Shown: positions 1-41,333 of the stretch, piece by piece
Layout: the number at the start of each line of letters is the position of its first letter
How positions within the stretch are numbered: the first letter of the stretch is position 1
Assembly: GCA_023139775.1 (NCBI GenBank)
Contig: JAGLMY010000159.1
Span: 1-41,333 of the forward strand
Origin: a bacterium
Lineage (GTDB): Bacteria; Oederibacteriota; JAAXVQ01; JAUVAV01
DNA: 41,333 nucleotides
Direction: 5' to 3'
Translations under genes and position numbers: made by a program
Notes under the pieces: generated by a model
Databases searched by the model: none
Seen by the model: only the letters and a program-made list of their open reading frames with translations
What the model was told of the DNA's origin: nothing

Positions 1-65
1 TTAAGTATGGTGTCACCGGAATTAGGGGAGCATCTTTCGCCCCAAAAGATAGATAAGGAGTTTTA
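1..65 (+). promoter_or_regulatory. Leader and ribosome binding site of the DEAD-box helicase gene
   Basis: The left edge of the window holds only the leader of the helicase gene. AAGGAG at 55-60 lies five bases before the ATG at 66 and supports that start. A short GGGG/CCCC complementarity (about 26-44) could form a small hairpin. No clear promoter is visible, and it may lie outside the window. Confidence 0.6.
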
Positions 66-1184
66 ATGAGCGTATCTTTTAAGGAACTTGGTTTATCTCA
101 ACGTCTGGTTGCAGCACTGGCTGTAGAACAGATTACTGTACCTACGCCGATACAGGCATTGGTTATTCCAGAGGCGATCAGGCATCTCGATTTAATGGTT
201 CAATCTCAAACAGGGACAGGAAAGACGCTGGCTTTTTTATTGCCGCTCTTTGAAAAATTGCAACCGATCAGAGAGATGCAAGCCTTGGTTCTTGTGCCTA
301 CTCACGAGCTGGCTGTGCAAATATTACGTCAAGTCGAACGGTTGTCTCAAAACTCAGACAACGAATTAACAGGTGCTGTCATCATAGGAAACGTTAATAT
401 TGAACGGCAATTATTAAAACTGCGTGATAAACCGCAAATTATAATTGGCACTGCCGGCAGAGTATTGCAATTGATTAGGAAGAAAAAAATATCAGCTCAT
501 ACGATTAAGACCATTATTGTTGACGAAGCAGATAGGTTGTTTGATGCAAAAAATAGCAAGATTATTAATGACGTTATAAAAACAACGCCACGTGACCGGC
601 AGATGATACTTGTTTCAGCTACCATTTCATCTAGAACTATAGAAACGACCAAATCTATAATGAAGGAACCCCGGTTTTTAAAAGTAGATACCAGCAACAA
701 CATACCAAATACAATCGAGCATAGGTTTGCTACAACAACCTATAAGAATAAGATTGATAGGCTAAGAAAGCTTATCGTTCATACGAAAGCCGCTAAGTCG
801 TTGGTCTTTGTTAATACAGCTAATGAAATCAAAAAGATCGTCAGTGAATTAAAATACCATGGTGTCAAAGTCGCCAGTCTCCATGGCGATGACAATAAAA
901 TGGACCGCAAAGCAACAATGGAAAAATATCGCACCGGAAAGTTAAGTGTTTTAATTGCCTCTGATATTGCCGCCAGGGGGCTCGATATAAAAGATGTTAC
1001 CCACGTTTTTAATGTTGATATGCCTGATACCGTAGATGGCTATCTGCATCGTGTGGGACGCACAGGCAGAAGTGGCAAAGCCGGTGTTGCCATTTCGATA
1101 GTAACCAGTCAGGAACGTGCAGTTCTTCAGAAGCATGAGAAAGCGCTTGGGTTGCTATTTGAAGAGATAAGGGATGATTGTTAG
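66..1184 (+). CDS. DEAD-box ATP-dependent RNA helicase
   Basis: This is a superfamily-2 RNA helicase that uses ATP to unwind or remodel RNA, with likely roles in ribosome assembly or cold-time translation. The full motif set is visible: Q-motif PTPIQ at residues 26-30, Walker A SQTGTGKT at 47-54, PTHELA at 78-83 (usually PTRELA), TAGR at 129-132, DEAD at 153-156, SAT at 184-186, SDIAARGLDI at 299-308 and HRVGRTGR at 328-335. At 372 residues it is a compact two-RecA core without the basic C-terminal tail of RhlE, CsdA or DbpA, so no symbol is assigned. The start is supported by AAGGAG five bases upstream. It stands alone, followed by about 480 bp without a protein gene. Confidence 0.95.
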   Translation: MSVSFKELGLSQRLVAALAVEQITVPTPIQALVIPEAIRHLDLMVQSQTGTGKTLAFLLPLFEKLQPIREMQALVLVPTHELAVQILRQVERLSQNSDNELTGAVIIGNVNIERQLLKLRDKPQIIIGTAGRVLQLIRKKKISAHTIKTIIVDEADRLFDAKNSKIINDVIKTTPRDRQMILVSATISSRTIETTKSIMKEPRFLKVDTSNNIPNTIEHRFATTTYKNKIDRLRKLIVHTKAAKSLVFVNTANEIKKIVSELKYHGVKVASLHGDDNKMDRKATMEKYRTGKLSVLIASDIAARGLDIKDVTHVFNVDMPDTVDGYLHRVGRTGRSGKAGVAISIVTSQERAVLQKHEKALGLLFEEIRDDC

Positions 1185-1435
1185 AGAGTGGTACTTGGTA
1201 CCGTGGGGGTCAAACTGAAAAACCAATGAGTGATGAGGGACGGTGTCAACTTTGTAAACTTAGTGGATTATTTCGGATGTAATTTCGAATATGAAAGAGG
1301 GAATCGGATTTACGGATGATGTGATCGTAATATGATTTTTGCCATTTGAAATCATTAAAATCAATATTGTGAATCAATTTTGATGTTGTGGTTTTAAATA
1401 CCCCTATGATACCGGGCAATGGTTTGATTTTGTTA

Positions 1436-1465
1436 TGTAGGGAACGGTCGCGACCGTTCCCTACA
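1436..1465. repeat. Perfect 30-bp palindrome, copy 1 of 3
   Basis: TGTAGGGAACGGTCG is followed directly by its exact reverse complement. Identical 30-bp copies lie at 25528-25557 and 27838-27867, inside the hydrogenase operon. This is a REP-like dispersed element with no loop bases. Confidence 0.95.
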
Positions 1466-1518
1466 ATTGCAATTATACCGTGGAATCGGGAAATCCATGC
1501 AGGAGAAATGAAAAAAAT

Positions 1519-1551
1519 AAAAGCCTGCTTCCGAATGGGAAGCAGGCTTTT
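1519..1551. terminator. Rho-independent terminator, bidirectional
   Basis: GCCTGCTTCC at 1523-1532 pairs with GGAAGCAGGC at 1538-1547 around a five-base loop. An A-run lies on the left and a T-run on the right. On the minus strand it sits about 115 bp past the tRNA 3' end, so it can end the tRNA transcript. It could also stop transcription coming from the helicase side. Confidence 0.8.
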
Positions 1552-1664
1552 ATGTAAACTTCACAAAGGCCGAAAATCGAGAGTGGAGAATCGACCGCAA
1601 ATAGAAGTTGCGATTTTCGATTCTCGATTAACGATTGCTCTGCAATTTTGCTTCGTAAAATTGT

Positions 1665-1739
1665 TGGCTCCCCGGATTGGACTCGAACCAACAACCTAGC
1701 GGTTGACAACCGTATGCTACACCAGTGAACTGCCGCCGA
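1665..1739 (-). tRNA. tRNA-Asp (GTC), degenerate stems
   Basis: On the minus strand this 75-base segment ends in an encoded CCA. It has a good T arm (GTTGG, loop TTCGAGT, CCAAT) and an anticodon loop TTGTCAA with anticodon GTC. The acceptor stem has two G-G mismatches (positions 3:70 and 4:69). The anticodon stem keeps only three G-C pairs, and the D stem also contains a mismatch. It may be a divergent functional tRNA-Asp or a decaying copy. The hairpin at 1519-1551 would terminate it. Confidence 0.6.
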
Positions 1740-1862
1740 TGACCGTCCCCGTCCGTTTGAGCGGATGGGAAAATGTCAGAAAAAAATTACGGTAAAAATA
1801 GTAATCATGTTATAAAATAAAAAGTTATATTTCGAGCAAGAAATAAGGGGAAGGAATAAATA

Positions 1863-2792
1863 ATGCGTATTCTTGTTGCCGGCGGAGCCGGATTCATTGG
1901 CTCGCACTTGTGCGAGCGTTTACTTGAAATGAGGCACACAGTCATTTGTGTGGATAATCTCAAAACCGGACGATTGGCCAACCTTAGTGAGGCTAAAAAA
2001 TCCAGGCAATTCAAATTTATAAAACAGGATATACGGCAGCCGCTCAAAGTGGCGGTAGATTATATTTTCAATTTTGCTTCTTATGCTTCACCTCCTTATT
2101 ATAAAACCTGGTCAATTGATACTATGCTGACCAATTCGCTGGGCAGTCATCAGTTGCTGGAATTGGCCCGGCGCCAAAAAGCCAAATATTTATTTGCCAG
2201 TACCTCGGAAGTGTACGGCGATCCGTTGCGGCATCCGCAAAAAGAGACGGATTGGGGCAATGTCAATCCCAATGGTGAACGTGCCTGCTATGATGAGTCT
2301 AAGCGCTTTGGGGAAGCCCTGACCATGGAGTATGTGCGCAAATTCCGCTTGAATGCCCGGATTATCCGGATATTCAATACCTATGGTCCGCGCTTGCAAA
2401 AAGACGATGGCCGGGTTATTTCCAATTTTATCAATCAAGCGCTGCGCGGTGAAAAATTAACAGTCTATGGTTCCGGTTGTCAGACCCGGAGCTTCTGTTA
2501 TGTGGATGATTTGGTGGAGGGGATTGTCCGTGCCGCTTTTTTGCCCAAGACACGCGGTGAGGTCTTTAATCTGGGGAATCCCAATGAGTTTACTATTCTG
2601 GAAGCGGCGGATATGATTAAGGAATTGATGGGCAAAGTATTGAAAACTGTTTATAAACCATTGCCCGCGGATGATCCGGTTCGGCGCAAGCCGGATATTT
2701 CCAAGGCGTATAAAATATTACGCTGGTCACCGCGGGTTCCCTTGCGTGAAGGTTTGCTTAGGACTATTGAGTGGTATCAGAAGAAAAAATAG
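1863..2792 (+). CDS. NAD-dependent epimerase/dehydratase, UDP-glucuronate decarboxylase type
   Basis: This is an extended short-chain dehydrogenase acting on a nucleotide sugar. The NAD-binding GGAGFIG lies at residues 7-13, the STSE segment at 113-116 and the catalytic YxxxK as Y143/K147. The YDESKR context and the HP..E.DWGNVNP loop are those of UDP-glucuronate decarboxylase (UDP-xylose synthase), which converts UDP-glucuronate to UDP-xylose. The 309 residues match soluble bacterial forms. AAGGAA lies just upstream of the ATG. It opens a five-gene run with glycosyltransferases, which fits sugar-donor supply for a surface glycan. Other UDP-sugar epimerases cannot be excluded. Confidence 0.88.
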   Translation: MRILVAGGAGFIGSHLCERLLEMRHTVICVDNLKTGRLANLSEAKKSRQFKFIKQDIRQPLKVAVDYIFNFASYASPPYYKTWSIDTMLTNSLGSHQLLELARRQKAKYLFASTSEVYGDPLRHPQKETDWGNVNPNGERACYDESKRFGEALTMEYVRKFRLNARIIRIFNTYGPRLQKDDGRVISNFINQALRGEKLTVYGSGCQTRSFCYVDDLVEGIVRAAFLPKTRGEVFNLGNPNEFTILEAADMIKELMGKVLKTVYKPLPADDPVRRKPDISKAYKILRWSPRVPLREGLLRTIEWYQKKK

Positions 2793-2812
2793 CTGCTGAG
2801 AGGTTTGCTTAC

Positions 2813-3931
2813 GTGCAATTTAAAACGGATTGTCAATTTTGGCAAGGGGATAAACCCTGTGCTCAGAATCGTTTCTGTGACGATTGCGAGGCCTATGCAA
2901 AACTCGGACCCAGGATATTATTAATAAAATTGGGCGCGCGCGGAGATGTGTTACGTACCACACCGCTCTTGGCCGGATTAAAGAAAAAGTATGCCAAGGC
3001 GCACATTACCTGGCTTACAGCGCCCGAATCCGTGGAACTCCTGCAGGATATTTCCGGGCTCGATCGTTTGCTGGCCTGGGAATTAAAAAGCCTGGTGGAA
3101 ATTCAAGCCCGGACCTTTGATATAGTGATCTGTTTGGACAAAGATCCGCATGCTATTGGGTTGGCCAATCTGGTTCAGGCTGAACAAAAATTGGGCTGGA
3201 ACCTGGCAGCGGATGGTGTGGGGACGCCGCATATTTTTAATCCTGAAGCTGCCTACTCCCTGGCATTGGGTGTAAGTGATGATTTGAAGTTTAAAAAGAA
3301 TCAAAAAACTTATATGCAGATAATATTTGAGGCCGTGGGTTTGGAATATGCGCAAGAACCTTATCAATTGGAACTCGGCGGGCAGGATCTGGCGTGTTTT
3401 AAAAAATTTATCCAGGAGCAGAACCAGGCTGCTCAGCGTCCAATCCTGGGTTTGGTCACCGGATGTGGCCCGGCCTTTCAGCGCAAACGTTGGACTGAAT
3501 CCGGTTTTGCTGAGATAGCCAAACGTGCGAAAAAGGAGCTGCAAGCCGAAGTCGTATTATTGGGAGGCCCGGATGAGATCGCTGTCAATGAAAGCATCTG
3601 TTCCCTGGCCGGTGAAAGGCTATTGGATACGAGCGGAGAGCATACCTTACGGGAATTTGCCGGTTTTATTCAGGCTTGCCGGGTCGTGATTACCGGTGAT
3701 ACCCTGGCCTTGCATATGGCCTTGGCACTTAAACGTCCGACCATTGCTCTTTTTGGACCAACCTGCGCCCAAGAGATTGAGATGTTTGGTTTGGGCGAAA
3801 AGGTGGTGGCAGAGTTGTCCTGTGTCCCTTGCTATCGCCAAACCTGTGACAAATCGCCTACCTGCATGGAGAGCATTTCACCAGATACGGTCTGGTCCGT
3901 TTTGCAACAGCTCTGGAGAGCCCCGGCATGA
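2813..3931 (+). CDS. Glycosyltransferase family 9 (heptosyltransferase-like)
   Basis: This is a GT-B enzyme of the ADP-heptose:LPS heptosyltransferase family, expected to add sugars to a lipid-linked or surface glycan at the cytoplasmic face of the membrane. The first Rossmann domain opens with ILLIKLGARGDVLRTTPLL, and the C-terminal donor domain carries GDTLALHMALALKRPTIALF. A cysteine-rich N-terminal segment (C..FWQGDKPC..N.FC.DC) and a C-terminal PCYRQTCDKSPTC segment suggest a bound metal. An upstream GTG at 2771 would overlap the epimerase gene. The GTG at 2813 is preferred because GAGAGG lies about ten bases ahead of it. The end overlaps the next gene by four bases. Confidence 0.85.
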   Translation: MQFKTDCQFWQGDKPCAQNRFCDDCEAYAKLGPRILLIKLGARGDVLRTTPLLAGLKKKYAKAHITWLTAPESVELLQDISGLDRLLAWELKSLVEIQARTFDIVICLDKDPHAIGLANLVQAEQKLGWNLAADGVGTPHIFNPEAAYSLALGVSDDLKFKKNQKTYMQIIFEAVGLEYAQEPYQLELGGQDLACFKKFIQEQNQAAQRPILGLVTGCGPAFQRKRWTESGFAEIAKRAKKELQAEVVLLGGPDEIAVNESICSLAGERLLDTSGEHTLREFAGFIQACRVVITGDTLALHMALALKRPTIALFGPTCAQEIEMFGLGEKVVAELSCVPCYRQTCDKSPTCMESISPDTVWSVLQQLWRAPA

Positions 3932-4761
3932 TTAAAAAAGTCAAAACTGCAACCAGGAAAAAAGCTGTACTCAAGCGCGCGACTGTTGAAAAAAAGCAGC
4001 CTAAGATATTTGTGATGATTCCTACTTACAATGAAAAGGAGAATATTCAATCCCTGATTGAAGCCATTGAAGGACTGCATATCAATAACTTGCATATTGT
4101 GGTTGTGGACGATGCTTCGCCGGACGGGACAGGCCGCAGGCTGGACCAATTGGCTAAAAAGCGCTCGTTTTTACACGTGGTACACCGTTTGCATGAACGG
4201 GGCAGAGGCACAGCGGGGATTAAAGGTTTTAAATATGCCTTGGAACAAAAAGCGGATATGATTATTGAGATGGATGCGGATTTTTCCCATCATCCGCGTT
4301 ATATCCCGGAATTGCTGCGCACAGCCCGGCACTGCGATGTGGTGGTGGGGTCGCGATTTATTCCGGGCGGCAAAGATTTGGATCGCGGCTGGATTCGGCA
4401 TAGTATAACCAAGCTGGCGAATTTTTATATCCGTCGTGTATTGAAAATTGCGAATGTATGTGATTGCACCTCCGGGTATCGCTTGTTTCGCCGCCCGGTG
4501 CTGGAAACCATTAAGATGGATAATACGATTTCTTTGGGTCCTTCCATTGTGCAAGAGTTGTTGTACAAAGCCACGCTGCGGGGCTTCCGGATTAAAGAGA
4601 TTCCCATTGTGTTTGTGGATCGCAAAGAAGGAAAATCCACCTTTGATTGGCGTATTATGATCCAGAGTTTTTTAATGACCCTGATCTTGAAATTTCTATT
4701 CTCCAGTCTGCGCCGGGTTGAGATACATGAAAACAAATCAAAACCAGTCCGCAAACAGTAG
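3928..4761 (+). CDS. Glycosyltransferase family 2, polyprenyl-phosphate mannose synthase-like
   Basis: This GT-A enzyme resembles dolichol/polyprenol-phosphate mannosyltransferases, which move a sugar from a nucleotide donor to a polyprenyl phosphate. IPTYNEKENI, the DDASPDG nucleotide-binding motif (residues 61-67) and the metal-binding DAD (116-118) are present, followed by VGSRFIPGG and the CTSGYRLFRR segment typical of the Dpm1 group. There is no C-terminal membrane domain, so it is a soluble type with a lysine- and arginine-rich extension at residues 1-25. The start ATG overlaps the stop of the GT9 gene (ATGA), and the end overlaps the methyltransferase gene, which indicates translational coupling. 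Confidence 0.88.
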   Translation: MIKKVKTATRKKAVLKRATVEKKQPKIFVMIPTYNEKENIQSLIEAIEGLHINNLHIVVVDDASPDGTGRRLDQLAKKRSFLHVVHRLHERGRGTAGIKGFKYALEQKADMIIEMDADFSHHPRYIPELLRTARHCDVVVGSRFIPGGKDLDRGWIRHSITKLANFYIRRVLKIANVCDCTSGYRLFRRPVLETIKMDNTISLGPSIVQELLYKATLRGFRIKEIPIVFVDRKEGKSTFDWRIMIQSFLMTLILKFLFSSLRRVEIHENKSKPVRKQ

Positions 4762-5572
4762 TCCCAATCCTTATCCGCCGGGATTTGTCTATGGTCGTGG
4801 TGTGGCCAATCCGCGTTCCTGGTCTTTGTCCGGTTTGAAAATTAAACGTGCCCTGCGTGCTTTGCGTGCTGTGCAGGGTGAAGTATTGGAACTGGGCTGT
4901 GGCGGCGGTCAGTATCTGCGTGCTTTGCGCCGGGCCAGACCAAAACAGGCATTGGCTGCTGTGGATCTGGATCCGCAAGCCTTACGCTGCGTTGAGGATA
5001 TTGCTGAGGTCCAGGGCACGGTGGCTGATGTACAAGCATTGCCCTTTAAGGATCAACGATTCGCGGCCGTCATGGGGTTTGATATTCTGGAGCACGTAAA
5101 TGATCCAAAGCGTGTTTTGACGGAAAGTGCCCGGGTACTCGTTCCCGGCGGAATTTTACATATGTATGTTCCGTGCGAAGGGAATTCTAATACCATTTAT
5201 GTAAAAAAAGGACATGTGGTTAAAGCAAAATTCGGCGGGCATCAGCAACAGTATACCACGCAACAGTTGATTGACTTGCTGAAAGACTCAGGATTTGAAA
5301 TACTGCGGCAGCGGCACGCGGATTATTTTATTACCCAGCAATTTGACTATATGTTTTTTAACCGGGTAGCCAGAAGCAATAATCCTCAGGCGCTTTGGGC
5401 AGCCCAGGCTTTGCAAACCAACGGAGGTTTAAAAGGGTGGTGTTTACGGCAGGCGCGGCGGGTATTATCCGTGATTACCTGGCTGGAAGGCAGTATTCGG
5501 CACAGCGCGCGCGGAGCCATGGGTGTGCATGTGACAGCGAGAAAAAGGCAGAATACTGATTGGAAATACTGA
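4727..5572 (+). CDS. Class I SAM-dependent methyltransferase
   Basis: This Rossmann-fold methyltransferase has motif I LELGCGGG at residues 54-61, an acidic VDLD after strand 2, and the DILEHVNDP segment common in Methyltransf_11/23 proteins of glycan clusters. The substrate is unknown. The position between a glycosyltransferase and a radical SAM gene suggests a sugar or lipid-linked intermediate. The reading frame could start at TTG 4718, but the ATG at 4727 gives a normal start. The gene begins inside the end of the GT2 gene and is followed by the radical SAM gene after 16 bp. Confidence 0.85.
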   Translation: MKTNQNQSANSSPNPYPPGFVYGRGVANPRSWSLSGLKIKRALRALRAVQGEVLELGCGGGQYLRALRRARPKQALAAVDLDPQALRCVEDIAEVQGTVADVQALPFKDQRFAAVMGFDILEHVNDPKRVLTESARVLVPGGILHMYVPCEGNSNTIYVKKGHVVKAKFGGHQQQYTTQQLIDLLKDSGFEILRQRHADYFITQQFDYMFFNRVARSNNPQALWAAQALQTNGGLKGWCLRQARRVLSVITWLEGSIRHSARGAMGVHVTARKRQNTDWKY

Positions 5573-5588
5573 ACTTAAGGAGTCATTT

Positions 5589-6989
5589 GTGAGCCGGGTC
5601 TTATTGCTTAATCCTCCGGGATCTAAAAATTATATCCGGGATTATTTCTGTTCGAAATTATCCAAAGCGAATTACATCTCTCCGCCGATTGTTTTGTTGA
5701 TGCTCTCTGGAATTCTATCCGGCCGGCACGAAGTGATGGTGCAGGATGGCATTGTTGAAGGGCTGTCGGTCAGTGAGAGTCTGATCAAAATACAAGCCAT
5801 GGCTCCGGAGGTTATTATTACACTCGTAGGGGCCGCTTCCTGGGAAGAAGATAAAGTATTTTTACGTCAGCTTAAAGAGCAAACCCCGGCGTATATTATT
5901 GCGGTCGGCGATCTGCTCCTGGAAGACACGGAAAAACGTTTGCAGGAAGTGCCGGAAATTGAGGCGGCTTTATTAAACTTTGTGACCGAAGATGTATTGA
6001 CTTTGATTGAACAGCGTGAGCAGCAGCCCATTCCCAATACGGTTTATCGTTCCACCCAATCCGGATCATTCATCACCGGCGGATTACACCGGCAGCGCGG
6101 CGATTATCGCATTCCGACTCCGAGGCATGAGCTTTTTCCGCTTCCTCGCTACCGTTTTCCATTTATGCTGGCACATCCCATGACAGCCATGCTTACGGAT
6201 TACGGTTGTCCGTTTGGCTGCACTTTTTGTGTGATTCCGAATCTGGGATTTGGTCTGCGGCCAATTGAGGATATTATTAAAGAAATGCAGTTGCTGCAGA
6301 AAAACAGGGTGCGGGAAATATTCTTTCTCGACCAAACCTTTGGCGTGCGGCGCGATCGTACCTTGCAGCTATGCGAAGCTATGGAATCAAATAAGTTTAA
6401 ATTCCAGTGGTCGTGTTTTTCCCGGGCAGATGTTTTAAATCACGAGATGCTGGATGCCATGGCCCGGGTCGGCTGCCATACCATTATTTTCGGAGTGGAA
6501 AGCGGCAGTGATGCGACCTTGGAACAATACCATAAGAAAATGAATTTAGACCTGATCCGCGAGACCTTGAGCAATTGTCGCAAAGCCGGAATCCGGGTGG
6601 CGGCAACTTTTATGCTTGGTCTGCCCGGAGAGACGGAAGCACAAGCACGTAAGACCATACAACTGGCCCTTGAGCTGCCATTGGATTACGCGGCTTTTAA
6701 TGTGGCTGTTCCCCGGGCAGCAACACAATTGCGAAAGGAATCCATTGCCCAAGGATTGATTGATGAACACATAAGTACCATGGATCAATCCGGCATTGAC
6801 GGTGCTATATCCACCCAGGAGCTTTCAGCTCAACAGATCCTGGTCTTGCGCAAAGAAGCCCTGATCCGTTTTTATCTGCGGCCTGGATATCTGCTGCGCA
6901 GGCTTTTCACCCTCCGCTCCTGGACGGATTTTGTCAGCCAGATAGCAGACGGCTGGGGTGTGGTAATGGATGCCTTAAAACGAACGTAG
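5589..6989 (+). CDS. B12-binding-domain radical SAM protein
   Basis: This 466-residue protein has an N-terminal cobalamin-binding-like fold (residues 1-150) and a radical SAM core with C207, C211 and C214 (CPFGCTFC). It looks like the B12-radical SAM proteins that methylate or rearrange carbon skeletons of lipids and glycans. The DxHxxG base-off signature is not intact (QDGIVEG around residue 53), so cobalamin may bind without a histidine ligand or not at all. The GTG start has AAGGAG seven bases upstream. The TAG stop is supplied by a GTAGGGGC repeat that begins one base before it. Last gene of the glycan operon; substrate unknown. Confidence 0.85.
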   Translation: MSRVLLLNPPGSKNYIRDYFCSKLSKANYISPPIVLLMLSGILSGRHEVMVQDGIVEGLSVSESLIKIQAMAPEVIITLVGAASWEEDKVFLRQLKEQTPAYIIAVGDLLLEDTEKRLQEVPEIEAALLNFVTEDVLTLIEQREQQPIPNTVYRSTQSGSFITGGLHRQRGDYRIPTPRHELFPLPRYRFPFMLAHPMTAMLTDYGCPFGCTFCVIPNLGFGLRPIEDIIKEMQLLQKNRVREIFFLDQTFGVRRDRTLQLCEAMESNKFKFQWSCFSRADVLNHEMLDAMARVGCHTIIFGVESGSDATLEQYHKKMNLDLIRETLSNCRKAGIRVAATFMLGLPGETEAQARKTIQLALELPLDYAAFNVAVPRAATQLRKESIAQGLIDEHISTMDQSGIDGAISTQELSAQQILVLRKEALIRFYLRPGYLLRRLFTLRSWTDFVSQIADGWGVVMDALKRT

Positions 6990-7012
6990 GGGCGAACCCC
7001 CGTGTTCGCCCG
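6986..7012. repeat. GTAGGGGC palindromic repeat at the end of the radical SAM gene
   Basis: GTAGGGGCGAAC and GTTCGCCC form an imperfect palindrome. Its TAG (6987-6989) is the stop codon of the radical SAM gene. Confidence 0.85.
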
Positions 7013-7407
7013 GAAGAATAAAATTTTAAAATGGACGTAAGGGCGAATCTTGCCGGTGCCCGTCTTTTGGGTATGTTCGCCCGGCGAATGAAATATTTAA
7101 ACCGGACATAGGGGCGACCGGCTGGTCGCCCAATGACTGCGATTTTAAAATAGAAATAAGCCGGGACAAATTGGGGTATAGGATGTCTCTTCCTATTCCC
7201 ATGGGCATTCGTATTTGAACTATCAGAATTCGGTTGAGTATGAGAGGATGCGTAGTGTATCTTAACGATGTGTCATTTTTTTTAAGGTAAGATCAGCACG
7301 ACCCCGATTATCCGGATTTGTTGAAATAAAGCTAAAGAGAATAACGTCTATTCTATATGGCGATAAACGGGAGGCAGAATAGAAGAGAAAAAGGAGTAAT
7401 TAAAATA
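6990..7407. other. Repeat-bearing spacer upstream of the Kelch gene
   Basis: This 418-bp spacer contains the remainder of the GTAGGGGC unit, the first copy of the 160-bp direct repeat (7041-7200) and about 200 bp of AT-rich leader. AAGGAG at 7391-7396 is the ribosome binding site for the ATG at 7408. No convincing promoter was picked out. Confidence 0.6.
7041..7200 (+). repeat. 160-bp direct repeat, left copy
   Basis: It aligns without gaps to 9247-9406 (offset 2206), with seven mismatches counted by eye (about 96% identity). It contains two GTAGGGGC-like palindromes and the unusual string TAAGCCGGGACA. Together the two copies bracket the Kelch gene. Confidence 0.95.
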
Positions 7408-9231
7408 ATGTTGAAAAGCACAGCTGTTATTTATACCGTAATAGTCTGTTTAGCTTTATTTTGCGGCAAACAGGCTTTGTCCGAAGAGAACCAAATGGAT
7501 GCAGCGATGGTGGGGTCGATAACCAGATGGGTACCAACCACACCTTTATTTTTATCCGTTTACGGTGGCAGTGTCTACGATATCTGGACCGGTCACTCCG
7601 CGGAACTCAGGGTTCCGCTGTCTGGTGATTCAACCGGGATTACTTCAGGTAATCCCTCGGTTTTTGTGATAGGCGGTGGACCGAATACTTATTCTGCCTA
7701 TGCTTTTGGTATCGCGGATATGGGGAATGCCCCATCCGCCTATTCAACAGTATACAATTCTGAAGTAGATAGCGATGGATCATTGAAAAATTGGGCTGCT
7801 CCGGATACCGGAGGATCGATTCCAGTGGCAGCCATCATGCATGACAGCACTATTGCCAATGGAGCTATCTATGTTGTGGGTGGAGCAAATTCCATGAACG
7901 CCTGGATTTGGGCAGATGGCGCTTCGCGCTCTACCTGTGCCGACGGTCAGCTGGATCATCAGGTCCCACCACTTCCTTGTGCAGTGGGTAAGACGATAGT
8001 ACTATATGAAGAGGTTGGTCAAGGCGGATTTTCCGGCGGAACCGGTACCTTTGACTATACTGCACCAATACCAATTTATGATCCGGCCTACGAATATGAT
8101 GTTTATGGAACAATGTTCGGCCTCTCTTCTGCCGGACCGGACCCTTCCGCAGCATATGTTGGAAATACAGCGCTGCCGATTTATCAGCCTCTGATTCGGC
8201 ATTCTGTGGTATCGCACAATGGAAATATTTATGTTATCGGTGGTATTTCCAGAGAAAATACCAACTGGGGTGGTGGTACTGCACCTGCTGACCAACCACT
8301 CGACAGTGCGCGTCATTTTGAGAACCGCGTATGGTTCTGTCGGCCCAATCCGGGTGGATCAATTAATTATAGTTCTTCAGCCGGAGGTTGGAAAATGACC
8401 GCTGCTTTACCCATGCCTTTGTACGACTTCGCCGCCTGTGTGGCGTATGGTCGTATCTATGTTTTTGGTGGCCGCAATGCAGCAGGCACTCCACAAAATA
8501 CAATATATTATACGGATATCCATAATGATGGCTCTTTAACCGGCTGGACCGCCTTGATTGCTCCTATGCCCGAAGCTCTGGCAGAACATCAAGTCGTGTT
8601 TATGAACGGTAAATTTTATTCCATTGGTGGCATGAATGAATTGAAACTGAAAATATCCACAGTGTATTTTTGCTCTGTGGATTCCAATACCGGTCAGATA
8701 CCAGTATATCCGAATGCAGGATGCTGGGAAATGGACAACAACTTACTTAAGTATCCAGTAGCTGGTCATAAGGTTGTAGCATACAATGGATTGATGTATA
8801 GCCTGGGAGGTAGATATAATGCTTCTGATTCGCCACATTCAAGTGCGTATATGAGCAGATCTCCCTATCCTGACACACCGACCTATATTCCTACACCCAC
8901 CATCACATCTACACCCACCATCACATCTACACCCACCATCACATCTACACCCAGAGTGATTTTGCTCGGCAAGCAAACTATGGTGTATCCAAATCCGGGA
9001 AAAGGGCGCATTGTATTTGCGTGGGAAAAAGTAGGGGCAGAGCTAGTGGAAATAAGTATTTATAGTATTGCAGGAGAAAGAATCGCAAAGCTTCAACAAG
9101 CCCAACCAGGACAAAGCATGGACTGGAACGCAGCGGGGATTGCACCTGGAATATATATGTATCGAGTGTGCTTGAAAGTCAATGGTATAACAGAAAAACT
9201 CCCAATTAAGAAGATGGCAATAGTACGGTGA
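7408..9231 (+). CDS. Secreted Kelch-repeat protein with FlgD-like C-terminal domain
   Basis: The product is 607 residues from the ATG at 7408, which has AAGGAG upstream; the reading frame is open from 7357 but without a better start. A signal peptide (hydrophobic VIYTVIVCLALFCG) precedes Kelch-type beta-propeller blades with recurring IYVVGGA, IYVIGGI, IYVFGGR, FYSIGGM and MYSLGGR strands and W residues. A Pro/Thr linker encoded by an 18-bp tandem repeat leads to a C-terminal Ig-like FlgD domain (VYPNPGKG ... GIAPGIYMYRV), often used for surface sorting. The likely role is extracellular binding or adhesion. The gene sits alone between the two copies of a 160-bp direct repeat. Confidence 0.82.
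   Translation: MLKSTAVIYTVIVCLALFCGKQALSEENQMDAAMVGSITRWVPTTPLFLSVYGGSVYDIWTGHSAELRVPLSGDSTGITSGNPSVFVIGGGPNTYSAYAFGIADMGNAPSAYSTVYNSEVDSDGSLKNWAAPDTGGSIPVAAIMHDSTIANGAIYVVGGANSMNAWIWADGASRSTCADGQLDHQVPPLPCAVGKTIVLYEEVGQGGFSGGTGTFDYTAPIPIYDPAYEYDVYGTMFGLSSAGPDPSAAYVGNTALPIYQPLIRHSVVSHNGNIYVIGGISRENTNWGGGTAPADQPLDSARHFENRVWFCRPNPGGSINYSSSAGGWKMTAALPMPLYDFAACVAYGRIYVFGGRNAAGTPQNTIYYTDIHNDGSLTGWTALIAPMPEALAEHQVVFMNGKFYSIGGMNELKLKISTVYFCSVDSNTGQIPVYPNAGCWEMDNNLLKYPVAGHKVVAYNGLMYSLGGRYNASDSPHSSAYMSRSPYPDTPTYIPTPTITSTPTITSTPTITSTPRVILLGKQTMVYPNPGKGRIVFAWEKVGAELVEISIYSIAGERIAKLQQAQPGQSMDWNAAGIAPGIYMYRVCLKVNGITEKLPIKKMAIVR
8891..8952 (+). repeat. 18-bp tandem repeat coding the Pro/Thr linker
   Basis: The unit CTACACCCACCATCACAT occurs three times exactly, followed by a partial fourth. 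It encodes the repeating TPTITS linker of the Kelch protein. Copy number can change by slippage without breaking the frame. Confidence 0.95.
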
Positions 9232-9246
9232 GTGTCCCGAATCCCG

Positions 9247-9406
9247 GGGCAAATCTTGCCTGTGCCCGTCTTTTGGGTATGTTCGCCCGGCGAATGAAAT
9301 ATTTAAACCGGACGTAGGGGCGACCGGCTGGTCGCACAATGACTGCGATTTTAAAATAGAAATAAGCCGGGACAGATTGGGGAATAGGATGCCTCTTCCT
9401 ATTCCC
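9247..9406 (+). repeat. 160-bp direct repeat, right copy
   Basis: Second copy of the repeat at 7041-7200. It begins 15 bp after the Kelch stop codon. Confidence 0.95.
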
Positions 9407-9425
9407 ACCAATACATTTTTAATCA

Positions 9426-9454
9426 TTGACACACTGTTTCGGGTTTTGTTAAAC
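9426..9454 (+). promoter_or_regulatory. Candidate promoter for the zinc-ribbon gene
   Basis: TTGACA at 9426-9431 is followed after 17 bases by TTAAAC, a weak -10. It lies about 60 bp before the ATG of the next gene, in AT-rich sequence outside the direct repeat. The -35 is perfect and the -10 poor. Confidence 0.35.
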
Positions 9455-9511
9455 TTTTATTGAGAACCAATTTTCTATCATCTTTATCATTCAATCTGCC
9501 GGGAGGGTATC

Positions 9512-10000
9512 ATGAAAGGACGGGCGCCCCACGGAAAGAGAAAAGACAGAATCTTAAAAGAATATTCCCATGATGCCTATAAATCGTGCCTGAAATTGCC
9601 GGAGCCCACAGTCTGCCCGCAGTGTCAGGCGGTTTTTGAGAAGGGACGATGGAGATGGGCCCGGAGTCCTTTAGGGGCGCATAAATTGATTTGTCCTGCC
9701 TGCCATCGGATCAAGGATGGATTTCCTGCGGGCATTTTGATTTTAAGCGGTGAATTCCTGAGCAAACATAAGGATGAAATATTAAACTTATGCCATAATG
9801 AGGAAACCAACGCTAAGCAGGAGCATCCTTTGCACCGCCTTATGGAAATTGTAGAAGAGCGCGGTTGCATAAAAATAACCTTCACTGACAACCATCTCCC
9901 TCGTCGTATCGGGGAAGCATTGTTTCGTGCCTATGAGGGAGAGCTGGATTTCCATTATGCCGAAGAGGAAAAATTTATACGGGTGACCTGGAAACGCTAG
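9512..10000 (+). CDS. BCAM0308-like zinc-ribbon protein
   Basis: This 162-residue soluble protein has two CxxC pairs (VCPQCQ and ICPACH) about 35 residues apart that form a zinc ribbon. It then has a segment beginning PAGILILSGEFL..HKDEI and a C-terminal domain (LPRRIGEALFRAYEGELDF) matching my recollection of the BCAM0308 family, which is distantly reminiscent of the Nmd3 N-terminus. The function is not known. A GGGAGGG Shine-Dalgarno lies about ten bases before the ATG. It appears monocistronic, with a candidate promoter at 9426-9454. Confidence 0.75.
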   Translation: MKGRAPHGKRKDRILKEYSHDAYKSCLKLPEPTVCPQCQAVFEKGRWRWARSPLGAHKLICPACHRIKDGFPAGILILSGEFLSKHKDEILNLCHNEETNAKQEHPLHRLMEIVEERGCIKITFTDNHLPRRIGEALFRAYEGELDFHYAEEEKFIRVTWKR

Positions 10001-10030
10001 ATCAAAATATTCCCGCATCCCATAACATTT

Positions 10031-10258
10031 TCAGTGAACTTTGGGGACGTGGTTTTGCGCCAGGCAAAATAACAAGTTAACGCCTCTTTCCCTGGTATAT
10101 TGCTCACCGTGGTGTACCAGATAGCTGATTGCGGCATTGCTGACTCCTAAATATTTCGATATCTTGATTCCGTAAATCCCCAGCCGTTTACCCCAATACG
10201 CCTACCAGCGCCCGAGCTTTTTTAGACTGTAATACACAGCATAAACGGACAACATCCA
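10031..10258 (-). pseudogene. C-terminal remnant of a RAYT-type transposase (HTH tail)
   Basis: Reading the minus strand gives an open stretch ending at 10031 that contains ISKYLGVSNAAISYLVHHGE, a DnaA-like helix-turn-helix like the C-terminal tail of some REP-associated tyrosine transposases. Upstream in the same frame a TAG interrupts it. The neighbouring frame (QSKKARALVGVLG) continues the likely homology, which points to a frameshift. No HUH catalytic domain is left. This is a decayed relic and cannot be active. Confidence 0.45.
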
Positions 10259-10500
10259 CACTCCTATAATGCTAGTAAGCAATAATCATTTCTGTTAAAT
10301 TAAATGTGTATACTTCATTTCAAAAAAACCAATCCAATAAATGTATTTGAATATCAGTTGCAGGCATTCCCAGTATGGAAAAAAAATTAATACGAGATGT
10401 AACCTTTTGAAGCACATATTCGTATCATATTACATATGAACAAATCCAAATATTTGGCAGGAACCAGCGAGAGGTACACAGACACCGGAGGTGAGGTCAT

Positions 10501-10593
10501 ATGAAAGAGTGGAATATCGCTGGGTTTCCAGGTGGTTGGAGCTTGATTTTTTCGGATATTTTAAATACAGTCGAATATATATCGAGACGATAA
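10501..10593 (+). CDS. Possible small protein, 30 residues
   Basis: A 30-codon frame starts at ATG 10501 with a near-perfect Shine-Dalgarno, GGAGGTGAG at 10488-10496, four bases upstream of the ATG. It contains a hydrophobic centre (GGWSLIFSDIL). I recognise no family. It ends 49 bp before the next gene and could be a leader peptide, a true small protein or chance. The strong ribosome binding site is the only reason it is listed. Confidence 0.3.
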   Translation: MKEWNIAGFPGGWSLIFSDILNTVEYISRR

Positions 10594-10642
10594 TAAATAA
10601 GCAATAACGCCTAAACATAAATATTTTGAGGAGGTAGAGCAG

Positions 10643-11440
10643 ATGATTTGCCGTTTTCTGGCCGGTGCAGTCGCTTTAGTCATGTTGGTTTCAACCAATC
10701 TTTTCGCGTATTCAGAAAGATTTCAGGGGTACAACTTCAAAGCCTATGTGGTCAAATCCAACAAACGACATTACAAGGAATTTAAAGAAGGTAATAAAGT
10801 TATGCTGAAAGTCAGGCCCAATGAGGAATACTCCATCGTGGTGCACAATCCGCTGCCCGTGCGAGTGGCCGTGGCTGTGGCTATTGACGGGCTCAATTCC
10901 ATTGATGGCAAGCGCACCTCCCCCCGGAACGCACAAAAATGGATGATCGCGCCGAATTCTTCCATCACCGTCTCGGGCTGGCAGACCAGCAAAAAGACCC
11001 TGCGGAAGTTTCTGTTCACCGAAGACACGGCAGCCTATGCCCAGTGGCGTGAGGACCGGGAAGGGAAGCCATACGGCAAAAACATGGGAGTGATTGGTGT
11101 GGCCTGGTTCTGGAACAGCCAGGAGTTGGACCGGGAGCTCCATCCGCCTGAGCCGTTCATCTCCGGCAAAGCGGTGAGGTCTGACCTGGCCCAGCCGGCC
11201 AGAGGAGCCAAGCCGTCTGCTAAGCGTCGATCAAAAGCAGCGCCCCGGGCCGGCACGGGCATGGGTCAAGAGCAACAACACCGCGTCACTGAGGTGCAGT
11301 TCAACGCGAATGCCGGCATGTTCTCGGTTAAGGACGTTATGAAAATCTATTACGAATTCGCCAAGGAGCCGCCTGTGCCCCTGCCGTTTATCGACGAAGA
11401 GAGAGACACAATCCGCTTTGCGCCGGATATGCCCAAGTAA
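10643..11440 (+). CDS. Secreted protein of unknown function
   Basis: This 265-residue protein has a clear signal peptide (ICRFLAGAVALVMLVSTNLFA, cleavage near residue 22) and a beta-rich first domain with VVHNPLPVRVAVAVAIDGLN and an IAPNSSITVSGW segment. That resembles secreted proteins in which a conserved domain folds around a GxN/DGxN loop. A proline-, arginine- and lysine-rich linker (about 180-215) leads to a short C-terminal part. I cannot name a family. GAGGAGGT lies eight bases before the ATG. The central coding region is more GC-rich than its neighbours, which hints at separate origin. Confidence 0.7.
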   Translation: MICRFLAGAVALVMLVSTNLFAYSERFQGYNFKAYVVKSNKRHYKEFKEGNKVMLKVRPNEEYSIVVHNPLPVRVAVAVAIDGLNSIDGKRTSPRNAQKWMIAPNSSITVSGWQTSKKTLRKFLFTEDTAAYAQWREDREGKPYGKNMGVIGVAWFWNSQELDRELHPPEPFISGKAVRSDLAQPARGAKPSAKRRSKAAPRAGTGMGQEQQHRVTEVQFNANAGMFSVKDVMKIYYEFAKEPPVPLPFIDEERDTIRFAPDMPK

Positions 11441-11504
11441 TTACATGATTGCTAAACTGACCCCGTCGGGGCATTTGGGACATACAAATATATTTATTTA
11501 AAAT

Positions 11505-11537
11505 AAACAGGGGCAGCTTACTCAACTGCCCCTGTTT
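11505..11537. terminator. Bidirectional terminator between convergent genes
   Basis: A 12-bp perfect stem (AAACAGGGGCAG with CTGCCCCTGTTT) closes around a nine-base loop. It sits between the secreted-protein gene (plus) and the NHL gene (minus), which converge here, so it can serve both. Confidence 0.85.
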
Positions 11538-11552
11538 AAATATTTCTAACAA

Positions 11553-12908
11553 TTAGTATACTATCGATGAACTATCTTCCTCATTGAAATGTTCCTTACC
11601 GGCATCAATCACATTCACAAACTGCGAAAAACTAAAATTGATGTCCTGAATACATCCCTTTACCGTAAGTTCTACATTTCCAGGCAATAGTCCGTCTTGT
11701 ATAAGAGTCCGATCAAACTTTACCATTAAATCCGCTATTCCATCTCCATCATGATCGCCTACTTGGGTCCAATCAGCATCAGCCGGGATGATTGTTCCTG
11801 AAGGCATTTCCATTTTAACCGAGCTGATATAATTTACATCATAACCTTCTGATAATTCTATATAGGCTTTTATGTATTTTCCTTTGCTTTTTAAATTAAT
11901 GGTTCCAGGGTAAATTTCAACATTCGTTCTATTAAATTTTTGTATGCGATCATTTAGTTTATCAGCCACATAGACATTTCCCGCATTATCCACTGCAACT
12001 CCAAGGGGTTGAGAAAATTGTCCATCAAGCCCCCCAACCGAGCCCCATTTAGTTATAAAATTGCCGCTTGCATCAAATTTTTGTATGCGATAATTATGTA
12101 CATCAGCCACATAGATATTTCCCGCATTATCCACTGCAATTCCAAAGGGGTCCTTAAATTGTCCATCAAGACTCCCCTCCGAGCCCCATGTAGCTAAATG
12201 ATCGCCGTTTTCATCAAACTTTTGTATGCGATCATTACCCTGATCAGCCACATAGACATTTCCTGCATTATCCACTGCAACTCCACTGGGTTGATTAAAT
12301 TCCCCATCAGCAGCCCCCGACTCGCCCGTCTCCGAGCCCCATTTAGTTATAAAATTGCCGTTTGCATCAAACTTTTGTATGCGATGATTATGAAGATCAG
12401 CCACATAGACATTTCCCGCATTATCCACTGCAACTCCACTGGGTTGATTAAATTTTCCATCACCATCCTCATCACTAGTCACATCAGTAAAAGACCAATA
12501 CGAGCCCCATTCAGTTATAAAATTGCCGTTTGCATCAAACTTTTGTATGCGATCATTACGAAGATCAGCCACATAGATATTTTTTCCTGCATTATCCACT
12601 GCAACTCCAGCGGGTAGATCAAAATGTCCATTACAGACCCAATCCTCTATCAAATCGCCGTCTGCATCATATTTTCGTACGCAATGGTTATCAGCGTCCG
12701 TCACATAAACATATCCTGCATTATCTACTGCAACTCCCCTACAAGCGTGTGAGCACCATTTAGTTACGAATTCATAACTTTCTCCAACACTAAGTGACCT
12801 CATTCCTTGCGAAGAACCAGAACTTGGTGACGTGGGACTGATTTTAGAACAGCCGCTGAAAGATAGAGTAAAAATGCCAATACAGAGTAACACCAACCAT
12901 TTCTTCAT
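11553..12908 (-). CDS. NHL-repeat beta-propeller lipoprotein
   Basis: This 451-residue lipoprotein has a type II signal peptide with lipobox LSFSGC (C20). A Ser/Pro linker precedes six or seven NHL blades with the recurring pattern GVAVDNAGNVYVADxxNxRIQKFD. A C-terminal domain (about 330-451) contains a DHDGDGIADLMVKFD calcium-loop-like segment. NHL propellers bind proteins or glycans, and this one would sit on the outer or cell surface. It has its own promoter (12950-12977) and a strong AAGGGGGGG ribosome binding site. The blades are near-identical at DNA level, which favours recombination between them and explains long spurious frames on the other strand. Confidence 0.88.
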   Translation of the reverse strand: MKKWLVLLCIGIFTLSFSGCSKISPTSPSSGSSQGMRSLSVGESYEFVTKWCSHACRGVAVDNAGYVYVTDADNHCVRKYDADGDLIEDWVCNGHFDLPAGVAVDNAGKNIYVADLRNDRIQKFDANGNFITEWGSYWSFTDVTSDEDGDGKFNQPSGVAVDNAGNVYVADLHNHRIQKFDANGNFITKWGSETGESGAADGEFNQPSGVAVDNAGNVYVADQGNDRIQKFDENGDHLATWGSEGSLDGQFKDPFGIAVDNAGNIYVADVHNYRIQKFDASGNFITKWGSVGGLDGQFSQPLGVAVDNAGNVYVADKLNDRIQKFNRTNVEIYPGTINLKSKGKYIKAYIELSEGYDVNYISSVKMEMPSGTIIPADADWTQVGDHDGDGIADLMVKFDRTLIQDGLLPGNVELTVKGCIQDINFSFSQFVNVIDAGKEHFNEEDSSSIVY

Positions 12909-12949
12909 GTGCTTAACCCCCCCCTTAAAAATATTTTATAAGATAACAT

Positions 12950-12977
12950 ACTATATCTTAAGTAATATTCATGTCAA
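12950..12977 (-). promoter_or_regulatory. Sigma-70-type promoter of the NHL lipoprotein gene
   Basis: On the minus strand TTGACA (12972-12977) is separated by 16 bases from TATAGT (12950-12955). It lies about 40 bp ahead of the ATG at 12908. Confidence 0.65.
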
Positions 12978-13027
12978 ACTTAATTCCACAAAAAATGTAA
13001 TATATCAGTGAACTAATAGAAAGAAAA

Positions 13028-13122
13028 TTAACCGCCGATGAACGCAGATAGACGCAGATATTTATAGCTTAAGAGATAATAAAAATTTTAATCTGTATTT
13101 ATCGGCGTTCATCGGCGGCTAA
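13028..13122. repeat. Inverted repeat with CCGCCGATGAACGC arms
   Basis: The left arm (13028-13059) and right arm (13091-13122) pair over 17 of the outer 18 bases and more loosely further in. The motif CCGCCGATGAACGCAGAT is a widespread intergenic repeat motif in unrelated bacterial genomes. It separates the divergent NHL and znuA genes. Confidence 0.85.
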
Positions 13123-13180
13123 TTTTGGTTTCGGTTTATCCGGATTAGCTTTTTTTCGCTTCACTGACATGTTACCAAAA

Positions 13181-13244
13181 AATCATTCGCAAATTCGCTT
13201 GGCAGCATTGGGGGTCGAGGCCTATAATAAAAACGCGAATGATT
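13181..13244. promoter_or_regulatory. Candidate operator flanking the znuACB promoter
   Basis: AATCATTCGC at 13181-13190 is repeated in inverted orientation (GCGAATGATT) at 13235-13244, so the arms bracket the -35 and -10. The placement would suit a metal-responsive repressor such as Zur or MntR, but the arms do not match a Zur consensus I know. Confidence 0.4.
13199..13228 (+). promoter_or_regulatory. Promoter of the znuACB operon
   Basis: TTGGCA (13199-13204), an 18-base spacer and a perfect TATAAT (13223-13228) lie about 50 bp before the znuA ATG. This is among the best promoters visible in the window, and it is flanked on both sides by the arms of an inverted repeat. Confidence 0.7.
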
Positions 13245-13277
13245 AGCAGGCAAAGAAAACTTCGGGGGACAGGTAAA

Positions 13278-14228
13278 ATGCGATTCTGTATTATTATGAT
13301 AATTGCGGTATTAATTGTAGGAGCTGTAGGGGCAGGTTCTGCCCCTACAGCTCCTACAGCAGTTGAACCACTTAAAATCATTACTACCAATTTTCCACTC
13401 TATGATTTCACACGCCGGATTTGCCGGGAAAAAGCTGAGGTGGTTCTGCTTTTGCCGCCTGGCGCTGAAGCGCACAGTTACCGGCCCACACCCCGGGATG
13501 TTGTGCGCATTCATAAAGCGGATGTATTTATATATACCGGCAAATACATGGAACCTTGGGTTGAGGACATGCTCCAAGGTGTTCGCGATAATAATCTGAT
13601 AGTGGTGGATACCAGTCAGGCGGTTTTGCCGGACCTGCGGGGGAGTGAAGGACAGGAACCTGAGCGCCATGATCAGCATGTGCATCACCATGCTGTGGAC
13701 CCGCATTTTTGGCTGGATCCTGTGCTGGCACAGAAAATGGTTAAATATATTGCCGCGGCTACAGCCGGCAAGGATAAAAAAAACCGGGAGTATTATCAAA
13801 AACAGGCTGAAGCATTTTGTGTGGAGTTGGAACAATTGGACCGGACTATTCGTGAAACCCTGAAGCATTGCAAGCAGCGGACGGTTATCTACGGCGGGCA
13901 TTTTGTGTTCGGATATTTCAGCCGGCAGTACAATTTGGAATTCGTGACACCCTATAAGAATTTTTCGCCCAATGCGCAGCCCAATCCGAGAAATATTGCC
14001 CGTTTGATAAAAATCATGAAGCAGTTGAAAACCAAAGTAATATTTTATGAAGAACTGGTTGAACCCAAGGTGGCACGCGCGATTGCCGGGGAAACCAAGG
14101 CGCAAATGGTATTGCTGCATGGCGCGCATAACATAAGCCGGCAGGAACAGCAACGCCAGGTTACTTATCTCTCCATCATGTATGAAAACCTTGAGAAACT
14201 AAAAAACGGATTGGATTATCAACAATGA
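13278..14228 (+). CDS. znuA: Zinc/manganese ABC transporter substrate-binding protein
   Basis: This cluster A-I periplasmic metal-binding protein is 316 residues from ATG 13278; an ATG at 13239 overlaps the operator arm and is less likely. The signal peptide (FCIIMIIAVLIVG) is followed by FPLYDF. Candidate metal ligands are H66 (GAEAHSYRP), H143 (DPHFWLDP) and the later GGHFVFGYF histidine. A histidine-rich loop HDQHVHHH lies at 131-138, as in ZnuA proteins. Residues 14-27, at the end of the signal peptide, are encoded by a perfect GTAGGGGC-type inverted repeat. The stop overlaps the ATPase gene. Zinc is inferred from the His loop; manganese is possible. Confidence 0.88.
   Translation: MRFCIIMIIAVLIVGAVGAGSAPTAPTAVEPLKIITTNFPLYDFTRRICREKAEVVLLLPPGAEAHSYRPTPRDVVRIHKADVFIYTGKYMEPWVEDMLQGVRDNNLIVVDTSQAVLPDLRGSEGQEPERHDQHVHHHAVDPHFWLDPVLAQKMVKYIAAATAGKDKKNREYYQKQAEAFCVELEQLDRTIRETLKHCKQRTVIYGGHFVFGYFSRQYNLEFVTPYKNFSPNAQPNPRNIARLIKIMKQLKTKVIFYEELVEPKVARAIAGETKAQMVLLHGAHNISRQEQQRQVTYLSIMYENLEKLKNGLDYQQ
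13317..13357. repeat. Perfect 19-bp inverted repeat inside the znuA signal-peptide region
   Basis: GTAGGAGCTGTAGGGGCAG and its exact reverse complement are separated by GTT. This is a GTAGGGGC-family palindrome translated in frame as the Gly/Ala/Pro/Thr stretch at residues 14-27 of ZnuA. In RNA it would form a very stable hairpin about 40 nucleotides into the gene. Confidence 0.95.
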
Positions 14229-14986
14229 TGATCTCGTGCCAGGGTATTACCGTAAAAATGAGGAACATCACGATTCTGGACCAAGTGAGCCTGGATGTGA
14301 AGACAGGTGATTACTTAGGTATTGTGGGTCCTAATGGTTCCGGAAAGACTACCCTGATCAAGACCCTCTTGGGCTTGCTGCCCAGAACGCAGGGAAGCAT
14401 ACAAATTGCCGGGCAGCCCTTGGAGACATTTAACGCCTGGCAGAAGGTAGGCTATCTGCCCCAGCGTTTGTATATTGCCAAACAAGGTTTTCCAGCCACG
14501 GTAAAAGAGATTGTGGGCTCAGGGCTTTTGGCCAAACCTATGTTTCCCAAGCGCGTGCACACCAAAGACCAGCAAGCCATAGTTGAGGTATTGGAAATGT
14601 TGCAGATCACGGAACTGGGAAAAAAGATGATCGGTCAATTATCCGGGGGACAGATCCAACGGGTACTTTTAGCCCGGGCCTTGGTCAATCAACCGGAGCT
14701 GCTTATTCTGGATGAGCCGAGTGTAGCCTTGGATCCGGCTACCCGCGAGCATTTTTATCAGGTGCTGCGCCAGTATAATCAGGAAAAACAGACCACTATT
14801 TTGCTGATTACCCATGACAGTCATACCATTGGGAGATATGCTTCCACCTTTTTGTATCTGGATGGCAAGGTTATTTTTTACGGCGCTTTTCATGATTTTT
14901 GCAAATCAGAGGCGATGACCAAATATTTCGGGGCCTTTGCCCAACATCAGATCTGCCACCAACACCAGGAGGAGCACAGGTCATGA
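14225..14986 (+). CDS. znuC: Zinc/manganese ABC transporter ATPase
   Basis: This 253-residue ABC ATPase powers the ZnuAB importer. It has Walker A GPNGSGKT (35-42), the Q-loop in GYLPQRL, signature LSGGQ (139-143), Walker B LLILDEP (159-165) and the switch histidine in LLITHD. The ATG overlaps the znuA stop by four bases, and its own stop overlaps the permease start (ATGA), so the three genes are translationally coupled. The tail is rich in His and Gln (QHQICHQHQEEH), which may bind metal. Confidence 0.9.
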   Translation: MMISCQGITVKMRNITILDQVSLDVKTGDYLGIVGPNGSGKTTLIKTLLGLLPRTQGSIQIAGQPLETFNAWQKVGYLPQRLYIAKQGFPATVKEIVGSGLLAKPMFPKRVHTKDQQAIVEVLEMLQITELGKKMIGQLSGGQIQRVLLARALVNQPELLILDEPSVALDPATREHFYQVLRQYNQEKQTTILLITHDSHTIGRYASTFLYLDGKVIFYGAFHDFCKSEAMTKYFGAFAQHQICHQHQEEHRS

Positions 14987-15795
14987 GTCTCTTGCTGGAA
15001 GCCTTTCAATATGGATTCGTACACCGGGCCTTGCTGGCCGGCGCGGTCATTGCTGTGTCCTGTGCCTGTTTGGGTATATTCCTGGTCTTGCGCAAATTAT
15101 CCTTGATTGGTGAAGGTCTGGCGCATTTTTCCTTTGCCACCATTGGACTGGGGTTGCTGCTCAATATTTATCCTATATATGTCACTATTCCATTGGCTGT
15201 GCTGGCATCCTTGGGGATTTTATATCTATCAGAGAATACCAATTTTTATGGGGATGCCGCCATTGGTCTGGTTTCCGCCATTGGCGTGGCAGCCGGTGTT
15301 CTTATGGCCAGCCTGAGCGGTGGTTTTAATGTGGATTTGTTCAGCTATCTGTTTGGGGATATCCTGGCCATTACACCCACAGAAGCGGTGAGCGCTGTTT
15401 TGCTTTCCGTGGTGATTATCGTGCTGGTTTTGCTTTTTTATCATGAGCTGTTTGCCATTACCTTTGATGAGGAATATGCCCGCGTGTTGGGCATCAAGAC
15501 CCGCCGGGTCAACCGCATATTGGTCATGCTCTCCGCGGTGACGATTGTGCTGGGTATTAAAGTGGTGGGGATCATGCTGGTATCCAGTTTGATCATTTTT
15601 CCGTCCATCACAGCATTGCAAATCAGCCGCGCCTTCAGAACCGCGCTTATTTTGTCTGTTGGCATAGCCCTGGTCTCCGTGGTGGCAGGTATTTTATTGG
15701 CCTTTGTGCTGAATGTGCCGGCCGGCGCCATGATTGTAGTTCTGAATTTTATATTTTTTATCGCAGCGTATATCGTACGTATCTTTAAACCGTAG
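14983..15795 (+). CDS. znuB: Zinc/manganese ABC transporter permease
   Basis: This is an ABC-3 family permease of 270 residues with about eight hydrophobic segments. The N-terminal RALLAGAVIAVSCACLGIFLVLR and the GEGLAHFSFATIGLG loop are family features (typically SHLAHG-like in ZnuB). The frame stays open upstream to 14899, but the ATG at 14983 has AGGAGG ten bases before it and overlaps the znuC stop. The stop codon TAG is part of the first GTAGGGGC unit of the repeat cluster that follows, so the original end of this gene may have been altered by repeat insertion. Confidence 0.9.
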   Translation: MSLLLEAFQYGFVHRALLAGAVIAVSCACLGIFLVLRKLSLIGEGLAHFSFATIGLGLLLNIYPIYVTIPLAVLASLGILYLSENTNFYGDAAIGLVSAIGVAAGVLMASLSGGFNVDLFSYLFGDILAITPTEAVSAVLLSVVIIVLVLLFYHELFAITFDEEYARVLGIKTRRVNRILVMLSAVTIVLGIKVVGIMLVSSLIIFPSITALQISRAFRTALILSVGIALVSVVAGILLAFVLNVPAGAMIVVLNFIFFIAAYIVRIFKP

Positions 15796-16043
15796 GGGCG
15801 GATCCATGTATCCGCCCTCGTAGGGGCGGATCCATGTATCCGCCCTCGTAGGGGTGAACCTTGTGTTCGCCCTCGTAGGGGCGAACCTTGTGTTCGCCCG
15901 GTAGGGGCGGGTTCTGAACCGAAGGGAATCCCATGTTCAGAATAATTTATCCGGTCGGGGAAACCCGCCCTGGGTTGTTATATTGTAGGGGCGCATTGCA
16001 TGCGCCCGTGACAATTGTAGGGGCAAACCTTGTGTTCGCCCTC
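15792..16043. repeat. Cluster of seven GTAGGGGC palindromic units
   Basis: Units start at 15792, 15820, 15848, 15875, 15901, 15985 and 16017. The first four are head-to-tail with no spacer (28, 28, 27 and 26 bp) and have the form GTAGGGGCG-arm-loop-arm-CGCCC. The fifth has long nested arms (GGGCGGGTTCTGAAC with GTTCAG and AACCCGCCC). Arms vary in sequence but stay self-complementary, which indicates selection on structure. Confidence 0.92.
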
Positions 16044-16277
16044 GGAGAATTATTCCACGTAATCGCCCGGTTAGGGATAAAGTATATGTACTTTGAATTA
16101 TCTGGAACATTGATAGAGGGGTTTACCATATGTAGGGGCACAAGACGCCTCTGCTGGAGGGGGATCGTATGGGACTTCTTGCGGTCGTGCCATGCAGTCC
16201 CGGAAGTGCCTTGGTCATTTTTTTAAGGAGCTAATTTGGACAAGAATATTCTAAGTATATACATTAGGAGGCAGTTC
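15796..16277. other. Repeat-filled spacer between znuB and a lipoprotein gene
   Basis: The first 250 bp are the palindrome cluster. A further half unit (GTAGGGGCACAAG) lies near 16132. The remaining 140 bp hold no recognised gene, and the frames open across the repeats are not believable proteins. TAGGAGG at 16265-16271 serves the next ATG. Confidence 0.6.
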
Positions 16278-16666
16278 ATGAAGCAAACAGAAAAAAAGTG
16301 TTTGGAAAAAAGAATAAAATTCAAGTCATGTTTTATCACTAGTCTCACTTGTTTAATTTTCATTATCGCCTTAAGTGGCTGCGCAAAATCAAAAGCGACA
16401 CAGCAAAACAAATCAACTGATGAAGCATTTTTTATTAGTGTTGAGAATGAAGAAGTAATAAGTATTACCGAACAATATACTCCCTAGAGGATGATGAGGA
16501 AGATGGGGAGAATTTAGCCTGGGGAGCCGGGGACAATAAAAAACATTCGGAAACATTATTTATAAGTCAATTCGATCCTCGTAAGCCCAACATTTCAGAC
16601 CGTTTTTTAGGGCCGGTTTTTGCCGTTGACGTAATATTTCATCCGTTGTTACAATATTTCCATTAA
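16278..16666 (+). pseudogene. Small lipoprotein gene split by a frameshift
   Basis: From ATG 16278 (TAGGAGG upstream) the frame encodes a 69-residue lipoprotein start with signal peptide CFITSLTCLIFIIALSGC and ends at a TAG at 16485-16487. The frame one base back (-1) is open from 16451 to a TAA at 16664-16666. It reads YSLEDDEEDGENLAWGAGD and on to an aromatic C-terminus, a natural continuation. One base lost or gained between 16451 and 16487 would explain the break. It could be a real mutation, a sequence error or, less likely, recoding. The full product would be about 128 residues of unknown function. Confidence 0.5.
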
Positions 16667-16703
16667 AGTAATTTTTTATCAGCTCATCCAGAAGGATTAG
16701 CGA

Positions 16704-19154
16704 ATGAATGATTTCATAATTTATATTTTATTAATTGTTTTAATTCCAACCGCAATCGCACTGTTTTTCCTATTTCGTGGTTCACACGCCTGGGCAAAGC
16801 TCATTATTCATGTCGTGATTGCTGCTGTTTATGTTTACCTATTTCGTCCCACTAACCATGATGGATTAGCCGCCATCGGCAAGCTTATTATCATGGGTAG
16901 TTTTTTAATTACACATATGCTATTTATTATCACCTGGGCGGTACTGGAAAAACGACACCAGAAAATGAGATCAAAGTCAGCGTTACTTTTCCAGCCTGCT
17001 GTGATTTTACTTCTTTTGTTTGTTTTATTTTTATTCCATTTACCGGATATGCCGAATAAAATGGTGCGTAATGCCATCGCCCATGGTAAGCCTCTTCAAC
17101 TCCAATTGTTTTTGCCCTTAGGAAAAAAACATGGACCATATTTTTTCTTATTCCAAACCGCCTTAAAAAATGGAAATCCCGAAGTCATTCGAATTCTGAT
17201 CGATGAAAAAGACAAGTATTTCTACCAGGTACCAGCTGAAGTGTATTATCAAAAAACAGCTAATGAGGATTTGGTAAAAATAAATTCCTTGATGTTCAGT
17301 CAGAAAAGTGTATCTGTGGGTAGACAATTATTAAAACATCTGTTCGATCGCCGCTATATCGCGGCAGAAACCTTGTTCAATAACAATGCGTCGGTCAATG
17401 ACGCAGATGATTACGGCATCACACCTATGACCCTTGCCATGGCGCGATATCAAAAAGAGTGGATAGTCAAACTTGTCCAACACGATGCGGTTTGGAATGA
17501 GAAATGGTCTCAGCCCTGGCATCATCGTTGGTATAGATTAAATATTGAGAGTTTAACGTATGCTGTAAAAAAAGCAGCCTTAGACAAGGATATAGCTATT
17601 TTTAATACCCTACTTCGCTACACGCGCAAAACCAATGCCAAGGAAATGATTGACTTTTTACTTACGATGCATAGGAAGGGCACGGGTATCTCACTACCAG
17701 CGTGGGTTTATACCATTGAGGTGGACAAAGCTAGCTTCCCTGCTCCTCTCGAACTAAGATCCGCCTCCTCGCATTATACACAGTCACCATCTTCATCCGT
17801 CCATACAACAACTCAAGCAATCGCCGATAAATTAATTATCAATGCCAAGCAATGGACATCCCAAGGGAAGCCGACTCCTGAAAAAGCCTTACAGCAATAC
17901 AAATTATTGAGCCAAACCGAACAAACTGAAGTGGTTGCTCATCTAATTAAGCAATTGCAAAACACGAGCAGAGAAGTTCGTATCTGCGCCACCCATGCAC
18001 TAGGTTCAACCGGTCATCCCTTGGCATTGGAGCCTCTTATCCATCGAATTACGCATCCGGATCATGCCGGCAATTTCATGCTTGCCAGAGCCATTGCGAA
18101 ACATAAGGAAAATTTAAATGCCCAATATCTGAAAATGATTATCGAAAAAGGATTCAGCCATCCGTATTCCAATATGCGCGGCACCTTGATCTCTTTTGTA
18201 TCCGGAATTGACAAAGACTTTGTTCAGGATCAACTCATCCTGGCGCTCAAGAGCAAGAATAATTATATCAAAAAATCCGCCCTACAGTGTATTGGCGGAG
18301 CGAATGCGAAAAAAGCTATTCCCCATATTATTGATATGCTAAATGATCCCTCTTCTTATATTAGAAAAACCGCAATAACCATACTACCCCAACTTGCCCA
18401 ATTTGAATTTATGCCCCAAGTTAATTATCAAGCAGACCAAGTCAAATGGAGAGAGTGGTGGGATAATTATGGTCAAACCTTGTTAAAAGCGATGCCACTG
18501 AATATTTATATAGGTCAAACCGGTGATGTCTGGCCCGATGCGATTCACTTCAAAAACGGCCAAACAGCCTTGGCTTTATTTAAGCAAAATCAAGGTTATC
18601 AACTGGAAGAAGTTGTGGTATCCATACCAAAAATAGAGGATATAGACGAGAGCAATGTTCTACATATTCCGTTTTCCGTAAAACATACTTATGCTGTTGA
18701 TACCGAGCAAGAAAGTTCACCTTTGATTATTTTAGGAGGACCATTTAAGCCGGGAATGCTTCCCAGCATTGACTTACAGGAATTGGACTGTTTTATGAGC
18801 GGAAATCCACCGGAGGGAAAAACGTCTGTAACAAAAACTGCCTCATTTAGTTTTTCCGGCAAAAACTACGAATTAACCGTCATGTCTAAGTATAATAATG
18901 CCGATTTGGGTTGGCATTGCAATGTATTAATTAAATCGGATGATAAGCAAAATAGTTTTGATTGCACGCAAATCATATGGGCCGGCGATCTGGATAATGA
19001 TGGGCTTTTAGATATGATCACAGATAATATCTGCCACCTAAATATCTCAGCCGATTTATCACTCTATTTATCTTCCTATGCATCCTTAGCTTCATATGAC
19101 AAAATAAAGCGTCTTTTTCTCAAAGTGGCGGCATTTGTAACCGGTGGGTGCTAA
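16704..19154 (+). CDS. Large membrane protein with ankyrin-like and HEAT repeats
   Basis: This 816-residue protein begins with four hydrophobic helices (about 4-26, 30-48, 56-80 and 94-113). An ankyrin-like region (about 130-330, for example NGNPEVIRILIDE and NNNASVNDADDYGITPMTLAM) follows. HEAT repeats of the PBS-lyase type come next (about 415-585, EVRICATHALGSTGHPLALEPLI and YIRKTAITIL). A C-terminal domain carries GDLDNDGLLDMITDN, an FG-GAP or VCBS-like calcium loop. It looks like a membrane-anchored scaffold. Base composition is more AT-rich than the hydrogenase region, suggesting accessory origin. The ATG at 16704 has AAGGA ten bases upstream. No function can be assigned. Confidence 0.75.
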   Translation: MNDFIIYILLIVLIPTAIALFFLFRGSHAWAKLIIHVVIAAVYVYLFRPTNHDGLAAIGKLIIMGSFLITHMLFIITWAVLEKRHQKMRSKSALLFQPAVILLLLFVLFLFHLPDMPNKMVRNAIAHGKPLQLQLFLPLGKKHGPYFFLFQTALKNGNPEVIRILIDEKDKYFYQVPAEVYYQKTANEDLVKINSLMFSQKSVSVGRQLLKHLFDRRYIAAETLFNNNASVNDADDYGITPMTLAMARYQKEWIVKLVQHDAVWNEKWSQPWHHRWYRLNIESLTYAVKKAALDKDIAIFNTLLRYTRKTNAKEMIDFLLTMHRKGTGISLPAWVYTIEVDKASFPAPLELRSASSHYTQSPSSSVHTTTQAIADKLIINAKQWTSQGKPTPEKALQQYKLLSQTEQTEVVAHLIKQLQNTSREVRICATHALGSTGHPLALEPLIHRITHPDHAGNFMLARAIAKHKENLNAQYLKMIIEKGFSHPYSNMRGTLISFVSGIDKDFVQDQLILALKSKNNYIKKSALQCIGGANAKKAIPHIIDMLNDPSSYIRKTAITILPQLAQFEFMPQVNYQADQVKWREWWDNYGQTLLKAMPLNIYIGQTGDVWPDAIHFKNGQTALALFKQNQGYQLEEVVVSIPKIEDIDESNVLHIPFSVKHTYAVDTEQESSPLIILGGPFKPGMLPSIDLQELDCFMSGNPPEGKTSVTKTASFSFSGKNYELTVMSKYNNADLGWHCNVLIKSDDKQNSFDCTQIIWAGDLDNDGLLDMITDNICHLNISADLSLYLSSYASLASYDKIKRLFLKVAAFVTGGC

Positions 19155-19282
19155 AACCACAATGAACAGATAAAATCAAAACTCCAAACTATTCAACAAA
19201 ATTCTATATTACACCTATATATATGTAGTAGTTAAGATTATCTTTGTGTCAGCAGGTTATCTGCATTTAGGCGCTAATCCTC

Positions 19283-19391
19283 CTATTTAATCTTCTGCTT
19301 GTACTCTTTACCGTTTTTATACAAAACGACTTGGTATAAGTATATTCCATTCGCAATATCACGCACCTCCCGTAAGATAGAGGACATTCCC
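19283..19391 (-). pseudogene. C-terminal remnant of a FlgD-like secreted protein
   Basis: The minus strand encodes VRDIANGIYLYQVVLYKNGK and a few more basic residues before a stop at 19283. This is the typical end of a FlgD-like or sorting domain (compare GIAPGIYMYRV in the Kelch protein). Stops appear immediately upstream in frame, so only the last 30-35 codons survive. It is the tail of a lost gene. Confidence 0.55.
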
Positions 19392-19485
19392 TTACTACCT
19401 TATGCTTAATTATCATCCTTGAAAAATCTGTATTTAAGTTGGATATTTCAAGGATAAATATACATAATAATCAATATAATTGCAA

Positions 19486-19513
19486 GTAGGGGCACGGCAT
19501 GCCGTGCCCCTAC
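19486..19513. repeat. Perfect GTAGGGGC palindrome beside the RAYT fragment
   Basis: GTAGGGGCACGGCA is followed directly by its reverse complement TGCCGTGCCCCTAC. The same GTAGGGGCACGGCAT left arm recurs inside the RAYT fragment at 19833. Confidence 0.95.
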
Positions 19514-19583
19514 AGAAATATAAAAAAAAATATGAAAGGATTTCCGGAAAAATCTGTCTCATAAATTGAAAGGGGACAGAGGT

Positions 19584-19898
19584 ATGAAATCCAACCGTCA
19601 ATCCGCTCGCCTGCCAAAATACAATTATTCCTCACCCGGAGCATATTTCATTACTATTTGTACCAAAGACAGGGTGTGTCTGTTTGGGGAGATAATAAAT
19701 GATGAAATGGCGTTGAATGCATATGGGGGAATTGTGCGTAAATGTTGGATGGAGATTTCCGTACATTTTCCGGATGTCACAATAGATGAGATGTGTACCA
19801 TGCCGAATCATATGCATAGGATTATCAACATTGTAGGGGCACGGCATCCGACTTCGCTGAGGCAAAGTCGGACAAGCATCGTTGCCCCTACTGAATAA
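19584..19898 (+). pseudogene. Truncated REP-associated tyrosine transposase (RAYT)
   Basis: The frame shows the N-terminal half of a Y1/IS200-like RAYT: YFITICTKDRVCLFGEI and the HUH motif in MPNHMH (H76, H78). Family members usually read MPNHxHGI; here the Gly is Arg. Immediately after INI the sequence runs into a GTAGGGGC palindrome (19833-19891), is translated through it, and stops. The helix carrying the catalytic tyrosine and the C-terminal domain are missing, so it is inactive. RAYTs are single-copy enzymes associated with REP palindromes. The ATG at 19584 follows a weak GGGGACAGAGG. Confidence 0.85.
19833..19891. repeat. Nested GTAGGGGC palindrome inside the RAYT frame
   Basis: The outer arms GTAGGGGCA... 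and ...TTGCCCCTAC enclose an inner inverted repeat TCCGACTT/AAGTCGGA. It forms the last 20 or so codons of the truncated RAYT frame. Confidence 0.9.
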
Positions 19899-19908
19899 AT
19901 AATAATTA

Positions 19909-19937
19909 TTGACATTTCACCTATAGTTTAGTATCTT
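19909..19937 (+). promoter_or_regulatory. Candidate promoter of the mbh hydrogenase operon
   Basis: A perfect TTGACA (19909-19914) with a 17-base spacer precedes TATCTT (19932-19937). It lies just after the RAYT fragment and about 125 bp ahead of mbhA. The gap 19899-20061 holds nothing else recognisable. Confidence 0.5.
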
Positions 19938-20061
19938 ACCGCGGTGATTTGAGTACCAGATCTGCTAGACAACCCTGTTTTGAACCCCTCTTTTTTAGGT
20001 GTGGTAGTCTATTCCGGTTGTTCGAAGATCTCGTAAAACATTGTCTTTAAAGGAAAATCCA

Positions 20062-20571
20062 GTGATTGCCTTTATTTTAACAGCAATATCCGCATACCTA
20101 GCCTACCTGATTTTTACAGCCGGGTCTTGGACTGGGCAGGAACTGATTGCCGGTGGTATTCTGGCCATTATAGTGGCTGCTTTGACCTCGGGATTTCATT
20201 TTCGCAACAATAAAATAAAGTGTAACCCAATTCGTATGATCCTGGCTTTGCTGTATGTGCTTATTCCTTTTTTTATTGAGATGGCCAAAGCCAATATTGA
20301 TGTGGCTATACGAGTCTTTACCGGAAAAATTCGTCCGGGCATTATTAAATACAATCCCCAATTAAAATCCGATTTCGGCATTATGTTGATTGCCAATTCC
20401 ATTACCTTAACTCCCGGCACCCTGGCTGTGCATGTGGATGAAGAGAGCAATGATTTGTACGTGCATTTGCTGAATATTGCGCCTGGGAAAGAGCAGAAGG
20501 GATCCTGGGCGGGAAAAGACATTTTTTCCTGGTTTGACCTCTCTGCCTGGGTAAGGAGAATTGCCGAATGA
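20062..20571 (+). CDS. mbhA: Membrane-bound hydrogenase subunit A (MrpE-like)
   Basis: This MnhE/MrpE-family membrane protein is part of the ion-translocating arm of the Mbh complex. Two N-terminal hydrophobic helices are followed by the family's LALLYVLIPFFIEMAKANIDVA and a soluble domain with NSITLTPGTLAVHV. A TTG at 20041 would add seven residues, but AAAGGA at 20049-20054 fits the GTG at 20062, giving 169 residues. The stop overlaps mbhB by four bases. It is the first of fourteen genes in the order known from the Pyrococcus furiosus mbh operon. Confidence 0.85.
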   Translation: MIAFILTAISAYLAYLIFTAGSWTGQELIAGGILAIIVAALTSGFHFRNNKIKCNPIRMILALLYVLIPFFIEMAKANIDVAIRVFTGKIRPGIIKYNPQLKSDFGIMLIANSITLTPGTLAVHVDEESNDLYVHLLNIAPGKEQKGSWAGKDIFSWFDLSAWVRRIAE

Positions 20572-20828
20572 TTTTAGCCTGGAATATCAGCGTCTTTGTT
20601 TTGGGCTTGCTTATTTTTGGCGCCACCCTGCGCTTGATGATGGGGCCGACAGCGCCGGATCGCGTGGTGGCTCTGGATGCCATTAATACGCTTGTGGTCG
20701 CTATCATGATTGTCTTGGGCGCGGTGTACAAACAGACCGTTTTTGTGGATGTGGCGATCGTGTATGCTTTGCTCTCATTTGTCGGAACACTGTTTATTGC
20801 CAGATTTCTTAAAAGGAACTATCTGTAA
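20568..20828 (+). CDS. mbhB: Membrane-bound hydrogenase subunit B (MrpF-like)
   Basis: This 86-residue protein has three membrane helices and matches MnhF/MrpF, with the conserved RLMMGPTAPDRVVALDAIN loop between helices 1 and 2. Its ATG overlaps the mbhA stop, and its TAA abuts the ATG of mbhC. It is a small structural subunit of the antiporter-like module. Confidence 0.88.
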   Translation: MILAWNISVFVLGLLIFGATLRLMMGPTAPDRVVALDAINTLVVAIMIVLGAVYKQTVFVDVAIVYALLSFVGTLFIARFLKRNYL

Positions 20829-21208
20829 TGGATATCCTCACACTGGTTGTTTATATATTATTAGGCATTGGGTTGTTCTTTAACCTGGTAGGGATCATCG
20901 GGTTGCTCCGCTTTCCTGATGTTTACACCCGCTTGCACGCAGAGACTAAAACCACAACCTTTGGCGCGATTTTCATCTCGCTCTCCATTGTGGTCCATAG
21001 CTTGCATCAATATTTCCATGCCAATGATGCTTCCGGCTTGTCCCTGAGCATTCACGTGGTACTGGCGATTCTTGTTTTGGCGTTTACCAATGCCACCGGA
21101 TCACATGCCATTGCCCAAGCCGCCTACAACCGGGGACAGAAACCGGTCAGGGCTGTGGTAGATAAACTCGCTGAAGTTGAATTCCTGGAAAAGGAAGCTG
21201 AAGAATGA
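20828..21208 (+). CDS. mbhC: Membrane-bound hydrogenase subunit C (MrpG-like)
   Basis: This is a 126-residue MnhG/MrpG homologue with three hydrophobic helices. Its signature GLLRFPDVYTRLHAETKTTT follows the first helix. The acidic C-terminal tail (KLAEVEFLEKEAEE) is cytoplasmic. The start shares its first base with the mbhB stop, and the end overlaps mbhD by four bases. Confidence 0.88.
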   Translation: MDILTLVVYILLGIGLFFNLVGIIGLLRFPDVYTRLHAETKTTTFGAIFISLSIVVHSLHQYFHANDASGLSLSIHVVLAILVLAFTNATGSHAIAQAAYNRGQKPVRAVVDKLAEVEFLEKEAEE

Positions 21209-21459
21209 CCATCGCGTTTGCCATTCAAATTATTATTTTAACCGGTCTGGTGCTCATAGGTCTGTTGGTCTTTTATTTGAAAGATTTGCTGCACGCGGCT
21301 ATTGCTTTCGCGGCGTTTAGCTTTCTGATGTCCGTGGAATTTTATATTTTGCAGGCACCGGATGTTGCTATTGCCGAAGCCGGTATTGGGGCGGGAATCA
21401 CCACTGCCATATTAATCCAAGCGGTTCGCAGTACTACTCGCAAGGAGTTTGATAACTAA
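21205..21459 (+). CDS. mbhD: Membrane-bound hydrogenase subunit D (DUF4040)
   Basis: This 84-residue, three-helix protein matches the DUF4040/MbhD family, which corresponds to part of the MrpA C-terminal region. FLMSVEFYILQAPDVAIAEA carries the conserved acidic residues thought to belong to the proton or sodium path. It overlaps mbhC by four bases and mbhE by one. Confidence 0.87.
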   Translation: MTIAFAIQIIILTGLVLIGLLVFYLKDLLHAAIAFAAFSFLMSVEFYILQAPDVAIAEAGIGAGITTAILIQAVRSTTRKEFDN

Positions 21460-21749
21460 TGAGAAACCTTGCGGTCGCTTCCATACTGGTCGTTTTGAGC
21501 GGGACCTTTGTGTACATGACCGCCGGCCATGACATTACTTTTGGCCGGCCGGTTAATACCCAAATGGATGACTATTTTCTCGCGCGCGGTCAGGAACAAA
21601 CCGGCGCGAATAATGTTGTTACTGCGGTGGTATTTGATTTTCGCGGGTTTGATACTCTGGGTGAAGCCACGGTCCTGTTTGTGGTGGTCCTGGGTATAGG
21701 TATGCTCTTTCGCAAATTAATGGCCAGGGAAGAGGAGGAATCTGAATGA
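21459..21749 (+). CDS. mbhE: Membrane-bound hydrogenase subunit E (MrpA C-terminal-like)
   Basis: This 96-residue protein has two hydrophobic helices and the family motif NVVTAVVFDFRGFDTLGEATV, seen in MbhE and the C-terminus of MrpA. The charged tail REEEESE is cytoplasmic. It overlaps both neighbours, so mbhD, mbhE and mbhF are translationally linked. Confidence 0.85.
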   Translation: MRNLAVASILVVLSGTFVYMTAGHDITFGRPVNTQMDDYFLARGQEQTGANNVVTAVVFDFRGFDTLGEATVLFVVVLGIGMLFRKLMAREEEESE

Positions 21750-22228
21750 GCAAGATCGTACGCGCGGCCGCGGATTTCCTTTATCCGTTTGTCATGATCT
21801 TCGGGTTCTATATTGTCTTGCATGGTCACCTGACACCGGGCGGCGGATTTCAGGGTGGCGCGGTCATCGCGACCGGAATTGCCCTGATGTTTGCAGCACA
21901 CCGTTATCGTGAGATCTCGTTGATTTTTAAAAAAGCGATTTTTAATGTATGCGAAACTTTTGGCCTGCTTATGTTCATCACCTTTGGATTTGCGGGTATT
22001 TTTTTTGGCAAGAGCTTTCTCTATAATTGGATGGTCAATATTCCCGGGATGTTGTTTGGGGAAGCGGTGGCGTATGGTCAAAATGCCGGGAATTTAAATA
22101 CCGGCGGTATTATTCCGCTCTTGAATATTGCGGTGGGCGTGGAAGTATTGGGCGCTTTGTCGCTGATTATCTACTATATGTTAACGTATGTTGTGAAAAT
22201 GGGAGTGAACAAAGAAGATGCTAGCTAA
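21746..22228 (+). CDS. mbhF: Membrane-bound hydrogenase subunit F (MrpB-like)
   Basis: This is a 160-residue MnhB/MrpB homologue with four helices and the strongly conserved HGHLTPGGGFQGGAVIA. In the Mbh architecture it packs with MbhG in the ion-pumping arm. The stop TAA lies eight bases inside mbhG, an 11-bp overlap. Confidence 0.88.
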   Translation: MSKIVRAAADFLYPFVMIFGFYIVLHGHLTPGGGFQGGAVIATGIALMFAAHRYREISLIFKKAIFNVCETFGLLMFITFGFAGIFFGKSFLYNWMVNIPGMLFGEAVAYGQNAGNLNTGGIIPLLNIAVGVEVLGALSLIIYYMLTYVVKMGVNKEDAS

Positions 22229-22562
22229 TGTTCCTTTTATTGCTTTTGCTCTGATTGCCATTATTGGTCTGGCCACCATGATAATGCGAAAGAATATTAT
22301 CAAAATTATTTTAGGCCTGGGTCTTTTGGAAGGCGCGGTCAATCTCTTTCTCGTGGCATTGGGCTATCGCCAGGATGGGATCGCGCCGATTTTTACCAAC
22401 GCACCCTCCACCAAGATGGTTTTGCCGACTGTGCAAGCCATGGCTCTGACCTCGATTGTGATTGGTGTCGCGACCATGGCCTTGCTGCTCTCGTTCGCGG
22501 TTTTTATCTATAAAAAATACGGGACTTTAAATAGTGACTCCATTAATAGGTTGAAAGGATAA
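22218..22562 (+). CDS. mbhG: Membrane-bound hydrogenase subunit G (MrpC/NuoK-like)
   Basis: This 114-residue, three-helix protein has NuoK/MnhC character. An invariant-type Glu lies in GLGLLEGAVNLFLVALGY, followed by the loop carrying APIFTNAPSTKMVLPTVQAM and a third helix ALTSIVIGVATMAL. The ATG at 22218 follows AAAGAAG and overlaps mbhF. Confidence 0.88.
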   Translation: MLANVPFIAFALIAIIGLATMIMRKNIIKIILGLGLLEGAVNLFLVALGYRQDGIAPIFTNAPSTKMVLPTVQAMALTSIVIGVATMALLLSFAVFIYKKYGTLNSDSINRLKG

Positions 22563-22567
22563 TAAAT

Positions 22568-24133
22568 TTGTCATTCACGCAACACACTCCTGCTCTGGTT
22601 GTTGGTATTCCGCTTTTATTCGCGTTTGCCCTGCCGTTGTTGGGTAAAATTCACGAAAAAATACGTAATGGATTAGCGATTATCGGCATGCTCCTGACTT
22701 CAGCTACGGGCTTGTACTTGGCTTATCAAGTATTTGCCACCGGAGCCATGGCCTATGTCTTTGGCGCCGCAGCTCCGGACTTGACCATTCCGCCGGATTC
22801 GGGCGGGATTCCCATTCGGATTATTTTTTCTATAGATGCTTTTAGCGCTTTCATGATTGTTATCATTTCCATTGTGGGACTGATGAGTACCTTGTATTCC
22901 CTGGCCACAGAGAAACTGCGCAGCGGTCAGGCTGACTTCTTTGCCTTGCTGCTCTTATTGGTAGCCGGTGTGATAGGTATGGTCTCCACCGGTGATCTCT
23001 TTAACCTATTTGTGTTTCTGGAAATTTCGTCTTTGGCCGGAGCCGCGCTAGTCGCGTATCGGATCGATAAAGGTCTGGCCGTAGAAGCCGGCTTGAAATA
23101 TGCCTTGATCAGCACAGTAGCAGGCTTGTTTTTTCTGCTGGGAGTGGCCATCTTATACGGTCAGTACGGCACACTCAACATGGCAGTTATTGCGCAGAAC
23201 ATTCGCTTGAGCCGTTTGGACATCATTGCCCTGGTTCTAATCATTGTTCCCATGGCCATGAAATGTGGAGCAGTGCCAATGCACATGTGGACTCCGGATG
23301 CCTATTCCCGCGCTCCGGCAGCTATTACCGCTTTTCTGGTGGTCTCCAGTCAGGCCGGCATGTACGTGCTTTTTCGCATGTTTTTTACCATGTTTAACCT
23401 GAATCTAAACACCGTGACCTTTGGTTGGGTGGTTATCATCCTGGGCGTGCTGTCCATGTTTATCGGTGTGACCATGGCCATTCCGCAAAAGGATGTCAAA
23501 CGCTTGATGGCCTATCACGCGGTTTCTCAATCAGGCTACATGCTCCTGGGTGTGGGTGTGGGCCTGGCCACGCTGGGGAATAAAGAACTATTGGACGCCT
23601 GCGGCAGGACTGCTATGATCGGCGGTATTTTTCATATCATGAATCACGCGTTGTACAAAGGTTTGTTGTTTTTAACTGCCGGCGCGGTAATTTACACAAC
23701 CGGCAAACGCTATTTGAATGATCTGGGTGGTTTGGGTCATACTATGAAATATACCATGATTTTCTTTATTATTGGCGCATTGGCTATTGCCGGCATTCCG
23801 CCCTTTAATGGATTTGCCTCAAAGTTTATGCTGTACGAATCTGTCTTCCTGTTCAACCCCTTTATTGCCATTATTGCCATTGTGGTGAGTATTCTGACCC
23901 TGGCTTCATTTATGAAAGTATTTCATTCCATGTTTATGGGACCCAAATTGCCGCAGTTTAGCGAGGCTAAAGAAGTGCCGGCCTCCATGCTGACGGCCAT
24001 GGGAGTGTTGGCATTGCTGGTGGTGGCGGGTGGTATCTTCCCGGATATCATAGTGCGAAATATTGTCGAGCCCGCGGTCAATGCTTTGCTGGAACAATCC
24101 CAGTACATTGGCCTGGTGATGGGAGCAAAGTAA
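22568..24133 (+). CDS. mbhH: Membrane-bound hydrogenase subunit H (MrpD/NuoN-like antiporter)
   Basis: This 521-residue antiporter-like protein has about fourteen helices and is the main ion-translocating subunit next to the catalytic arm. Conserved landmarks are LEISSLAGAALVAY (Glu on helix 5), KCGAVPMHMWTPDAYSRAPAAI (Lys/His helix 7-8 region), MAYHAVSQSGYMLLG and HIMNHALYKGLLFLTAG. The TTG start at 22568 has AAAGGA nine bases upstream. It is followed by mbhI after a single base. Confidence 0.92.
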   Translation: MSFTQHTPALVVGIPLLFAFALPLLGKIHEKIRNGLAIIGMLLTSATGLYLAYQVFATGAMAYVFGAAAPDLTIPPDSGGIPIRIIFSIDAFSAFMIVIISIVGLMSTLYSLATEKLRSGQADFFALLLLLVAGVIGMVSTGDLFNLFVFLEISSLAGAALVAYRIDKGLAVEAGLKYALISTVAGLFFLLGVAILYGQYGTLNMAVIAQNIRLSRLDIIALVLIIVPMAMKCGAVPMHMWTPDAYSRAPAAITAFLVVSSQAGMYVLFRMFFTMFNLNLNTVTFGWVVIILGVLSMFIGVTMAIPQKDVKRLMAYHAVSQSGYMLLGVGVGLATLGNKELLDACGRTAMIGGIFHIMNHALYKGLLFLTAGAVIYTTGKRYLNDLGGLGHTMKYTMIFFIIGALAIAGIPPFNGFASKFMLYESVFLFNPFIAIIAIVVSILTLASFMKVFHSMFMGPKLPQFSEAKEVPASMLTAMGVLALLVVAGGIFPDIIVRNIVEPAVNALLEQSQYIGLVMGAK

Positions 24134-24134
24134 G

Positions 24135-24479
24135 ATGGAGTATATGACAACGCTTTCCAGCGGTTCAGGATTCTGGCATCCGCTTCTGTGGTTAACAGCT
24201 TTTGTAGTGGTGGTCGTGCTGGCGGTTATCATTCGCAGTTTTGGCGCCAGGAAATACAAAATGGATACGGAGCAAACCAAGCCTTTTCTTTCAGGTAATG
24301 ACGAATCCGATCCCAATGAAATTCATGTGCGAGCCGGCAATTTATACTGGGGGTATCTGGAAACTCTCAAAGGGTATTATGAAAAAATGATCAGTCTGCA
24401 TACCGGCAATCCCGCGGATTATCTGCTATGGCTCTTTGGTGTGCTGGCCCTGGTTGTATTGATAGGACTGCTGGCATGA
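24135..24479 (+). CDS. mbhI: Membrane-bound hydrogenase subunit I
   Basis: This 114-residue subunit has two helices, one N-terminal (WLTAFVVVVVLAVIIRSFG) and one C-terminal (LLWLFGVLALVVLIGLLA). They are joined by a soluble region with FLSGNDESDPNEIHVRAGN. Its place between mbhH and mbhJ matches MbhI, which links the Mrp-like arm to the hydrogenase arm. The stop overlaps the mbhJ start (ATGA). Confidence 0.82.
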   Translation: MEYMTTLSSGSGFWHPLLWLTAFVVVVVLAVIIRSFGARKYKMDTEQTKPFLSGNDESDPNEIHVRAGNLYWGYLETLKGYYEKMISLHTGNPADYLLWLFGVLALVVLIGLLA

Positions 24480-24904
24480 GTATTTCAAAAGCTTTAAATA
24501 AATCACTCTGGGTGTACCACGTAAACACCGGTTCTTGCAATGGCTGTGATATTGAGATTGTGGCTGCCATCACCCCACGCTATGATCCTGAACGCTTTGG
24601 CATCAAACTGGTGGGAACGCCGCGGCACGCGGATGTGATTCTGGTGACCGGTCCGGTGACGAACAAAATGAAGGATAAACTTTTGCGGGTATACCATCAG
24701 ACCCCGGATCCTAAATTGGTGATGGTCATTGGCGCCTGCGGAGTAAGCGGCGGACCTTTTTATGAATCCTATACCCTGTCAGGGCCCGTGGATGATGTGG
24801 TGCCCGTGGATGTGTACGTGCCCGGTTGCCCGCCGCGGCCGGAGTCGATTATTTTCGGCGTGGTTACAGCTCTGAAAAAACTTGAGGAAATACAGAAGAA
24901 ATGA
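24476..24904 (+). CDS. mbhJ: [NiFe] hydrogenase small subunit (NuoB-like)
   Basis: This 142-residue electron-transfer subunit holds the single proximal [4Fe-4S] cluster. Ligands are C21 and C24 (GSCNGCDIE), C88 (GACGVSGG) and C118 (GCPPRPE). The ATG at 24476 is chosen because it overlaps the mbhI stop and begins the family-typical N-terminus; the frame is open further upstream. The stop overlaps the start of mbhK. Confidence 0.93.
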   Translation: MSISKALNKSLWVYHVNTGSCNGCDIEIVAAITPRYDPERFGIKLVGTPRHADVILVTGPVTNKMKDKLLRVYHQTPDPKLVMVIGACGVSGGPFYESYTLSGPVDDVVPVDVYVPGCPPRPESIIFGVVTALKKLEEIQKK

Positions 24905-25470
24905 ATGATAACATATTAACTCCAGAACAAGTGGTTGAGCAGTTTCAACAATGTTTGGGTGACGGACTGCAGGCCTCCCGGATAGTTAAACGATCCGAAG
25001 GCTTGAAAAGCGCAGAAAGCATTCAAATCTGGCTGACTATTGACAAGACCAAAATAAAAATAGCGGTTCAACAATTGTGTGATATCCAGTATCCGCATTT
25101 GTCGGTTATTTCCGGGTGTGATATGGGCGAGGGCATTGAACTCTTGTATCACTTCTTTATTTATTACGGCGTAGCACGCGGAGAATACAGTGTGACGATT
25201 CGCACAACTTTGCCTAAGACGGATTTGATAATTGATACTATAACCGATCTGATTCCCGGGGCCTTGACCAGTGAACGGGAAAAACAGGAGTTTTTCGGTT
25301 TGCAGGTTCTGAATATTCCGGATTCGCGCCGCATGTTTTTGCCGGATGATTTTCCGGAAGGCGTGTATCCCTGGCGCAAAGATGAGACCGGGATTAAAGA
25401 AGAAATGGTAAAAAAGCTGCATGAGGTCGGCAAGGCGGAGGGCGCCCAACGTCGCGCGAAAAATAAATAA
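24901..25470 (+). CDS. mbhK: Hydrogenase subunit K (NuoC-like)
   Basis: This 189-residue peripheral subunit is related to the 30-kDa NuoC of complex I. The signature region FFGLQVLNIPDSRRMFLPDD followed by PWRKDE is near the C-terminus. It stabilises the large subunit and carries no metal. It overlaps mbhJ by four bases, but a 128-bp gap with a palindrome follows before mbhL. Confidence 0.88.
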   Translation: MNDNILTPEQVVEQFQQCLGDGLQASRIVKRSEGLKSAESIQIWLTIDKTKIKIAVQQLCDIQYPHLSVISGCDMGEGIELLYHFFIYYGVARGEYSVTIRTTLPKTDLIIDTITDLIPGALTSEREKQEFFGLQVLNIPDSRRMFLPDDFPEGVYPWRKDETGIKEEMVKKLHEVGKAEGAQRRAKNK

Positions 25471-25598
25471 ATGAATACGTCGGGGCACCGCTTGCCGTAC
25501 CCGTACATATGCGATGTGGTATGTTGTTGTAGGGAACGGTCGCGACCGTTCCCTACAGATCCAAACGTCGATTTGGGAAGAAAGAAAAGGAAAATAGG
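25471..25598. repeat. Intra-operon gap K-L with a perfect 30-bp palindrome (copy 2 of 3)
   Basis: The exact palindrome TGTAGGGAACGGTCG plus its reverse complement lies at 25528-25557. A degenerate GTCGGGGCACCG unit precedes it near 25479. This is the longest gap in an operon where most genes overlap. AAGGAAAATAGG precedes the mbhL ATG. Confidence 0.9.
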
Positions 25599-26846
25599 AT
25601 GAAAGAATCAGTTGTTAGTGCAAAAAAACCAATCAAGACCGTTATTGGTCCGATTCATCCGGCCTTGAAAGAACCCATCAAATTTATATTTGAAATTGAT
25701 GGGGAGAAAGTAATCAAGGTGGATTTGGCGCCTGGTCACAACCATCGTGGGTTGGAATGGATGGCAACGCGACGTAACGCGGTCCAGACTCTGTATGTAT
25801 CAGAACGCATCTGCGGTATCTGCAGTATTTCTCATTCCATTGCCTATTGCCGGGCCATTGAGCAGGCTGCGGATATTGAAGTTCCGGTTCGGGCTGATTA
25901 TTTGCGGACCATATTTGCTGAAATGGAACGTATTCATTCCCACCTGCTCTGGGCCGGAGTGGCTGCCTTGGAATTGGGTTTTGATACACTTTTTTATAAG
26001 GCCTGGGAAGTGCGTGAAGATCTTATGGATCTTTTGGAATACTTGACCGGCAACCGTGTCAATTACGGTGTGCTCCAGATTGGCGGTGTGCGACGGGATA
26101 TTACTCCGGACCAGCATGCGCGTATTAATAAATCACTCCTGAATTATACCATCCTGTTTGATGAACTCTATGACATGTTTTTGGAAGATACGGTACTGCG
26201 GATGCGTTGCCGCGATACCGGGGTCTTGACCCCGGAAGATGCCTTAAAGCTCTGTACGGTTGGTCCGGTTATCCGTGCCTCCGGTATTGCCACCGATGTC
26301 CGGCAGGATTTTCCGTATTGCGCGTATGGAGATCTTGACATCAAAGCCATCACACCGGAGGCATTGGCCGGAGAGGTACATGGTGATGTGTTTGACCGGA
26401 TTATCGTACGCTTGTTGGAAGTGAAACAATCCATTGAGATTATCCAACAAAGCATGAAAAAAATGCCAATCGGTCCGTTGACCAATTTTCCGAAACTAAT
26501 GGTTTTGCTGAATCATATCAAGCAGGCGGAAGGGGAAGGGATCGGCAGGCATGAAGCGCCGCGCGGTGAAGTGTTTCACTATATTCGTTTGGCTGCCAAT
26601 CAGGAAAGCCCCCTGGTTTGGAAAGTAAAAGCCTCTACTTACAGCAATGCCATGTCTTGGGTGAAAATGCTGGAAGGGGAGCAGATCGCGGATATCCCTA
26701 TTATTGTGGCTTCAGTTGATCCCTGTATTTCATGTACGGACCGGGTGGCTATGGTGGACAAGGGACGGACTTCGATATTCACTCAGGATGATTTACGGCG
26801 TCTCTCACGGAAAAAAACAGAACGTATTAGACAAGGATTGAAATGA
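25599..26846 (+). CDS. mbhL: [NiFe] hydrogenase large subunit, group 4
   Basis: This 415-residue catalytic subunit carries the Ni-Fe site. Both cysteine pairs are intact: C72/C75 in RICGIC and C376/C379 in DPCISC. That marks a true hydrogenase and separates it from NuoD and from the Mbx/Mbs paralogues that lack a full ligand set. It reduces protons with electrons from MbhJ and MbhN. Thirty-three residues follow Arg382 of DPCISCTDR, the usual position of the maturation cut, so it is probably made as a precursor trimmed by the HycI-type protease at 29888. It overlaps mbhM by four bases. Confidence 0.95.
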   Translation: MKESVVSAKKPIKTVIGPIHPALKEPIKFIFEIDGEKVIKVDLAPGHNHRGLEWMATRRNAVQTLYVSERICGICSISHSIAYCRAIEQAADIEVPVRADYLRTIFAEMERIHSHLLWAGVAALELGFDTLFYKAWEVREDLMDLLEYLTGNRVNYGVLQIGGVRRDITPDQHARINKSLLNYTILFDELYDMFLEDTVLRMRCRDTGVLTPEDALKLCTVGPVIRASGIATDVRQDFPYCAYGDLDIKAITPEALAGEVHGDVFDRIIVRLLEVKQSIEIIQQSMKKMPIGPLTNFPKLMVLLNHIKQAEGEGIGRHEAPRGEVFHYIRLAANQESPLVWKVKASTYSNAMSWVKMLEGEQIADIPIIVASVDPCISCTDRVAMVDKGRTSIFTQDDLRRLSRKKTERIRQGLK

Positions 26847-27835
26847 CAGAGATATTTTTGAAACTCATTATTGGGGTAGTGAGCATGACCGCTTTAGGTA
26901 TTGTGGGTGGTTTTATTATCCAGGGAGTGGATCGTAAACTGGCAGCGCTCATGCAAGCCAGAATCGGTCCGTTGCTTAGGCAACCGTGGTGGGATTTTCT
27001 TAAACTCATGCGCAAAGAGAACGTGGTGCCTGAGCATGCCGTGCCCTGGGTGTACAACGCGGCTCCGATCATGGCTTTTGCCTCAGTGATAACGATTTTT
27101 TTGTATTTGCCCTTCGCGGGATTTAATCCGCTCATGGAAGGTTACGGGGATCTGATTCTGATTATGTATTTGCTGGCCATGCCGGCTTTAGCTATGGTTT
27201 TTGGCGGTTTTGCCTCAGGCTCTCCCTATGCCACCATAGGCGCGCAGCGCGAAATGGTGACCATGATCGGCTATGAATTGCCACTCGGCGCGATAGTTAT
27301 TTCTTTTGCCTGGAAAATGGCGCAATCCGGTCTGGCGCATCCGTTTTCCCTGAAAACCATTGCCGCCAATCCTATTTGGAACTTGGTAGGCCCTTTTGGC
27401 ATTATTGGTTTTATTCTGCTCTTGCTGGCTATGATTGTGGTGACACCGGCCGAACTTTCCAAAGGTCCGTTTGACGCGCCGGAAGCAAAATCAGAGTTGG
27501 CCGAGGGACTGCTGGTGGAATATTCCGGCCGCAATCTGGCTATGTTCTATTTGGCCTTGGGTGCTAAGATGATTGCCATGCTCGGTCTGACAGTGGCCTT
27601 GTTTTTTCCCTATACCATTTCGCAATACTTTCAGGTGGATACTACTGTGAAGATTGTGATTGAGGTTCTGTTCTATATCATTAAAATATTCCTGGTTATG
27701 TTTGTCTCAGTGACGCTCATGCGTGTTTCCATGGCTCGTTTTCGGATTACGCAGATCGTAGAGATTTATTGGAAACTGGGCGGGACCATGACCTTTTTAG
27801 GATTGTTCCTGATTATGTTGGATGGTAAATTGTAA
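26843..27835 (+). CDS. mbhM: Hydrogenase membrane anchor subunit (NuoH-like)
   Basis: This 330-residue, eight-helix membrane subunit of the NuoH/HycD family anchors the hydrogenase arm. Landmarks are GVDRKLAALMQARIGPL near the N-terminus, the ATIGAQREMVTMIGYELPL loop and DAPEAKSELAEGLLVEYSG, the conserved acidic loop near the ion channel. The ATG overlaps the mbhL stop. A palindrome follows directly after its TAA. Confidence 0.93.
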   Translation: MTEIFLKLIIGVVSMTALGIVGGFIIQGVDRKLAALMQARIGPLLRQPWWDFLKLMRKENVVPEHAVPWVYNAAPIMAFASVITIFLYLPFAGFNPLMEGYGDLILIMYLLAMPALAMVFGGFASGSPYATIGAQREMVTMIGYELPLGAIVISFAWKMAQSGLAHPFSLKTIAANPIWNLVGPFGIIGFILLLLAMIVVTPAELSKGPFDAPEAKSELAEGLLVEYSGRNLAMFYLALGAKMIAMLGLTVALFFPYTISQYFQVDTTVKIVIEVLFYIIKIFLVMFVSVTLMRVSMARFRITQIVEIYWKLGGTMTFLGLFLIMLDGKL

Positions 27836-27837
27836 GT

Positions 27838-27867
27838 TGTAGGGAACGGTCGCGACCGTTCCCTACA
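27838..27867. repeat. Perfect 30-bp palindrome, copy 3 of 3, between mbhM and mbhN
   Basis: Identical to the copies at 1436-1465 and 25528-25557. It fills most of the 53-bp gap and leaves GAAAGGAAAGGA as the ribosome binding region of mbhN. Confidence 0.95.
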
Positions 27868-27888
27868 TTGAAGGAAAGGAAGGATTGA

Positions 27889-28293
27889 ATGTTTCGTTTA
27901 CCCATGGTTCCACGGGTCTTAAAACAACTTTTTAATAAACCGGCCACCAATCCGTTTCCAGCCAGGCACTTGCCCAAATCCATTACCAGGTTTTTGGAAA
28001 AAGTGGCAGCCGGCAAGGCGGAATTGGTTTTGCCGCTGGAAGTTCCTGAAGGCTTTCGCGGCAAAATAGGGTATAATCCTGAAGGGTGTACAGCCTGTTC
28101 GTTGTGTGCGCGCGTATGCCCGGCCAACGCGATTGAGGTGAACCGCGAGGAAAAAACCGTTACAGTCTATGCCGGGCATTGCATCCAGTGCGGGCAGTGC
28201 ACAGAAGTGTGCCCGAAAAACAATTTGTTTATGACCAAAGAGTTTTTAACCGCCACCACGGATAGGTATTCCGAGGAGATGGTATTAACGTAG
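27889..28293 (+). CDS. mbhN: Hydrogenase ferredoxin-like subunit (NuoI-like), 2x[4Fe-4S]
   Basis: This 134-residue electron-input subunit has two CxxCxxCxxxC motifs (C67/C70/C73/C77 and C98/C101/C104/C108), so it binds two [4Fe-4S] clusters that accept electrons from reduced ferredoxin. The N-terminal 50 residues contact MbhM. It is the last gene in the mbh order. Its TAG stop (28291-28293) belongs to a GTAGGGGC repeat that starts at 28290, so the final codons may have been changed by insertion. Confidence 0.93.
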   Translation: MFRLPMVPRVLKQLFNKPATNPFPARHLPKSITRFLEKVAAGKAELVLPLEVPEGFRGKIGYNPEGCTACSLCARVCPANAIEVNREEKTVTVYAGHCIQCGQCTEVCPKNNLFMTKEFLTATTDRYSEEMVLT

Positions 28294-28602
28294 GGGCACC
28301 ACACGCCGTAATATAAGGGGTCAAACTGATAGGAATTTGTTTTTTCTATGCAAGAAAAAGCGCCCAGGCTTGTCTAACCAGGTATGGGAGAAAAAGTCTA
28401 CCAACCAACCGCGTCAGCCGAAAAAGACAAAGTTATGGCAATGTCTGCATAACTATATTATCTTACTCCCAAGTATAAAAAATAGCCGGTTTACACGGAA
28501 AAAAAGAGCAAGTCCGGAACCCAAAGACAGCAGTCAGACAACTAAACAATCAAGAAAAACAGACGACAATACTATACAACTATGAGTGAAAGGAAAAATC
28601 CC
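28294..28602. other. Spacer after the hydrogenase operon
   Basis: It starts with the rest of a partial GTAGGGGC unit (28290-28310, GTAGGGGCACCA.. with weak pairing to CGCCGTA). An 82-codon frame (28337-28585) is Lys/Gln-rich, has no recognisable domain and no ribosome binding site, and runs into the next gene, so it is not called. No terminator is evident after mbhN. Confidence 0.5.
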
Positions 28603-29145
28603 ATGTTTCGATTATTTTCAAAAAAAATAGTGGTTATTTCTTGCATTCTTTTTATTAATGGTTGCGGCAGTCATCTTTTAATTCATACTATGAAACACGG
28701 TGATCAAACCAGACACCGACTGGCCGGTGATACTACACTGATCAATCCCAAAAATATTATTGATATGAGTCTGTCATTGGATGTAGAAAGAGTCCGGGAT
28801 GATAAAAATCAAGCAACTTATTATTTACAATTGTCTTATATTGATAATAATTATATTTATATCCAGAAAGGGAAATCACTAATATTAAGCCTGGATCAAA
28901 GTGAAAAACTTGTTTTCAAAGGCGAAGGAAGTAAAAATTACAGAAAACAAATGGACTGTGGAGAAAAGAAAAAAGTTATTGAACGCGCCGGTTATGAAAT
29001 TACTCCGGAAAAAATTCATAAAATATCCCTGGCTCAAGAAGTTGAGGTTGAGATCAAAGGCCGGGATACAACACTTTTCCGCAAATTCAGCCCAACCACT
29101 TTAAAAAAATATCAGGAATTTATAAAACAATACTATAAACCTTAA
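28603..29145 (+). CDS. Small lipoprotein of unknown function
   Basis: This 180-residue lipoprotein starts at ATG 28603, which has GAAAGGA eight bases upstream; an ATG at 28582 lacks this. The signal peptide VVISCILFINGC contains a lipobox (INGC). The mature part has a beta-rich domain (ATYYLQLSYIDNNYIYIQKG, SLILSLDQSEKLVFKGEG) and a charged C-terminal helix. It has no cofactor motif and is of an unrecognised family. It is AT-rich compared with the hydrogenase genes and forms an accessory patch with the following frameshifted gene. Confidence 0.7.
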   Translation: MFRLFSKKIVVISCILFINGCGSHLLIHTMKHGDQTRHRLAGDTTLINPKNIIDMSLSLDVERVRDDKNQATYYLQLSYIDNNYIYIQKGKSLILSLDQSEKLVFKGEGSKNYRKQMDCGEKKKVIERAGYEITPEKIHKISLAQEVEVEIKGRDTTLFRKFSPTTLKKYQEFIKQYYKP

Positions 29146-29223
29146 ATCGCGAACCAGAGGTTTGGGGGTCATGACCCCGTTCATTACATTAAAAGATATC
29201 AAAAATAGTAAAGGAGGCTGGTC

Positions 29224-29644
29224 ATGAAAAAAATAATTCTATCAATATCAATAGCAGCCATAAGTATTTTAGGAAATATTTTAATTCTTCATGCCATGGG
29301 TAAAAAAGAGGAGTTCAAACCGCCTTCAGCTGACATTGAAACATCTAAGGATAAAAGTAAGGACCAGGGTCAAATCGAGCTCCTCAAAGTGGATAAAAAA
29401 ACAAATAAATGTCGGAGAGGGGCAGCGATGCAGTATCATTGTTCAGATGCAGGAGCGGGCACAGGTCAAAGTAAGTGTTGTTGATAAAAGCGGCATAGAT
29501 ATTCACATCATTGTTGACCAAGCCCTGGATGCGGGACCACATGTCTTTTTCTGGGATGCTTCCCGCGTACCTCAAGGCAGCTATAAAATAGTCCTGAGAA
29601 CAAAAAAACAGAAGATTATCAAAAAAATAGAAATCTTACGTTAA
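29224..29644 (+). pseudogene. Secreted FlgD-like protein gene with a +1 frameshift
   Basis: The first frame (from ATG 29224, AAAGGAGG upstream) gives a signal peptide and a Lys/Asp-rich linker, then degenerates after LLKVDKKTN. The frame one base on continues as VGEGQRCSIIVQMQERAQVK and ends with DASRVPQGSYKIVLRTKKQ, a FlgD-like C-terminal Ig domain, stopping at 29644. The switch falls at a run of seven A near 29394. An extra A there, by mutation, polymerase slippage or sequencing error, explains the break. Restored length is about 138 residues. Confidence 0.6.
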
Positions 29645-29708
29645 AGGTTACATAATCAGTGAATAAAGTATTGCGAAAAAAGCAACAATTGTTATAATAT
29701 TTACAACT

Positions 29709-29912
29709 ATGATACTGTCGATTTTTTCAACAAAAAAATCAAAAGACAAAATATTGATTTATGCTTTTACGCATCCGGAGGATTCATGGTATGTGCGTCA
29801 AATGGCCTCTAGGTTGGAACAGAAATGGTTCACCAATACCCGCAGAGTGATTTGGCATTTACGAAATCTATTTGATTGGGATACCTCATGGACGCTCCTA
29901 AAAATTTTTTAA
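29709..29912 (+). pseudogene. Truncated winged-helix regulator fragment
   Basis: A 67-codon frame reads like the first helices of a small winged-helix DNA-binding protein: SKDKILIYAFTHPEDSWYVR (family members often read KILKLFF..P...YYVRELA) followed by NTRRVIWHLRNL. It lacks the wing and any effector domain, has no ribosome binding site, and its end overlaps the start of hycI by 25 bases. It may be a remnant of a local regulator. A functional small repressor is less likely. Confidence 0.4.
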
Positions 29913-30340
29913 TGGGTATTGGAAACAAACTCCGCGCTGACGACGGCGTGGGTGTCTTTATCGCTGAGAATTTTACTGATCCCAATTGGTTTGTGTGCAA
30001 CTGCACAACCGTGCCTGAAAATTACACTTCCGTTGTTAAAAAATATAATCCTGAAATTCTGGTTATGGTGGATGCCGCGCAAATGAATTTGAGTCCGGGA
30101 GCGTTTAGGCGCATTGCTTCGGAACAGATTCAGGACGTGGGTTTGGGAACGCATGCCATGTCACTTTCTGTGACTATGAATTATTTAAAACCAGTGGTAA
30201 AGAAGGAAATTGTTTTTATTGGGATTCAACCCAAAGAAGTGGAAGACCGGCAAGGGTTGAGTGAAGAAATGCTTGTTGCCGCGCAAAAAGTAATGATCCA
30301 CCTCAGAAACGCCTCTTTTGAGCAAATGCCTGTTTTGTAA
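29888..30340 (+). CDS. hycI: Hydrogenase maturation endopeptidase (HycI/HyaD family)
   Basis: This 150-residue nickel-dependent aspartyl-type protease trims the C-terminal tail of the [NiFe] large subunit after metal insertion. Family marks are GIGNKLRADDGVG (10-22) with Asp18/Asp19, VMVDAAQMN (the second acidic ligand) and LGTHAMSL (the histidine ligand). A TTG at 29876 would extend it by four residues; ATG 29888 is preferred. It lies 1.6 kb after mbhN, and its natural substrate is MbhL, whose sequence has a 33-residue extension after the cut position. A short stretch separates it from the convergent FKBP gene. Confidence 0.9.
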   Translation: MDAPKNFLMGIGNKLRADDGVGVFIAENFTDPNWFVCNCTTVPENYTSVVKKYNPEILVMVDAAQMNLSPGAFRRIASEQIQDVGLGTHAMSLSVTMNYLKPVVKKEIVFIGIQPKEVEDRQGLSEEMLVAAQKVMIHLRNASFEQMPVL

Positions 30341-30362
30341 GAGCCGGCAATCTTTTAAAGTT

Positions 30363-30800
30363 TTAAGCTGCGGAGACGATTTCGACCAATTCCAGATCGA
30401 AAATCAAATCTTTGCCGGCCAAGGGATGATTGCCATCCAGCTTGACGGTTTTTTCCATCACTTCCAAAATCCAGACCGGAACCTGCTTGCCGTCCGGACT
30501 GGTCACAGCCAACTGCATGCCGGCCTGCGGCTCCAAGTCATGGGGAAGCTGGGTGCGCTCTACCTCAAAAATCAATTGATCCATTTTAGGGCCATACGCT
30601 TGATCTGATGGGATGGTGACGGTCTTGGTGTCAGTAGGGTGCATGCCCATGACTGCTGTTTCAAAACCAGGGATAAGGCCTCCGGCACCTAGCTTGAATT
30701 CCAATGGTTCACGGTCGCGTGAAGAATCAAAGACCTCGCTGTTTTCTAATTTGCCGGTGTAGTGAATCTTTACTGTATCGCCTTCTTTTACTGGTGCCAT
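30363..30800 (-). CDS. slyD: SlyD-like FKBP-type peptidyl-prolyl isomerase
   Basis: This 145-residue FKBP isomerase has the IF chaperone-domain insertion of the SlyD group: VKIHYTGKLENSEVFDSS, GAGGLIPGFETAVMGM, the inserted domain about 70-125, then DGNHPLAGKDLIFDLEL. The start at 30800 has AAGGAG six bases upstream. The His/Cys-rich nickel-binding tail of E. coli SlyD is absent (ends ELVEIVSAA). SlyD is known to aid HypB in nickel insertion, so its place between hycI and the hyp genes fits, though a general folding role is equally possible. A GTAAGG palindrome lies just upstream of it. Confidence 0.88.
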   Translation of the reverse strand: MAPVKEGDTVKIHYTGKLENSEVFDSSRDREPLEFKLGAGGLIPGFETAVMGMHPTDTKTVTIPSDQAYGPKMDQLIFEVERTQLPHDLEPQAGMQLAVTSPDGKQVPVWILEVMEKTVKLDGNHPLAGKDLIFDLELVEIVSAA

Positions 30801-30814
30801 GTGTTCTCCTTTTC

Positions 30815-30843
30815 GTAAGGACACAGCGCCGCTGTGCCCTTAC
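30815..30843. repeat. Palindrome upstream of the slyD-like gene
   Basis: GTAAGGACACAGCG pairs with CGCTGTGCCCTTAC around one base, with one mismatch. It is a variant of the GTAGGGGC family and lies 14 bp before the start codon on the minus-strand leader. Confidence 0.85.
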
Positions 30844-31177
30844 AATATGTTTATATAATCCGGACGGAATAACGACTGGTTCTTTGTATAGCCAGAACCA
30901 CACAAGTGGATCATAGCATTGACCAGCAAACAGCGCACAACCTAAAAATTCCTTAAAATAAACTAAAAATCGCATAATCTTAGCATGCTGACCAACCGAG
31001 TTCAACTGAAAACGAAACGCGGAGATTGACCGGGTTTTTCGGGGTACAACAGACATAGACATCATGGAATTTGCGCGTTTACCAGCCGTGAGTCGTAAGA
31101 AGCAAAACCTTGCCTTTCAAAAACAATGTACAAACACACAAATACCCGTTGTAGGGAACAGGCAGGCCTGGACCCTG
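30844..31177. other. Intergenic stretch with a half palindrome
   Basis: This gap between two minus-strand units contains a degenerate TGTAGGGAACAGGCAGGCC element (about 31149-31190). A minus-strand frame (30727-31065) has no start signal and no known domain, and is not called. An arm pair TGGTTCTGGCT/AGCCAGAACCA-like segment near 30874-30900 could be structured. Confidence 0.4.
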
Positions 31178-31510
31178 CTACCTGTTTCTGCGCGCGGCGT
31201 AGCTGAAATGTGAAAAGTATTTCTTCCAAGCGGTGATGGAATATTCGGACATATCCTTTTCTTCATAAAGTTCTGCCACAGATTCCCGCGCGCGGGATAT
31301 TTCCTTAAGTCGATAAAAATTTAAAGGCTGATCAATCGTCAAATCAAACAGCTCGAGAGCACGTTCAAAGGCTTTTTGGGCAAATATTTCATTATTTTTA
31401 ATCCGCCAGTTTATGAATCGCTCTACTTCACTGCCGATATTCGCCATTTGCTCCATGAAATTCAAATGCCGCCAACGGCCTTTGGCCAAGTCCTGGTGCT
31501 GCCTGTTCAT
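31178..31510 (-). CDS. Conserved helical protein paired with DUF5674
   Basis: This 110-residue, probably all-helical protein begins MNRQHQDLAKGRWRHLNFMEQ and contains MANIGSEVERFINW and KAFERALELFDLTI. I recall near-identical proteins, mostly in candidate-phylum and cyanobacterial genomes, next to DUF5674 genes, but the function is not known. The ATG overlaps the stop of the DUF5674 gene by four bases, so they form one unit. Size, coupling and patchy spread recall a toxin-antitoxin or nucleotide-sensing pair; that is inference. Confidence 0.75.
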   Translation of the reverse strand: MNRQHQDLAKGRWRHLNFMEQMANIGSEVERFINWRIKNNEIFAQKAFERALELFDLTIDQPLNFYRLKEISRARESVAELYEEKDMSEYSITAWKKYFSHFSYAARRNR

Positions 31511-31848
31511 GATTTTACCTGCTCGGATACTATTGTTAATATTTTGCTTTGAATATCTTTGTTTTCAACACTACGGCTGCGATTCCCTTGCGAGGGTTTC
31601 ATGTTGATGAGTGAATCGAATTCCACAAAATCAGTGCAAAAAAGGTCAGGATACAAGTTGATGCCCCAGAGATGAGCTGATTCAGAACCGTTCTCGATAA
31701 GCAGTGCCTCTAAGTCGGCATGAAGTTCAGCATCCACTGCCAAAAGACCCCGTTCTATATCAACCACTGCTTTTACCATATCTCCAAACATATCATTAGC
31801 CATTTGCTGAAGTTCTGAGAGAGAGATGGGATTTGAAACAATAAGCAT
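31507..31848 (-). CDS. DUF5674 family protein
   Basis: This 113-residue protein matches the DUF5674 pattern: MVKAVVDIERGLLAVDAELHADLEALL, then LWGINLYPD, FVEFDSLINMKPSQGNRS and a short C-terminal helix. The invariant-looking ELHAD, EFDS and PSQGNRSR hint at an active or ligand site, but no activity is known to me. It is the first gene of a two-gene minus-strand unit, coupled to the next gene by ATGA. Confidence 0.82.
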   Translation of the reverse strand: MLIVSNPISLSELQQMANDMFGDMVKAVVDIERGLLAVDAELHADLEALLIENGSESAHLWGINLYPDLFCTDFVEFDSLINMKPSQGNRSRSVENKDIQSKILTIVSEQVKS

Positions 31849-32224
31849 AATGTTAATCCTTAACAGGAACTTAATAGCATATATTAAATAACAATGCCTT
31901 AGTATAAACTCAATTCCTATAAATGGTCAAGAAATGAGCCGGGCATTTTTTGCAGGGACAGGCAGGCCTATTCCCATTATCGATGATTTTGGACTTCACT
32001 CCAGGTTCGACATTGGCCGCTTATAAATTCGAACTTAAGGGAGGCTCCATGCGAAAAACCAAAGAAAAACTGTTCCATGACGTGCCGTCCATGTTATATT
32101 TTGACCGTTAGATTTTGTTCAGTGGGAGAAGGTGGCCGCCGGGACTGGAATGGGTGGCCGAATTCCGCGGAATATTCACAGAGGATATTTTAGCAATATC
32201 ACTAATCGGTTAAGGAGGCAAGGC
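31849..32224. other. Spacer between divergent small-gene units
   Basis: The 376 bp include the AT-rich leader of the DUF5674 unit, a half palindrome GCAGGGACAGGCAGGCC near 31953, and the interrupted small gene at 32049-32213. No other coding signal is seen. Confidence 0.5.
32049..32213 (+). pseudogene. Small gene interrupted by an in-frame TAG
   Basis: ATG 32049 follows a good GGGAGG. Twenty codons (MRKTKEKLFHDVPSMLYFDR) end in TAG at 32109-32111. The same frame stays open for 33 more codons (GLEWVAEFRGIFTEDILAIS) to a TAA at 32211-32213 that abuts the ribosome binding site of the next gene. The amphipathic tail looks coding. It reads as a 53-residue small protein broken by a nonsense change. 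A 20-residue peptide or readthrough are the alternatives. Confidence 0.4.
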
Positions 32225-32395
32225 ATGAACAATCAGCATACTTCAGGTGGCTTTTACTTCGTGGTTTTCATCGGTGCTGCGGTTTATTTCATCCAGCAGG
32301 CCCATGGTTTTTGGACCGGCGTGCTGGGTATTATCAAAGCCATGGTATGGCCGGCGGTCCTGATTTATCAGTTGTTGAATTATTTAACAGGTTAG
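32225..32395 (+). CDS. Small two-helix membrane protein
   Basis: This 56-residue protein starts at ATG 32225 with AAGGAGG six bases upstream. Two hydrophobic segments (FYFVVFIGAAVYFIQQ and GIIKAMVWPAVLIYQLLNYL) flank a HGFWTGVLG turn. Similar small proteins ending in a WPA.L.Y..L.YL pattern occur in diverse uncultivated bacteria, function unknown. It follows the broken small gene and precedes the deacetylase-like gene by a single base, so it may belong to one transcript. Confidence 0.7.
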   Translation: MNNQHTSGGFYFVVFIGAAVYFIQQAHGFWTGVLGIIKAMVWPAVLIYQLLNYLTG

Positions 32396-32438
32396 AGTGT
32401 TTGGAGTTGCAGCTTGCGTCAGTTGGAAAGCGAAGCGC

Positions 32439-33473
32439 ATGAAATTTTATACTATTGGTTGTTTGATTCTTATCAGTGTTTTCCTGGCCCAGACAGAAGT
32501 TTGTTCGGCTGCGCCCAAAAAAGCCAAAGAAGATGCCATGTTACCTATTGTTTATTCTCCCCAGTACGATATATCCGTACTGGGGATTGAAAATCTGCAT
32601 CCCTTTGACACGAAAAAATACGGTAAAGTATTCGGGTATTTAAAACAAACCCAAGGATTGTCCAGCAGTCAATTCTACACGCCCCTGGAAGTGACCAAGG
32701 ATTTGTTATTAACAGTTCATACGCAAGCATATCTCAATTCTTTGAAAAAATCCCAAATTGTCGCTGAAATAGCGGAAATCCACGCTTTGGCATACCTGCC
32801 GAATGGAATTCTTGATAACGGTATTTTAAAACCCATGCGCCTGGCAACCGGGGGAACTATGCTGGGCTGCGACCTGGCGAAAAAGCATGGTTGGGCGATT
32901 AATCTATCCGGTGGGTATCATCACGCCAAAGCCGATGCCGGCGGTGGATTTTGTTATTACGCGGATATTCCCATCGCGGCATTTCAATTATTAAAAAGAC
33001 AGCCGGCCGGCAGAATATTGATTGTTGATTTGGATGCGCACCAGGGGGATGGCATTGAGAGTATTTGCAAAAAGGAAACACGCATTCATGTTTTTGATGT
33101 ATTTAATCAAGCGGCCTATCCTCTTGCCTTTGAACTCCAAAAGACGATAACGTATCCCTATGGGCTTTTGCCTGAAACCGGAGACCAGGTTTATTTGGAT
33201 ATAATAAAAAAAGAGCTGCCTCAAGCCATACATAAATCCCAGCCTGATTTCATTTTTTATAATGCGGGTGTGGATATTTATGCGGAAGACCCCCTGGGGG
33301 GATTGTCTGTTAGTGAGAACGCGATTATTGAACGGGACGCTATCGTATTTCGCGAGGCCTTGAAACAGAAAATCCCAATTTTAATGGTCTTGTCAGGCGG
33401 CTATGCGCCCGCCGGCGCTGGGATTATCGGCAAGTCAATAGTTAATTTACTGCGAAATGTAATTTTCGATTAA
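32439..33473 (+). CDS. Exported histone-deacetylase-like amidohydrolase
   Basis: This 344-residue member of the HDAC/acetoin-utilisation (AcuC/AphA) superfamily is a zinc deacetylase. Catalytic features are present: the His pair H161/H162 in SGGYHHA, zinc ligands D199 and H201 in VDLDAHQGDG and D284 in YAEDPLGG, and LSGGYAPAG near the end. Unusually, it begins with a signal peptide (MKFYTIGCLILISVFLAQTEVCSAA), so it should work outside the cytoplasm. The ATG at 32439 is chosen; GTG 32397 would put a basic extension before the signal. The substrate could be an acetylated polyamine or sugar. Histones are not implied. Confidence 0.82.
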   Translation: MKFYTIGCLILISVFLAQTEVCSAAPKKAKEDAMLPIVYSPQYDISVLGIENLHPFDTKKYGKVFGYLKQTQGLSSSQFYTPLEVTKDLLLTVHTQAYLNSLKKSQIVAEIAEIHALAYLPNGILDNGILKPMRLATGGTMLGCDLAKKHGWAINLSGGYHHAKADAGGGFCYYADIPIAAFQLLKRQPAGRILIVDLDAHQGDGIESICKKETRIHVFDVFNQAAYPLAFELQKTITYPYGLLPETGDQVYLDIIKKELPQAIHKSQPDFIFYNAGVDIYAEDPLGGLSVSENAIIERDAIVFREALKQKIPILMVLSGGYAPAGAGIIGKSIVNLLRNVIFD

Positions 33474-33725
33474 CCGGTTATTACCTAATATGACGCAGGT
33501 GCGTACTTGCTACGACATAGCTGAAAGCGATGCTGGACACTGTGCTTACACAAACCTGGTTACACAAACCTTGCTTTTCTATTGGCAAGCCTGCCAAAAT
33601 AGACTACAATTTCCACACATTTTCCGGTAGAGACGCCCGATTTTTGTAGAGACAATAGGTGGTAGAGACGTAGCATACTGTAGAGACGTAACATGTTACG
33701 TCTCTACCATATGTATCGAGGTTGT
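33474..33725. other. Spacer with GTAGAGAC repeats before hypA
   Basis: This 252-bp gap carries four GTAGAGAC copies, a short tandem TTACACAAACC (about 33546-33569) and no gene. Frames opening in the palindrome at 33693 belong to the repeat, not to hypA. Confidence 0.6.
33627..33707. repeat. GTAGAGAC repeats ending in a perfect 28-bp palindrome
   Basis: GTAGAGAC begins at 33627, 33646, 33662 and 33680. The last is a perfect palindrome, GTAGAGACGTAACA plus its reverse complement (33680-33707), 18 bp before the hypA ATG. It has the same design as the GTAGGGGC family but a different core. Confidence 0.9.
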
Positions 33726-34094
33726 ATGCACGAATTTTCAATTTGTCAAAATTTGGTGGATGCCATTGTGAATGAAGTCAACGCCATCCAGCCGCTGCCC
33801 AAGCGTTTGCTCAAAGTGCATGTGGCGCTCGGACATTTGCGCCAGATTATTCCGGAGTATCTCCAGTTTGCTTATGAAGTATTGATCAAGGATACAGTGG
33901 CCGAAGGATCTGAACTGTTGGTGCGCACAGTACCTTTAGAGGTGAAATGCCGAAAATGCCAGTGGCAGGGTGAGATTGAGAGGCAGGCTTTTATCTGTAA
34001 ATCCTGCGGGAGCACGGAATTGGAAATGCTGACCGGTATGGAATTGTATTTGGAAAATCTCGAGATTGAGGTGGAGGATGCTGAAGGAAATTAA
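33726..34094 (+). CDS. hypA: Hydrogenase nickel incorporation protein HypA
   Basis: This 122-residue nickel chaperone delivers Ni to the large subunit with HypB. The N-terminal MHEFS supplies the Ni-binding His2. The zinc site is C75/C78 and C91/C94 (CRKC, CKSC). The upstream frame begins in a palindrome; ATG 33726 is fixed by the invariant MHE start. It overlaps hypB by 17 bases. First gene of a complete hypABFCDE cluster. Confidence 0.95.
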   Translation: MHEFSICQNLVDAIVNEVNAIQPLPKRLLKVHVALGHLRQIIPEYLQFAYEVLIKDTVAEGSELLVRTVPLEVKCRKCQWQGEIERQAFICKSCGSTELEMLTGMELYLENLEIEVEDAEGN

Positions 34095-34725
34095 AGTCTA
34101 TCGTGATTTAATGGGCGCCAATGAGGAATGGGCGCAAAAGACCCGTGACGTTTTAAAAGAAAAAAATATTACCATGGTGAATATCATCGGTTCACCTGGT
34201 GCGGGCAAGACTGCGTTGCTGGAAAAAACGCATGCCTTATTAGCTACGGACACGCGTTTTGCCGTGTTGGAAGGGGATGTGGAAACCACGAGAGACGCGG
34301 AACGCCTGGCGCCGTTAAATATTCCGGTGAGTCAGTTGCTTACTGATGGGGCCTGCCATCTGGAAGCAAAACTGGTGCATTACGCGCTATTGGACCTGCC
34401 TTTGAATGATTTGGATATGGTGATTGTGGAGAATGTAGGCAATCTGGTTTGCCCGGCAGAGTTTGATATAGGCGAAAAAGCCAAGATTGCCGTCTTGAGT
34501 GTTACCGAAGGTGAAGACAAAGCTTTAAAATATCCTTTGTTGTTCCGGGAGGCGGAAGCAGTGGTTGTTTCTAAAACCGATCTTTTGCCGCACATCCCTT
34601 TTAATTTGGAAGCCTGTTTGGCAGCCATCAAACAAATTAATGCGCAAACATCAATATTTACCCTTTCTTCACTCACAGGTGATGGTCTGGAAGCCTGGGT
34701 GCAATGGTTGAAATCCATACGATAA
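34078..34725 (+). CDS. hypB: Hydrogenase nickel incorporation GTPase HypB
   Basis: This 215-residue SIMIBI GTPase powers nickel transfer. Walker A GSPGAGKT is at 38-45, metal site residues are C93/H94 (GACHLEA) and C125 (GNLVCPAEFD), and the guanine-specificity KTD is in VVVSKTDLL. There is no N-terminal CxxCxC or His-rich storage region, so high-affinity nickel storage is missing. ATG 34078 is chosen over TTG 34066. A GTAGGGGC palindrome follows its TAA. Confidence 0.94.
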   Translation: MLKEIKVYRDLMGANEEWAQKTRDVLKEKNITMVNIIGSPGAGKTALLEKTHALLATDTRFAVLEGDVETTRDAERLAPLNIPVSQLLTDGACHLEAKLVHYALLDLPLNDLDMVIVENVGNLVCPAEFDIGEKAKIAVLSVTEGEDKALKYPLLFREAEAVVVSKTDLLPHIPFNLEACLAAIKQINAQTSIFTLSSLTGDGLEAWVQWLKSIR

Positions 34726-34727
34726 AT

Positions 34728-34752
34728 GTAGGGGCGAGGTGCCCTCGCCCAC
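34728..34752. repeat. GTAGGGGC palindrome between hypB and hypF
   Basis: GTAGGGGCGAGG and CCTCGCCCAC form the arms. It begins two bases after the hypB TAA and fills half of the 48-bp gap. Confidence 0.88.
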
Positions 34753-34773
34753 CAGACAAAGGAATAGTCAAAG

Positions 34774-37068
34774 ATGAGTCAATCTGTGGTTGGAAAAAAA
34801 AGAGTTCGCGCGTTCATTCAAGGCCGGATCCAGGGAGTGGGATTTCGGCCTTGGGTGTATCGTGAGGCCAAGCATCTGGGTCTGACCGGATTTGTCTACA
34901 ATACACCACAAGGTGTGCAACTTGAATTACAGGGCGATTCGGATCAAATCGATCTTTTTTTCCAAACTCTGACCATGGCACCACCGCCTTTGGCCCGGAT
35001 TGAGCAGCTTGAGGCTGATGAAATTGCGTTGCAGGCTGAGATTGAATTTCTTATTATTCCCAGCGAGTTAGAGGGAGAAACCAGCATTACCTTTCCGCCG
35101 GATGTGGCTACCTGTAAAGATTGTGAACACGAGTTGTTTGCTGAAAACGATCGGCGTTATCAATATCCTTTTATAAATTGTTTGAATTGCGGCCCGCGTT
35201 TTACCATTATTCAGGATTTGCCTTATGACCGTAAACGGACCACCATGGACAAATTTCCTTTATGCGCGAAATGCGCGCGTGAATTTAATGATCCGCGTGA
35301 TCGGCGTTTTGAGTCGCAGCCCAATGCCTGCCCGAACTGTGGGCCGCAACTCCAGTTAATTTCAGCAGACCGGCAAGTATATGATAAAGATCCGATGGCC
35401 AAAGCAGTGGAATTGCTGCGTGTTGGAAAAATTTTGGCTATCAAAGGCCTGGGTGGTTATCATCTGGCTTGCGATGCAACCCGAGCGGATGTGATAGAGA
35501 CCTTGCGTGAACGCAAACATCGCCCGTACAAGTCCTTGGCAGTTATGTTTGTTGACCTTAAACAGATCAAAGCCCACTGCCGGGTCAAGGAAAAAGAGGC
35601 TGAGGAACTTCAATCCTATGCCCGGCCCATTGTTGTGCTGGAGCGCTTAGCTGAGCAAGGATTGCCCCAGGCGGTCTCGCCGGATACCCAGGATGTAGGT
35701 GTTTTTTTGCCCTACACGCCGATTCATCATCTTCTCTTGAAAAAAATGAGTCCGCTGATTATGACCAGCGCTAATCCATCCGAGGAACCTATGGTCACGA
35801 ATGAGCGGGAATTGGAAAAAATACTCGGTCCCATTGCCGACTACGCCTTGACTCATGACCGGCCTATTGCCAGGCATTGCGATGATTCAGTGCTGAAAAT
35901 AGTGGAGGAGAAACGTTTGTTCTATCGCCGGGCACGCGGTTTTGTTCCGCGGAGTTTGACGGCGGTATATCAGGGACCCTCACTAGTGGCTACTGGCGCG
36001 GATTTGAAAAACACCTTTTGCTTAACCCGGAAGCAGTGTATTTATCCTTCTTCCCATATGGGAGATTTGTCTTTGTTGGCCGTTCAACATCTGTATCAGG
36101 AGCAAATGAGGAATCTCTGTGATTTGCAGCACATCCAACCGGAAGTAATAGTGCATGATATGCATCCGGATTATTTTTCCACGCGTTTTGCTTTGAAGAC
36201 TAAGATATCCTGGAAAATCGCAGTGCAGCACCATCATGCGCATATTGCGGCCTGTATGTTGGAGCACCAATTGGATGAGAAAGTGATTGGTATTGCTTTG
36301 GATGGCACGGGTTTCGGACCGGATGAAACGCTCTGGGGAGGAGAAATTATACTGGCGGATTATAAAACATTTGAACGGAAAGCCCACTTCAAAACTTATC
36401 GCATGCCAGGTGGTGAGCAAGCGATTCTGCATCCGGATCGCATGGCATTGAGCTATGTGTTGGCTGATGTTTCTCAAACGCCGGAGGACGCGCAGGCGCT
36501 GCTGCCCAGTCTCTCTACAGAACAGTGCCGGACCCTGAAGAGCATGTTGGAGCAAAAAGCACACTCGCCACTGACCTCCAGTGCCGGGCGATTGTTTGAT
36601 GTTGTGGCCGCCATAATGGGACTCTGTGATACAGTAACCTATGAGGGGCAGGCAGCCATTCGCCTGCAATCCCTGGTGGACACCAGTGTACATGCGCATT
36701 ATCCGTATGCCTTGGAATTGGAACCCGAAGCGACTGTGCTCTCTTTTGCTCCCATGATAAAAAAAATCATTGCAGACATTCAAGCCGGACGACCATTGTC
36801 CCAGATAGCAACAAAATTTCACAATACACTGGTTACAGCGTTGGCTGTTGAGTGTGAACAAATCAGAACAGAAACAGGGTTAAGTAAAGTTGTATTGTCC
36901 GGTGGTGTTTTCCAAAATGATTTTCTGCTCCGACAATTAACGAAAAGGTTGAGGCAACAGGGGTTTGCAGTGTATAGTCATCACTTAGTTCCGCCCAATG
37001 ACGGCGGAGTGTCCGTGGGCCAGGCGGCAATTGGTTTGGCAAAATGCGGAACGAAGTTAAAGTCGTAG
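34774..37068 (+). CDS. hypF: Carbamoyltransferase HypF
   Basis: This 764-residue enzyme makes thiocarbamate on HypE from carbamoyl phosphate, the source of the CN ligands. Domains in order are: acylphosphatase (about 8-98, GVGFRPWVYR at 21-30); zinc-finger region with four CxxC (C114/117, C136/139, C164/167, C186/189); YrdC-like (about 205-385, KGLGGYHLACDATR); and a Kae1-like carbamoyltransferase (about 390-760, VQHHHAHIAACMLEH and LSGGVFQNDFLL). Full length. The TAG stop is part of a GTAGGGGC repeat starting at 37065. Confidence 0.96.
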   Translation: MSQSVVGKKRVRAFIQGRIQGVGFRPWVYREAKHLGLTGFVYNTPQGVQLELQGDSDQIDLFFQTLTMAPPPLARIEQLEADEIALQAEIEFLIIPSELEGETSITFPPDVATCKDCEHELFAENDRRYQYPFINCLNCGPRFTIIQDLPYDRKRTTMDKFPLCAKCAREFNDPRDRRFESQPNACPNCGPQLQLISADRQVYDKDPMAKAVELLRVGKILAIKGLGGYHLACDATRADVIETLRERKHRPYKSLAVMFVDLKQIKAHCRVKEKEAEELQSYARPIVVLERLAEQGLPQAVSPDTQDVGVFLPYTPIHHLLLKKMSPLIMTSANPSEEPMVTNERELEKILGPIADYALTHDRPIARHCDDSVLKIVEEKRLFYRRARGFVPRSLTAVYQGPSLVATGADLKNTFCLTRKQCIYPSSHMGDLSLLAVQHLYQEQMRNLCDLQHIQPEVIVHDMHPDYFSTRFALKTKISWKIAVQHHHAHIAACMLEHQLDEKVIGIALDGTGFGPDETLWGGEIILADYKTFERKAHFKTYRMPGGEQAILHPDRMALSYVLADVSQTPEDAQALLPSLSTEQCRTLKSMLEQKAHSPLTSSAGRLFDVVAAIMGLCDTVTYEGQAAIRLQSLVDTSVHAHYPYALELEPEATVLSFAPMIKKIIADIQAGRPLSQIATKFHNTLVTALAVECEQIRTETGLSKVVLSGGVFQNDFLLRQLTKRLRQQGFAVYSHHLVPPNDGGVSVGQAAIGLAKCGTKLKS

Positions 37069-37125
37069 GGGCAGACCCGTGTGTCTGCCCCTAAAACCGT
37101 AGGGGCGAACCTAGCGTTCGCCCGT
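37065..37125. repeat. Two GTAGGGGC palindromes between hypF and hypC
   Basis: Unit one (37065-37093) has arms GTAGGGGCAGAC and GTCTGCCCCTA, and its TAG is the hypF stop codon. Unit two (37099-37125) has arms GGGCGAAC and GTTCGCCC and ends directly at the AAGGAG that is the hypC ribosome binding site. Confidence 0.92.
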
Positions 37126-37137
37126 AAGGAGTAAGTA

Positions 37138-37368
37138 ATGTGTCTGGCTATACCAGTACAAATTGTTGAACTGGAAGGAACTCAGGCGGTAGTGGATATG
37201 CATGGGGTCCGGCGTCCGGTCCAGGTCAATTTACTGCAAAATCCTGAAGTGGGTGATTATGTTTTAGTACATGCCGGGTTTGCGATTCAAAAATGGTCGG
37301 AAGCTGATGTGGCGGAATACCATGCCATTATGGAAGAAATGAATGCTATGGATGAGAAAGCCGAATAG
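37138..37368 (+). CDS. hypC: Hydrogenase assembly chaperone HypC
   Basis: This 76-residue OB-fold chaperone begins MCLAIPVQI, with the essential Cys2 exposed after removal of Met. It carries the Fe(CN)2CO unit with HypD and docks it on the large-subunit precursor. AAGGAG lies six bases upstream of the ATG. Only one copy is present, matching one hydrogenase. hypD follows after 10 bp. Confidence 0.95.
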   Translation: MCLAIPVQIVELEGTQAVVDMHGVRRPVQVNLLQNPEVGDYVLVHAGFAIQKWSEADVAEYHAIMEEMNAMDEKAE

Positions 37369-37378
37369 GGAATGACTG

Positions 37379-38458
37379 ATGTTTAAAGAAATAAAAGAGA
37401 ATTTGCGCCATTGGGCCAAACAAATCGACCGCCCCTTAAAGCTGATGGAGGTCTGCGGTACGCATACCATGGCAGCTTTCAGGGCTGGTCTGCGCTCGTT
37501 TTTGCCGGAGAATGTAAATCTGCTTTCCGGACCCGGCTGTCCGGTCTGTGTGACAGCCGGGGATTATATTGATCATGTTATTCGTTTGACCGCGGAACCG
37601 AATGTGATGATAGCCACCTTTGGGGATATGCTGCGTGTGCCGGGAAATCTGGGTTCTCTGGAAATTGCCCGGGCGCAAGGCGCGGATATATTGGTGGTTT
37701 ACTCACCAGTGGATGCGGTGCTCGCTGCTGAAAAGTACTCAGATAAGCAAGTAGTCTTTTTAGGTGTTGGTTTTGAGACTACTGCTCCAACTGTGGCGTG
37801 GACCATTCAAGCTGCGGCTGAGAAGAAGCTTGCCAATTACTCAGTGTTTTGCGCGCATAAAACTATGCCCCAAGCTATGGCTGCTTTGCTGCAAAGCAAA
37901 GAGGTGCGGATTGACGGGTTTGTTTGCCCTGGTCATGTGAGTGTGATTACCGGAACAAAATTGTATACCTTCATTGCTGAAGAATATAAAACGCCGTGTG
38001 TGGTGGCTGGATTTGAACCTTTGGATATTTTTCAAGCCATTACCATGCTGGTGCAACAGTGCGCAGAAGGCCGCTCAGAGGTGGAGAATCAATACCAGCG
38101 CAGTGTAAAAGAAAAAGGAAACCAGGCGGCCCAAGCGCTACTCGCGGAAATTTTTGAGCCCTGTGATGCCAAGTGGCGGGGTTTGGGAGTTATTTCCGGC
38201 AGTGGTTTGCAGATTCGCGCTAAGTATGCGGACTATGCGGCTGAAAACAAATTTGCGTTTTTACAAGAAAAACTAGCTGCGCCTGAACCCATTGGGTGCC
38301 GCTGCGGAGAAATTTTGCGCGGAGTTTGCATTCCGTTTGAATGTCCCTTGTTTCAGAAAGCCTGTACCCCGGCTAATCCCATCGGCGCTTGCATGGTCTC
38401 CAACGAAGGAACCTGCGCGGCTTATTATAAATATGCTCAGAAACAGAGGAAGGTGTAA
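37379..38458 (+). CDS. hypD: Hydrogenase assembly protein HypD
   Basis: This 359-residue iron-sulfur scaffold is where the Fe(CN)2CO moiety is built with HypC and HypE. Conserved sites are MEVCGTHTM (C26), the redox pair C54/C57 in GPGCPVC, VGFETTAPT, and the C-terminal [4Fe-4S] region (CRCGEILRGVC ... CPLF..AC ... C). The ATG follows GGGAATG weakly. The stop TAA overlaps the hypE ATG by one base. Confidence 0.95.
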   Translation: MFKEIKENLRHWAKQIDRPLKLMEVCGTHTMAAFRAGLRSFLPENVNLLSGPGCPVCVTAGDYIDHVIRLTAEPNVMIATFGDMLRVPGNLGSLEIARAQGADILVVYSPVDAVLAAEKYSDKQVVFLGVGFETTAPTVAWTIQAAAEKKLANYSVFCAHKTMPQAMAALLQSKEVRIDGFVCPGHVSVITGTKLYTFIAEEYKTPCVVAGFEPLDIFQAITMLVQQCAEGRSEVENQYQRSVKEKGNQAAQALLAEIFEPCDAKWRGLGVISGSGLQIRAKYADYAAENKFAFLQEKLAAPEPIGCRCGEILRGVCIPFECPLFQKACTPANPIGACMVSNEGTCAAYYKYAQKQRKV

Positions 38459-39480
38459 TGGACGGGAAGAAATCAGAAAAAATAATACTGCTCTCGCATG
38501 GTGGGGGCGGTCGGCTCACCCAACAACTCATTCGTGATGTCATTGTAAAATATTTTGATAATCCGATCTTGCGGCAAATGGATGATGGCGCGGTTTTGGA
38601 TCTGCCGCGCAATGAAATAGTTTTTACCACAGACTCCTATGTGGTGAATCCTTTGCAGTTTCCCGGCGGTGATATTGGAAAACTGGCTGCCTGCGGTACG
38701 ATTAATGATGTGGTAATGCAAGGAGCCAAACCGCTCTACCTCAGCCTGGGTTTGATTCTGGAAGAAGGCTATCCTGTGGCAGAGTTGGAAAAAATCATGT
38801 TCTCTATGGCAGCTGTACTAAAAACAACTGATGTTACCTTGGTTACCGGCGATACTAAAGTGGTGGAACGCGGCCATGGAAATGGTGTGTTTATTAATAC
38901 TTCAGGCATTGGTATCCGTAGGCTTAAAGAGAATCCGCATTGCAGCCAGGCGGTACCCGGAGACGCGGTGATTCTGACCGGGAGCATGGGAGATCATGGC
39001 ATTGCCATTATGAGTCAGCGGGAAGGATTGACTTTGCAGTCCTCTTTGGAAAGTGATGTAGCTCCTTTGTGGGATTTGCTGGAACCGGTCTTTGAATCTT
39101 TGCCCAAAGTGCATGTGTTGCGTGATCCGACCCGGGGCGGTGTGGCTGCCGCTTTGTGTGATATTGCCCAAGCTTCAGAGGTGGGTATCCGGATTGAGGA
39201 AAACAAATTACCAATCAAAAAAGAGGTGCAGGGGGTTTGTGATTTGTTGGGTCTTGATCCTTTGTATATGGCCAACGAAGGCAAAGCGCTGCTGCTCTGC
39301 CCGGCTGAAGATGCTTGCCTGTGTATTGAAAAATTAAGAGCGCACCCCCAGGGGCGCGCTGCCTGCCGGATTGGCACTGTGCTTTCCGATCCCCGGGGTA
39401 CGGTACTCCTGCATACCAAGCTGGGCGGGGAGCGCGTGATTGATATGCCAATGGGTGAACTGCTGCCCCGGATTTGTTAG
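38458..39480 (+). CDS. hypE: Hydrogenase maturation dehydratase HypE
   Basis: This 340-residue member of the PurM/AIR-synthase fold dehydrates the thiocarbamate on its C-terminal cysteine to thiocyanate. The C-terminus is the canonical PRIC with Cys340 last, so the active tail is intact. Other marks are LSHGGGGRLTQQLI, DDGAVLD, FTTDSYVV and VTGDTKVVERGHGNG. It ends nine bases before the convergent aldolase gene, with no visible terminator between them. Confidence 0.95.
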   Translation: MDGKKSEKIILLSHGGGGRLTQQLIRDVIVKYFDNPILRQMDDGAVLDLPRNEIVFTTDSYVVNPLQFPGGDIGKLAACGTINDVVMQGAKPLYLSLGLILEEGYPVAELEKIMFSMAAVLKTTDVTLVTGDTKVVERGHGNGVFINTSGIGIRRLKENPHCSQAVPGDAVILTGSMGDHGIAIMSQREGLTLQSSLESDVAPLWDLLEPVFESLPKVHVLRDPTRGGVAAALCDIAQASEVGIRIEENKLPIKKEVQGVCDLLGLDPLYMANEGKALLLCPAEDACLCIEKLRAHPQGRAACRIGTVLSDPRGTVLLHTKLGGERVIDMPMGELLPRIC

Positions 39481-39489
39481 AAATGCAGA

Positions 39490-40122
39490 TTATTTTTGGG
39501 TGTTTTTATACGCGATGATGTATTGTTTGATGAGATCTGAAATTTTTCCGAACTCACCTGCTTGCAGCCATTCTTTTTTAAATACGCTCTTGCCGAGCGC
39601 ATAAGCGCCGGCTCCGCAGCGGGCATAATCAGCCAGATTATCCGGGGTCACACCACCACAGGCCAGGAGTTCAATGGCATTGAAGGGACCTTTAATTTCC
39701 TTGAAATACTCAGGTCCGAAAAATTTGGCAGGAAAAACTTTGACCATCACCGGGTTGGTTTGCCAGGCAGTGAAAATTTCTTGAGGGGTTAAAGCGCCGG
39801 GGAAAAAAGGAATTTTGTTTTCCAGGCAAAACACGGCCACATCATCCACCACTGTCGGCATGACAATGAACGAGGCGCCGGCTTGCAGGGCCGGGCGCAG
39901 CATATCCATGTTAAGGACCGTGCCGGCACCGATGGTCAGACGGCCATTGGCCAGCTGTCCGGCTTTGTGAATGAGTTCAGGCGCGCCGGAAGTGTTCATA
40001 GTGATTTCAATGGTTTTCAGGCCGCCGGCGCAAATCGCTTCAATGAGCGGACACAGGTGTTCAGGGGATATATCCCGCAAGATTCCCAGCAAGGGCAATT
40101 GTCTGAACGCCTGGACATCCAT
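39490..40122 (-). CDS. eda: KDPG/KHG-type aldolase
   Basis: This 210-residue class I aldolase cleaves 2-keto-3-deoxy-6-phosphogluconate, or the 6-phosphogalactonate analogue, to pyruvate and a triose phosphate. E39 (TIEITMNT), the GAGTVL phosphate loop (65-70), FPGALTP and the Schiff-base lysine K128 in VKVFPAKFFGP are all present. The stop of the upstream HMGL-like gene lies immediately ahead of its ATG with no gap, so the two are co-transcribed. No dehydratase or kinase of the Entner-Doudoroff route is nearby, so the true 2-keto-3-deoxy sugar acid is uncertain. Confidence 0.87.
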   Translation of the reverse strand: MDVQAFRQLPLLGILRDISPEHLCPLIEAICAGGLKTIEITMNTSGAPELIHKAGQLANGRLTIGAGTVLNMDMLRPALQAGASFIVMPTVVDDVAVFCLENKIPFFPGALTPQEIFTAWQTNPVMVKVFPAKFFGPEYFKEIKGPFNAIELLACGGVTPDNLADYARCGAGAYALGKSVFKKEWLQAGEFGKISDLIKQYIIAYKNTQK

Positions 40123-41073
40123 TTATTCCACTTCCGGGGAAATCAGATTTTCGTAAAATTCCCGGTAATTATCTTTTTTATCGCCATTGCGCAGAGCCAT
40201 AGCTGCTTTGGGGTGCTCATTGAATATGCCGGCAAGGGCATAGGGAATGATATAACCCCATTCGATCTGGTTGCGCAGTGGGAGGAATTCTTTAGAAATA
40301 AGCTCCAAAATTGGGCGCAGATCAAATTTGGGATTTTTCAGAAATCCCAGCAAGAGTTCCAAGGTACAGTTGCCTGCCGCACGGCCAATACCATACACAG
40401 TTGCATCCAGATAATTGGCATCATGAATAATGGCCTCAATGGTATTGCTGAAAGCGAGTTGCAGATTATTGTGGCCATGAAAGCCGACTTCCTTGGTTTT
40501 TAGAATAGTTTTAAAACGTTTAACCAGGTTTTCCACGGATTCCTGATATAGGTGACCGAAACTGTCCACAATATAGATCACATTGGCTTGGCATTCTGCT
40601 TCGATCTGATGCAAGGCTTCATCCAGTTCCGGGCCCTGATCCCGGGAAATGGCCATGATATTGATGGTGGTTTCATAACCCAAATCCGAGAATTGGTTGG
40701 TATGGGTAATTGCTTTGTCAATGTCCTTGACATAAGCCGCAGTACGGATCATGTCAATCGGGCTGTCTTTGGCAGGCAACACTTTGTCCATGTCCACGCG
40801 GCCGATATCTCCCATGACTGAGATTTTAGTTTTGGATTCAATGCCCTCAACAACTTTTTTAATGTCATCGTCTTGGCAGAATTTCCAGGCCCCGTATTCA
40901 TCGCGGGAAAAGATTTTGTCTGAATTTTTGTACCCCAATTCAATATAATCCACACCTGCCGCACTGACTGCTTTGTAAACTTCGCGGACAAAACGGAGAT
41001 CAAAATCATGATTGTTGATTAAGCCTCCGTCGCGAATCGTACAATCCAATATTTTAATTTTATCTCTGAACAT
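40123..41073 (-). CDS. HMGL-like aldolase (4-hydroxy-2-oxovalerate aldolase-like)
   Basis: This 316-residue TIM-barrel enzyme of the DRE-TIM metallolyase family has ILDCTIRDGG (8-17, catalytic Arg14/Asp15), a strand with YIVDSFGH, and the metal-binding GFHGHNN near residue 200, followed by DATVYGIGRAAGN. It resembles the single-domain aldolase proteins found in sugar and lipopolysaccharide clusters rather than the DmpG/DmpF pair, because no acetaldehyde dehydrogenase is adjacent. AAGGAGG (41084-41090) lies about ten bases before its ATG on the minus strand. The reaction likely joins or cleaves pyruvate and an aldehyde; the exact substrate is not known. Confidence 0.82.
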   Translation of the reverse strand: MFRDKIKILDCTIRDGGLINNHDFDLRFVREVYKAVSAAGVDYIELGYKNSDKIFSRDEYGAWKFCQDDDIKKVVEGIESKTKISVMGDIGRVDMDKVLPAKDSPIDMIRTAAYVKDIDKAITHTNQFSDLGYETTINIMAISRDQGPELDEALHQIEAECQANVIYIVDSFGHLYQESVENLVKRFKTILKTKEVGFHGHNNLQLAFSNTIEAIIHDANYLDATVYGIGRAAGNCTLELLLGFLKNPKFDLRPILELISKEFLPLRNQIEWGYIIPYALAGIFNEHPKAAMALRNGDKKDNYREFYENLISPEVE

Positions 41074-41333
41074 TAGCGCGCTTCCTCCTTGGAATCAACC
41101 TCCGGAACTCAAGGTTTTAAGCGTCCCGGAAATATCTTTAAAATAATGAAAAAACTATTTTTTGAAAACTGAAAAACAATTATGCCTTGCTTTATGCGTG
41201 AATTCAAGGATATCTTTTATTTTTTAGTAACATGTCAGTAAACTGCGCAGTTAAACAAAGATTGTCATTCCCCGACCGGAAAAATATCGAAAAGGGACGC
41301 TAACGCAGCCCGAGGGTTTAATCGGCCCCGACC
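41074..41333. other. Leader of the aldolase unit and window edge
   Basis: This 260-bp AT-rich region contains the AAGGAGG site for the HMGL-like gene. No gene, repeat of the GTAGGGG type or clear promoter was found to the edge of the window. Confidence 0.5.

Follow-up and report, generated by a model that had tools for sequence, protein, structure and literature searches.

An N-terminal RAYT remnant that ends in an in-gene REP palindrome, and similar palindromes inside its intact relatives

The window, i.e. the whole stretch of 41,333 nucleotides that was analysed, corresponds to contig C67 in a draft genome of 3.59 Mb. RAYTs (TnpA-REPs) are transposase-like enzymes that travel together with short palindromes in the DNA. 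On the forward strand of the window, an open frame (19566/19584-19898) encodes the N-terminal half of such an enzyme, with the peptide MKSNRQSARLPKYNYSSPGAYFITICT...MPNHMHRIINI. The following features were found at this locus:

19486-19513, no strand assigned: perfect 28-bp double-foot REP GTAGGGGCACGGCATGCCGTGCCCCTAC in the 5′ flank of the remnant (inverted repeat; fold; genome copies)
19584-19832, forward strand: N-terminal half of a RAYT (TnpA-REP subclass 2.4-like), reaching five codons beyond the HUH motif (identity to the C173 RAYT; partial Pfam Y1_Tnp match; alignment A1)
19809-19817, forward strand: HUH motif His-Met-His (HMH) (sequence; aligned with intact homologues in A1)
19833-19891, no strand assigned: 59-bp double-foot bulged REP within the RAYT frame, peptide VGARHPTSLRQSRTSIVAP (fold; dispersed family with a 58-bp consensus)
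19892-19898, forward strand: end of the shortened frame, TGAATAA, with the stop TAA at 19896-19898 (reading frame)

The 28-bp palindrome begins 98 bp before the ATG of the remnant, while the 59-bp element starts five codons after the HUH motif and forms a hairpin with internal bulges, i.e. an imperfect palindrome. Both start with GTAG and end with CTAC and are thus of the double-foot type. The frame reaches its stop 5 nt beyond the 59-bp element, and the next gene, which we take to encode an mnhE-like antiporter subunit, starts at about position 20041. As for flanking REPs, the 5′ one is present and a 3′ one is absent as such, the other REP being the one within the gene. The resulting layout, REP - N-half - REP, adjoins the promoter region of the neighbouring antiporter operon. 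A promoter-like TTGACA-17-TATCTT sequence was also seen at 19909-19937, 18 bp past the 59-bp element and before the antiporter genes; it would be met by chance at about the same rate.

The remnant is a single copy in its genome, where its best match is the intact RAYT of contig C173 (53% amino-acid identity, 84 codons). The Pfam profile Y1_Tnp matched it at positions 9-60 of 121 with 15.4 bits, which is below the curated cut-off of 23; the HUH motif of this domain type is present and has the form NHMH. Downstream of the remnant no homology to a catalytic Tyr block of the WQRNYYEHIIRN type was detected within the window, and the locus is therefore a remnant and not a functional RAYT. These data confirm what an earlier note had read from this DNA, namely a truncated RAYT whose frame passes through MPNHMH into a palindrome without reaching the catalytic Tyr, and a perfect palindrome 98 bp upstream of its ATG. 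Moreover, the remnant deviates at two columns that are at least 90% conserved, a D being replaced by N and the G after the HUH motif by R, and both changes look like decay at near-invariant positions. The 84-codon frame without stops and the double-foot REPs at both ends would also suit a functional non-autonomous unit of the form REP - N-half - REP, or a HUH-only peptide that regulates full RAYTs. We consider this highly improbable, as the unit occurs once in the genome with nothing closer than the C173 match, the near-invariant G after the HUH motif is gone, and the lost half includes the Tyr as well as the WQ...R region, which has been linked to GTAG guide recognition (PMC6006769).

Folding of the DNA gave -17 kcal/mol for the 59-bp element (z -4.6 against shuffles) and -14.4 for the 28-mer (z -6.4). 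In the window, 21 GTAGGGGC sites were counted where 0.6 were expected, and genome-wide there were 594 compared to 230 for the reversed control. The 28-mer has 22 copies in the genome when up to 3 mismatches are allowed (reversed control pattern: 0), and palindromes of the form GTAGGGGC..GCCCCTAC occur 75 times (control: 2). As all these counts exceed the expectation or the controls, neither palindrome at the locus is a product of chance.

The same genome contains four intact RAYTs with a Tyr block, on contigs C173, C32, C17 and C234. They carry the motifs NHFH, NHLH or NHIH, then WQ or WH, and YIVENP, YILQNP or YIINNP. All four have GTAGGGGC feet upstream, inside the ORF and downstream. Within the four ORFs and 500 bp on each side, 21 feet were found compared to 1.10 expected (Poisson P 5e-20), and the flanks alone, outside the coding part, still held 14 compared to 0.66. 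At three Y1 genes of other classes (C311, C199 and C349) no GTAGGGGC feet were present. In this one genome, a high REP density thus goes with RAYTs of this class, and Y1 transposases of other classes do not show it. The tie of GTAGGGGC units to this family, for which the earlier note had suggested a search for an intact RAYT flanked by them, is supported. Across 59 genomes, at least five such palindromes were present in 8 of the 10 genomes that have this RAYT class and in 4 of the 49 that lack it (Fisher P 9e-6, with the class assigned by us from the loci and the relatedness of the genomes ignored). Exceptions were G004, which has RAYTs without such short palindromes, and G006 and G011, which have the palindromes without a RAYT match. 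The link between GTAGGGGC and these RAYTs is strong, as an association. In two further contigs, C218 (L205) and C107 (L206), the sequence breaks off at an identical position within a RAYT gene, behind GTAGGGGC elements, and a recent amplification of the RAYT at these contig ends was considered; it was rejected since the first part is just 86% identical over 207 bp.

The 59-bp element belongs to a family whose copies are dispersed over the genome and number about 19, the one in the window included. The other near-full-length copies, about 18, show 84-92% identity, and the consensus is 58 bp long (GTAGGGGCACGGCATCCGACTTCGCTAAAGCGATGTCGGACAAGCATCGTGCCCCTAC). Compared to most copies, which have CGTGCCCC, the window copy contains an additional T (CGTTGCCCC), and it differs at other positions as well. 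An origin of the element as a hybrid of two REPs was rejected, because it matches the dispersed family over its full length. No RAYT homology was found within 500 bp of the other copies that were sampled. Several copies stand in frame inside host genes, where long open frames read through them. The copy on C77 (L166) lies in the middle of a radical-SAM N-terminal domain (PF08497, E 1.5e-109), those on C42 (L167) and C343 (L174) occupy the same place in two related proteins with open frames, and the copy on C224 (L171) likewise lies within a long open frame. In the C343 and C224 copies both feet are altered together (GTAAGGGC...GCCCTTAC), while the stem is kept.

We then compared the locus with homologues that were picked by their N-terminal block alone, which gave 79 named loci from many phyla, including 63 distinct intact genes. 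An exact GTAGGGGC or GCCCCTAC foot lay between the HUH motif and the WQ/Tyr block in 50 of the 63. The HUH-to-Tyr linkers contained 89 feet in 14.3 kb, compared to a single one in an equal total length of N-domain. Forward feet in the linker fell into phase 0 (29) and phase 1 (11), and never into phase 2; the two occupied phases are those that keep the TAG within GTAG from being read as a stop. Inserts of 28 bp and of other lengths that are not multiples of three stand in frame in intact homologues, and the exact 28-mer of the window was also found inside RAYT frames in records from Nitrospira, Nitrosomonas (a frame with a later frameshift) and Desulfobulbaceae. Homologues in other phyla are likewise both flanked and penetrated by GTAGGGGC palindromes, and the intact relative L070 has three REPs, one in the 5′ flank, one in the gene and one in the 3′ flank. 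At seven loci (L034, L065, L095, L118, L120, L128 and L142) the RAYT ends on a TAG stop codon that is part of the GTAG foot of a downstream REP. Because linker feet stand in frame in most intact homologues, occupy only the phases without a stop and include the 28-mer itself, a palindrome of this type at this place is the normal state of the RAYT family and is harmless in the relatives. Since the homologues were chosen regardless of REPs, this lends independent support to the in-frame REPs published for subclass 2.4.

The earlier note had proposed that a palindrome may have killed its own mobiliser. On this reading, insertion of the 59-bp element would have shifted the frame, and decay and deletion of the Tyr half would have followed. 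Neither the 59-bp copy, with its extra T, nor the 58-bp consensus is a multiple of three, and the stop follows only 5 nt past the element, which speaks for such an event. However, inserts that are not multiples of three stand in frame in the intact homologues, with in-frame feet being a published hallmark of subclass 2.4 (PMC6006769), and the 58-bp family itself is read through in other genes, among them the radical-SAM gene. Since the sequence downstream of the remnant is missing, its phase cannot be read there. The killing of the gene by its palindrome is not supported, and we regard it as unlikely. The note had itself named a palindrome that is a normal part of homologous RAYTs as evidence against its proposal, and this is what the intact homologues have. 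An appealing story is thereby corrected, as the in-gene palindrome is the ordinary condition of this RAYT class and not what killed the gene.

Our preferred explanation, to which we give a probability of about 0.8, is that the remnant is what is left of a decayed REPtron of subclass 2.4 after a deletion, located at the REP within the gene or immediately behind it, had removed the Tyr half and any 3′ REP. The starting state would have been a RAYT of this subclass with a double-foot GTAG REP in the 5′ flank and a second one in a tolerant loop between HUH and the Tyr helix. Such an insert would have been tolerated, as intact relatives read in frame straight through REPs of this kind. A deletion that began at this second REP or directly behind it would then have taken the Tyr half together with any 3′ REP and left REP - N-half - REP beside the promoter region of the antiporter operon. 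In a layout like that of L070, one deletion from the in-gene REP to the downstream REP would suffice to produce the arrangement of the window. As to the cause we can only guess at REP-REP recombination or slippage, which seems likeliest, cutting by the RAYT at REP feet, or an ordinary deletion. What the data show is the anatomy of the remnant, its family, the absence of its Tyr half and the harmlessness of in-gene REPs in the relatives; we infer that the REP was already in place when the Tyr half went and that a deletion removed it. The right junction of the remnant shows no diagnostic trace, and the searched set, which contains no genome of the same genus, yielded no orthologue that is intact at this site. 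A close mnhE was present in G002 and G004 only. In G002 a response-regulator gene without a REP lies upstream of it, the G004 contig begins about 110 bp upstream of mnhE, and the intergenic sequences of both are too divergent for alignment.

The evidence against this order of events comes from the 58-bp family, as all its other sampled copies lie away (>500 bp) from RAYT homology. An unrelated deletion may accordingly have truncated the gene first, with a member of this genome-wide family inserting later at or near the scar. The element sits, however, five codons past the HUH motif, which is the usual zone of in-gene REPs in intact relatives, and we hold this second order to be improbable, though slightly less so than a killing insertion. 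Returning to a deletion after the in-gene REP, the Tyr half has been lost just behind such a REP in two more copies, L066 (G002, same family) and L127 (a deltaproteobacterial MAG), alongside about 67 intact ones. A wider search of the phylum (45 genomes) gave no further clear cases of truncation, and no published account of such losses at in-gene REPs turned up in a literature search. The variability of the linker prevents an exact placement of the break, and three cases are too few to prove a hot spot. That RAYTs of subclass 2.4 break recurrently at their in-gene REPs, with recombination, slippage or RAYT cutting between the in-gene REP and one downstream removing the Tyr half, and that this leaves REP - N-half - REP scars and acts as a built-in self-inactivation switch of the mobiliser, is a speculative idea that we think is probably wrong. 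If they were recurrent deletion points, they would offer the elements a simple way to limit their own enzyme.

The window contains a second RAYT remnant at 1249-1490 on the reverse strand, which consists of the C-terminal half (WQKSYYDHIIRK...YIRNNP) without the N-terminal half. A perfect double-foot palindrome, GTAGGGAACGGTCGCGACCGTTCCCTAC, lies in frame within it at 1437-1464, and the similar intact RAYT of contig C124 has a GTAGGGAATGGTC palindrome at the same place. An inversion could have separated the two remnants as halves of one gene; the geometry fits one end in the in-gene palindrome, and the C-terminal half also begins near a double-foot REP. But the pieces overlap, as the H-x-x-I-I-x-I-V segment after the HUH motif is present in both, their REP types differ (GTAGGGGC and GTAGGGAAC), and the C-terminal half resembles the C124 RAYT, including its GTAGGGAA REP. 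The overlap and the different REP types largely exclude the inversion, and we rejected it as the least likely of all the explanations considered. Elsewhere in the window, at 15792-16139, single-foot GTAGGGGCG...CGCCC units follow each other head to tail in one orientation, after an ORF that ends at 15795.

Several known systems resemble this locus. REPtrons, in which a RAYT is flanked by GTAG REPs (Nunvar et al. 2010, PMC2817692; Di Nocera et al. 2013, PMC3733652), share with it the pairing of a RAYT with GTAG-tagged palindromes and the scattering of REPs over the genome, also inside genes, whereas at the remnant just two REPs are left, one in the 5′ flank and one within the gene, and the 3′ flank has none. 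In-frame intragenic palindromes are known as the RPEs of Rickettsia and the intragenic GTAG REPs of Opitutus terrae (as reported in PMC3733652). The 58-bp family is similarly read in frame through the radical-SAM gene and other long ORFs; the foot of the Rickettsia RPEs, however, is CGTC and not GTAG, and here one copy lies in a RAYT. The Tyr block of the intact C173 RAYT aligns with that of the E. coli TnpA-REP (PDB 4ER8; IWQPRFWEHAIRN), although weakly (E 0.052); the E. coli protein belongs to subclass 2.2 and lacks an in-gene REP, and the window remnant lacks the Tyr block. In TnpA-REP subclass 2.4, double-foot REPs occur in the flanks and in frame within the gene, generally between HuH and Y, which is a unique feature of this subclass (Quentin et al. 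2018, PMC6006769), and its motifs are NH[IFV]H, WQ and YIxNNP (Table 1 in PMC6006769). The locus agrees with it in its NHxH HUH motif, its N-terminal RRSIRL..YDYS block and its GTAG double-foot REPs, of which one lies in the flank and the other follows shortly after the HUH motif and is read through, probably as an in-frame insertion. WQ and YIxNNP would have stood in the half that is lost, and intact relatives carry WQ and a C-terminal motif of the YI-x-NNP type. It differs in having lost the Tyr half and near-invariant residues and in lacking the 3′ flanking REP. This class of RAYT is known, and the remnant is an ordinary representative of it that has decayed.
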